DNA of 44,503 nucleotides, from IMG/VR virus record IMGVR_UViG_3300044638_003582, positions 1 to 44,503 of that record; one strand, given 5' to 3'. This document shows, piece after piece, positions 1 through 44,503 of the stretch; position 1 is the first letter of the stretch, and every line of letters begins with the position of its first letter. Below the pieces are notes generated by a model. The model had not been told where the DNA came from. It searched no databases and was given only the letters and a program-made list of their open reading frames with translations. Source of the stretch: a virus. The position numbers were made by a program, and so were the translations under genes.

Positions 1-3000
1 AGCGAAGCGCATTACCTCTGCATCAGTCATTTCAGATACTGGCTTAAATCCATCCATCTTCGTCAGTTCATCATTGATAGATGATATGCGAGTATCTATT
101 TCAGGAGTTGTTTCATCTGACTGCAGCAAAGTATTGAGTTCATCTTGCAGTGCTGTACGTTTCGCGAGCATATTCTGATATGACTTCATGTCCTTCGTAG
201 CCATCATCACAGCTGCACGTAGGTATTCAGCGCGACCTAGCTCAGCATCGCTCATACTGGTATACTCACGACGGACTGAAGGAATCTTAGTATCCTTATC
301 AAACTCAAGGCGCAGGACAAACGGTGTACTGCCATCACGGTGACGGTTCATGTACATGTTCGACATCGACTTGTCGATCATCGCATCAAGTGATTCGATA
401 CGAGACATGCGCTTTTCAATATTATTAAGCTCGCGCGCCATCTGGCGCATGTTCGCCTCAGCCTGCATGCGCTCTTTGCGCAGCATACCAATTTGCTCTT
501 TATATCCTGGCATCATCTCGTCGAATCCAGCCTTGCCACTGCGAGCAATGATGCTCTTGCGCTCCTGCATCAGTGCATTTATTTGCTCGTCAACTAGGTC
601 GCGAGCTGACTTAGCTGATCCATAGGTTTCTGTTGTAGCATCCTTGCGAATCTTAAGTTCACCGTAGTGTTCTTCTAGCTTCCAGCTATTAATGCCAAGA
701 GACTTCGCTGTCAAAGAACGCAAATCTTCTTTACGCAAGCTATTGACAGCACGCTGGAATGACATGAAGTCGTCCCATTCTTCTTGATTGAATACGTCTT
801 TAACTCCACGCTTTGTTTGATTTACAACCTTACCGTTTACTGTAGTTGTTGCTTCATATTCAGCAACTTGTTTAGTAAAGTAGTTCTTCTTTATCTCATC
901 CATTATCTCTTGACGAGCAAGAGTTGCCGAGCGTGTTGACATTTGATCTGCGGTGAATTCCAACGCGCTCATCTCATAGTCAGCACGCCAGATAGCATCC
1001 CAGAACTTATCATTGTCTCCATACTTGCGGATTATGCTAGGGAGAATAGCGTTGATTGGATCTTCCACTGCCTTAACAAGCTGCCTAATCTGAGACTGCA
1101 TATTGTTATATGGCATGAGAATATACTCTCTAACAAAATCAGATCTCATTCCGAGATTATTAATGTCAGATGCAAACTTTGCAGCTATGCCAACAGTACC
1201 AGAAGAAGTTGTCTTTCTCAGTTTATTAAATATGTCAGATACTTTTGCACCTGAAAGATCTGCGCTTAGTTGTGCCTCAATGTATTGAGTCTTCGTTTGA
1301 TCGTACTCTGTAGATCCTGGCTTAACTGTTGGATACTTTTCAGCCATGAACATATCAGCACGCTGGCTTTGCTCCTGTGCGGTAAGACGTGCGAATGAAA
1401 TGTAATTAGGATCTAAGCTACGTTGTCCTGCTTCAATAGTCTTACGCATAGAGTTGCCTATGCGAGCACGGAACCCTGAGCGCTGCCCATGCTTAGCACC
1501 TGTCTTGGTTGACACACCAAAGATACCTGCCATAGCATACTTCGTTGTCTCGCCATCGCCCAAGAACTTCTTGAGAACAGAACCTGGGATACCAGCGTAT
1601 GTCTCATCATCCTGCATCTCAGCAACATGCTCGTCAAGAGCATACAGTACAGAAGCTATTGTAGCCGTGCGCATGATTGGAAGATTACGCAGTCCCATCA
1701 ATGGATTCTTTGGATTGCCAAGCATGTTGAAGTCCATGATTTCACGGAATGCTTTAGCTCCATTCTCGGCACTGACATATTGCGACAGCTGGTCGTATGC
1801 AAAGTACACATCACCGTTCTTCATGAACAGCTTGTCTAGCTTCTGCGCTATAGATGTAGCAACTTCATCATTGAACGTAACTTCTTCACCTGTAGATTGC
1901 TTCCACATATCAAGAAGTTTCTTCTTCTGGCTAGGCATCTTGCCAGTCTTCTGCCATTCAACGTAACGCCATATATCGCGGACGTCTTGGATTCCAGCTG
2001 CGGCAGCTATTGTAGCTGCATGTTCCTGAGCCTGTGCAAACTTTGGAACATACGTGTCAAACATCCTGTCAAAGTATGAGTCAGGAACATTTGCTGATAT
2101 ATCAAATAGTCTCTCAACTGGAGTTCGGTAATCGAGCGATGCTTCCCTACGAGCAGCGCCAGCTTTCGATGCAGGATTAGAGCGAGATGTAAGCAGTGAT
2201 TTATTGATTGCTTCTTCAACTGTTGCTAGTCTCTCAGGCGTCATGATGCGATTCAAATACAAATCACCCAATGACTGCCATGAACCAGGTGCTGCCTTAG
2301 CAATAAGGTAGCTTTTTACAATAAAGTTATTCAGCTTTAGGCTGTCGTAATCACCAGTCTTCTGCAATGCCTTAGTCACAAAGTCCGTAGCAGATTTAAG
2401 AGCTGAGTTCCATGACATGCGCCATTCACTGATATTATCTTCTATTGTCTTGGTATCATCTGCAAGTATTGTAGACTCACCTTCTGCTTCCCTATCAGCA
2501 ATAACCTCCGTAGCTGCTTCAGTTGCCATCTCAGGCCGCTCAGGATCGAACACTGACATGCTAGTCTCTTCATCAAAAAGAGCGCGGAACTCATCGGATG
2601 ATCCATATATCCTATCGAGTTTTGTCTTAGCTTCACGTCGTGCAGATACTTCTTCACGAACAGTTGGATCTAGATTGTTTCTTGATGCATGATATGCTTC
2701 GGCTATGTTCGCTACTGCATCTTTGTTCGTGAACAGAACACGGTAGTTATTGTCGCCATCAAGTCTAAATGAATCCCCAGGCTGAACCATCTTCTTGGGG
2801 TTGACAACATACATCGCAGATGCATTGCCTTGTGCATCTACTAAGCGTACAGCATCATACCCTAAGCTCTTAGCTGCAGCAGCCATGCCAAGGTCGTTAA
2901 AGTCTACAGCTGTAATGTTTCCATCAGCTGCTTCCCATAGAGCTTTAAGCCGCGCTCGCTGCTCTGGTAGTAGCTTGGTGTTCTTCAATGATTGACCGAC

Positions 3001-5997
3001 TAAATCCAATCCCAACTTAGGATCTCGCAAGTCAGCTATCTTTGCTGTAGGAGATAGTACGTAATTATCTCCACCAGTTACAGCAGTTTCACCACGTATA
3101 ACAAAGTACGTTCCACCCTTTTCTGGTATTGCTCCCGTACCCATAAGCATACGATCAGGGCCAGCGTCTGTTGCAGCGTCTGACTTTACAATGCGGACAG
3201 CTCCTTCAACAAAATCAGTCTGCCCATTAGCAATAGCCTTACGCAACTCAGGTACATTCATGCCTACTAAATCTGAAACTACCTCTTCAAAGAACGAAGA
3301 CTTAGCACCACGAGATGGTTTATTGATGACAACATCTACACCTTCTCCAGTAAAGAACTGCTTTAGTTTAGCTACAGTTGATTCATTTGTCTTTGCCTGA
3401 GCTGGCGTTGCCTCGCCAAGGATATTGAGTCTATCTACAAATGAAGCAATCTTCTGTCCGATGGTAGCCAGCACTGTATTATTTGGATCAATGCTAGGCG
3501 ATGCAGTTACTGTAGCCACAGTCTTATCTGGCATAGTCTCAACTGTTGACTCAAGTATTCCTGCTTCCAAATCATTCTTAGCTGCAGTACGAACGATGCG
3601 TATACGCTTTTCTTTCTTTGCTTCAACAGGAGCATCTGCCGCAAGTGGCTGTTCTTCGCCTGCTATAACGTCTTGTACTGGAGTTGCTGTTTCGGCTGCC
3701 TGTGGAGTAGTCGCCTGCTCCTGCTTGCTTTCTACATAAGCATCCTTAACTGGAGAGCCTTCAGGTAGAATTTCTTCTACTGGAATACCAGTTAGTTCTG
3801 ATAATGTTTCTGCCTGATCCAGCTGAGCACGAGCTTGTGGGTCCTGCTCAAGCATCTGCGCCAGCCTTGCCTGCGGTGACATCTCCATAGGTTGATTAGG
3901 AGTATACTCAGTACGCACAGGAATCTGACCCATCTGCGTAGACTCAAAGCGGTATAGGTTGGGGTCAGGGAAGAACGTAACAGTAGCTGGAAGACGGGAT
4001 ATACGTTGCGATGCAACGCCCGTCACTGGCTCATTGTATTGTGCTGGTAAGTAGCGCGGACCTGCTGGACCTGCAACCCATGTTCCTTCAGGTGTTCGGT
4101 ATGCACTAACTCTCTCACCTGGAATATCCTCTACTGGCGTAGGCTGGTATCCTTCTGGATTGTACGGTTCAATTCCACGAGCAGGTGCTTGATATACCGT
4201 AGTTCCAAAAGCTGGGCGTAGTATGATTGCTCCAGTATTAGCAGTTTCGTACTGTTCAGCTAGAGTAGGTTCGCTTGAACGAGGAGCTTGAATGGTTCCA
4301 TCAGGCATGCGTACAGCACCAGTAACTGGAGCATTCGCATCTGCCGTAGACTTAACACCTTCGAGACCTACCGCTGCCAGTCTTTGCTCTACATTGCCAA
4401 GCCCCTTGCCGTTGGATGCCTGAACAAGCCATTCGTTTTCTATACGACTAGCAAGTACTTGCGCTGCATTCTCAGGTGTAATCTCACCTGGTTTAACATC
4501 GAGATCCAGAGCACGGATAAGTACGTCTGGATTAGATGCGTACTTAGCAGCAAGTGTTTGTGCATATACTTGACGCTCCGTCGCAGCTGCGTTGTCAAGT
4601 ACAGACTCTGGAACATTAGGATATAATTGCTGAGCTTCGCCGCGTAAGTATGCGTCTGAGAGAGACCTTACGTTTCCTTGCTCATCTATTTGCAGTGTCT
4701 GCAAATCAGCGCCAGAACGGGTACGCATTTGCTGCATAGCCTGCGCTGCTTCTTCTGGCGTAGCATCTGTCCTGAGAGTAGACTCACCACCGAACAACAT
4801 AGACTCTGTTTGACGTGCGATGTCTACTGGCTTAGAAGTAAATGTAGTTGACGTTGGTTCTGCTGGTGTAGGTGTTGGCTCTACCTTGCGACCAAATACA
4901 GCACGTTCGCCAGGTCCTTGAATCTTGCCACTGTTCATAACCCCAAATGCCGTACCAAGTCCTGCGCCATATAGCATGTTCTTCCATGCCTGCGATGCAT
5001 CGAACTCAGCTCCTCCAGGTAGAAGCGTAACTGCTTCAGATGCTCCTTGCGTACCCATGTTGACTGCCATGTCAGATAGGACATTGACAAGTCGTCCGCC
5101 ACCCCACTGTCCAGCGGCAAGCGTTCCACCTAGACCACCAAGCGCTGTCTGCAATCCACCTTCCAATGCAGACATCCTACCAGATACAACTTCGGGAGCT
5201 ACGTTTAATGCTGTCGGCAATGCTCCTGCTAGCGTAGCTGCCACACGTTCACCACGAACAGCAGCTGGAGTAATAGCACGACCGAATGCTTTGATAGCTG
5301 TAGGAGCAGCGCCCTCAGCACCCATAGCCAGCCTACCCAGCGTTGAGAGTGCATTGATTTTAGAGCCAGCCATAGCAGCTTGTCCTGCCATGGAACCACC
5401 AAACGTCCCTATAGCTAAAGCAATGTCAGGAGCAAACGAACCAATCGTCTGTGCCATTCCACCATACTCAGCATAGTTCTCAGGGCGATTACCTTGGATA
5501 AGGTAGTTCTGCTTTTTATCAGTGTTGCCAGTTACATAGTCAGCAATAGCACCACCGACATCAGCTATAGTTTGTGGTATGCCATATCCTGCGGCACGTA
5601 TGAAGTCTTCGGTTGCAGTTGTATTCTTAGCAGCACTATTTGGTTTAACGCCATAGCGTAAACCTTCTGCTCCTATCATTGAGCTGAAAGCATCACCAAT
5701 AGTCTGAGCAAATCTTTCGCCTGGAGTTTGTTCATCTTCGGCAGATTCTCCACCTATCCGTGTAGCACGCAGAGAATCATAACCCATATCTACTGGAGTG
5801 TTACCTCTTCCATATTTACGAAGAGCTTTATCTTGATCTTCAGTCAGATAGAAAGGCTGCTGCGCCATGCCCATTCGACGAGCACGTATGTCATCAGCTC
5901 CTGCCCAGCCGTAATAACTCCATGGCAGTGGTTCATTTCTTCCTCGACTTGATGATTCGTCTTCGGAAATATTAAGCCAGTTAACTTTTTGTGGCAT
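1..5997 (-). CDS. Giant virion/ejected-type protein, C-terminus beyond window edge
   Basis: An open frame of 1999 codons runs from an ATG at 5997 off the left edge; sampled lines throughout its length show no stop. GAGGT lies 5 bases before the ATG, a good ribosome binding site. The N-terminal 450 residues include a Gly/Ala-rich segment (about residues 165-330) that could be membrane-active. The centre is Pro/Thr/Glu-rich linker. Residues about 945-1070 resemble an ADP-ribosyltransferase-like fold of the kind found in polyvalent phage proteins: a GTYFVIR strand, later a GYDAVRLVDAQG turn and an ending MYVVNPKKM. The last 700 visible residues are helical and charged. Position after the nozzle gene and huge size suggest a cargo or internal virion protein delivered with the DNA, as in crAss-like and N4-like phages. 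This is inference. No RNA polymerase DxDxD motif was noticed, but only part of the frame was fully translated. Confidence 0.8.
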   Translation of the reverse strand, partial: MPQKVNWLNISEDESSSRGRNEPLPWSYYGWAGADDIRARRMGMAQQPFYLTEDQDKALRKYGRGNTPVDMGYDSLRATRIGGESAEDEQTPGERFAQTIGDAFSSMIGAEGLRYGVKPNSAAKNTTATEDFIRAAGYGIPQTIADVGGAIADYVTGNTDKKQNYLIQGNRPENYAEYGGMAQTIGSFAPDIALAIGTFGGSMAGQAAMAGSKINALSTLGRLAMGAEGAAPTAIKAFGRAITPAAVRGERVAATLAGALPTALNVAPEVVSGRMSALEGGLQTALGGLGGTLAAGQWGGGRLVNVLSDMAVNMGTQGASEAVTLLPGGAEFDASQAWKNMLYGAGLGTAFGVMNSGKIQGPGERAVFGRKVEPTPTPAEPTSTTFTSKPVDIARQTESMLFGGESTLRTDATPEEAAQAMQQMRTRSGADLQTLQIDEQGNVRSLSDAYLRGEAQQLYPNVPESVLDNAAATERQVYAQTLAAKYASNPDVLIRALDLDVKPGEITPENAAQVLASRIENEWLVQASNGKGLGNVEQRLAAVGLEGVKSTADANAPVTGAVRMPDGTIQAPRSSEPTLAEQYETANTGAIILRPAFGTTVYQAPARGIEPYNPEGYQPTPVEDIPGERVSAYRTPEGTWVAGPAGPRYLPAQYNEPVTGVASQRISRLPATVTFFPDPNLYRFESTQMGQIPVRTEYTPNQPMEMSPQARLAQMLEQDPQARAQLDQAETLSELTGIPVEEILPEGSPVKDAYVESKQEQATTPQAAETATPVQDVIAGEEQPLAADAPVEAKKEKRIRIVRTAAKNDLEAGILESTVETMPDKTVATVTASPSIDPNNTVLATIGQKIASFVDRLNILGEATPAQAKTNESTVAKLKQFFTGEGVDVVINKPSRGAKSSFFEEVVSDLVGMNVPELRKAIANGQTDFVEGAVRIVKSDAATDAGPDRMLMGTGAIPEKGGTYFVIRGETAVTGGDNYVLSPTAKIADLRDPKLGLDLVGQSLKNTKLLPEQRARLKALWEAADGNITAVDFNDLGMAAAAKSLGYDAVRLVDAQGNASAMYVVNPKKMVQPGDSFRLDGDNNYRVLFTNKDAVANIAEAYHASRNNLDPTVREEVSARREAKTKLDRIYGSSDEFRALFDEETSMSVFDPERPEMATEAATEVIADREAEGESTILADDTKTIEDNISEWRMSWNSALKSATDFVTKALQKTGDYDSLKLNNFIVKSYLIAKAAPGSWQSLGDLYLNRIMTPERLATVEEAINKSLLTSRSNPASKAGAARREASLDYRTPVERLFDISANVPDSYFDRMFDTYVPKFAQAQEHAATIAAAAGIQDVRDIWRYVEWQKTGKMPSQKKKLLDMWKQSTGEEVTFNDEVATSIAQKLDKLFMKNGDVYFAYDQLSQYVSAENGAKAFREIMDFNMLGNPKNPLMGLRNLPIMRTATIASVLYALDEHVAEMQDDETYAGIPGSVLKKFLGDGETTKYAMAGIFGVSTKTGAKHGQRSGFRARIGNSMRKTIEAGQRSLDPNYISFARLTAQEQSQRADMFMAEKYPTVKPGSTEYDQTKTQYIEAQLSADLSGAKVSDIFNKLRKTTSSGTVGIAAKFASDINNLGMRSDFVREYILMPYNNMQSQIRQLVKAVEDPINAILPSIIRKYGDNDKFWDAIWRADYEMSALEFTADQMSTRSATLARQEIMDEIKKNYFTKQVAEYEATTTVNGKVVNQTKRGVKDVFNQEEWDDFMSFQRAVNSLRKEDLRSLTAKSLGINSWKLEEHYGELKIRKDATTETYGSAKSARDLVDEQINALMQERKSIIARSGKAGFDEMMPGYKEQIGMLRKERMQAEANMRQMARELNNIEKRMSRIESLDAMIDKSMSNMYMNRHRDGSTPFVLRLEFDKDTKIPSVRREYTSMSDAELGRAEYLRAAVMMATKDMKSYQNMLAKRTALQDELNTLLQSDETTPEIDTRISSINDELTKMDGFKPVSEMTDAEVMRFA

Positions 5998-6005
5998 TAT
6001 TTACC

Positions 6006-9000
6006 TCATCTAAATGTAGGCCATGGAGCACGAGTAACCCATGCACGGGCTCTTCTTCTCCGCTTTGGAGTAAATGCTGAACCAAATATCAAAGCATCAG
6101 CAGATGATTTTGATACCTTTTCCTTGCTTGAATTTGGGAAGTTTGTATTGTCATCATCATATCGCCAGCTCGTTAGCCCCTGCATATTAGGCTGGTGCTT
6201 CCTACTAGCAATTGCTACAAGATCATTATCTACCTTATCCCATAGCTCATATATTGGTGTTGCTGCAGTACCAAATACGTATGGCGCTTTGAAGAAAATA
6301 GCTGGCATCGTAGGATCTGTTTGAAGAGTGTTGACTGCTCTTCCATTTTTAATACTTTCTATTTGTGTTGCAAGATTCGCAGCAGCAACTCCTGATGTAG
6401 CAACCAATCCGTCTTTAGTAGCAGTAGGTATGGTGATGATTGACTGTGTGTTATCAGCATTTCTTGCGAATGGATCTGCGAACCATGTTATCTGATACCC
6501 AGAACCATTTGTAAATAATGATCTATTACGTCCAGCCTCTGCGAAAAGAGTTGCAGCATCATGCAGAGAATCCATTATCTGGTTAAACAACTCAAGTGTC
6601 TCGCTGGATGTAGATGTGATTAAATCACTTCCTATGTAATTAGGTTGGTTTTTTGTGCTAGGTGATTGCAGCAATGACTGAGCCATCGCACTACTTAGGA
6701 ACTGTGCCCTATTAGCATTATTAAGATTTGTATCTATGAAATCTTTTATCATTCTATCGACGGCTGCTGGAGTTGCTCCACCTCTGACAGCTCGGTATAT
6801 ACCTTCTAGCTGAGCTTCAAATCCAGAGAATCCATTTGTTTGGAATCCGAAACCAACAGACTGCAATCCCTTGTAAAGAATTTCTGCAAAAGCAGATCTT
6901 GCTTTCTTGCCATCGGTATCATCTGCGATAACTTTTGTATTAAAGTTTGATACAGCATTAGAGAACTTAGCTTGTTCTGCTGCATCTAGAGTACCATCAT
7001 CACTTAACACAGATCTACCAAGCTGATCCTGCGTAGTCTTTAATGTCGTAGAAGGTGTACGCAACTCCATCTGATATGTAAGAATTGAAGCGTCACCAAG
7101 TTTGTCGTAGAAGTTAAATCCAGCATCATACTTTACGTATTGCTTTGCTGGTGCTGGGACTGGTCCAAGGTAGTAGTATGGGTACGCTGGAGTAGGCGGA
7201 GGAGTAGTTCTTCCTGACCCCCTAGCTGCGCCTAATACATCTACTGGAGCACCCTTAATTTCAGCCTCTGTAGATACGGCTACTGTTCTTCCTGGTGTAG
7301 AAAGATCAGCGACTGGGTTAGCCTGTAGCATACCTGCTGCATCTGACAATGATGTTACTTCAGATCTCGAAGGATTGTAACTACCCAAGCCATCTATCTC
7401 TATCGTTCCAGAAAATGGCCTTGCTGCTTCAATGAATGCAGCCTTGGTAGCGTCGTTTGGATTTGTTCTGTACGCTGCGTCAGCTGCGGTAAAAGTATCA
7501 ATTGCCTTAGATAGCGTACCATCAAATGACTGCACTGCGCCAGATCCATAATCATAATATGTGAATTTAGCTGGCATATTCATAACCCTATATGCATTGT
7601 CGCCAAATTCATCATAAGCGTCCATCTCAATTTGCATAAGTCGAGATGAAAGAGCGCCGATTCCACTCTTATACTCAGGGCTAACATTGAGTCTAACTGG
7701 CTGCGTAAAATTGCTTGATGCTTGATCTACAATTAAACTAGCATAGTCCTTCATTGTTGGCTGAACAGTCACTTCATCTTTGCCTCCAGCACCAAAGAGC
7801 ATTGCCAGAGCTCCCTGCTCGCTATCAGGGTTGAGCGAGAATGCCCTCTTTGTTTCCCCCGTAGATACGATTGTAGTTCCAGAAGGGCCAGTTGTAGCAG
7901 CAGATGTTGCTGTACGTAGCGCGTCACGCCTACTTTCTAATGTCGTCTTCTGTGTATTTAATACGGTAATTCGATCGGCACTTGGAGCAGGATTGCCAGC
8001 ATATCTTCCAGTGCTATTCAACTCATCTTGAATATCTTGAAGACTCTCACCAATGTTCCGTAGTTCTACATCTCGAATGCCTTCTGGTTCCACCTGCTGG
8101 TATTGTGACATTGCCAAAGCCTGACTACGTGCACTAGACTTTAGTTGCTGTTCTGACTGTTGCACAGCCTGTAATGTTCCAGGAGGAACAATACCCTGCT
8201 TTTGCGCCTGCTCTAAGCTGATGATACCATCTTCGGTTTTATATCCCCAATTAATTGCAGGTAGTGATTCCTCACCTTTCTTCAATGGCTCCGCAGACAT
8301 CATAACGATGTTCTGTTTAACCTCAGCTATTGGAGCCTTAGTCTGTACATTTGAAGACAGAGAAGAAAGAGATTGAATCTTAGGCTGCATCCAGTTAGCG
8401 CGAGACTTCTGAGCCTGGCGTAACTCTGCCATTGGATCACCACCAGTTACCGCAGGTGGTCGGTAGTTGCTTTTATCTGGATTGTTAGGATCATATTCCA
8501 ATTCAGAAAGATTCTGATATACAGCATCTCCAATTTCTGGATCCTTGTAAATCAATCTTTTGATTCCACTGTTTGGATCAGTTACAAACTTCGCAGGCAA
8601 CCATTGACCATCTATATTCACGCTATGACCATAGTCACGCATCTCTTCTGTTGGTGTGGCTTGCTCGATGCGCTTATTGTATTCTTGGATAATCTTGTTA
8701 TATACCTCAGAATTTTCCTGAGATATATTGATTACTCTACCAGTCTTGCTATTACGAATAGCAATATCTTGTGGATTGTTATTATTATCAAGTCCTGGCT
8801 GAGATCCGTACTGCTCAACAACAAATGGAGTATTGTTGATATTAATTTCAAATGCATTGCCAGGACGCCATGCTTTAACTTGTTCTTCAGCAAGGCGTTT
8901 CTGTTGTTGCTCAGGTGTTTCTTCAACCTTAGCTGGCTGTTCTGCCATAGCCAATTCCTGACCTGGCATAACTGGCATAGTCATAAACGGGGCAGCATCA

Positions 9001-9506
9001 GTCATGCCCTGTGGAGGACGAGGCGAGAAAGCCATCGGCTCTTCTACTGGCTGTTGCATTGCACCGCGAATTGGGATAGGGGGCATCTTAAATACCTGTG
9101 CCTGCTGCGGAACAGGTTGCTCAAAAGATGGCATACCACCCGATACACCTGCCATAGCCTGCGGATTATATGCAAACATCTGCTGTGTATCAGGCGTAGG
9201 TGGCGCTCCATAGAGTTCGGCAAATGCTGGGCTTGCTTCCTGTGGCATATACCCCATCGTTGCACGAGGTACTTCAGCTACTACTTCAGGCGCTGCATAG
9301 GTAGGCATAGCACCATACGGCAACGTAGGCGCAGTAGATGCCTGTGCTGCCGCTGGTGATAGCGTGTATGCTTGTTCTTCTGCTTGTGGTGTAAACTGTG
9401 TTGCTATTTGTGACCAGTCTACATTAGGTTGCTTGCGCTGCTGTGATGCATAATCTTGCATTTGATTTGCATACTGCATCATAGCTAAGGCTTGACCTAT
9501 ATCCAT
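6006..9506 (-). CDS. Large Pro/Gln-rich putative virion protein
   Basis: Encodes 1166 residues from an ATG at 9506, chosen because GGAG sits 6 bases upstream; an in-frame TTG at 9533 would add 9 residues but has no ribosome binding site. The first 220 residues are rich in Met, Pro, Gln and Ala, with many PQ, MP and PP pairs, and look disordered. The middle has Gln-rich helical stretches, and the C-terminal half is mixed, with many Asn, Thr and Ala. I recognise no enzymatic motif. It lies 8 bases before the next giant gene and 53 bases after the nozzle gene, in a block of probable virion proteins. By position it could be a cargo/ejection protein or a tail-associated structural protein. Confident as a gene, weak on function. 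Confidence 0.8.
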   Translation of the reverse strand: MDIGQALAMMQYANQMQDYASQQRKQPNVDWSQIATQFTPQAEEQAYTLSPAAAQASTAPTLPYGAMPTYAAPEVVAEVPRATMGYMPQEASPAFAELYGAPPTPDTQQMFAYNPQAMAGVSGGMPSFEQPVPQQAQVFKMPPIPIRGAMQQPVEEPMAFSPRPPQGMTDAAPFMTMPVMPGQELAMAEQPAKVEETPEQQQKRLAEEQVKAWRPGNAFEININNTPFVVEQYGSQPGLDNNNNPQDIAIRNSKTGRVINISQENSEVYNKIIQEYNKRIEQATPTEEMRDYGHSVNIDGQWLPAKFVTDPNSGIKRLIYKDPEIGDAVYQNLSELEYDPNNPDKSNYRPPAVTGGDPMAELRQAQKSRANWMQPKIQSLSSLSSNVQTKAPIAEVKQNIVMMSAEPLKKGEESLPAINWGYKTEDGIISLEQAQKQGIVPPGTLQAVQQSEQQLKSSARSQALAMSQYQQVEPEGIRDVELRNIGESLQDIQDELNSTGRYAGNPAPSADRITVLNTQKTTLESRRDALRTATSAATTGPSGTTIVSTGETKRAFSLNPDSEQGALAMLFGAGGKDEVTVQPTMKDYASLIVDQASSNFTQPVRLNVSPEYKSGIGALSSRLMQIEMDAYDEFGDNAYRVMNMPAKFTYYDYGSGAVQSFDGTLSKAIDTFTAADAAYRTNPNDATKAAFIEAARPFSGTIEIDGLGSYNPSRSEVTSLSDAAGMLQANPVADLSTPGRTVAVSTEAEIKGAPVDVLGAARGSGRTTPPPTPAYPYYYLGPVPAPAKQYVKYDAGFNFYDKLGDASILTYQMELRTPSTTLKTTQDQLGRSVLSDDGTLDAAEQAKFSNAVSNFNTKVIADDTDGKKARSAFAEILYKGLQSVGFGFQTNGFSGFEAQLEGIYRAVRGGATPAAVDRMIKDFIDTNLNNANRAQFLSSAMAQSLLQSPSTKNQPNYIGSDLITSTSSETLELFNQIMDSLHDAATLFAEAGRNRSLFTNGSGYQITWFADPFARNADNTQSIITIPTATKDGLVATSGVAAANLATQIESIKNGRAVNTLQTDPTMPAIFFKAPYVFGTAATPIYELWDKVDNDLVAIASRKHQPNMQGLTSWRYDDDNTNFPNSSKEKVSKSSADALIFGSAFTPKRRRRARAWVTRAPWPTFR

Positions 9507-9559
9507 ATTAGGCTCCGATTGTATAGGGAGCAAAATACGGATTTTATATAGTCAAAACC

Positions 9560-12500
9560 TCAGCGTTCGTACTGGTTTATCGGTTTCCAATAGAATCCGA
9601 AGTATTCCATTTGGAACGAACCAGAACCTTCCACATTAAACGTATGCCGTTCACCACGGTTTTGGCTAGGAGAACTTGTCTGCCCAGCTGACTCCGTAGG
9701 TATTGCCATGATTTCTCCAGTCACGCTATAGTTAAACCTAGGGGAAGCAGGACGAGAGTCAACGTAGCCATACTGCCACGCTGTATCGGTTGTTGCAGTC
9801 TCACCCATAGGGCTTGTATGAACTATCCCACGTAGGATTACTGGATCGTCAGAGGAAGCTATGTAAGCGAATACTTTACGGATGCGCTTGAGTACAGTCT
9901 TATCTTCTGCCGTCCAATCCTTTGAGCTCCAGAACACGCGGACAAATTTTGTTACTGGTGTAATCTGGTATGTCAGTGAGATAGGATTATACGTGAACAT
10001 CAAGTAGTCGTCGTTCGGCTTATCTAGATTATTGTCAACCTTAGTCGGTGATTCAATAAACATAGAGATACGCATGAACTCCATTGATGCATCTGTTGGC
10101 AATGGAACTGGAATCAGATAGTTTCTAGTCCGAGGCGTGAGTGCTTCAGCGGAGCGCAGCTGGCCTAGGGTATTGGTATAGTACAGACGGCTGTAAACCC
10201 TTGGAGCTCTTTGAGTTGGAGCTACTGGGTAGAGCTGTTGCATCCATGTGATCGGGTCTGTGAAATATGTAGCATCATCCATGTAGCGGTACTTGGTAAC
10301 CAATCCGCTATCAATGTTGATTGCGTATGTAATTCCACGCAGCTGGCGCAATCCCTTGTTATCCGTGATAGTAATTCCAGATGTATTGCCACCTTCTGCG
10401 TCACCCTCATTGCTTGAAGTTGTCATGACTGGAAGCGTCAGGTACAGTTCCCGATATGTAGGATTCCAACCACAAGATGCATCACGGATAGCTGGGTTCA
10501 TCACACCGTTCTGTGCTGAACGTAAGCGAAGTTGCAGTTCTTCTGAGAACTTGCCATCTACCTTAGACAGAACATTGTTATCGTACTTGTAGAAACCTGC
10601 CCACGATAGGAAGTAAAGTGTATTGTTTACAGTGATAACTGTATTCGGAGCAATGCAACCTACGTTGTTTGATATTTCGTCAACACGAGAGACTGGAACC
10701 TGAGATCCCTGTACTGCCAACCTATGGATACTACGTTCCTTTAAGACAATCAAGTTGCCATAAAGCATAGCTAGTCCAGTAATCTGGTCTCCATCTCCTG
10801 CACGAACTTCCATCAGTGAAGGAAGTTTAATCTTGTTTGGCTGATATGGCTCTGACCAGCGGAGTCCTGCTGGCATGTCATCTTCATTCTGGAAGAACTG
10901 CTTGATAGGCAACCTTCCGATAGATGGAAGGTCATTGTCATAGAAGATACCTTCATCTTCTGGCTTGATTGTTCCTATCTTCTCAATCCACTGAGGACCT
11001 GTGCCCTCATCGTAGCGATTAGTAATATCAAGAATGATTGGCTGGCAGTATGAACTAGCGTGCCCACGATCTTTAGCTGGAACTGATGTGTCAAAGTAAT
11101 TCCAAAAGAAGTTCATTCTTGAACCATCGTATCCTACATCACCGCCATGGAATGCCTGAATGACTGAGTTTGGATAGTACACTACACCATTGTATTCTAC
11201 GACACCTTGAGCTACGAAGTATACGTTACCTACCGTTGCTGTGCTATTTGACTTTCTTCCAGTAAACGCTACAGTTGGCAAAGGTGCTGGTGTATTGAGC
11301 CTATATATGTTTGCTTGCTCAATAGCAGGGTCATAGGCTGAAGGCAAGCCGTACATCACAACCTTGTTATTGAGCGTGGCTCCTCGATCTATCTGCCCTG
11401 AATACGACGCCAAGGAATAAGATCGAGCTTGGTCATTGTATGCAGTAAAATAATAAAGGTATCTGTGAGTAATGTTAGTTGGGGCTGCTCCATCTACTAC
11501 AAGCCTATATGACCAAAGTCTTTCAAGTTCAGAGTTGCTGCCAACATTAAGATTCTTATGAGATGCTACAGTAGTATCCGCAGGATTAGTAGTCTCAATT
11601 TTCACTGCATTTCTTGGTGAATGTGGCTTGTACGATTCCTTGATGTTTGCGTAGAATACGCGCTCATTCAAAGGGAGGCAGAACCTAGACTTAATAGGAT
11701 TAGTAAATCCGTCATAGTCAGGAACACTATATGAATAATCGAGCTCACTACTCTTTACATCATCAAGAAACTCAATCTTAGTTGATTGTGCCCCAGTCGG
11801 AAGTCCTGTCGCCCCGTCACGAATAATGTCGATTTCTTTGACTAAGCCGTACTCATGTGGCTGCCACGCATTATCATGGCTTGCACGAGTTCGGAAGACA
11901 AGCAACTGGCGTGCACGACGTGGAATACGATTAGATGGAATAACAATCTTTACATGCGGAGCTTCAAAAAGAAGTGAAGCTGGTATGTACATGGATAGTT
12001 GTTCTGGTATTGTCAGGCGTTCTCCGACACCAGATAGAGTTACACGAAGATTTCTGAATCTAATATTTGTGTCTGGAGTTCCTAATGAACTAGAATAAAT
12101 CCAGTTAGAGTAATTATTGGTTTGAGCACCAGCGGCTAGAGCTCCATAAGAATATGTTTCCTGACTTCCTGGATTAGCATTTTGATATGCCCTAGCATTT
12201 CCTCTAACTAATTTGTCAGTATAATTCTGTGGCACTGTGTCATAAATTTTTTGTTGAAATGTCCAAGTTCCAACATCACCAAAATCGCACAGTTGTATTT
12301 GACCAGTACCAGATAGAGCTATTCTCGATATTACTTCCGCTGGTATAGATGGCTTAAGGTAAAGTAATCTATCTGACTCTTTCTTAACACCACGCACTAC
12401 GGTCATGTTACGAAATTCCCAAGGCTTATATGGAGGGAATACACCAGCATCATCATCTGGCCAGTTATTCCTTTCCACCGTCATGAGCATAGGAGTAGAT

Positions 12501-14866
12501 ACAGTAATTGATCCACCCTTAAAAGGAACTGGATTGAACCATACGCTTTGACCTTTTTTGATTACATCGTTTATTACCCATCCACGACCAGCGTTAGCAG
12601 CTGGATCACTCGTATCTATTCCAAATCTGATTGCGCCTTGGAATATGACTTGATATGCAGGGTAAAATCCAGCTGGATCATTGTTGTCATAATAAGCTGA
12701 ACCAGAATTCCTAGATACATTTTGGTACGATGTTCTAAGAACCCCATAGTTACTAAACACACTGTTATATGTATGCGATCCATTACCTTCGTTGGCGAAC
12801 AGAGGCACTCGCATTGACACTGTATTTGTTTTGTACGACTGTGTGTTTTTGTACTGCCAACGACCATTGCCTTTCTCTTCTACTTCTACTTCTGTATCAG
12901 CTAACTCTACTTGAGTCCCAGAAAGAACTGCATAATCATTGACCCAGTATGTTGTACATACGACACTTAGCTGACCTTTAGCTAAGTTAGATTCAGTAGT
13001 CCAGTTGGTTGGCCAAGAAGCTCCTGAAGTGCTTGAATACCTAGCTGAGAATGTATGGCTTGCATCAAACAGTATAGTCTTCAACTTTACAAAGTTCTGT
13101 CCGTATGGTGTCAGCGCCCCTAAAGAATCAAATATTGAAACTCCTTGCATCCTTGGCGATGTATTGACAAAGTATGTATTTGATAAAGTTAAACTTGTCT
13201 GTTCTGCTTCATTGAATGAAGAGGTTCCGAATGGTCTCTTGTAAGAGCCGAGAGATGTTGTTATGTCAGAATCTTTAATGCCGCTGAATAACATATCTGG
13301 TACAATCAATTCAGACGATGGAGCGCTATATTCTCCATTGCCCATATACCAGACAAATCTATATCTCCACACACCAAGAGGAACTTCCTGTTCTACTCCT
13401 GTGTGAGTCTTCAACTTAATAAGTTTTGTTCCTGCACTTGATGTCTTATTCCATACACGGTCAAGCGACGTCAATAAGTATCTGCCAGATACCGTACCTG
13501 ATACTGGGTAGTATGTAATCTTCTGATCTTTCCAAAGGTATACGTCAGAAGAGACTTGGTCGTCTTCTTTAATATCTGGATTCTTAAGTGTCAGAGAAGC
13601 GAATAAGTCGTTGTATTCATCTGCTTCGGAATTATTTGTAAATATGAAATTTGTTTTGTCATTGATGGTTATGCCTGAAATTAGGGCTTCACCATAACCG
13701 CTGACTTTAATAAACTCACTGGTAATAAAAGCCGATGTTTCTCTAGGTGTCACCCATGCGCGAACTTCGTTCTGGAATTTCTTTACTTGTGGACTCTCAT
13801 CATAGTTTGCATAGTATGGAGTATAGTTATCCTGGCTTGCCTCAAGTCTATTCCTTTGCAAATAAAACTTATACAAAGCCATTGGAGCTTCAACTCCCTT
13901 CTCATTGAAGTTGAGTCCTCCGATACCAAAGTCTATGACTACATCATCGACGTCGAACTTAGCTAAGGTATTCTCGCGCAAAGAGAACCTATGCTTCTTT
14001 ACTTCATTGTACTCTGATTCTGAGTATTCATCAACTAGATACATGTCTCCATTAGTCATATCAGATATAACTATGGAATCTCTGTACTGCTGCATAGAAA
14101 CATAATGCTCAATCCAGTTAAGATCTTTTGGTATGTTTCCATCAGAGAATGTGTTGTGCACACCTAGCCAACGAGAAGGAGCGTAGATTTGCAGCTTGCT
14201 TGGCTTGTCATCAGCGCGGTTGATTGTACGCGCACCAATTGTAGGGTACAATGTAGGGAGAGTATTGTCCCTGACTTCATAGCCTAGTGTTGAATCGAGG
14301 ACATTTCCATTCGGTGCAAATGCAAACTGGTCCTTGAAATTTGTAGGTCCAGTTAGAGGAACCAGCAAGTATGCTGCCTTATACCGCCATGTGTACCGAT
14401 TGATTGTATCATCTGGGAATCCAGATACTAACTTAGCACTCTCGTTATTTGCATCTGTTGTAGGAGTAGATGACGCTGGCTTCTTTGCTGGTATCCGTAA
14501 TGCATACACCATAAACCTATCTGTATGCTTTGCTCCTGCTATGCTTGGAGTTAACGCATTAAGCGTAGCATCATCGTATGGAGCCCATGATGTAGTTCCT
14601 GACCCTACACCCCACGGTTTTTCAATGACATATTCAGTAAGACCCATTGTGCCAATTGACCATAGCTGACCCTTAATGTCAGCTATATTCAAATTGCGTT
14701 CCATTAAGATAGACTTACCAGCAACACCATTACGGTTAACTAGGTAGCCCAGCTTTTCAAAGCGAAGATTCTCAATGTCTGATGCTTCTTCATTCTTAAT
14801 TAGTTCTGGACGTAAGTTGTTGTCTAGTCCTAAAAAAGAATTAACGTTGGTCTTTTGGTATTCCAT
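9560..14866 (-). CDS. Tail nozzle/muzzle (stabilisation-type) protein
   Basis: Encodes 1768 residues. The start is close to families of tail stabilisation or nozzle proteins: an N-terminal NSFLGLDNNLRPELIKNEEA segment followed by SDIENLRFEKLGYLVNRNG, as in P22 gp10-like and T7 gp12-like proteins where the chain begins with a list-like beta-propeller strand. Near residues 1361-1385 there is GLAMLYGNLIVLKERSIHRL and at about 1397-1436 a VGCIAPNTVI...LYFLSWAGFYKYD stretch, both typical propeller blades of this family. The protein is two to four times longer than the P22 and T7 proteins and in the size class of crAss-like muzzle proteins. Its ATG shares a TAATG junction with the upstream ring-type gene, so the two are translationally coupled. 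Expected place: the distal tip of a short tail. Family call is good; detail of fold is inference. Confidence 0.82.
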   Translation of the reverse strand: MEYQKTNVNSFLGLDNNLRPELIKNEEASDIENLRFEKLGYLVNRNGVAGKSILMERNLNIADIKGQLWSIGTMGLTEYVIEKPWGVGSGTTSWAPYDDATLNALTPSIAGAKHTDRFMVYALRIPAKKPASSTPTTDANNESAKLVSGFPDDTINRYTWRYKAAYLLVPLTGPTNFKDQFAFAPNGNVLDSTLGYEVRDNTLPTLYPTIGARTINRADDKPSKLQIYAPSRWLGVHNTFSDGNIPKDLNWIEHYVSMQQYRDSIVISDMTNGDMYLVDEYSESEYNEVKKHRFSLRENTLAKFDVDDVVIDFGIGGLNFNEKGVEAPMALYKFYLQRNRLEASQDNYTPYYANYDESPQVKKFQNEVRAWVTPRETSAFITSEFIKVSGYGEALISGITINDKTNFIFTNNSEADEYNDLFASLTLKNPDIKEDDQVSSDVYLWKDQKITYYPVSGTVSGRYLLTSLDRVWNKTSSAGTKLIKLKTHTGVEQEVPLGVWRYRFVWYMGNGEYSAPSSELIVPDMLFSGIKDSDITTSLGSYKRPFGTSSFNEAEQTSLTLSNTYFVNTSPRMQGVSIFDSLGALTPYGQNFVKLKTILFDASHTFSARYSSTSGASWPTNWTTESNLAKGQLSVVCTTYWVNDYAVLSGTQVELADTEVEVEEKGNGRWQYKNTQSYKTNTVSMRVPLFANEGNGSHTYNSVFSNYGVLRTSYQNVSRNSGSAYYDNNDPAGFYPAYQVIFQGAIRFGIDTSDPAANAGRGWVINDVIKKGQSVWFNPVPFKGGSITVSTPMLMTVERNNWPDDDAGVFPPYKPWEFRNMTVVRGVKKESDRLLYLKPSIPAEVISRIALSGTGQIQLCDFGDVGTWTFQQKIYDTVPQNYTDKLVRGNARAYQNANPGSQETYSYGALAAGAQTNNYSNWIYSSSLGTPDTNIRFRNLRVTLSGVGERLTIPEQLSMYIPASLLFEAPHVKIVIPSNRIPRRARQLLVFRTRASHDNAWQPHEYGLVKEIDIIRDGATGLPTGAQSTKIEFLDDVKSSELDYSYSVPDYDGFTNPIKSRFCLPLNERVFYANIKESYKPHSPRNAVKIETTNPADTTVASHKNLNVGSNSELERLWSYRLVVDGAAPTNITHRYLYYFTAYNDQARSYSLASYSGQIDRGATLNNKVVMYGLPSAYDPAIEQANIYRLNTPAPLPTVAFTGRKSNSTATVGNVYFVAQGVVEYNGVVYYPNSVIQAFHGGDVGYDGSRMNFFWNYFDTSVPAKDRGHASSYCQPIILDITNRYDEGTGPQWIEKIGTIKPEDEGIFYDNDLPSIGRLPIKQFFQNEDDMPAGLRWSEPYQPNKIKLPSLMEVRAGDGDQITGLAMLYGNLIVLKERSIHRLAVQGSQVPVSRVDEISNNVGCIAPNTVITVNNTLYFLSWAGFYKYDNNVLSKVDGKFSEELQLRLRSAQNGVMNPAIRDASCGWNPTYRELYLTLPVMTTSSNEGDAEGGNTSGITITDNKGLRQLRGITYAINIDSGLVTKYRYMDDATYFTDPITWMQQLYPVAPTQRAPRVYSRLYYTNTLGQLRSAEALTPRTRNYLIPVPLPTDASMEFMRISMFIESPTKVDNNLDKPNDDYLMFTYNPISLTYQITPVTKFVRVFWSSKDWTAEDKTVLKRIRKVFAYIASSDDPVILRGIVHTSPMGETATTDTAWQYGYVDSRPASPRFNYSVTGEIMAIPTESAGQTSSPSQNRGERHTFNVEGSGSFQMEYFGFYWKPINQYER

Positions 14867-15912
14867 TAGTTGCTATATGGGCTAATGTTGTACGGAGATG
14901 AAAGTTCGTGTGATAGGACTGGCTTGAGCATAATTGCCTGTTCGACATACTGACGGAACTCTTGGTCGTACTGCTGCCACAGTGGTTGCTGTCCAGAAAG
15001 AACATTCTGTGAGCGCAAGTACTGTCCTGCTGCGTATGATACGAATGCAGGAGCCCACTTAGTCAGCTGTAGCGGTGGAGTCAATGTAGCAAAGTTAGCT
15101 TCAAAGGCCGCCTCGCTTGCCCACCATGCTGTCCACTGCGGAGATACAGATGAGTAGATGTCATATTGAGGCTTGTACTTGATTGTAAACCAAGCATCAT
15201 TAGTCAGCGTTACTGGCTGCCATACAATCCCAGGTGTATTGGGCGTGGTAATAGCTGTGTTAACCAGTATCACCGTTCCTACTGGAACAGCTGCTAGGTT
15301 TGTTGGATTAGGTACTGGCGCTACAATAGTATAGTTTCCAGTATACGGTGCTGCATTTAGTGCAGGGGTCCCTGCTGATACACGATAGTAAGAACCTGAT
15401 GCCAAGATATTAGTACCGTTGGCAGGAACTGTAGTAGAAAGAGAAGCTCCAGTAGATGGATAGCGGAACATCTGGTCTGCAAATACAGTGCAGATGCGAG
15501 CCATGCCTCGATCTGCATTAAGCTCCCATCGCTCGTCCATGACAGTTGGTCTAGTGCGCACACGGGAAAAGTGTGCTGGATTCTCGTTAAACCCAATAGG
15601 TCCTGCGGATCTACGCTCAATGATGTCGTTGTACTGCTGGTACGATACTGGCAGCATGACGTATCCGTTACTATCTAGAACTTCAATGATTTCCAGTATG
15701 TCATTACTTACTGGATACGGGATTGTTGTCTGTGTCAAATCTCCAGCTGTAACGACAACCTTGGTATCTTCGGCTATGGCTGTCAATCGTTGGAACTCAG
15801 ACACTGCACGGGTTAAATACCTCATGCCTTGCTGTGGAGTCATCTTTAGCTCTTCTTGATAAAGAGCTAACTCCTGTAACAAATCATCGTATAGTTCTTT
15901 CCAAGTAGTCAT
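14866..15912 (-). CDS. Head-tail adaptor/ring-type protein with inserted module
   Basis: Encodes 348 residues. The N-terminal helices (WKELYDDLLQELALYQEELK, then QGMRYLTRAVSEFQRLTAI) and a following strand set resemble the small connector proteins of podoviruses and crAss-like ring proteins. Residues about 166-233 form a separate Thr/Ala/Pro-rich module that is clearly related to residues 84-150 of the product of 19858-20457; the adaptor-like chain resumes afterwards (WFTIKYKPQYDIY...YAAGQYLRSQNV). It is the last of five consecutive short genes between the head genes and the nozzle. Stop and start junctions on both sides are TAATG overlaps, so expression is coupled to neighbours. Role as a ring that joins portal and nozzle is inferred from order and helical pattern, not from a recognised family. 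Confidence 0.72.
   Translation of the reverse strand: MTTWKELYDDLLQELALYQEELKMTPQQGMRYLTRAVSEFQRLTAIAEDTKVVVTAGDLTQTTIPYPVSNDILEIIEVLDSNGYVMLPVSYQQYNDIIERRSAGPIGFNENPAHFSRVRTRPTVMDERWELNADRGMARICTVFADQMFRYPSTGASLSTTVPANGTNILASGSYYRVSAGTPALNAAPYTGNYTIVAPVPNPTNLAAVPVGTVILVNTAITTPNTPGIVWQPVTLTNDAWFTIKYKPQYDIYSSVSPQWTAWWASEAAFEANFATLTPPLQLTKWAPAFVSYAAGQYLRSQNVLSGQQPLWQQYDQEFRQYVEQAIMLKPVLSHELSSPYNISPYSN
15214..15417 (-). repeat. Shared 65-residue module, copy in ring-type protein
   Basis: Codes for residues about 166-233 of the 348-residue ring-type protein. It begins LASGSYYRVSAGT, continues with YTGNYTIV and ends in a VPVGTVIL strand. The second copy is at 20008-20208. By eye roughly 40 percent of aligned residues are identical. 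Confidence 0.75.
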
Positions 15913-16724
15913 TAGACCCTCACAGCACTTGCGTCAATAATAGGTACGTTAGGTATAAGAGATTCACGAGCTTCAACGAGAAGCCTGCTTCGATCAATTT
16001 CAGCTTCATACTGACGTTGCAGTGAAGCAACCATCATTTCAATATCTTGCCGTATCAGCGCATTAGATGTAGGCAAACCCAGTGTTTCCATTATCTTCAA
16101 ACAAGATATTAGAACTACCAGCTCTTCTAAGTCATAGCCAATACGCACTTCAGGATCAGATACTCCCTGTGGATTTTCAATCTGCAACCATGGAAGTTTA
16201 GCTAGATACCATATCTCAACCTTGTTAGCAGCTAAGGCATCAGTACCAATACTCACAAGTAGCCTAACTTGCAATGTATCTGTAAACTTTTCAATGCAAT
16301 AGATAGGATTTCGTGGAGATGGCTTAGAGAATGATTTAGTCAGGACGGTATACAAGTCTCGTTTAGATACTGGGCGAGCTGACCACCAGTTATCTTCTGT
16401 AAGCACTGACACTGTTACGTCGGTTATGAAATCTTCTGGCAGGTTCAGAACAAACACCTGATTAACAAGCGTTCTAGCTGCATTTGTATTCGTATCGTAC
16501 TCAAACATCCTAGCAGAGTCAACCCAAGACACAGCTGGTATATCGGTAGGAACATGAATCCTAGCATATCTTTCTGGTATTGCCTGAAGTGTAGCCATTT
16601 GAACATCAAATCTTGCTTGATTGATAATGTTCTCTAGCATACCAACATCAACAGACTTAGCTACATCATAACGATTTAGTCTGTGCATGACCTCAGTGGC
16701 GTATGTCTGCATTGTATATGGCAT
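15912..16724 (-). CDS. Head-tail adaptor/ring-type protein
   Basis: Encodes 270 residues. The start, a Tyr/Met-rich helix (YATEVMHRLNRYDVAK) followed by VDVGMLENIINQARFDVQMA, looks like the N-terminal helix pair of podoviral connector proteins, which dock around the portal. A central beta region carries LPEDFITDVTVSVL, and the C-terminal third is helical with heptad-like spacing (LEELVVLISCLKIMETLGL...MVASLQRQYEAEIDRSRLL). TAATG junctions join it to both neighbours, so it belongs to one translational unit with them. I do not recognise a specific family. Order (capsid genes, then five short proteins, then nozzle) is the main support for a ring or adaptor role. Confidence 0.65.
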   Translation of the reverse strand: MPYTMQTYATEVMHRLNRYDVAKSVDVGMLENIINQARFDVQMATLQAIPERYARIHVPTDIPAVSWVDSARMFEYDTNTNAARTLVNQVFVLNLPEDFITDVTVSVLTEDNWWSARPVSKRDLYTVLTKSFSKPSPRNPIYCIEKFTDTLQVRLLVSIGTDALAANKVEIWYLAKLPWLQIENPQGVSDPEVRIGYDLEELVVLISCLKIMETLGLPTSNALIRQDIEMMVASLQRQYEAEIDRSRLLVEARESLIPNVPIIDASAVRV

Positions 16725-17485
16725 TAGAGCAGACCTCCTGGAGTTTGCGGCTTAGTCCTAAGTATGGCTGGTTCAGGATTAGATATAGCTTGAGCGTTTA
16801 CAGCTACTGCCTGAGATGCCGCAATCTGGCTAACTTGATATTGATAGACCTTCTGAGCGACTTCCTGCGCAGCCGTAACAATTCTTTGAGGATCAGCAAC
16901 ATCATCTAGGAATCTACTAACAGCCATGTCAATCAACAAACCTTCAAGTTCCACAGGAACTCTTACAGGGCTGTTGTACGTACCCATGCCTACATCTCCA
17001 AAGGATGCGACATAATCCAATTGACCTACAAGATTGTTAGGATAAATCCATATCGCTAGATTATTTGCCGCCCAATTAACACTGTCTACAGAGTTCGCCC
17101 ATACCATATAAACACCAGTCTTAACCCATCCTTTAGTAAAACTAATTGGACGCGAGGTGTTAGTCAAAGAACGCCATTCGCGAGGGTCAGCCATACGAGC
17201 TTCATATCGAACACCTAAAGCTGGGTCAGCTCCTGGTAGGGCTGTTGTTAGTCGGATTGGACGTATGTAGTTCTGTGGCAAACTCTGCAAATGAGTTACG
17301 CTTATACTAGCTTGATAAGACCATTCTTTGTATGCGTTCGTTCTATTGAATAAGTCACGACGAGCATCTCGCACATACTGAGCCAGCGTCTGCCAGTCTG
17401 AATTGTATGGCGTCATGTAATCAGCTATGCGCATTTCCATAGCTGTTACTGCATCACCGACACTCATTGACGATATTGCTATCAT
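16724..17485 (-). CDS. Head-tail adaptor/ring-type protein
   Basis: Encodes 253 residues. The ATG at 17485 has GGGAG about 8 bases upstream and overlaps the stop of the preceding gene as ATGA; an internal Met at residue 7 is possible but lacks this signal. Residues 10-60 are helical (VTAMEMRIADYM, LAQYVRDARRDLFNRTNAYKEW), as in connector proteins. The middle is beta-rich with several Trp and Pro (PREWRSLTNTSRPISFTKGW). The C-terminus is a helix rich in Ala, Gln and Val. No known family was recognised, but length, helix/sheet order and position match the neighbouring ring-type genes. Its stop shares a TAATG junction with the next gene. Confidence 0.65.
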   Translation of the reverse strand: MIAISSMSVGDAVTAMEMRIADYMTPYNSDWQTLAQYVRDARRDLFNRTNAYKEWSYQASISVTHLQSLPQNYIRPIRLTTALPGADPALGVRYEARMADPREWRSLTNTSRPISFTKGWVKTGVYMVWANSVDSVNWAANNLAIWIYPNNLVGQLDYVASFGDVGMGTYNSPVRVPVELEGLLIDMAVSRFLDDVADPQRIVTAAQEVAQKVYQYQVSQIAASQAVAVNAQAISNPEPAILRTKPQTPGGLL

Positions 17486-18162
17486 TGCTTTTGCTCCCTC
17501 ATAACTTTGTAGAGCGCAGCCTCAACATCAATAATACCACCAACAGCCTGACGGTCATCACCAGGGTGCTCTTTGCGATAAAGGATTTCAGCAGCCTTGT
17601 CACATATAACTGGATGCATATAAGCAGCCAGAGGCAACTGGTTCGCTGATTGTGCTGGTATGGTTGGTACTGTGATATAGCTTACCGTTACATTTTTATT
17701 TGGTGTTACAGACAAAGTATTACTTGTGGCAAAGATGTTTCCGCCAATGATTGTATACTCAGCCCTACCCAAGAATCTGTTTCTACCATTGAACTGATTG
17801 CCAGATGCAGTTTCAAATGGAGTTCTATGGCGACGACGTGAGAACACGGCAGGCGATACATACTTGTGAGGCCACTGCTTGTTAGACTGAATCTGATAGT
17901 TTGAACGAACAGACTCAATAAATAAAAATGGAACTGGCATCACACCCATCTGATTGACATCCAACGTCAGAACTGTCTCAGCCCATTGCGGCCTAAGAGC
18001 TTCCTTCTCTCCACGATACCAGCACTCACGCGCTACGATTGTGGCTGCTTCGCGTAAGGCATCTCGGAAGATTGTATCCAAGTCTGAGCTAGAACCAAAG
18101 TATTCATACTTAGGTTCATCCAGAATATTCCTTACGAAATCTATTCCATTTGTTACTGTCAT
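17482..18162 (-). CDS. Head-tail adaptor/ring-type protein
   Basis: Encodes 226 residues and overlaps both neighbours by 4 bases (ATGA). The N-terminal half has a helix (LDTIFRDALREAATIVAREC) then strands with VLTLDVNQMGVMPVPFLFIESV. The centre carries a basic loop (FSRRRHRTPFETASGNQF) and then a beta hairpin (YTIIGGNIFATSNTLSVTPN, VTVSYITVPTIP) followed by a helical end (AAYMHPVICDKAAEILYRKE). This alpha-beta-alpha order is common in phage head-completion and ring proteins: the chain ends with a helix that packs on the next ring. I infer an adaptor role from this and from gene order. No direct family match can be claimed. Confidence 0.65.
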   Translation of the reverse strand: MTVTNGIDFVRNILDEPKYEYFGSSSDLDTIFRDALREAATIVARECWYRGEKEALRPQWAETVLTLDVNQMGVMPVPFLFIESVRSNYQIQSNKQWPHKYVSPAVFSRRRHRTPFETASGNQFNGRNRFLGRAEYTIIGGNIFATSNTLSVTPNKNVTVSYITVPTIPAQSANQLPLAAYMHPVICDKAAEILYRKEHPGDDRQAVGGIIDVEAALYKVMREQKQ

Positions 18163-18782
18163 GCGTCAGTATTCTGATTAAGATTCATAGGATACATTTC
18201 AACTGGCTCAGCCAACAATGGAGTCAGAACTGCCTGCATATTCTTTAGAGCACGCTGACATTGACCCCAGTCTTTCTGTTGCAGTATTGCTAGTGCATGA
18301 TACACTATAGCGTCGTAGCAAGGGTCAATCATTTCCGTATGGTTAGAAGCTCCAGTAATTCTAGTTGGAAGTCTGTAGTAATACAGAGTACCCAAACTTT
18401 GAAATAGACCTATCTTAAATTCTACCGTGTTGTTCTTTATGTATGAGACATAACGAACTGGATCGTTGTCAAACAAACTTCCAGACCATCCGATATATAG
18501 AACAGCTGGATAATGTACTCCGTCGTTGTCAACGGTTGCCGATGCATAGAATAGATAGTTACTTGGCAGTGCTAACGGTGACTGGCCGTATATGCTAGTA
18601 AACAGTTGCGATATTAAGTGCCACTGTTTCTTCATGTAGCAATAGCGCACAAATGCAAACTGAGCAGCGTCTAGTGCCGCGTCAAGTTGTGCATCTGTCC
18701 ACATAGTTCCTTGCTTCCAGAGCGATGTTTCATCGTCAAGAACTGCTCTGAGCTTGCTTCTCATTTGGGCTGCTGTTGGCAT
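18159..18782 (-). CDS. Head-tail adaptor/ring-type protein, first of the series
   Basis: Encodes 207 residues. The N-terminus has two amphipathic helices (AAQMRSKLRAVLDDETSLWK and WTDAQLDAALDAAQFAFVRY), the usual opening of P22 gp4-like and other portal-binding adaptors, then a beta-rich middle (ALPSNYLFYASATVDNDGVH, FKIGLFQSLGTLYYYRLP) and a C-terminal helix pair (YDAIVYHALAILQQKDWGQC, ALKNMQAVLTPLLAEP). The helix-sheet-helix order is the clearest adaptor-like pattern of the five genes. Nothing better than a weak TGAG lies upstream of its ATG, and a terminator stands 47 bases before it, so it may have its own promoter or depend on readthrough. It overlaps the next gene by 4 bases. Confidence 0.7.
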   Translation of the reverse strand: MPTAAQMRSKLRAVLDDETSLWKQGTMWTDAQLDAALDAAQFAFVRYCYMKKQWHLISQLFTSIYGQSPLALPSNYLFYASATVDNDGVHYPAVLYIGWSGSLFDNDPVRYVSYIKNNTVEFKIGLFQSLGTLYYYRLPTRITGASNHTEMIDPCYDAIVYHALAILQQKDWGQCQRALKNMQAVLTPLLAEPVEMYPMNLNQNTDA

Positions 18783-18815
18783 AGACTTAAATTACTCAAA
18801 CAGAAAGGCAACCCC

Positions 18816-18868
18816 TAAAAAGAAAAAGCCGTCGTAAGATAGCATGCTTGCGCAGAGGCCCGACGGCT
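18816..18868 (-). terminator. Intrinsic terminator after the small head genes
   Basis: On the minus strand AGCCGTCG (from 18868) pairs with CGACGGCT (18834-18827), an 8-bp perfect stem around a 26-base loop that can form further pairs, followed by TTTTTCTTTTT. It lies 20 bases past the stop of the gene at 18888-19325. The large loop makes it weaker than the other two terminators in the window. Confidence 0.65.
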
Positions 18869-18887
18869 GTAATCTTATGTATATCTA

Positions 18888-19325
18888 TTACATCATTGGG
18901 GGCATACCACCACCCATCGGTGGTTCCATAGGTGGCATTCCGCCTCCCATTGGAGCGCCAGGCATAGGTGCAGGTGGCATTCCTCCACCCATAGCTCCGC
19001 CCATAGGAGGCATACCAATTTCACCACCTGGCCCTACTGGAACACCACCCATACCAAGACCTGCTGAGACACCAGCTGTAGCTCCTGCTGCTGCTCCCAT
19101 CATAGATGCTGACTGAGCTTGGGCGCTAAGAAGTTGCTGAATCACAGCTGCCTTCTGTTGCTCGAATAGAATCTTTTCTTCATTCAGCTTTGTTCGTTCA
19201 TTCTCAAGTTTAGCAGATTGGTATCCAAGGCGGAATGCCTTACCATCCACTGTATCCTTGGTTGCTTGGGAACTCTTCACGGGAATCCCACCCATGAACT
19301 CTTCAAAGCTAAATATGGTATTCAT
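18888..19325 (-). CDS. Small head-region protein with Gly/Met/Pro repeat tail
   Basis: Encodes 145 residues. The N-terminal 70 residues hold a short motif (FSFEEFMGGIPVKSSQA) and a charged helix (AKLENERTKLNEEKILFEQQ). From about residue 75 it becomes Ala/Gly-rich and then a repetitive tail of GGGMPP and similar units (GMPPMGGAMGGGMPPAPMPG and two further copies). Such tails are flexible, and here may be recombination-prone because the DNA repeats as well. It overlaps the preceding gene's stop as ATGA, so the pair is coupled. It lies between two intrinsic terminators together with the next gene. Structural or chaperone-like head function is possible from location only. Confidence 0.68.
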   Translation of the reverse strand: MNTIFSFEEFMGGIPVKSSQATKDTVDGKAFRLGYQSAKLENERTKLNEEKILFEQQKAAVIQQLLSAQAQSASMMGAAAGATAGVSAGLGMGGVPVGPGGEIGMPPMGGAMGGGMPPAPMPGAPMGGGMPPMEPPMGGGMPPMM

Positions 19326-19789
19326 CGTGCAATCCTAAATGGGTCTTCGTATTGTTCTTTATCTCGCGTCAGTTGTTCTGACTCGATACGATCTTGCTTC
19401 TGAAGTTCTTCAGGAAGATTTCCAGCATAGAACAGAGCTGCTCGTGCATTCTGTGGCAAGTCAGCAAAATTTTTTGAATATGTACCACCAAAGTTCATGT
19501 GCTTTTTAAGCGCCGCTACGATGTTCTCATCGGCAGCTCGGAACTTCCCGTCGCGGAAAGTAATCGTCGTCTGAGAATAATATCCTGGCTGGCTTGGTTC
19601 TTCAACCATAACTCCGCGTAGACACAATCCTCGGTGACGACTAATAAAAAGTTCAGCTTCATTATCTAGTGAAGCCTGTGGTAAGTCTACTTGGTCATAC
19701 ACATTTTGGACTGGAAGAAGTTCTTTCTCTTCTTCGCCTTTTTGTAGATATGACTTAGCAGGCTTTGATTTCTTTTGATTCAGGTCCAT
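19322..19789 (-). CDS. Small head-region protein of unknown function
   Basis: Encodes 155 residues. The start is lysine- and glutamate-rich (KKSKPAKSYLQKGEEEKELL). The middle has a compact-looking beta region (NEAELFISRHRGLCLRGVMV, YYSQTTITFRDGKFRAADEN) and the end is helical and charged (LPEELQKQDRIESEQLTRDK). I recognise no family. It stands just downstream of a strong terminator, so it either has its own promoter in the short leader or depends on readthrough from the capsid genes. It overlaps the next gene by 4 bases. By position between capsid and ring genes it may be a head-completion or packaging-linked protein. Confidence 0.65.
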   Translation of the reverse strand: MDLNQKKSKPAKSYLQKGEEEKELLPVQNVYDQVDLPQASLDNEAELFISRHRGLCLRGVMVEEPSQPGYYSQTTITFRDGKFRAADENIVAALKKHMNFGGTYSKNFADLPQNARAALFYAGNLPEELQKQDRIESEQLTRDKEQYEDPFRIAR

Positions 19790-19810
19790 AGTTGTTCTTC
19801 AAAGTAAAAA

Positions 19811-19850
19811 GATTAAACAAAGAAAGGGGGCTGGCGATTACCAACCCCCT
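19811..19850 (-). terminator. Strong intrinsic terminator downstream of the capsid genes
   Basis: On the minus strand AGGGGGTTGG pairs with CCAGCCCCCT (19850 to 19825), ten pairs with one G-U, around a 6-base TAATCG loop, followed by TTCTTTGTTT. It lies 7 bases past the stop of the gene at 19858-20457, closing the portal-capsid transcript. Confidence 0.85.
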
Positions 19851-19857
19851 ATTTAGA

Positions 19858-20457
19858 TTAGCGAACGTACTTAGGGTCCTTCGTGCGAGCACTGTATGTC
19901 TTGCCATTCCATGAGCTTTCATCCTTGAATGTTGTGAGTTCATTCATGATAAATGCTTCTGAACGCAAGTTGTGCTCTTGATCGTCGAGGTAACGCGGCG
20001 TCAAAGACAAAGCCCATGTAGCATCACCAGCAGGTACTGTGATTGCAGCTGTAGCCTTAATCACAAAGCCAAGTGGGAAGTCAGCAAGATCAAGTGAAGG
20101 TACTTGTGATGGAAGTACGAGTGTGTACTTACCAGTATAGTTAGCTCCTGTAAGATCGGCTGTTCCGCTAAGCAGTGTGTAGTAGCTACCTGATGCAAGT
20201 GTTCCTGCTGCTACGATAGGAGGTGCTTGGAAAAAGATTTCATCCAAGCCAACCTTGGCAAGATCAGTTGCTCCAGCAGGGTAAAGCGTCTGCATCTTGG
20301 AATCAAGGTCTGTTCCTGCGAGATCTGGAACGATTTCGTTTCCAGCGCCAGTTCCTGTGGGCGTGCCAATTTGAAGCACGCCATTCTTAAACTGATACTT
20401 GATCTTCCCACTGGCTGCGAGAAGGGTCAAGCTGTCATCAATAGCGATATAACGCAT
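19858..20457 (-). CDS. Head-surface/decoration candidate with shared module
   Basis: Encodes 199 residues directly after the major capsid gene, 28 bases apart, with AAAGGA upstream. Residues 1-80 are a small beta-rich region (MRYIAIDDSLTLLAASGKIK; IGTPTGTGAGNEIVPDLAGT). Residues 84-150 form a module (LASGSYYTLLSGT, YTGKYTLVLPS, FPLGFVIKATAAI) that is repeated inside the ring-type protein of 14866-15912. The end is charged and Tyr-rich. It is followed by a strong terminator. A gene of this size right behind the capsid gene usually codes for a decoration, head-fibre or cement protein; this is inference from position. The module could be a surface-exposed domain that binds the capsid or a host polymer. 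Confidence 0.68.
   Translation of the reverse strand: MRYIAIDDSLTLLAASGKIKYQFKNGVLQIGTPTGTGAGNEIVPDLAGTDLDSKMQTLYPAGATDLAKVGLDEIFFQAPPIVAAGTLASGSYYTLLSGTADLTGANYTGKYTLVLPSQVPSLDLADFPLGFVIKATAAITVPAGDATWALSLTPRYLDDQEHNLRSEAFIMNELTTFKDESSWNGKTYSARTKDPKYVR
20008..20208 (-). repeat. Shared 65-residue module, copy in head-surface candidate
   Basis: Residues 84-150 of the 199-residue protein, starting LASGSYYTLLSGT and including YTGKYTLVLP and FPLGFVIK. The partner copy is at 15214-15417. Confidence 0.75.
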
Positions 20458-20485
20458 TGTGGTCTTCCTTTATTTCGTTAATTAA

Positions 20486-21775
20486 TTAGGCAGTACGGAG
20501 AAGGGCGTGATGCTCTTCAAGGTGGAAGGACAGCGTGCCAGACCATTCAACCATGAGCTTCTTGTCGCGCTCGTTGTTGTTCGAGTATTCGCGTACATCG
20601 TAGTTCTTTGCTACGTGGTAGTCAATTTGCTCTGGATCAATAACAGCGCACCAGTGTGACTGAGGCGTACCAAGACGGAACGTCTCGTTGCGGATAAGAT
20701 CAAGCGTATAGCCCATCCACTCATACGTCGTGATGTTGAGACCTGGTGTCTGCTTAGAAACATTGAGGTCAGAACGACGATATTCGCGGAATGCCTTGTT
20801 GAAGTTATTTAGGAAGTCTGCGCCTACGAAAGCCCACTTACGCTTAGCACCTTGGTGAAGGAATGCTTGCTTGTACATGAACTCGCTAACGAGATTCTCG
20901 AAATCAAGACCAGCTTGAGCTGGGTTGTAAACTGTTACGTTCGTGCGGATAGCATTGAGAACGCCACGCATGTGGTGCGTAGGACGACCATTCTGATCGT
21001 AGTTTACAGCACGCTCGGAATACCAGCATGTGAGGTTGATTTGCTTCTTGAACTCTTCAATAACTTCACGCTTTTGGAAGTCGAAGTCCTTCATTGAACC
21101 GTATGTCTGAACATACTCAAGTTCATCTTCCGTAACTTCAAGAACAGCTTCCTTGTGCTCGACAAAGTTATAGTCGAATACAACGTCACGCTGATAGCCT
21201 GAAGCCTCGATTGGCTGTGATTCCCAGATTGTACGGCCAAGATGCCAGAAATCTGATGTCGTTGGGGCTACAAATGCAACTGGCTCAACAACGCGAACAA
21301 CGATTGTTCCTGCTGCTGTACGTGTTTGCGAAGCACCGTTGTTTACAAGTGCTGTCGAAAGCTGCATTTCTGTTCCATTGATACGGTAAGCCGCATCTGG
21401 AGTCGTGACAACTTCAACTGTCTGACCTGTAGCAACGATATAGAGCTTATCCTGTGGCTGGTAAAGCATACCAGTAACGCCAGGGCGTGACGATTGAGCA
21501 ACGCTCAAACGACCAAAGCGCGTTTCATTATTGCCTACAAGACCAGCTGTAGCTGCTGTGATTTGATCCAAGAAGTCTGTAGCATAGTACTTACGTACTT
21601 GTACCTTCTTGGTCTTAGGACGGCCTGCTGCTGAGATTTTCTCCATCAGCGTAATGATTGGCGTAGCCTCTGGGTAGAGGGTGCGAATCTGTTCGCTGAC
21701 ATCAGGCTTTTGATTCTGTGGGTTGACCGTTTGGGTGGTCCGAATCCCACGTCGGGTGCTGTTAAGATATGCCAT
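20486..21775 (-). CDS. Major capsid protein (HK97-fold type, SU10/DUF5309-like)
   Basis: Encodes 429 residues. AAGGAG lies 8 bases before the ATG at 21775, the best ribosome binding site among the head genes, fitting high expression. The chain begins with a flexible arm (NSTRRGIRTTQTVNPQNQKP) then TPIITLMEKISAAGRPKTKK, which looks like the N-arm and E-loop part of an HK97-fold capsid protein. Central helices (AVLEVTEDELEYVQTYGS, VIEEFKKQINLTCWYSERAV) and the C-terminal third, with AFVGADFLNNFNKAF, MGYTLDLIRNETFRLG and DPEQIDYHV, follow the pattern of the SU10/DUF5309 capsid family. It follows the scaffold-like gene. The family assignment is from pattern recognition, not a search. Expected role: hexons and pentons of the shell. 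Confidence 0.85.
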   Translation of the reverse strand: MAYLNSTRRGIRTTQTVNPQNQKPDVSEQIRTLYPEATPIITLMEKISAAGRPKTKKVQVRKYYATDFLDQITAATAGLVGNNETRFGRLSVAQSSRPGVTGMLYQPQDKLYIVATGQTVEVVTTPDAAYRINGTEMQLSTALVNNGASQTRTAAGTIVVRVVEPVAFVAPTTSDFWHLGRTIWESQPIEASGYQRDVVFDYNFVEHKEAVLEVTEDELEYVQTYGSMKDFDFQKREVIEEFKKQINLTCWYSERAVNYDQNGRPTHHMRGVLNAIRTNVTVYNPAQAGLDFENLVSEFMYKQAFLHQGAKRKWAFVGADFLNNFNKAFREYRRSDLNVSKQTPGLNITTYEWMGYTLDLIRNETFRLGTPQSHWCAVIDPEQIDYHVAKNYDVREYSNNNERDKKLMVEWSGTLSFHLEEHHALLRTA

Positions 21776-21806
21776 GTGGCGTCTCCTTAATTAAATAATA
21801 ACTAAA

Positions 21807-22745
21807 TTACAATCCTAATCCTAGCAAAGCCTTTCGCCTATCCTCAACCGTATATCCAAGTTTCTGTTGAATTTGGCGCTTATTGGTTCCAGCGGACTTT
21901 GATCCGCCAACAACTCGTGGAGCTGACTTTGCTTTGTTTACTTGCTGAATCTTTGCGCTCGTAGCCGAGCCACGCTTATTCAGACCTGCATAACGAAGAA
22001 TAGCTTGGGCTTGCTGCTTACTAAACTTAAATGTTCGAGCATCAATATTTGGATACAAATCCGCAACAGCTTTTTGAATCTTAGGGATGTCAGCATCACC
22101 TGAATAATCTAGACCGAGCTCTGTAAGCGCATCATCAAATACTTTTGAGTTGTGTGATGCTACAGATTCTGCTACTCGTTCATTCTGCAATGAAGCAAGT
22201 TGTTTTTCAAGTTCGATACGCTTGGATTCTTCTTCCTTTACCTTCATGTAAATCTGCTTTTGCGTATCGTCCAGCTCGTCTAGATATGGGTCTGTGTTGG
22301 AGTTCGTATTCATGTTGCTTACAATTTGTTGTAGATCGTTAAGAATTTCCTGCTCAGAATAACCATTTGCCTTCATGTATGTCATGCGTGAAAGCAACGG
22401 ATCCTTTGCTACAAAGTCAACAAGAGCCTTAGATTGGTTAGCTTGTTGCTGATAGTACTGAGCTTGATGTAGAAGCTCGTCAAAGTGCTGACCTTTAGAT
22501 ACGACATCAGTTAGACTGTCTTGGTCAAAGACTGACTCGACATAAGAACCGTCAAGCTGGCGTACTGGTACAGCTAGTTGGAAATCATCTGGAGCATCTA
22601 CGACATTATCATCTAGTTCATCAGTCGCCTGCTCTTCGTCGTCGAAGACTTCGGGTTCTTCTAGTAACCCTTCTTCGTCGAACCCTTCTTGGTTGACTTC
22701 TTCTTCATTGTATTCTTCCTCTTGGTTAAGAAATTCTGAATCCAT
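21807..22745 (-). CDS. Head scaffolding protein (candidate)
   Basis: Encodes 312 residues between portal and major capsid genes, the usual place for scaffold in podoviruses. The first 60 residues are extremely acidic (EEEYNEEEVNQEGFDEEGLL and similar), then a helical middle with coiled-coil spacing (MKVKEEESKRIELEKQLASL), and a basic C-terminus rich in Lys/Arg (NKRGSATSAKIQQVNKAKSA, then KRQIQQKLGYTVEDRRKALL). An acidic head, helical centre and basic tail is the common make-up of scaffolding proteins, whose basic end binds coat protein. GAGG lies 7 bases before the ATG. No sequence family is recognised; the call rests on position and composition. Confidence 0.78.
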   Translation of the reverse strand: MDSEFLNQEEEYNEEEVNQEGFDEEGLLEEPEVFDDEEQATDELDDNVVDAPDDFQLAVPVRQLDGSYVESVFDQDSLTDVVSKGQHFDELLHQAQYYQQQANQSKALVDFVAKDPLLSRMTYMKANGYSEQEILNDLQQIVSNMNTNSNTDPYLDELDDTQKQIYMKVKEEESKRIELEKQLASLQNERVAESVASHNSKVFDDALTELGLDYSGDADIPKIQKAVADLYPNIDARTFKFSKQQAQAILRYAGLNKRGSATSAKIQQVNKAKSAPRVVGGSKSAGTNKRQIQQKLGYTVEDRRKALLGLGL

Positions 22746-22764
22746 AATACATCCTCAAGGTAAT

Positions 22765-24756
22765 CTACATAGTAGATTGGTTTCCGCCCAAAGTAGGATT
22801 TGCAGAACCCTGCGCGGCGGTGACAGCATTCTGCATTTCTAGTTGTTCTTTCATTTGCTTCTTCATAACAGAATCCTGCACAGACTGTTGCATCTTCTGC
22901 ATCTTCTGTTGCTCTGCCTGCTGTTGCTGGTATTGCTGTATAGAAGGAATAAGGGATAGGATTCTATCCTTTGTAGTCTGCTCAAGAGATGAGTACTCTA
23001 GCAACGTAGTAATTATCACATCAGGTGGAAGTGCTGGTCCGATTGTTTGGAACAACTCTTTAACCTGTACGAACTGACGCTCTTTCGCAGTTACGGTATC
23101 TACGGCTTCTGAGATTACTATATCCATCCTAGCACTGGCTAGGGAATCTAGGATAGGCTGTTCAAGTAGTATCCATTCTGGCTTACCGTCCTCACCTAGT
23201 ATTCGCATCTGTTGCTCTGGTGCTAGGTAACGACGCATATACCACAGAGCCATCTCTGTAACTTTGCGACGCCAAGAATTGATATGCGCGAATACTGGCA
23301 TACGAGCCATACCTGCTGCTTCTTGGCGAGCACGAACGGCGGCTCCTGATTCAGCTGCATTCTCCTGTAAGCCTAGAGCATTTCGACCGCCAACAATATC
23401 AGTCATGTGGCTAATAGCCATGCTGATAGCTGGAACGAGGTCTGACTGTGCAGGTTGATTTGGAACTACATTGATAGCATCGTGAGCTAACACAGGAATC
23501 TTAGGCGATACCTTAGATGCTTCGCGGTTCAGGTTCTCAATGCTAAACCCTCGCTTGAGCTTAGCTTCGATTACCGTCATGATGTTCTTATTACCACGAC
23601 CAATCTGGTTGTCGAGCTCAGAAATCATACGGTTCTGGAACATCTGTGGGTCAATCAATTGATCCACAAATGACCAGTACTCACCGTCATCGTGGTAGCA
23701 GAATGATACCTGATATGGGAAGTCAGGCAAATCAGTTACTTCACGAGAAACAGCCTCATCGCCAAAAATCAAAGTCTGAATAACAATGTCCTTTGAAAGC
23801 GTAACAATTGATACGAGGTCATTGCCTTCGCCATCAATCATATTAGTATCGCCTTCCATGTATTGCTGCATCAGACCTTCAAGATGATTCTGTGCCTGGG
23901 ATTGCTCATCGTATTCAGTCAGCTCATTTGCGATTTGGTCAACTACAATGTAAATGTATTGACGCGCTTTCTCGAAATGCTCGACTGCAATAATGTCTCC
24001 GCGAAGGTCGGTTTCCTTTAGAGCACGACCAGCCTCAGCCATATACTGCTGACGTGGAGTCATGATTTCAAAGCGAGCTATAGTAGACTCGTTACCAAAT
24101 CCAGCGGCATTGCGTACTGCTTCTTCAAACTCAGGCCAGCGCTCGATGGCGTCTTGGCGTGAGATTGGAATGATACGCGCCATCCACTTGGCATCAGACA
24201 GACTGACATCTACCGAGTTAGCATCCCACATCATTTGATAAATTGGGATTCGCTCAACTACTGGACGACCAGATAGACCGTCAGTAAGAGCCCATCGTGT
24301 AACCGTACAGCCAGCCTTCTTAACAATCATGTCGTAGAAAACTTCCGACTCTACTTCATCCATGCGATTGATTTGATCGCACCATTTAATAAGTCGATTG
24401 GCTACGTATGCTGTCGGTTCATCACCTGGCTCCATAGGAATAACACTAGCTTCTACTCGACGCGCTGAGTGAACTCCCAATACAGCATTTACTTTAGGTG
24501 AGATTTGGTCGAATACGTAAGGTATACGATTCTGGCGCAAGTGAGCTTCGCGCTCTTCGTCATCCCACTGATCTCCTTGGACAAATGCTGAGTTACGACG
24601 TGCTTCATCCCATGCTTGGATAAACAATGGACGAGCCGTTTCGATGTCTTCCCAAATCCTAGTATAGACATCTGAAAGATTTTCTTCAGCGAATATATCT
24701 TTTGCTATAACGCTGTTCGGTACTTCAGATACCCTGAATGGGGTGTACTCAGTCAT
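22765..24756 (-). CDS. Portal protein (P22-like)
   Basis: Encodes 663 residues. AGAGGAG is immediately upstream of the ATG at 24756, and the start overlaps the preceding small gene by 8 bases. The N-terminal part (AWDEARRNSAFVQGDQWDDE, then IPYVFDQISPKVNAVLGVHS) matches the P22-type portal pattern: a clip/wing entry with a QW-containing helix followed by a conserved Pro-rich strand. The centre carries WSFVDQLIDPQMFQNRMIS and NLNREASKVSPKIPVLAHDA. The last 80 residues are Gln/Met-rich helix (QQYQQQQAEQQKMQKMQQ), like the extended C-terminal barrel of P22 portal. Role: dodecameric channel at one vertex for DNA packaging and exit. Family call is confident from position, length and conserved segments. 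Confidence 0.9.
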   Translation of the reverse strand: MTEYTPFRVSEVPNSVIAKDIFAEENLSDVYTRIWEDIETARPLFIQAWDEARRNSAFVQGDQWDDEEREAHLRQNRIPYVFDQISPKVNAVLGVHSARRVEASVIPMEPGDEPTAYVANRLIKWCDQINRMDEVESEVFYDMIVKKAGCTVTRWALTDGLSGRPVVERIPIYQMMWDANSVDVSLSDAKWMARIIPISRQDAIERWPEFEEAVRNAAGFGNESTIARFEIMTPRQQYMAEAGRALKETDLRGDIIAVEHFEKARQYIYIVVDQIANELTEYDEQSQAQNHLEGLMQQYMEGDTNMIDGEGNDLVSIVTLSKDIVIQTLIFGDEAVSREVTDLPDFPYQVSFCYHDDGEYWSFVDQLIDPQMFQNRMISELDNQIGRGNKNIMTVIEAKLKRGFSIENLNREASKVSPKIPVLAHDAINVVPNQPAQSDLVPAISMAISHMTDIVGGRNALGLQENAAESGAAVRARQEAAGMARMPVFAHINSWRRKVTEMALWYMRRYLAPEQQMRILGEDGKPEWILLEQPILDSLASARMDIVISEAVDTVTAKERQFVQVKELFQTIGPALPPDVIITTLLEYSSLEQTTKDRILSLIPSIQQYQQQQAEQQKMQKMQQSVQDSVMKKQMKEQLEMQNAVTAAQGSANPTLGGNQSTM

Positions 24757-24994
24757 ACTCCTCTTCCATAGAATCTTCGCTATGCATATCCTTGCACATA
24801 GCTACTGCTTCGTCAATTACATCGTATGCTTCTTCAATGTTGCCTTCATCAATCATATCGGCTGCTTGACGAAGCATGGAACTAGGAGAAGATTCTTCTT
24901 CTTCTGGCTCTTCCATCTTTTCTTCGCGCATAGACTTAGGCTTAATCTTGTAAGTGATTTTAAGCATGTCTTTGCCTATTGATGGCTTTTCCAT
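24749..24994 (-). CDS. Small acidic protein of unknown function
   Basis: Encodes 81 residues between large terminase and portal. AGGTG lies 4 bases upstream of the ATG. The N-terminus is basic (KDMLKITYKIKPKSMREEK) and the rest is strongly acidic with a short helix pattern (SMLRQAADMIDEGNIEEAYD). Its end overlaps the portal start by 8 bases, so portal translation probably depends on it. No family recognised. It could be a head-assembly accessory or simply the leader that couples terminase and portal expression. Confidence 0.65.
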   Translation of the reverse strand: MEKPSIGKDMLKITYKIKPKSMREEKMEEPEEEESSPSSMLRQAADMIDEGNIEEAYDVIDEAVAMCKDMHSEDSMEEEYD

Positions 24995-25001
24995 AATTCA
25001 C

Positions 25002-26447
25002 CTAGTAAATTGCGTAACGTGAAACGACTAAATCCTCGTACTCCACAAAGTCAGAAGAGTACCCAGATTGTTGCAAAAATGCATACCTATTTCTGTCAGT
25101 CCCTAATTCTTTTTCCGAATTGTCAATAGTTCCATCATAATTGATGGTAGCTCCATAGGGTATATGGCTAAGTAGATAACGCATAGCATCCACAAAGTCA
25201 TCCTGACCACGGGTGTTTAAGTCTGGCTTATTGTTAGCGTATCTCTGCAATGGGATAGTTTCTATAAGCCCAGAACAATTGGCAAAGATTTTCAGCTTAG
25301 TTGGCTTTGATGGAGGATTATTAGACATGTAGGTCTTGATATTAATCCATCCGTTGACGCGCTCATTGATAGCTGGCTGAACGTACATTCCAGCCTGCTC
25401 GAACATCATAGCAGGAGACAGGGCATCTGCGGTTTCACCACGCCTCGACTTCATAGAATTAGGGTCAAAGTAGGTAGCGGCATAGTCTGCATCGCCGCTG
25501 GCACTCAATATCATGTCTATAAATATATCCGTGGTATCCTTAGTAGACACCTCGTCGTAGATATATACCGTGCCATTCTTTGGATCCTGCGCTGCAAATA
25601 GGCACACCGATGGGTGCAATCCATAGCCCAAGTCAACAGCTCTCCATCTAACCCAGTCTTTAGGTATTTCAAATGTGTCAATAACTACGTGCACCCTAGG
25701 GTCCCATTCACCAAAGAATGCCCCACTCATGACATCCCATGAGCCAAGAAGCCATTGGGCACGAAGATCGTCAGGAAGAGTTTCTAGGTAGTCAATGTAG
25801 TCCTGAGTAGCATGGGGGTTATCGTACACGCCGAATGGTATGTAAGCGTACTCATTTTTTTTAACAAGTTCCTTCGGCTCCCACTTGTTATAGTCTGGCA
25901 TAGCCCAGTACTTCTTGACGTACCCATCACATGTGCCACCTGGGTTACAGGTCATAATCATAGTAGGCTTAAACCCACTATCACCAAAGTCGCGCAAAGA
26001 ACCTAAGAGTCGCCTGATTGCGTTCTCTGTCAGCTGGTTTCCTTCATCAAGGATAAGTAGACCAATTTCAATACCTTGGAGCTTAGATACGTCTGTTTCT
26101 TCTTCGATGGACCTGAAGTAAATAACAGAGCCATTGGCAAAGTACGCTGACTTTTTTGTTTCTCGCCAAGTAAATAACTTACCTGGGTAATATCTTTTAA
26201 GTAGTTCATTCTCAATGATTTGCTGGCGCAATTCATCAAGAGACTTACGTATAATCATGATACGCAAGCCTGGAAAGAGTACAGCGCAGAGCACTGCTAT
26301 TGCTACTACAAGATAAGTTTTGCCACCACCACGGGCTCCACCAGCTACAATGTAGGACTTTCTGCCGATGAAGTTAAATACTTCTTGCTGTTTAGGCGAG
26401 AACTGAATCAGGTCGGATATATTTATTTCCTGTACCTTTTTACTCAT
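25002..26447 (-). CDS. terL: Large terminase subunit (packaging ATPase/nuclease)
   Basis: Encodes 481 residues from ATG 26447. It drives DNA packaging into the head and cuts the concatemer. Walker A is GGARGGGKT at residues 36-44, Walker B LLILDEG at 130-136, and the coupling motif TCNP at 166-169. The nuclease domain has the acidic residues D272 (RAVDLGYG), E299 (YIYDEV) and D417/D420 (GQDDFVDAM), all in the expected order. An ATG 42 bases upstream (26489) adds MYPQLTYHQDCQAR but would overlap the preceding gene by 50 bases; the 26447 start overlaps by 8 (ATGAGTAA), like other junctions here. Neither start has a strong ribosome binding site. Family certain, start uncertain. Confidence 0.95.
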   Translation of the reverse strand: MSKKVQEINISDLIQFSPKQQEVFNFIGRKSYIVAGGARGGGKTYLVVAIAVLCAVLFPGLRIMIIRKSLDELRQQIIENELLKRYYPGKLFTWRETKKSAYFANGSVIYFRSIEEETDVSKLQGIEIGLLILDEGNQLTENAIRRLLGSLRDFGDSGFKPTMIMTCNPGGTCDGYVKKYWAMPDYNKWEPKELVKKNEYAYIPFGVYDNPHATQDYIDYLETLPDDLRAQWLLGSWDVMSGAFFGEWDPRVHVVIDTFEIPKDWVRWRAVDLGYGLHPSVCLFAAQDPKNGTVYIYDEVSTKDTTDIFIDMILSASGDADYAATYFDPNSMKSRRGETADALSPAMMFEQAGMYVQPAINERVNGWINIKTYMSNNPPSKPTKLKIFANCSGLIETIPLQRYANNKPDLNTRGQDDFVDAMRYLLSHIPYGATINYDGTIDNSEKELGTDRNRYAFLQQSGYSSDFVEYEDLVVSRYAIY

Positions 26448-26811
26448 CCTTGCTTGGCAATCTTGGTGGTACGTGAGTTGCGGATACATTTACCGTAATA
26501 GATCCGCCTTCTTCCAATTGAAGCTCTCGACGCTTGATGATGTGGTTAGCTATCGAGGTTAAGCTGTTTACGGCTTTGATTCTTATGTCATCGTCAGCGG
26601 CATTACCTATTATATCAGTAAGCCTATCTATAGAAAGAAGCATACCAGCAGTAGCACCTTTCTGTAGAGCATCCAAATCAATGTCTAATCCATCAATGAT
26701 TCTATTGACAGCTAGTACTATTTGGTTGTCTGTAGATCGTATTCCACTCGAAGATATTTGCATACCCTGCAAGTCATCTTCTGTGATACTTTTAGGTTTT
26801 GCTTTTTTCAT
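26440..26811 (-). CDS. Small terminase subunit (candidate)
   Basis: Encodes 123 residues upstream of the large terminase. The sequence is helical: LAVNRIIDGLDIDLDALQKG, a second helix SIDRLTDIIGNAADDD, a third NSLTSIANHIIKRRELQLEE. It ends in a short beta strand (GSITVNVSA) and flexible tail. Small terminases are short helical proteins with a DNA-binding N-terminus and a C-terminal strand that meets the large subunit, so size, order and fold pattern fit. No family is directly recognised. The ATG at 26811 has no strong ribosome binding site; the plus-strand gene starts 37 bases away in the opposite direction. Confidence 0.6.
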   Translation of the reverse strand: MKKAKPKSITEDDLQGMQISSSGIRSTDNQIVLAVNRIIDGLDIDLDALQKGATAGMLLSIDRLTDIIGNAADDDIRIKAVNSLTSIANHIIKRRELQLEEGGSITVNVSATHVPPRLPSKDE

Positions 26812-26847
26812 GTTCTAATTTACGACGAAATATCAGAAATGTAAAAT
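26812..26847. promoter_or_regulatory. Divergent intergenic region with likely promoters
   Basis: These 36 AT-rich bases separate the divergently read packaging (minus) and ejection-type (plus) genes and must contain or overlap the 5' leaders of both. No clear -35/-10 pair was found. A minus-strand TACATTTC resembles the Bacteroidota -7 consensus TAnnTTTG at seven of eight positions, which is weak evidence. Promoters may extend into the coding regions. Confidence 0.3.
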
Positions 26848-27735
26848 ATGGCATTTAATTGGAATCTCGTAACGCAAGGACTTGGTGCGGCGGCATCAAT
26901 GATTCCAGGCATTGGTGCATTCGGTGGACTGATTACAGGTGGATTGCAAGGGATAAGTGATCCATTTAGCATGAGCGACGGTGGAGGAAGTTCAGTTCAG
27001 AATGCTTTGGATAATGCAGCGAAAGCACAGCAAGCCGCATCATTTACATCTACAGGAGCTGAAGGCGCAGCTGCTAACCGAGAATCTGCTGATGCTGCTC
27101 GAAAGTTTATAGGTCAGCAAACCGCAGAGGGAAGACTTGCATCACAGCAACAGCAAGCACTTGGTTCCGCTGCATTAGGTGGCGCTCAGGCTACAACAGA
27201 TTTAGCACGTAGCGCAGCCATGATGAACCTTGGCAACCAGAACCGCAATCTCATGCAACAGGCTGCAGCCGCTGGTGGAAGTCCAGCAGCACTAGCTGGA
27301 ATAGCTTCAAACCTTGGGCAAGCCAACACTCAGACTCTGAACTCATTGGCACAACAGGGAGCGGCCGCTCAGCAAGCAGGATTATCTCAAGCTGGTCAAG
27401 CATTCGCAGCGTCTGAGCAAGTACGAAATGCAGATTTAGCTCAGCAATTCGCCAACTTCCAGCCGTATGCTTTGCAGAAGTTTGGTGGAACAAATGTTGG
27501 CGCAATCGGTGGATTCCAACAGACACAAAATGCAATACAGGCTTCTGAAGACCCACTTGCACTTCTCAAGCAGATGGGTGGCAAGGGAGCTAACTTGCTA
27601 CAGGATCAACCTTACAGTGAAGCTACAATCAACGATATGATTCAAAAAGCGCTTGGTCGTTTTGGTGCACCGCAAGCACCTTATGCTGGACCATTAAGCC
27701 CTACAGATACATTTGGTAGAAGGAAGACTTCATAA
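26848..27735 (+). CDS. Ala/Gln-rich internal/ejection protein (candidate)
   Basis: Encodes 295 residues on the plus strand, against the direction of its neighbours. Residues 8-36 form a Gly/Ala hydrophobic segment (VTQGLGAAASMIPGIGAFGG) with glycine-zipper spacing, as in membrane-inserting ejection proteins of P22-like phages (gp7, gp16, gp20 type). The rest is Ala/Gln-rich helix (QQTAEGRLASQQQQALGSAA, NSLAQQGAAAQQAGLSQAGQ). It ends with a Pro-rich tail (APQAPYAGPLSPTDTF). Composition and position next to packaging genes support a protein stored in the head and ejected with the DNA, but no family is identified by sequence. The ribosome binding site is weak (A-rich leader). Confidence 0.62.
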   Translation: MAFNWNLVTQGLGAAASMIPGIGAFGGLITGGLQGISDPFSMSDGGGSSVQNALDNAAKAQQAASFTSTGAEGAAANRESADAARKFIGQQTAEGRLASQQQQALGSAALGGAQATTDLARSAAMMNLGNQNRNLMQQAAAAGGSPAALAGIASNLGQANTQTLNSLAQQGAAAQQAGLSQAGQAFAASEQVRNADLAQQFANFQPYALQKFGGTNVGAIGGFQQTQNAIQASEDPLALLKQMGGKGANLLQDQPYSEATINDMIQKALGRFGAPQAPYAGPLSPTDTFGRRKTS

Positions 27736-27736
27736 T

Positions 27737-28261
27737 ATGGCACAGTACATCCAACACCCAGCGCTTATTGGCGCACAAATGGCTGGCGACCTTACTAAGC
27801 AACGAATGAACTTAGTAGGTCAGGGAGTAACACAAGCAGTAGATGCGCTTAATCGTCAGGCTGCCGCTGATGCTGCGGCTACTACCAAGATGATGGAGTA
27901 TCAGTCTTTGATGAGAGCTCAAAGAAATCCGATGACTGGTGCTTATGAGTTAGGAGCCGCACTTCCATCAAAGGATTGGATGAATGCATTCAATCAAATG
28001 ATTTTTGAACGTCAAGCAGCGCGTGGTGGATACGATCCGAAGTTTGAACCTGGTAAACCAGGATGGTATACTGGAGCACCGATAGTTACTCCTGCAGCAG
28101 AAGTACCTCCAGTAGCTGGAACTTATCCTAAAGAATATGATCCAACAATTCTAAACGTACCTAGCATTCGACCTAAGCAGGCTGCATACCCAGTCGCTGC
28201 TGATAGATCGTTAGCAAGAGACATCCTTAATCTTGATATTTTTGGTATGCGAAATCCATGA
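27737..28261 (+). CDS. Probable small internal/ejection protein
   Basis: Encodes 174 residues. The ATG at 27737 is chosen over an in-frame TTG at 27713, because AAGGA lies about 11 bases upstream and the preceding gene ends at 27735. The N-terminal half is helical and Ala/Gln-rich (IQHPALIGAQMAGDLTKQRM, ALNRQAAADAAATTKMMEYQ). The C-terminal half is Pro-rich, with PGWYTGAPIVTPAAEVPPVA, and likely extended. It follows the Ala/Gln-rich gene by one base and overlaps the next small gene as ATGA. Function is inferred from composition and its place in the plus-strand cluster. Confidence 0.62.
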   Translation: MAQYIQHPALIGAQMAGDLTKQRMNLVGQGVTQAVDALNRQAAADAAATTKMMEYQSLMRAQRNPMTGAYELGAALPSKDWMNAFNQMIFERQAARGGYDPKFEPGKPGWYTGAPIVTPAAEVPPVAGTYPKEYDPTILNVPSIRPKQAAYPVAADRSLARDILNLDIFGMRNP

Positions 28262-28410
28262 GTAAGCCAAAGAAAATGGGGCTCGGTTCGGGCCCCGTTC
28301 ATATCCCTGGAAAAGCTAAGAAAACACGTCAGGGTGCATCTAAGCGCACGAAGCATAGTGCTACGCCTAGCAACAAAGCTACTAAGGCTTATCGCGGTCA
28401 GGGGCGCTAG
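28258..28410 (+). CDS. Very basic 50-residue protein
   Basis: Begins with an ATG overlapping the stop of the preceding gene (ATGA) and ends at a TAG at 28410. It encodes 50 residues with 15 Lys or Arg (MSKPKKMGLGSGPVHIPGKA, then KKTRQGASKRTKHSATPSNK). The overlap and the absence of another use for this stretch support a real gene, though it is short. It ends 29 bases inside the 3' end of the oppositely read metalloprotease gene. A DNA-binding internal virion protein that packs with the genome or is ejected with it is plausible, since its neighbours look like internal proteins. Confidence 0.55.
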   Translation: MSKPKKMGLGSGPVHIPGKAKKTRQGASKRTKHSATPSNKATKAYRGQGR

Positions 28411-28708
28411 TCTTAGGATATTTGGCTGTCTTATACAGCTGATAGTACATTTGCTCTAAACCAGCGGCTAGCTCTTCATCATCCTCTTTTCCAAGGATAT
28501 GCAATGCTGCGTGCACAAATTCATGTAGGAATGTCTGGAACATAGAGTCATCCGACATCTTCTTACCATTGACATTTCTAGCTATATGGATGATATGATC
28601 TGTGGTATAACATATACCATGTACATACTCACCTGGCTCGCCAATGCTCTTGACTAGCTTAACCTTCCAAGTGTGAGCACCTAGTTTGAATGACGTAGGG
28701 ATTCTCAT
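28382..28708 (-). CDS. Zinc metalloprotease-like protein (HExxH)
   Basis: Encodes 108 residues. Residues 62-66 read HEFVH in FLHEFVHAALHILG, the zinc-binding motif HExxH of gluzincin-type peptidases, and an acidic stretch after it (DDEEL) could give the third ligand. The N-terminal half has a beta-rich start (FKLGAHTWKVKLVKSI) and a helix. Small single-domain HExxH proteins in phages resemble ImmA/IrrE or SprT-like proteins, whose targets are repressors or DNA-linked proteins. I cannot tell which. Its start overlaps the stop of the phosphoesterase gene as ATGA. Its 3' end overlaps the plus-strand basic protein gene by 29 bases. Confidence 0.78.
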   Translation of the reverse strand: MRIPTSFKLGAHTWKVKLVKSIGEPGEYVHGICYTTDHIIHIARNVNGKKMSDDSMFQTFLHEFVHAALHILGKEDDEELAAGLEQMYYQLYKTAKYPKTSAPDRDKP

Positions 28709-29817
28709 ATCGTCTTACCATCCATAATAATTCTATTATGGAATATAAAGCTACCATCGTCTTCAACCTCTAGCTCTCCATAGCCGTGATTCCAAGCAGG
28801 ACGGCTGGCATAGTGAGGGTTAAGATCGCATAGACATCCAGTTGTATATACTTGCAGGAACTCTCCGTCTATAGGCTTACGAACTACTGAGTTGCTTGTC
28901 TTATGTACGTGACCTACGATTAGATTATCGTACGCTTTGAGGAAGTACCCACGAGCTGGGTTCACAGATCCACCACTGCCGAAGTATTCGTGACCGTGGT
29001 CGATATTCATGTTGCCAGCTTTCATCTTCGCTCGCTCGTTCACCCATTCGATGCCATACTTGTGAAGATGTAGCATCTCCTCAAGATGTATTGTACCTTG
29101 AATTTCAGATGCTTTACGCGCTATGTATGCAGCAAAGCGTTCCTCATGGTTTCCTTCTCGGTAAACGATACGTACATTGTCTCCAAAGAACTGCCTAAGA
29201 TGTTCAAGCATCTTACGGCTTACATCTAGTTCCCATGCCCAGTTACGCTTAGCTTCAATCTTTTCGTGCCGCGATAGATTGTAGACGTCCATCATATCGC
29301 CATTTAGGATGAGAGTGTCTACACCCCAATCCTTTAGATTGCTTATAGCTGTATAGTACGCACCCTTGATTTTTCCATCGCCATCTTTATACATGTCATG
29401 AAAAGGCCAGTGCGCATCGGATATGATTCCGACTTTGCCTGGCTCTATCGTGCACACGACATCAGGGCGTAGTTCGCCCATCATGGGAGTCACTTCTTCA
29501 TCCATGCCAAATACATAACCGCGAGGTTGATCTGGTAGTATAGCTGCATTGTAATCGTCAGAGACTTTTTTAAGTTGCTCGCTGGTGGATTTGCCACCTT
29601 TGACTTTGTACTCACGATTCTGTGGAGGCACAGTAGTACGGACCTTTCTAGCTATGCGCTTGAGCTTTTCTTCCCGTGCGCCAGCTACGCTGTCAAATGC
29701 GTTTTTGATTTGAGCTCCACGCGCACGACCACCAGCCTTCTTAATGTCTAGTAACCGTGCCTCGCGTTGCTCTCGTATTATCTCAAACTCTTCATCGCTA
29801 ATACGTACTCTAGGCAT
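28705..29817 (-). CDS. Calcineurin-like metallophosphoesterase
   Basis: Encodes 370 residues. The phosphoesterase motifs are all present in order: D134 and H136 (SDAH), GDMMD at 173-177, GNHE at 222-225, H274/H276 (DHGHE) and GHVH at 302-305. These bind two metal ions. The N-terminal 120 residues are basic and helical (REQREARLLDIKKAGGRARG) and do not belong to the fold. Phage members of this family are often of unknown substrate: cyclic nucleotides, DNA ends or host nucleotides have all been reported for relatives. It lies 1 base downstream of the small beta-rich gene. The start has no obvious ribosome binding site beyond the coupled stop. Confidence 0.9.
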   Translation of the reverse strand: MPRVRISDEEFEIIREQREARLLDIKKAGGRARGAQIKNAFDSVAGAREEKLKRIARKVRTTVPPQNREYKVKGGKSTSEQLKKVSDDYNAAILPDQPRGYVFGMDEEVTPMMGELRPDVVCTIEPGKVGIISDAHWPFHDMYKDGDGKIKGAYYTAISNLKDWGVDTLILNGDMMDVYNLSRHEKIEAKRNWAWELDVSRKMLEHLRQFFGDNVRIVYREGNHEERFAAYIARKASEIQGTIHLEEMLHLHKYGIEWVNERAKMKAGNMNIDHGHEYFGSGGSVNPARGYFLKAYDNLIVGHVHKTSNSVVRKPIDGEFLQVYTTGCLCDLNPHYASRPAWNHGYGELEVEDDGSFIFHNRIIMDGKTI

Positions 29818-29818
29818 A

Positions 29819-30208
29819 TTACAGTACCGTGCAGAATACAGTTACGTGGAATGTTTCCGAGTTGTTTGTAGTAAAGCGCAGCTCCTGATTTGTATACAGG
29901 AATAGATTGATTGGTCGGATGGTAATCTTCCAAGTTGGCGTGAGAGATCCTGCGGCTACGCCAGGACTAGGTACAGCAGATACTGGATATTCAGCCAGAA
30001 GTGTTGTTACGCCACCACCATTAAAAGCGTACATTCGGATTGCTCCTCCTGTGGTGACACCTGCTGCTGAGATTTGAATCTCGTCAATTACAGTGCCAGG
30101 GTTCGTCCCTGTTACCAATGACTTGATATTCGTACCAAGTGTTCCAGTACCATTAATGTTGGTATTGGCAGTATCAAGCGTAGAGCTATTGTATAGGCGT
30201 ACTGGCAT
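29819..30208 (-). CDS. Small beta-rich protein, paralogue of its neighbour
   Basis: Encodes 129 residues, rich in Thr, Gly, Asn and Ile. It aligns with the neighbouring 109-residue product: IDEIQISAAGVTTGGAIRMY against LDAIKVVANAATTAGKVQVE, then a loop and another strand with LRFTTNNSETFHVTVF against VRITTHQSIAYDFFLYV. Alternating hydrophobic residues indicate a beta sandwich. Such small proteins beside fibre genes are usually fibre caps, tail-associated adhesins or capsid decoration proteins. No family is recognised. Function inferred from position after the fibre genes. Confidence 0.65.
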   Translation of the reverse strand: MPVRLYNSSTLDTANTNINGTGTLGTNIKSLVTGTNPGTVIDEIQISAAGVTTGGAIRMYAFNGGGVTTLLAEYPVSAVPSPGVAAGSLTPTWKITIRPINLFLYTNQELRFTTNNSETFHVTVFCTVL

Positions 30209-30212
30209 TGTT

Positions 30213-30542
30213 TTACTCCGTTACGTAGAGAAAGAAATCGTAAGCTATTGATTGGTGTGTCGTGATACGCACCACATCGCCTGTGAGGAATATCATATTT
30301 TCCATTAGTGTGTATGTCTCAAAATATGAGCTGGTAGAAGGCGTAGTTGCCTGTACGTCTATCCACCCAATTGTGTACGGGCTACCGCCTCTTACTACCT
30401 CTACCTGAACTTTGCCTGCCGTTGTTGCTGCGTTGGCTACAACCTTAATAGCATCAAGTGTAGCTATGCTGCTTGGCGAGGTATAGGCGTTTGTGGGAGT
30501 TGCGCTAGTGCTGATTCGCACTGGTACTGTTCTGGTACTCAT
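30213..30542 (-). CDS. Small beta-rich protein, paralogue of its neighbour
   Basis: Encodes 109 residues, with GGTG a few bases upstream of the ATG. The chain is a series of short strands (ATLDAIKVVANAATTAGKVQ, YTIGWIDVQATTP, MENMIFLTGDVVRITTHQSI), consistent with a beta sandwich. It is related to the 129-residue product next to it: both carry an I/L-D-x-I-x-V start and a strand ending LRFTTN or VRITTH. The gene lies 2 bases from the fibre gene stop. Likely a fibre- or head-associated structural protein, but this is inference. Confidence 0.65.
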   Translation of the reverse strand: MSTRTVPVRISTSATPTNAYTSPSSIATLDAIKVVANAATTAGKVQVEVVRGGSPYTIGWIDVQATTPSTSSYFETYTLMENMIFLTGDVVRITTHQSIAYDFFLYVTE

Positions 30543-30544
30543 GT

Positions 30545-32839
30545 TTACACCGTAAAATCAAAGAAGTCTATTACTTTGAGTGGATTGTTGTGAGGATATA
30601 GATTGGTTGTCAGAGTCTTTTGCGATACAAGTTCAATGTGCTGAGTGATGTAGTTAACGCTGTATGTCCTACGCACACCATAGTTAGGAGCTGCGAAAGC
30701 AGTTGGAGAATAGCATATAGCCGCCGCCTGAGCAAAGAGCTTGTCACCAGCCTCCAGATATAGAATCGCAGTACCTTGCAATGACCATTTAGCACTGAAC
30801 TGTCCTGGATACCCTGCGCCAAACGCTTCGGCATAAGTGGTTCCTGGAAATAGTTTTGATTTGTGATCTAGGCAATAGGTCATAAGTGGAGAGCCCATCC
30901 TATTCACAAAGTAGTGAAGGCTCATCTCGTGCTGGTTAACGGGTACTGCTCCCTTAATACATGAATCGGAGTGTATGCTGGACAGCCCCTGAACGACAGT
31001 ATGCACTAAATAGCATCCAGTCTTTAGAATTTCTACTGGTTCAAATAGAAACCTGTCTTGGTTTGATATTCCATTGACGGGTGGTATGAACGTCGGTGGA
31101 GTTTGTGGAGGATTGACTATTCCTGAGTGCTCAATGACGGTTTCGCCCGTACCGAGGAATACATCTGGTGCAGGCTCAGTATCCCAAAACCCATTTCCTG
31201 AGAAGCTGATAGCTCCTGCATTCACACCGAAACCACCTACAACAAACTGATTTACTGTGTCGAATGTAGGCTGGACATTAGCGTACTGATTCTGCAGCCA
31301 CCAGTGCTTCACCCATACTTCATTTGATGGGTTAACTGTCTGCGTTCCTGCATACGCACGAACTCTACGTTCGCCAGCACTGATATCACTTACGACAAAG
31401 TTGATAGGATAGGCTGTGCTCGTCTCAGAGTTGGAATCAAAATTGATCGTTGTAGTGCCACTGCTTCCTACATTGGCTCCATCCTCTTTCAGCTGCAGAG
31501 GTCTATTGATTTCAACCTTATGGTCAGTAGCTGAAAGCGTAGATACTTGTACAGCAACTCCATTAGTGCCATCGAATGTCACAGTATCATTGTCAGAAAC
31601 AAATCCTACTGTTGGCGTTGGAGTATCTGCATCCGTAACATTCCAGCCTGTATATCCAGTCGGGAATGTAATGACTGGAGTGACCGTTATGCCCTTCTTT
31701 TCTACCAATCCTTCAGGGGTGTAGATAGAAGTACGGCTACCTGTGACAGTCCATGTAACATCTGCGTTGTCGGCAAACTGTATGAAGTTTACAGTCTGAT
31801 CTCCAATTGCCCCCATAGGATAAGTGACTACATTAAGCAGGTCTTTCCTAAGCGCATACAAGTTATTGTTTATCGCACTTCCCGTGATGACGCTTGCGCT
31901 TCCATCTTGGAATACGTCAAACTCAATTGGTATGCGACTATCTTCTGGGAATGGATGTATGAAGGACTTGTCGCGAAACTGTATGTACGCTGTCTGCTCT
32001 TCGTAGTATACACCTGCATTAGCTTTAGCTGCCTGCGTGTAAATAACGCCAGATGCTTCTAGTACTAGGTTGCCACCTTTAATTGCTTCGGTCGCATAAC
32101 CGCTTAAGCTACCATCAGTTTTACGCCATTTGATAGCAATACCAGACCCAGCCTCTACTTGAGATGCTGTTATGAACTCGTCTTCAAACAGTGCTTTCTC
32201 ACCAGCTACACGGCTGTTAAGCTCGGTTCTCTCTGGTATCTCGTCATAAATTTTATATCCAGCTGGGAGTACATTAAATGTAGCGTCATACTGCTTTGCA
32301 TGTAGACCATTATGTTCCCAGCACAAGTCATAGTATCCGCCTGGAAGTATTGGTGCATTCGCTACTTCTGGTATGTCGGCCTGTGGAACCGTTATTGTAT
32401 ATATCGTCGCAGTGATTGCGTAAGCAGATACAGTACCTGCATTTACTTTCTGTACCAGCCTAACCCATACATTGTGTAGATAAAGCCAGTAAGAAGAATC
32501 AGAAACTACGAATGCCGTTTGTTGATGGACTACCCCAGCAAGAGCGTATAGAGCTGCTCGATTTGCTACAGCTGGATATGTTGGCGATACTGGTAATGTC
32601 GTGCAAGCTGAAACTACAGAGTAGTGCTGCAGGTATTCTTTATCAGTACCCCAGCGCAGAAAACTGTATATGTATATTTCGTTTCCAGCGTATGTACCGT
32701 CCTCAATCCATTTGAATACTATGTTCCCACCAAAAGGAAACGATACAGCCGTAAGATCCGACAGCTCATTGTTAGCACCAGCATCGGGCCTGCCATTCAT
32801 CCAAGGAACTAATCCACCAGCTTTAGGAGGAAATGCCAT
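30545..32839 (-). CDS. Tail fibre/adhesin-type protein with one fibre module
   Basis: Encodes 764 residues. The first 200 residues look like an attachment region; the 100-residue segment at about 398-496 (TVTFDGTNGVAVQ, NRPLQLKEDGANVGSSGTT, then INFDSNSE) is the same module that recurs in the next-upstream gene. After it comes a globular C-terminal region with aromatic residues, WWLQNQYANVQPTFD, and Cys at several points. The mixture of beta modules and a distinct C-terminal domain is typical of receptor-binding fibres. Its ATG shares a TAATG-like junction with the stop of the other fibre gene. The specific receptor cannot be judged. No enzymatic motif is visible. Confidence 0.72.
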   Translation of the reverse strand: MAFPPKAGGLVPWMNGRPDAGANNELSDLTAVSFPFGGNIVFKWIEDGTYAGNEIYIYSFLRWGTDKEYLQHYSVVSACTTLPVSPTYPAVANRAALYALAGVVHQQTAFVVSDSSYWLYLHNVWVRLVQKVNAGTVSAYAITATIYTITVPQADIPEVANAPILPGGYYDLCWEHNGLHAKQYDATFNVLPAGYKIYDEIPERTELNSRVAGEKALFEDEFITASQVEAGSGIAIKWRKTDGSLSGYATEAIKGGNLVLEASGVIYTQAAKANAGVYYEEQTAYIQFRDKSFIHPFPEDSRIPIEFDVFQDGSASVITGSAINNNLYALRKDLLNVVTYPMGAIGDQTVNFIQFADNADVTWTVTGSRTSIYTPEGLVEKKGITVTPVITFPTGYTGWNVTDADTPTPTVGFVSDNDTVTFDGTNGVAVQVSTLSATDHKVEINRPLQLKEDGANVGSSGTTTINFDSNSETSTAYPINFVVSDISAGERRVRAYAGTQTVNPSNEVWVKHWWLQNQYANVQPTFDTVNQFVVGGFGVNAGAISFSGNGFWDTEPAPDVFLGTGETVIEHSGIVNPPQTPPTFIPPVNGISNQDRFLFEPVEILKTGCYLVHTVVQGLSSIHSDSCIKGAVPVNQHEMSLHYFVNRMGSPLMTYCLDHKSKLFPGTTYAEAFGAGYPGQFSAKWSLQGTAILYLEAGDKLFAQAAAICYSPTAFAAPNYGVRRTYSVNYITQHIELVSQKTLTTNLYPHNNPLKVIDFFDFTV
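31352..31648 (-). repeat. Fibre module, single copy
   Basis: Codes for residues about 398-496 of the 764-residue fibre protein. Key residues: DTVTFDGTNGVAV, INRPLQLKEDGANVG, GTTTINFD and ERRVRAYAG. It matches the tandem modules of the neighbouring fibre gene at 33256-34134. Confidence 0.72.
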
Positions 32840-34371
32840 TAGAGCCTCCTCAGCAAATAACGAAATCTCATTTGTGTTGGCTTAAGCCTACTCATAGTGG
32901 CATAAACCCTTACAGTGTTCCTGTCGTAACCTGTCACATGTGGTATGTTCCTAAACCGTACCTTACCTGTGTCCGTATCCGCAGGGCCTATAGTTTGCCC
33001 AGCCATTGTTACTGAACCAGATCTGTAATAAGTAAGCATTCCAGCGGTGTCTAAGTTTATATCTAGCAATTGAAACTCAAAGTTGTTGGGATTTCCTAAG
33101 TTCCAGTTGTGCACTATGTCTACAGCTTTTCTATATCCGTACCTATAATCTGGTTTTGTACCCGTAAGGTAATCCACATTGCTAGTGTCGAATATAAGCT
33201 CACCAAAAATAATTGTCTCTTCGGTTCCTGGGGGATATACAACAATCTCTGGATCGAGTGTTAGATCTATATCATCATTAGTTCTAGTTGCAATGATTCC
33301 GTTGGAACCCGTAAACTTAACTGTAGCACCAGACACAACAGCCTGCGTTCCTGCTGTCGCACTTGCCTCAATGTTCCAAGTGTATGAACCAGAACCTGGA
33401 GCAAACCATGTCTTTACAGTTCTATGACCAGATCCATTGTCTATGACTTCATGCCATGCTTGGCTTGTATATGTAACTGGTTTAGAATTGGTATCGTTAT
33501 CGAAATCAATAGTCGTAGTATCTGGAGCTCCAACATTATTGCCATTTTGCTGTAGCTGCAGCGGTCGATCAATGGTGAATGTATGTATACCAGGGACGAG
33601 GGTTACGGTAACCCCATTTGAACCCTGCCAGATGACAGTTCCGCCATTGTTTACTTGGTGAGTGTGGGGCCCATCTGATGCATGCCAGTGGTAACTTCCT
33701 GCTCCACCAGGTTCAGACCAACCTTTTATTCGCCTTACTCCACCCCCAAAATCTTGCACTTCAAAGAATACTTGGGATGTATGTGTCGAAGGCTTGGCAT
33801 TGCCTTCATTGAAGAAGTCTAGTCCTATTGTTCCAGCATCGCCGATTGCTATACTACGCTGGTAAACAGTCAGTGGGCGATCTATTAGTATGCCACCATT
33901 TTGAGTACTAACGACTACACCATTAGCCCCGTTAAAAGCAAGTACGGAATTATACTTAACGTCTATAGTGTTGCCACCAGCACGGGCAATCCACTTATAG
34001 TTAATTGCACTGATGGTGATCTTGCGACCTGGTTGGGCAAATACATCTATACCGTAATCGCCTATAAATTCAACCGTGTCATTGTTGTTTACTGGCTGAC
34101 TATTATAGGCCTTTGCCTTTACATTCCACTTATAGGTTGATGTAGTTTCTTTAGGCTTTTCTGGTGCTTGCTGTGCTGGCTGTGGCTGAAGGGCTATCTG
34201 TTGCGCTGCTACGTCGGCCGCCTGCTGCTCTTGGACTTGCTGGAGAGCCATCTTAAGACGACGCATCTCCTCGTTAGCCATTGAAGCACCGTCGGGAGTA
34301 GAGTAGTCACGTACATCCTGTACAGACAGATTAGTCTGCGATGGTACTATTCTGGGTCGCTTCGGCGGCAT
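32839..34371 (-). CDS. Tail fibre/adhesin-type protein with tandem modules
   Basis: Encodes 510 residues. The N-terminus (about 1-75) is a Gln-rich coiled-coil-like stretch (RRLKMALQQVQEQQAADVAA), then the chain turns into repeats of a beta-rich module. Copies: partial at 80-120, full at about 125-219 and 227-322, partial at 330-372. Conserved points are an aromatic-x-W start (YKW, YHW, YTW), NGVxV, IDRPLxx and a TTTIDFD or GLDFF strand. The C-terminal 130 residues form a separate beta-rich end (FGELIFDTSNVDYLTG). A coiled-coil head, repeated shaft modules and a tip are the usual fibre plan. Trimerisation is likely but not shown. The ATG overlaps the small upstream gene by 41 bases. Confidence 0.72.
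   Translation of the reverse strand: MPPKRPRIVPSQTNLSVQDVRDYSTPDGASMANEEMRRLKMALQQVQEQQAADVAAQQIALQPQPAQQAPEKPKETTSTYKWNVKAKAYNSQPVNNNDTVEFIGDYGIDVFAQPGRKITISAINYKWIARAGGNTIDVKYNSVLAFNGANGVVVSTQNGGILIDRPLTVYQRSIAIGDAGTIGLDFFNEGNAKPSTHTSQVFFEVQDFGGGVRRIKGWSEPGGAGSYHWHASDGPHTHQVNNGGTVIWQGSNGVTVTLVPGIHTFTIDRPLQLQQNGNNVGAPDTTTIDFDNDTNSKPVTYTSQAWHEVIDNGSGHRTVKTWFAPGSGSYTWNIEASATAGTQAVVSGATVKFTGSNGIIATRTNDDIDLTLDPEIVVYPPGTEETIIFGELIFDTSNVDYLTGTKPDYRYGYRKAVDIVHNWNLGNPNNFEFQLLDINLDTAGMLTYYRSGSVTMAGQTIGPADTDTGKVRFRNIPHVTGYDRNTVRVYATMSRLKPTQMRFRYLLRRL
33256..34134 (-). repeat. Tandem fibre modules
   Basis: About three and a half copies of a roughly 100-residue module in the 510-residue fibre protein: two full copies at residues 125-219 and 227-322, with partial copies either side. 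Shared residues include IDRPL, NGVTV or NGVVV, TTTIDFD or GLDFF, TSQ and KGW or KTW. A further copy lies in the neighbouring gene at 31352-31648. Confidence 0.72.
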
Positions 34372-34582
34372 CTTTGATTTTCTCGATTGGTATCATTATG
34401 AAGAATTTCGGGTATTCATGTACCACGTCAACTAACCAGATTTCTCCTTCATTAAGGGCACAGCCTTGGTAGCGTTTGGATAACAATCCAACGCGACCCT
34501 GCCTAGTCTTACCTATCAAACTGGTTTCACCAGAATGTATCTTAACGGTAGTCCTAGGTCTATGTAACCAGTCCTGATGCAT
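34331..34582 (-). CDS. Small protein of unknown function, starts at a terminator
   Basis: Encodes 83 residues (HQDWLHRPRTTVKIHSGETS, then GLLSKRYQGCALNEGEIWLV, then VHEYPKFFIMIPIEKI). Strand-like spacing with G and V resembles a small KOW/SH3-like beta barrel, but this is a weak impression. The ATG at 34582 directly follows the T-run of a strong terminator, so there is no room for a ribosome binding site unless a leaderless message begins there. Its end overlaps the fibre gene by 41 bases. I judge it a probable gene because the frame is open over the whole gap and the composition is protein-like. Confidence 0.5.
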   Translation of the reverse strand: MHQDWLHRPRTTVKIHSGETSLIGKTRQGRVGLLSKRYQGCALNEGEIWLVDVVHEYPKFFIMIPIEKIKDAAEATQNSTIAD

Positions 34583-34625
34583 AAAAAACCAATAGGGCGT
34601 AACTATGCGAAGTTACCGCCCTATT
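34583..34625 (-). terminator. Strong intrinsic terminator after the recombination operon
   Basis: On the minus strand AATAGGGC (34625-34618), a one-base bulge and GTAACT (34616-34611) pair with AGTTAC (34604-34599) and GCCCTATT (34598-34591), 14 pairs around a TCGCAT loop, followed by GG and six T. It lies 22 bases past the stop of the DUF3127-type gene. It marks the end of the early transcript. Confidence 0.9.
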
Positions 34626-34647
34626 AGCTTTTATCTTTCAGGCATTG

Positions 34648-35016
34648 CTAGAATGGAATGTCATCCATGAATTTCTGCTGCGATGGCGTCATCTGAACTG
34701 GAGCTTCTTGACTCTGCGCAGGAGCAGGTGCTGTCTGTCCAGTAGGTACAACATCACACTTCCATCCATTGAGATAACAGAATGCTTGACTGTCATCACC
34801 TTTTTTGAGACGACCACCTGGGAACGTGTCTACTTCTACGTAATCACCGACTTTAACTGAGTCGATAGCCGACATCTTATCTCCATAAAATGTCACAGGA
34901 AAGAAATTCGGATACTTTTCTCCTGACTCGACAATAATCCGCTTCGACTCTTTTCCCATGCCGAACTTTTCTACGGGCGATACATAAGTAACTACCCCTG
35001 CAAATTTGTAGTTCAT
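34648..35016 (-). CDS. DUF3127-type single-stranded-DNA-binding protein
   Basis: Encodes 122 residues from ATG 35016, which overlaps the upstream stop as ATGA; the first ATG in the open frame (35055) would start 39 bases earlier and has no better signal. The core matches the DUF3127 pattern: FAGVVTYVSPVEKFGMGKES, IIVESGEKYPNFFPVTFYGD, SVKVGDYVEVDTF and LNGWKCDVV. The chain ends in a flexible Pro/Gln region and an acidic tip MDDIPF, the common tail by which SSB proteins contact partners. DUF3127 is known mostly from Bacteroidota genomes and phages. With RecT and the exonuclease in the same operon, a role as a DNA-binding partner in replication/recombination is likely. Confidence 0.88.
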   Translation of the reverse strand: MNYKFAGVVTYVSPVEKFGMGKESKRIIVESGEKYPNFFPVTFYGDKMSAIDSVKVGDYVEVDTFPGGRLKKGDDSQAFCYLNGWKCDVVPTGQTAPAPAQSQEAPVQMTPSQQKFMDDIPF

Positions 35017-35855
35017 CCTTGAACATCCTCTTGTAAAGTTGATAATGTAGACCAATCTATGTGCCGATATATATCGTAGAGCCTGTGCACACTTCCTACC
35101 TCTAGGCGTGGTGCATTATCTCCACGACTAGATCCGTAGCCGTGAATCGTAATGTTGTATCCACGACCGCGCTTCCATAATCGTAACATGTGCTCAGTCA
35201 TAGGATTCTCATTTTTTTCTTTGTCGTCATCTTGGGCTTTACCTACATTGCCTTTAATGCCAAAGGTATGGATAGGCAGAGTTAGGTTCTTATTGCACCA
35301 AGAATCTATACCGCCGTACTGTTGCATGAAGGAACGAAATTCCTCCATATAGTTGTAATGACGCATTACCGTTAGGTCCTTTATCAAAGTTGGTTTCTTG
35401 TGCTGTAGCCTTGGGCTCTTGATACTTGGTAAGTTTAAGATAGTCCGTGGCTTATTAAATCTAAAGTCAGGGAACTTTGATTTAACAGCACTGTAATCCC
35501 TATTGTTTTTCCAAAATGAAGCTAGGGCAGCTTTAATGAATATTGTTGACACTGCATAGACTAGAGCTTTAGCTGTGCAGTCAAGTGCCTTTGCTTCTTC
35601 AAATACTCTCTCTTTAACATCTTGTCGCATCTTGACAGGTACAAGTTCCTCTTCAGAATCTGCATAGAATCGTGCTATTATCTTAGCGTTATTCCTAGAT
35701 AACTTCAGCACTGATTCCATAGCGACCAATAGTGCATCTCCTTGAGTATGCTTTATCAATCTACGTTCTTCTAAAAGCATAGCCGTAGCCTGTAGTGTCA
35801 TTGCCACAGACTTAGGCAGGCTTATTTTATAGCGCTCGGTAGATTTCTGCGGCAT
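35013..35855 (-). CDS. Protein with two possible ribbon-helix-helix-like parts
   Basis: Encodes 280 residues from ATG 35855 (PQKSTERYKISLPKSVAMTL); an in-frame ATG at 35894 would add 13 residues and deepen the overlap with the previous gene to 68 bases. Residues about 6-45 (YKISLPKSVAMTL..., MLLEERR) and about 72-110 (VPVKMRQDVKERVFEEAKAL) look like two copies of a short strand followed by helices, the pattern of ribbon-helix-helix DNA binders. The C-terminal half contains charged segments (KAQDDDKEKNENP, WKRGRGYNITIHGYGSSRGD) without a known family. It overlaps the DUF3127-type gene by 4 bases. DNA-binding or regulatory role is plausible, not proven. Confidence 0.55.
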   Translation of the reverse strand: MPQKSTERYKISLPKSVAMTLQATAMLLEERRLIKHTQGDALLVAMESVLKLSRNNAKIIARFYADSEEELVPVKMRQDVKERVFEEAKALDCTAKALVYAVSTIFIKAALASFWKNNRDYSAVKSKFPDFRFNKPRTILNLPSIKSPRLQHKKPTLIKDLTVMRHYNYMEEFRSFMQQYGGIDSWCNKNLTLPIHTFGIKGNVGKAQDDDKEKNENPMTEHMLRLWKRGRGYNITIHGYGSSRGDNAPRLEVGSVHRLYDIYRHIDWSTLSTLQEDVQG

Positions 35856-36504
35856 GGTTACATTCGTAAGCATAAGCAGCATAAGATGCCGCAACTGTTT
35901 CCCAATTGACTGAACTTAACTGCAATCCTTCGGACTTACACTGATTGCATCTTGTTAGTAACAATCCATTGTGTTCCATTAGCTCTGGGTCTTCTGCATC
36001 AGAGGCGCAGAATGAGCACCTCTGATACAGAAAGAAATTGCGATCTATAGTAGACCAGGCAGTTGGGGGGATTCTGCCCATCAACCACGACCGCAAGTGA
36101 CCCAAAGTCGCATGAGCAATTTCAGGGTCAGCAGTTCCCTGCGCTACCATAGCAACACGTTGCACGGCTGCTTTGATATATGCTAGTATATCGTTGGCTT
36201 CCCTTTGACTTATGGTGTTGATGCCCAAAGCCAAAAGGAATGTACCCCATGTTTTATATGGCGAACCAGCGCTTACTTGATGATCCTGAAATGCTTTCAA
36301 AAAGTCAGCATCATTTTCATACAAATCAGAAACCTGTATGCATTCTCTTAATGCCGACATACTCAGACCTGTCATGATACAAAGTTGTCGTATGCTCACG
36401 CCTAGCGTAGATGCTAGTTTGCACTCCTTACCTATACGGTAAAGCCTGAGTGCTTCGGAGACAGCAAGACCAGGACTGTCCTCATATTGAGGTTTGATTT
36501 GCAT
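35827..36504 (-). CDS. Helix-turn-helix and zinc-ribbon regulator (candidate)
   Basis: Encodes 225 residues. Residues about 34-58 (LGVSIRQLCIMTGLSMSALR) read as a helix-turn-helix: a short helix, a turn at GLS, and a recognition helix. Residues 163-189 carry two CxxC pairs, C163/C166 (RCSFC) and C186/C189 (RCNQC), spaced as a zinc ribbon. The middle is helical, with TWGTFLLALGINTISQREAN. Both parts point to nucleic-acid binding, and its place among early genes suggests transcription control of phage or host genes. The ATG shares a TAATG junction with the previous stop. No family name can be given from memory. Confidence 0.66.
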   Translation of the reverse strand: MQIKPQYEDSPGLAVSEALRLYRIGKECKLASTLGVSIRQLCIMTGLSMSALRECIQVSDLYENDADFLKAFQDHQVSAGSPYKTWGTFLLALGINTISQREANDILAYIKAAVQRVAMVAQGTADPEIAHATLGHLRSWLMGRIPPTAWSTIDRNFFLYQRCSFCASDAEDPELMEHNGLLLTRCNQCKSEGLQLSSVNWETVAASYAAYAYECNHAAEIYRAL

Positions 36505-36713
36505 TACTTACTATCACCCAGAGAAGACGCGAGCAAATGTGCTTTGAAGATTTCGATAGCACCGAGTTGCTCTAGTGCAGTAAGATTACTGCTTACATTA
36601 ATCTTTACGCCTTCTGTAGTAAAGATTAGCTCTACAGCAAACTTACGCTCTACTGCTACCGCTTCTTCTGTTGATGGAATTTCTTCCGATGTTGCGCCAA
36701 TGATTTCACTCAT
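36504..36713 (-). CDS. Small protein of unknown function
   Basis: Encodes 69 residues. The sequence is acidic at the start (ATSEEIPSTEEAVAVERKFA) followed by a strand-like part (VELIFTTEGVKINVSSNLTA) and a C-terminal helix (ALEQLGAIEIFKAHLLASSL). It could be a compact alpha/beta protein. It overlaps the previous gene by ATGA and the next by TAATG, supporting a real gene. I do not recognise it. Possible roles include anti-host or accessory regulator functions typical of early small genes, but nothing in the sequence shows this. Confidence 0.55.
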   Translation of the reverse strand: MSEIIGATSEEIPSTEEAVAVERKFAVELIFTTEGVKINVSSNLTALEQLGAIEIFKAHLLASSLGDSK

Positions 36714-36994
36714 GACTTTACCTTTCTTGGATTACGTGGAACTTTAACTGTTTTCTTTACTACTTCATCAGACTTCGGCTTACCAGATACACGCCCATCA
36801 AGAATTGCAATTGTTCTATTTGCTTTAGCAAGAATAGACTCAAGCTCTGCAATTCTTTGATTTGTGACATGAACCTTATGGCTAATCCATTCATGGAAGT
36901 TGTTAATTTCCTTTACAACTCCTTGCATGTGCCATATAGAATACGCTGCTATTGCGAGCGCTACGAAAACTACACTTAGAATGATTTCATTCAT
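36710..36994 (-). CDS. Single-pass membrane protein with coiled coil
   Basis: Encodes 94 residues from ATG 36994 (NEIILSVVFVALAIAAYSIW). This start is chosen because AAAGGAG lies 6 bases upstream; an ATG two codons earlier (37000) would sit directly on that ribosome binding site. Residues 2-21 form a transmembrane helix. Then comes a helical segment (GVVKEINNFHEWISHKVHVT) and a coiled-coil-like IAELESILAKANRTIAILDG, and a basic Pro/Lys tail (KKTVKVPRNPRKVK). The layout, short N-out/C-in or reverse membrane anchor with coiled coil, resembles small phage membrane proteins such as superinfection exclusion or lysis accessory proteins. Function unknown. Confidence 0.6.
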   Translation of the reverse strand: MNEIILSVVFVALAIAAYSIWHMQGVVKEINNFHEWISHKVHVTNQRIAELESILAKANRTIAILDGRVSGKPKSDEVVKKTVKVPRNPRKVKS

Positions 36995-37005
36995 GTGCAT
37001 CTCCT

Positions 37006-37272
37006 TTAATGAATAATACTTGTTCGTTCTTGTTCACCTTCATCTGGATTCATAAGTAGCATCTTACGATTAGCCGCAGAACCCAAACACGACATAAGCT
37101 CCATTACGCCAATCTTTGGCAGTCGATGTTCCTTACAGAACTGCAAGGCTAATCTATCGCCGTGCTTAATGCCACCATTACCAACAACTGCTTCAATAAG
37201 ATCTACAGTGTTAAGCAATTTGTCCATACTGAATCCAGTAAGAACTGCTACTATATGGTCCTTCTCATTCAT
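37006..37272 (-). CDS. Small protein of unknown function
   Basis: Encodes 88 residues. Helical pattern (AVLTGFSMDKLLNTVDLIEA; GDRLALQFCKEHRLPKIGVM; ELMSCLGSAANRKMLLMNPD) suggests a small helical bundle, perhaps a DNA- or protein-binding adaptor. Its start overlaps the preceding gene's stop by 8 bases. There is no ribosome binding site besides this coupling. I recognise no family; the conserved-looking core is between about residues 30 and 70. Support is the open frame and coupling to its neighbour. Confidence 0.55.
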   Translation of the reverse strand: MNEKDHIVAVLTGFSMDKLLNTVDLIEAVVGNGGIKHGDRLALQFCKEHRLPKIGVMELMSCLGSAANRKMLLMNPDEGEQERTSIIH

Positions 37273-37615
37273 CGAATAGACTTTCTACCGTTGGTAAATT
37301 AAGTCCCGTGCTGCTTGAGTTCTCGCTCAAATCTATTAGCGAACAGATATGAGACAATGCCTGCTGTTCACTCGGACTTGTCACTAGATTCCCGTTTGAC
37401 TCTGCGCCTGCTACGATTAGGTTTCCTTTCTTCGCTACGCTGATCCACCCCCTCATACCCATCAGTGGTGTTATGTACAGCACCCGAACCTCGAAGCCCT
37501 TGTACCTGCATTTCGTAGGCAATTGCTTGGTCAAGTGAATCAACGAAGGCTCCTTGACCTCCGTGTTTTTTGACTGCTTCGATGAACTCTTTTTGCTTTT
37601 CTCGTTTTGCGCCAT
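37265..37615 (-). CDS. Protein overlapping the VRR-NUC gene in another frame
   Basis: Encodes 116 residues from ATG 37615 (AQNEKSKKSSSKQSKNTE), which has AAAAGGA four bases before it. The upstream GTG at 37696 is less likely. The first half is the alternative frame of the nuclease domain and is Lys/Ser-rich; the second half, from about residue 45, looks like a real folded part: YKGFEVRVLYITPLMGMRGW, VAKKGNLIVAGAESNGNLVT and LSHICSLIDL. The 3' end overlaps the next gene by 8 bases, as expected for this operon. It overlaps the nuclease frame by 248 bases. Whether the folded part begins at this ATG or at a nearer alternative (TTG at the KQLPTK stretch) is open. Confidence 0.5.
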   Translation of the reverse strand: MAQNEKSKKSSSKQSKNTEVKEPSLIHLTKQLPTKCRYKGFEVRVLYITPLMGMRGWISVAKKGNLIVAGAESNGNLVTSPSEQQALSHICSLIDLSENSSSTGLNLPTVESLFDE

Positions 37616-37886
37616 TTTTCCTTTTAACCTCAATCCAAAATTGTACATTTTTTCCAAAGACAAAAAGGTCTGGAACCCCACTATGAGATTTACCACCTAC
37701 TTTGCCGAACCAGGTATAATACCATACCCAGTTACCACTTCCTGCTTTGCCACCACCGCTATTAAATCGTATAACTTCATAACCAAGTTTGACAAAATAA
37801 TCGCAGATGCTGGCCTGAACCTGTGACTCAGGTATTATCGGCTTGCCTTCTTTGTCTAGTTTTAAGACTCTGCTGCTACGGATAAT
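37368..37886 (-). CDS. VRR-NUC-type nuclease without a normal start codon
   Basis: The frame is open from after a TAG at 37899-37901 to the TGA at 37368-37370. The product holds the VRR-NUC core: PESQVQASICDYFVKLGYEV, then SGVPDLFVFG, then FWIEVKRKNGAKREKQKEFI, which give the catalytic E, D, E and K. This PD-(D/E)xK family acts on branched or nicked DNA. No ATG, GTG or TTG occurs in frame before the end of the domain. The best candidate start is ATT at 37884-37886, preceded by AAAGGA and a 6-base spacer. The frame overlaps the YqaJ gene by 25 bases. A basic Arg/Lys tail ends the protein. Gene reality is strong; the start is unresolved. Confidence 0.6.
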   Translation of the reverse strand: MIRSSRVLKLDKEGKPIIPESQVQASICDYFVKLGYEVIRFNSGGGKAGSGNWVWYYTWFGKVGGKSHSGVPDLFVFGKNVQFWIEVKRKNGAKREKQKEFIEAVKKHGGQGAFVDSLDQAIAYEMQVQGLRGSGAVHNTTDGYEGVDQRSEERKPNRSRRRVKRESSDKSE

Positions 37887-38881
37887 ACTTCTTCCTTTCT
37901 AATGGATGCAGTTTTGAATGTCCTCTTCCCATTCTTATCTGCCTTCCATGTAATCTTCCCAAATCTTTCTCCGAAGTCAAGTATAGGAGCATCAGCTAGG
38001 CGTTCACGCAAGCGTTGCTCACGGAGTGCTAATGCTCGCTGAAGACTTTCCTGTTCATCCTTAATCATCAGAAGCTCAGCTAGAGTAGCTAAATCTTCTT
38101 CCGTAGCACGGACTATCGTGTCTACTTCTTTAGTGCCATCACGGTATTTCTCTTTCAAGAAATCGGTGTATGCGTCAGAGCCATCAGGAGGAGGAACGAG
38201 ATGCTGAATGTCAAGCTCCATACCACCAGCTTCAAGAATCTTACGTGCTTCAATAAGGTCATTCCAAAAACTCCCCACCTTCTCAACAATTCGTTCTTGA
38301 ATTTCTCGGCTTGCTTCAAATGGAATCACATCAATTTTGCTGTTTGATTCTAGGATAGCAAGCTCGGCATACTTCACTTCACAGACTAGCATGTAGTGCT
38401 GAATCTGAATGATGTAGTGAATAGGTACACCTGACTCCCACTTCTGAGCTTCCCAGTGATTGATTGTCTTAATCTCTAGAACTGCTCGATTCTTACCCTG
38501 CTTAAACAATCTATCAGGATTAGCAAATAGAAATGGGTACTTAGCATTTGTTATGATACGGCTTAACTTCATAGGCTTGCGTATAACATTGCCAGCCTCA
38601 TAGTTAGATGCGATTGAATCTACGCCTATGTTTGGATCATAGAATGACCATAGGCGAGCAATCTTGTCTTCATCTTCGTTCCCAATAATCATTGCTAACG
38701 AAGTGTGTCTTTTCGACGCCAAGCCGAGCTTCTCATAGAATACCTGGGCAGAGCAAGAATAAGGAGAAAGCCCAAGAATAGAGGCACTTTCAGAACCTCC
38801 AACACCCATTTGCTGACGCTGTTCAAGCCAGTCCTCACGGTTGGTAAACGCATGAAACTTCAAACCACCCCACGGTTTCAT
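37862..38881 (-). CDS. YqaJ-type viral recombinase exonuclease
   Basis: Encodes 339 residues. GGGGAG is 7 bases upstream of the ATG at 38881, which lies 1 base after the RecT stop. The conserved start GVGGSESASILGLSPYS (about residues 26-42) is the hallmark of the YqaJ/lambda-exonuclease-like family, with NPDRLF and the active-site LEIKT (about residue 134) following. Members digest double-stranded DNA from ends 5' to 3' and hand over single strands to an annealase. It is next to the RecT/Bet gene, a typical recombination pair. The last 12 codons overlap the open frame of the VRR-NUC ORF. No missing motif is apparent. Confidence 0.88.
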   Translation of the reverse strand: MKPWGGLKFHAFTNREDWLEQRQQMGVGGSESASILGLSPYSCSAQVFYEKLGLASKRHTSLAMIIGNEDEDKIARLWSFYDPNIGVDSIASNYEAGNVIRKPMKLSRIITNAKYPFLFANPDRLFKQGKNRAVLEIKTINHWEAQKWESGVPIHYIIQIQHYMLVCEVKYAELAILESNSKIDVIPFEASREIQERIVEKVGSFWNDLIEARKILEAGGMELDIQHLVPPPDGSDAYTDFLKEKYRDGTKEVDTIVRATEEDLATLAELLMIKDEQESLQRALALREQRLRERLADAPILDFGERFGKITWKADKNGKRTFKTASIRKEEVLSVAAES

Positions 38882-38882
38882 A

Positions 38883-39593
38883 TTAATTCTCCCCTAATGC
38901 TTTTACTGCGCGATTGTTTAATCTAGCTCCGCGCTTAGCTGCGTCCTCAGTATCTGGTGAGGCTGAGTTTGACTGAGCTAATTCTTCTGCGGTGTAAAGA
39001 CCAGCAAGTGTTTCAGGGAAACCACGTCGTAGAGCTTTAGCCTCAGCACACTTCTCAAGCATCGTATGTCCCATTTTAGCCCACATCTGCGTCGGCTTAC
39101 GTGTGCGTGAAGCTGAGTCATAAAAGAACACGCAGTACTCTTCATACATAGCTGTAGCACTGAACTGATTCCACTGATTGCTTTCAGGATGGTAACGCTT
39201 TACGTACACGGTTGCTGATAGCAAACTACCGTCCTCTTTGTACTTAAACACAGTGTCATCGCCAGGCGCGTACAGTCCAGTACGGATAGCCATGGATCGG
39301 TATCCATCAATTCCTACGATAATCGTGTATCGAACTTCACCTGTCTTTGACATCGTATGAGATTGCAAGATAATCTGACCACTCATTGGATCAAGACCCA
39401 ATGCCTTAGCGCGACTTAGGAATGCGAAGGCTTCATCAATGGGAACACCTTGTGGCATCTTTGACCAAATCATTTTGAGTTCTTCTGGACTCCAGCCTAA
39501 TTCCCTGATTCTAGACTTATAGTAATCAGCATCAAAGCTGACACGCTTATCAGGAACTTGATCCTGTTGTAGTTCAACGATTCCGTTTGACAT
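38883..39593 (-). CDS. bet: RecT/Bet-type single-strand annealing protein
   Basis: Encodes 236 residues from ATG 39593 (MSNGIVELQQDQVPDKRV); AAAAGGA lies 5 bases upstream, while the longer start at 39626 lacks a signal. Family segments are clear: RAKALGLDPMSGQIILQ, YTIIVGIDGYRSMAIRTGLY, VYVKRYHPESNQWNQFSA, EYCVFFY, and the C-terminal HTMLEKCAEAKALRRGFPET with LAGLYTAEEL. These match the lambda Bet and RecT annealases, which form filaments or rings on single-stranded DNA during recombination. The gene overlaps the previous gene by 20 bases and is followed by the YqaJ-type exonuclease. Confident family assignment. Confidence 0.93.
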   Translation of the reverse strand: MSNGIVELQQDQVPDKRVSFDADYYKSRIRELGWSPEELKMIWSKMPQGVPIDEAFAFLSRAKALGLDPMSGQIILQSHTMSKTGEVRYTIIVGIDGYRSMAIRTGLYAPGDDTVFKYKEDGSLLSATVYVKRYHPESNQWNQFSATAMYEEYCVFFYDSASRTRKPTQMWAKMGHTMLEKCAEAKALRRGFPETLAGLYTAEELAQSNSASPDTEDAAKRGARLNNRAVKALGEN

Positions 39594-40050
39594 TTTCTTC
39601 CTTTTGGTTTTTGATAAATTCCTCATTCCCCAACACTGTCATAGTAACCCAGCCTAGCTGTTTTACTTTATATCCTGCGCACGGCTTCCCTCGTATGGCT
39701 GCAAAGTAAAGAGACTTATACCTTTCAGGGAAATTCTCCTTCATCCAGCTTAGCAAATTATTAATCTCGAACTCTTTACCGTTCGGATCAGTAATCAACA
39801 CTCTTGATACCCTTGTGGGTGCTCGCTCTTTCGTAGATACTGCCCTTTGTCTTTTAGGCTTTCCTATTTCCAAATGGTTTGTTATTGCCTCCAGTACATC
39901 AACTCCGTGCTCAACATGAAAAGGTCCTCCCTCAAAGTAGAAAAACTCAACACCAGACTTTATTAGGTCAGCGACAACACGTAATGGTACTTGAAGTGAA
40001 CGAGTACCAACATCGAATTTTCCCGACCCGTCTGGATAAATTACGTTCAT
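39574..40050 (-). CDS. Protein with a NUMOD-like DNA-binding segment
   Basis: Encodes 158 residues and overlaps the upstream stop as ATGA. Residues 1-70 are a mixed alpha/beta region (FDVGTRSLQVPLRVVADLIK, FFYFEGGPFHVEHGVDVLEA). Residues about 85-140 (TDPNGKEFEINNLLSWMKEN, YKSLYFAAIRGKPCAGYKVK) resemble NUMOD-type repeats: a DxxGKxFxxNNLxxF start, a helix, then a GKxxxGYxV turn. NUMOD helices bind DNA in phage homing endonucleases and related proteins, but no nuclease domain is visible here. The gene reaches 20 bases into the RecT gene. Role unknown; DNA-binding in recombination or regulation is possible. Confidence 0.6.
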   Translation of the reverse strand: MNVIYPDGSGKFDVGTRSLQVPLRVVADLIKSGVEFFYFEGGPFHVEHGVDVLEAITNHLEIGKPKRQRAVSTKERAPTRVSRVLITDPNGKEFEINNLLSWMKENFPERYKSLYFAAIRGKPCAGYKVKQLGWVTMTVLGNEEFIKNQKEENVKRNR

Positions 40051-40508
40051 GCCTGAATGTTGTTTAATTCCAACACCTCTAAAGCAAGTGTGTCTTTAAT
40101 AGGTATGCTATATCCAGAGATGTTTCTATAGATATAGTGTTCCCCTACTCGCAACAATGCTGGAGGACTTGCTCCATGACGAGTATCGTGAAATGATGCT
40201 ACTGTTGCTACAATGTCGTACTTGCCAGTATCATTTATTTCGACAATCCTAGCAACACTACTAGGCTTGTATATGCGCCAGCTAGAACCGTCGTTTCTTG
40301 TGGCAATAAGCTGGTGAATTTCTTCACAACCTATAGCCACAATCCATGAAGCTCCAAGCACATTATCACAAGCCTGCCATATACCCCAATCTCTATAAAT
40401 CGGACTAATAGAGTCTATAGTTCTAATCTGCGAATATCGGTCAGCCTCATCAAGACCACCGATATGCATTAGAAAACCTGCGACTATATTAGCGTAGCTC
40501 AGTTCCAT
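40047..40508 (-). CDS. Protein of unknown function, first gene of recombination operon
   Basis: Encodes 153 residues. The N-terminal helix (LSYANIVAGFLMHIGGLDEA) and a mix of strands (WIVAIGCEEIHQLIATR, YDIVATVASFHDTRHGASPP) suggest a globular protein; Trp at several positions and a Cys pair at about 47 and 60 are notable. I recognise no family. It is the first gene after a 42-base gap that holds an inverted repeat and a promoter-like sequence, and it overlaps the next gene by ATGA. No ribosome binding site is strong. Being first in an early operon it may be an early regulator or anti-host protein, without sequence proof. Confidence 0.58.
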   Translation of the reverse strand: MELSYANIVAGFLMHIGGLDEADRYSQIRTIDSISPIYRDWGIWQACDNVLGASWIVAIGCEEIHQLIATRNDGSSWRIYKPSSVARIVEINDTGKYDIVATVASFHDTRHGASPPALLRVGEHYIYRNISGYSIPIKDTLALEVLELNNIQA

Positions 40509-40550
40509 GATGCAATGTACAATTTATATCGCACATTGCAAATACATTTT
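40509..40550 (-). promoter_or_regulatory. Promoter/operator candidate for recombination operon
   Basis: A 42-base gap, large for this tightly packed stretch. An inverted repeat, tgcaatgtac (40511-40520) and gcacattgca (40531-40540), pairs 9 of 10 positions around a 10-base spacer. On the minus strand TTTG, a 19-base spacer and TACATTGC resemble the Bacteroidota TTTG/TAnnTTTG promoter, with the repeat overlapping both parts, so a repressor could block it. TATAAA is also present in the spacer. Confidence 0.45.
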
Positions 40551-41057
40551 TTACTTGATGACCGAGCCCAGCACAAATCCACCTACAAAGCCAATGCCTA
40601 TATTTCTTACATCGTCCCAAAAGCTACTTGATACAGTGGTATTTTGAATGATTGTATCTTGTACGAGTATGGTATCTGGGCAAGATACAAAGTTCAGATT
40701 GTTAAATGTATTTTCTGGAAAGCGGTACTCAAGGCTAATGCTGTTGCAGCCCAGCGTCGTATCCATACTGGCAGTAAACGGCTTTGTTTCAATCACTGTA
40801 TCTACCAAAGAGTCGTGAACAAAAATGTTTCGATAGACAATCTTAGCTTTTACTACGTCCAAATACACTGTATCTGGAGGGAGAATGACTGTTCGCTCGA
40901 TTACCGTCGTATCGGAATCGGTTGTACGGTGTAATATCGTGTCCTCGCATTGCTGAAGAAGCGACAGAATAAGTGCTCCTATGCCCAACAGTATTAGCGC
41001 ATCTATTACCGTTGTCAGAATTTTTGACGGGCGTGAAGTGTGTGACTCGAAAGACAT
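40551..41057 (-). CDS. Spanin-like membrane protein (candidate)
   Basis: Encodes 168 residues. Residues 13-34 form a transmembrane helix (ILTTVIDALILLGIGALILS) and about 152-168 a second Gly-rich one (IGIGFVGGFVLGSVIK). Between them is a Thr/Asp/Val-rich part (TTDSDTTVIERTVILPPDTV; TVIETKPFTASMDTTLGCNS; CPDTILVQDTIIQNTTVSSS) that should sit outside the inner membrane, as in spanin-type proteins that link inner and outer membranes in Gram-negative lysis. Spanin-like role is inferred from topology, position after the endolysin, and the coding overlap with it, which resembles Rz/Rz1. No lipobox is convincing. Start ATG at 41057 lies inside the endolysin frame. Confidence 0.58.
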   Translation of the reverse strand: MSFESHTSRPSKILTTVIDALILLGIGALILSLLQQCEDTILHRTTDSDTTVIERTVILPPDTVYLDVVKAKIVYRNIFVHDSLVDTVIETKPFTASMDTTLGCNSISLEYRFPENTFNNLNFVSCPDTILVQDTIIQNTTVSSSFWDDVRNIGIGFVGGFVLGSVIK

Positions 41058-41586
41058 TGTAAGGGCTCAAAGATTTTTTCATGTTTCTGTTTTTATATCC
41101 AGACCAGTTTCCGTTCCATTGCGAACCAGCCTTACCGTCAGGACTTGTATTAAATCCAAAGCAGCGAATGAATCCTAGAGTATCGCTGATGTAGAACTCA
41201 ATATGCCCACCGCCTTTTCGAGTAAAAACTATTACTGCGTCACGAGGAATTTTTGCTTTGCCTTCCCATACAAGCCGCGCATTAACGCTTTCCTTGGTGA
41301 TAAAGGCTTTTGCTCTAGCAGAACGCACTGTAGGGTATATGGCTTTTACCCTATCTAGTATCAGAGATACACTGGATGCACAATAGGGAGCGCCAAGATA
41401 GGCGTACTTTCTATTAGCACTGTCAATAAACGGACCACGGTTGTAGCCTCGTTCCACCATCCCATTGTATGGCTTAACCGCATCTCGGTAGTTATGTGGT
41501 TGCGAGAAGCAGGGCGATGATATGGCCAACAAGAATGCCAATACCATACATAGGTAGAACTCTCGTGTAGTACAGTTTTGGGTCAT
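40843..41586 (-). CDS. Endolysin with signal peptide (CHAP/NlpC-like)
   Basis: Encodes 247 residues from ATG 41586; alternative starts at 41610 and 41547. The N-terminus has a hydrophobic stretch (FYLCMVLAFLLAISSPCFSQ) typical of a Sec signal, so the enzyme can be exported without a holin pore. Candidate catalytic residues are C69 in GAPYCASSVSLIL and H128 in KGGGHIEFYISD, the Cys-then-His order of CHAP/NlpC-type peptidoglycan hydrolases. The domain seems to end near residue 185 (YNVFRVTHF). The remaining 60 residues overlap the spanin-like gene and read like an out-of-frame tail, rich in Ser, Asn and Arg. The gene also overlaps the holin-like gene upstream. Confidence 0.72.
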   Translation of the reverse strand: MTQNCTTREFYLCMVLAFLLAISSPCFSQPHNYRDAVKPYNGMVERGYNRGPFIDSANRKYAYLGAPYCASSVSLILDRVKAIYPTVRSARAKAFITKESVNARLVWEGKAKIPRDAVIVFTRKGGGHIEFYISDTLGFIRCFGFNTSPDGKAGSQWNGNWSGYKNRNMKKSLSPYNVFRVTHFTPVKNSDNGNRCANTVGHRSTYSVASSAMRGHDITPYNRFRYDGNRANSHSPSRYSVFGRSKS

Positions 41587-41818
41587 TGCGCAGTACATGG
41601 ATAGTGTCAATCTTTGAAAAGCCTACTCGATCAACTAAGTACAGCAAGCTGATGATTCCTGATGAGGCAAGCCATGCTGCTGGGAAGTATGATAGTTCTC
41701 CTGTCGTTTCAAAGAATGAGAGCAGGAACAGAACTGTAAAAGCCAAGCAGAGAAGTACTGCTAACTTATTCATTGTCGGCTTACTTACCCACGCCCAGAT
41801 TTGCTTGAGGAACTTCAT
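41492..41818 (-). CDS. Small membrane protein, holin candidate
   Basis: Encodes 108 residues with three hydrophobic segments: about 19-37 (LAVLLCLAFTVLFLLSFF), about 46-62 (FPAAWLASSGIISLLYL) and about 92-106 (IGILVGHIIALLLATT). The short charged N-terminus (MKFLKQIWAWVSKPTMNK) would face the cytoplasm. Size and three membrane helices match class I holins. AAAGGTG lies a few bases upstream of the ATG, 1 base after the previous stop. The gene overlaps the endolysin start. As the endolysin has a signal peptide, a pinholin or membrane-depolarising role is as likely as a large-hole holin. Confidence 0.6.
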   Translation of the reverse strand: MKFLKQIWAWVSKPTMNKLAVLLCLAFTVLFLLSFFETTGELSYFPAAWLASSGIISLLYLVDRVGFSKIDTIHVLRNDPKLYYTRVLPMYGIGILVGHIIALLLATT

Positions 41819-41819
41819 A

Positions 41820-42020
41820 CTACACCTTTCGTCGTTGTGATTTCTTAATAAGTGACCGCAAACCTACGATAATAGATATGACAAAAGAAATGATTGACAG
41901 ATAATCTTTTACATACTGTAGGTTGTCTGGGTCGCCAAACCACTGAATGATTTGACCAAAAATAAAGAACGAACCTGCTATTACTGCATTATATGGCTCA
42001 CGGTTATGGTTGTCTATCAT
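41820..42020 (-). CDS. Small membrane protein, second lysis-region candidate
   Basis: Encodes 66 residues with two hydrophobic segments (about 11-27, NAVIAGSFFIFGQIIQWFG; about 41-56, LSIISFVISIIVGLRSLI) and a basic C-terminus (KKSQRRKV). This two-helix plan with a positive tail is common in class II holins and antiholins. It starts the lysis region directly downstream of the primase-helicase gene, with a weak GAAG upstream. Which of the two small membrane proteins is the holin cannot be decided from sequence. Confidence 0.58.
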   Translation of the reverse strand: MIDNHNREPYNAVIAGSFFIFGQIIQWFGDPDNLQYVKDYLSIISFVISIIVGLRSLIKKSQRRKV

Positions 42021-42053
42021 GGCTGTCTTCGATAATAATCTACGAAGATAGAC

Positions 42054-44141
42054 TTACCGCAACTGCAATTTCTCATAGTCAGGCCACAGCTTGCCATTAT
42101 TTGTTCGTTTCAGCAAAGATTCCTGTATCATGTAGTTCATGATGTTCATCCCCTGGCTTGACCCAAACATTTCCTTTAGCTTCTTTCTAAGATCTGACAT
42201 AGCAATTGGCTGAGATGTTCCACCTGTGTAGGTGAATATTTCGTCAATAGCCATCTTGACAGAAGCCATGTCTTCTTGAACTTCTGGAGTTTGATCTGTT
42301 GGGTAGAAGTCCATACGCTCTTCATCCCATGCAAAGAAGCAGCGTACAGGCGGTCCGCTGCGGACCTTAGCCATAATTCCGTCAGCATTATTCGTAGTCA
42401 GTAAAGAGGGATCACCAGGATTCGCTGGTCGCTTAATAAACAGTACAGATGAGGCCCAACGATGTATATCGCTTCCAAGCACGCCCCGTCCTTTATCAGA
42501 CGTTGGATTAGTGTGAAGTACGACGATCCATGTTCTGAGGCTGTTTTCAGCGTCAACAGCAATTCGCCTAATGAGATTTTGGACTTCATCTATAGAGTTG
42601 ATGTTGTTTACTAATGAACCGACCTGATCTACAATTACAAAGCTGGGGCTTGTCTGCTCAATAACTGCGAAGAGATTATCTACCTGCTTCTCTACTTTGA
42701 GCTTTTTGTTAGTTACAAACCAGTTGATTTTAGCTTCATCAAAGATGTCTGGTAAGTCTTCTGCATGGCACTCAATGCGCCTTGACATCCTTCTGTGTAA
42801 TCCTACGACCTGATCCTTGCTTTGCTCCGTGTCAATTACAAGTATTCCATTCGGAGCATCTACATCAAGTCCGAATGCATTTGCAGTCCTACGTATATGC
42901 CTAGCAACTATAGCGCTAATGACAGATGATTTGCCAACGCCTGGTGAAGCTAATAGCATAACTATATTTCCTGGTATGGCAAGTTGACTTACTTTACCAG
43001 TAGATGCTTCTGTAAATGTAAGACTAGGATTTGGTGGAACCTTATTGTAATCGCTTTTGTTTATGCGCTCCAATTCTCTGTCGGCTATCACCTTATCAAT
43101 AGCGACTTTACCAGACGCTCGAAGGTATATGCTTGACAAAAGCTCAGTAACCTCGTCAAGCATTGAACCTTTTTGCATGGCGAACACTATAACGTCAGCA
43201 AGGTCTGAGTGACTACGCAATTCAACTGGATAAGACAGTTTTACTTCTTCATAGATGTCGGACATATTGTATATCCTAGTCTGTACATCTAAGTGAGCTA
43301 ATGCATCTTTGGCGAGCTGACTGCCTTTAACACCTGCATCGTCAGCATCGTAACATATCAGGACATGCTTGTTTTGCAGGCGATGTACCAGTTCAGGACT
43401 TACAGCATCGACGTTCTTTAATGCTCGCACTTTGTTGATGCTTACTCCGTTACTGCCACCAGCTGCTAGGAATGTTATTTTTATACCTAACATCTTGGCG
43501 AAGACGGTAGCAATAAACGCTGTCTTTTCAGACTCAACCAGTACAACTACATCATTCTTTCCTGCTACTGCCTGCTGGTTGTATAAGAACTGATATGCAC
43601 CGTCTGATACGCGCACGTATCGCATAGTTCCTTCAGCTGTAACGTAGCCAGCTATCTGTGATGTATCTATCCTTCGTCCAGATAGCTTGATGCCGTCCTT
43701 GCTTCGTTTTCCATTATCGTCATAAACGATAGTTTTAACCGACATACCTCGACGCTGTATGTCAGCATAGACAAAGGATGTATTACCCCATTTGTCTCCC
43801 ATCACGAACATCTCCTGGGCAACATCGTCTACAATGTCTGATCCAGTCAGATACTTTAGGAATGCAAGTAGGTTCGAGTTTGACGACAATAGGCCATGCG
43901 ATGGCAACTTGGATACGTCAAAGTATTTTGGTTCGATAGGTCCACGGTTTGCTACGAGCTCACCCGTGTCACTAACAAAACCTGCTTCCGTCTGCGTCTT
44001 GAAGACTGAGCATGAGTGGCATTTTCCTATACCACTTCCAACGACAGTATTTGTCGCTGGGTGTACTACATGTGCGAATCCATCACTCGATCCGCAATAC
44101 GGACACTTCGTCCGCTTTTTGTCAAAGATATACTGGTTCAC
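42054..44141 (-). CDS. Primase-helicase (zinc ribbon, TOPRIM, RecA-like ATPase)
   Basis: Encodes 695 residues. It begins with GTG at 44141, with AGGGGG 4 bases upstream. A zinc ribbon is at C13, C16, C41 and C44 (KCPYCGSSDG; GKCHSCS). The TOPRIM domain follows, E203 in VLVESEKTAF, D265 and D267 in CYDADDAG, consistent with a primase that copies short RNA primers. The C-terminal ATPase has Walker A ASPGVGKS at 399-406 and Walker B FVIVDQ at 501-506, with a HTNPTSDKGRGVLGS loop near 550, as in RecA-type replicative helicases of phages. So one chain can prime and unwind DNA, like T7 gp4. The terminal 100 residues could bind partners. No missing motif was seen. Confidence 0.9.
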   Translation of the reverse strand: MNQYIFDKKRTKCPYCGSSDGFAHVVHPATNTVVGSGIGKCHSCSVFKTQTEAGFVSDTGELVANRGPIEPKYFDVSKLPSHGLLSSNSNLLAFLKYLTGSDIVDDVAQEMFVMGDKWGNTSFVYADIQRRGMSVKTIVYDDNGKRSKDGIKLSGRRIDTSQIAGYVTAEGTMRYVRVSDGAYQFLYNQQAVAGKNDVVVLVESEKTAFIATVFAKMLGIKITFLAAGGSNGVSINKVRALKNVDAVSPELVHRLQNKHVLICYDADDAGVKGSQLAKDALAHLDVQTRIYNMSDIYEEVKLSYPVELRSHSDLADVIVFAMQKGSMLDEVTELLSSIYLRASGKVAIDKVIADRELERINKSDYNKVPPNPSLTFTEASTGKVSQLAIPGNIVMLLASPGVGKSSVISAIVARHIRRTANAFGLDVDAPNGILVIDTEQSKDQVVGLHRRMSRRIECHAEDLPDIFDEAKINWFVTNKKLKVEKQVDNLFAVIEQTSPSFVIVDQVGSLVNNINSIDEVQNLIRRIAVDAENSLRTWIVVLHTNPTSDKGRGVLGSDIHRWASSVLFIKRPANPGDPSLLTTNNADGIMAKVRSGPPVRCFFAWDEERMDFYPTDQTPEVQEDMASVKMAIDEIFTYTGGTSQPIAMSDLRKKLKEMFGSSQGMNIMNYMIQESLLKRTNNGKLWPDYEKLQLR

Positions 44142-44152
44142 AAATCCCCCTG

Positions 44153-44503
44153 TTATCGTTTCAAGTCATGATCCCATCCCTGCCAGTTAGAAGCTATTGC
44201 CCTTTCTACCGCGGCAGGAACGTCAAATTCCTCTAAGTGCCGTTTAACAAAATGCCTGCTTTCGGCAAGCATGCCTTTTTTCGTGTAAAATTCTTTTGCT
44301 CCGCGTTCCTGCTTGTACTCAATCCAGTCGTAGAACGCATCCTGCAATCTTGTGCTTCGTGTTTCATCCCAGATAGTCGCAACCGATTGGTCAAGTTCAA
44401 CCCACGTCGCAAGGTCACGGTTCTGGTTCTTGCCTGGTTCAACCAACGGCAAGTTCGGATTGTCCTCGATGACGGGAGAAACGACGGCAGAAGCGACGGC
44501 AGA
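44153..44503 (-). CDS. Replisome-organiser-like protein, N-terminus beyond window
   Basis: The frame is open to the right edge, so the start is not in this window; the visible 116 residues are the C-terminal end. The first 20 are Ala/Val/Ser/Pro-rich linker. Then comes a helical domain: TRLQDAFYDWIEYKQERGA, a Lys/Tyr-rich region, FVKRHLEEFDVPAAVERAIA and NWQGWDHDLKR at the end. The pattern of a WxxYKxERxxxY helix and a final AIxxNWQGW is common at the C-terminus of replication-initiation or helicase-loader-like proteins in Bacteroidota phages and plasmids. It stands 11 bases before the primase-helicase gene, a fitting place. Role is inferred from this C-terminus only. Confidence 0.6.
   Translation of the reverse strand, partial: SAVASAVVSPVIEDNPNLPLVEPGKNQNRDLATWVELDQSVATIWDETRSTRLQDAFYDWIEYKQERGAKEFYTKKGMLAESRHFVKRHLEEFDVPAAVERAIASNWQGWDHDLKR

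Follow-up and report, generated by a model that had tools for sequence, protein, structure and literature searches.

Near-cognate initiation is a rare way of starting a protein, and one that is already known. In E. coli, infC and pcnB have near-cognate starts, and infC forms a feedback loop, since the initiation factor that it encodes, IF3, discriminates against the infC start codon. A different arrangement is seen in the IS3 family, where programmed -1 frameshifts of the A_AAG/A_AAA_AAG type produce fusion proteins, A_AAG being known as a weak -1 slip motif. The VRR-NUC nucleases of phages (PF08774, phrog_93) are annotated as endonucleases or Holliday junction resolvases. The use of AUU and AUA as near-cognate starts behind strong Shine-Dalgarno (SD) sequences is established in bacteria, as in cvfC1 (AUU), ccpN and infC (both AUA) of S. 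aureus, and in reporters the output of the S. aureus near-cognate starts was about 10% of that of AUG, in poor medium (PMC13009471).

The stretch of DNA analysed here (the window, 44,503 nt) corresponds to positions 1-44,503 of the IMG/VR virus record IMGVR_UViG_3300044638_003582, a phage record with terminase, portal and capsid genes. Downstream of a gene for a RecT-like annealing protein, the following genes are found:

37862..38881, minus strand: yqaJ, a YqaJ-like (RecE-like) recombination exonuclease of 339 aa (open reading frame; PF09588, 65.4 bits; phrog_434, 190 bits)
37368..37898, minus strand: VRR-NUC frame, with no ATG, GTG or TTG before or inside the domain (open reading frame; PF08774; dS/dN)
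37265..37615, minus strand: next gene of the operon, 116 aa, from ATG 37615 (open reading frame; 248 nt shared with the VRR-NUC frame)

The 3' end of yqaJ, which stops at TAA 37862-37864, overlaps the VRR-NUC frame and holds the start region of the VRR-NUC gene. On the minus strand, this frame opens after a TAG (37899-37901) with the codons AAA GGA AGA AGT ATT ATC CGT AGC AGC AGA GTC TTA and closes at TGA 37368-37370. As claimed in the original prediction, canonical starts are missing before and within the domain, the first in-frame ATG, GTG or TTG being ATG 37511 (codon index 129 of 176), which lies beyond it, and the VRR-NUC core is complete, with E, GVPD, EVK and Q each encoded upstream of this ATG. 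The frame matches VRR_NUC PF08774 with 28.4 bits (cut-off 23.8) and the phrog_93 endonuclease with 67 bits. For a PD-(D/E)XK-type fold, an AlphaFold2 model based on 4 sequences (mean pLDDT 47) gave no more than a plausible helix-strand order and was too poor to be used. On our reading of the table of conserved coding-strand frames of the window, no other evident gene lacks an early canonical start; the remaining evident genes that are conserved in relatives have one close to where conservation sets in. Within the RecT/YqaJ recombination operon, the product likely serves as a minor nuclease partner.

The locus is also present on five other contigs, namely L001 and L002 (92% and 81% DNA identity to the window), L003 and L004, which are one sequence over the compared region, and L014; within the VRR core, identity is 78% for L003/L004 and 69% for L014. 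The independent junctions available for comparison number only four. Among GenBank phages there were no close homologues and only distant ones (about 33%), genome_contigs gave no further homologues, and viral_contigs, scanned by DNA pattern and for VRR, YqaJ and capsid, returned only the same five contigs and one fragment without yqaJ; six additional viral_contigs stretches were rejected as chance matches. The phages with the start-less arrangement are uncultured and form a small group.

The window, L001 and L002 all have the E / G-x-P-D / E-x-K / Q core; in L003 the P of GVPD is replaced by T. When the window is compared with L002, the 77 core codons preceding the start of the next gene carry 29 synonymous and 3 non-synonymous changes (dS 1.25, dN 0.017), and the two other reading frames over those codons show the opposite pattern. 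Such values argue that the VRR-NUC protein is under selection and must be made, and on these substitution patterns we regard the frame as a real translated nuclease gene under strong purifying selection. The absence of a canonical start could also mark a gene that is dead in the window lineage, however, the low dN relative to dS was obtained between two start-less lineages with the domain intact, and a start-less remnant is therefore very improbable. A sequencing or assembly error that removed a normal start, listed originally as an alternative, is excluded, since the identical junction occurs in L001 and L002, both IMG/VR contigs (3300005805, 3300048686), and there is no ATG near the L014 junction either. 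The L002 frame (L002:5001-5516) stops about 18 codons before that of the window, and the length of the C-terminal tail past the domain is not conserved.

From the start of the 116-aa gene onward, dS in the VRR-NUC frame drops sharply, from 1.25 to 0.2, which suggests translation of both frames in their overlap. The 116-aa product is conserved and has no PHROGs match. Its gene begins with ATG in the window and with GTG at the matching place in L003, which indicates an ordinary start, and a TTG start was rejected. The 116-aa gene and the gene following it (MNEKDHIV...) overlap by 8 nt (37265-37272, minus strand), so that there are three successive overlaps in the operon after yqaJ.

Candidate start signals for VRR-NUC lie in the last part of yqaJ:

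37893..37898, minus strand: AAAGGA, Shine-Dalgarno-like by sequence (AAGGA in L001, L002 and L014, not in L003)
37884..37886, minus strand: ATT, the start proposed originally, 6 nt after AAAGGA (kept in L001 and L002; TTT in L014)
37881..37883, minus strand: ATC, candidate start, 9 nt after AAAGGA (kept in L001, L002 and L014)

AAAGGA and ATT are spaced as had been described, and ATC, the next codon, had gone unmentioned. Among 287 ORFs called in five related phages, the distance from SD to start is most often 6-8 nt, so that ATT at 6 nt and ATC at 9 nt are both usable. When the YqaJ tail is recoded synonymously, 28% of the recoded sequences have by chance an SD-like word 5-10 nt ahead of an in-frame ATT, ATC or ATA, and therefore the evidence lies in the conservation of the SD and ATH, not in their mere presence. 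The sequence AAAGGAAGAAGTATTATCCG is common to the window, L001 and L002, and in all three no ATG, GTG or TTG is open to the translated frame, while AAGGA is conserved at proper spacing. The L014 junction reads AAGGAAGCTGTTTTATCCG, with AAGGA and ATC at unchanged distance, TTT for ATT and no ATG nearby. Because L014 keeps ATC 9 nt from AAGGA but not the ATT, which is replaced there by TTT, ATC 37883 appears at least as good a start candidate as ATT 37886, with AUC slightly ahead; the Met-Arg-Arg of L003 is comparable to the (ATC)-Arg of the window frame.

An in-frame GTG also lies inside yqaJ in L014 (L014:4899), with AAGG 4 nt upstream and 66 nt before the ATC. It is a possible, if doubtful, canonical start in L014 only, stops blocking the equivalent in the others. 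Because of this GTG, the support from L014 for ATC is weakened and is not decisive. On the available sequence comparisons, VRR-NUC is probably made by initiation at a near-cognate ATC or ATT behind AAAGGA, inside the end of yqaJ. The original proposal of a near-cognate start behind AAAGGA hence remains the best explanation, although its choice of ATT does not stand alone.

The DNA of the start region is unusually constant and also contains a potential slip site:

37879..37921, minus strand: 43-nt run identical in the window and L002, the longest identical run in yqaJ (gene-wide identity 80%)
37895..37898, minus strand: A_AAG read in the frame of YqaJ; no other -1 slip site in the overlap is plausible (weak; absent in L014 and L003)

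YqaJ codons 321-334 (37880-37921) show zero synonymous change among the window, L001 and L002. Codons without synonymous change number 13 of 13 at the site against 155 of 274 gene-wide (hypergeometric p 0.0005, for a location chosen after looking), and the permutation p for the 43-nt run as the longest of yqaJ is 0.02, before considering location. The run spans AAAGGA, ATT and ATC and begins 35 nt upstream of ATT, and double coding alone is therefore insufficient as an explanation; a like drop in synonymous change is seen, in the VRR-NUC frame, from the point at which the next, overlapping gene starts. A frameshift signal would likewise suppress synonymous change, and A_AAG sits within the conserved stretch, right where the VRR-NUC frame, which is -1 to YqaJ, opens. 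Nevertheless a programmed -1 frameshift at the end of yqaJ, in which the tRNA on AAG (37897-37895) slips onto AAA and yields a YqaJ-VRR-NUC fusion, is unlikely. The overlap contains no X_XXY_YYZ heptamer, in agreement with the original prediction, and A_AAG is limited to the window clade, so that the slip site is not shared by the more distant relatives. No stable downstream fold was found among structures without pseudoknots (z-scores 0.25, 0.51, -0.35 and -0.83), and a separate ATG in L003 means that the fusion, an alternative raised at the outset, is not a family requirement. Transcriptional slippage was rejected, as the overlap has no long A or T run, and no Rfam element was found at the junction.

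The junction of L003 and L004 is built differently. When aligned it is longer by about 15 nt, its ATG is a plain one that forms an ATGA overlap, and a TGA lies in frame two codons before it. Homologues with an intact ATG from which the window differs by one base had been named originally as a finding that would speak against the prediction; no such case was seen, the ATG of L003/L004 belonging to this different layout. A longer upstream start is blocked by the TGA in L003 and by TAG 37899-37901 in the window, L001 and L002. The L003 ATG has no Shine-Dalgarno match, and AAGGA and ATC are both absent there, as expected if they serve initiation. This homologue, with its ATGA overlap without an SD, and the overlap geometry, which suits coupling, are in line with termination at the yqaJ TAA and re-initiation at an unfavourable codon close to the stop or beyond it (e.g. 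the ATA in PII), which would shorten the protein slightly. We consider this quite improbable, however, as LK(L/I)xK(D/E)GKP before the ATA is conserved in all lineages, which implies that those residues are translated, and there is no conserved SD near the ATA.

With near-cognate initiation at ATC or ATT, VRR-NUC would be a separate chain from its own ribosome-binding site within the last yqaJ codons. AAAGGA would set the ribosome on AUC (somewhat favoured) or AUU, and ribosomes ending yqaJ at the TAA, about 20 nt downstream, may contribute by re-initiation. The codon actually used, fMet as the first residue and a low output of VRR-NUC are what we infer from this arrangement. It is also conceivable, with a chance a little short of even, that the AUC (or AUU) start of the nuclease has been kept over long evolution and that AUG and stop-start coupling serve in the sister lineage; if true, the AUC/AUU and AUG lineages offer a natural contrast between two means of setting how much nuclease an overlapping gene yields. 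Gene callers take ATG, GTG and TTG by default, so VRR-NUC would be missed or trimmed to a 47-residue fragment without the catalytic core. Confirmation of near-cognate initiation would add a conserved phage example to the short list of bacterial ones, and would mean that loss of synonymous change in an upstream gene can reveal such starts.

Compared with known systems, this protein has the E, GVPD, EVK, Q core of phage VRR-NUC nucleases, however, it differs from them in having no canonical start, in its position behind a YqaJ exonuclease gene and in the 3' overlap with a gene of unassigned role. The yqaJ/VRR-NUC junction resembles IS3-family fusions in the -1 frame relation and the A_AAG, but is unlike them in that neither a heptamer nor a downstream structure was found and the site is not conserved in relatives. 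The AAAGGA SD is moderate and not extended, unlike those of the S. aureus near-cognate starts, which counts against a near-cognate start here, and AUC is as likely as AUU. A self-limiting start like that of infC, as first suggested, does not fit, since the product is a nuclease and not an initiation factor and no feedback loop is evident; the accompanying idea of nuclease toxicity is not supported. Like infC, pcnB, cvfC1 and ccpN, VRR-NUC would have a conserved start other than AUG, GUG or UUG behind an SD, with low output expected, and unlike these bacterial genes the phage start lies inside the end of the upstream gene.
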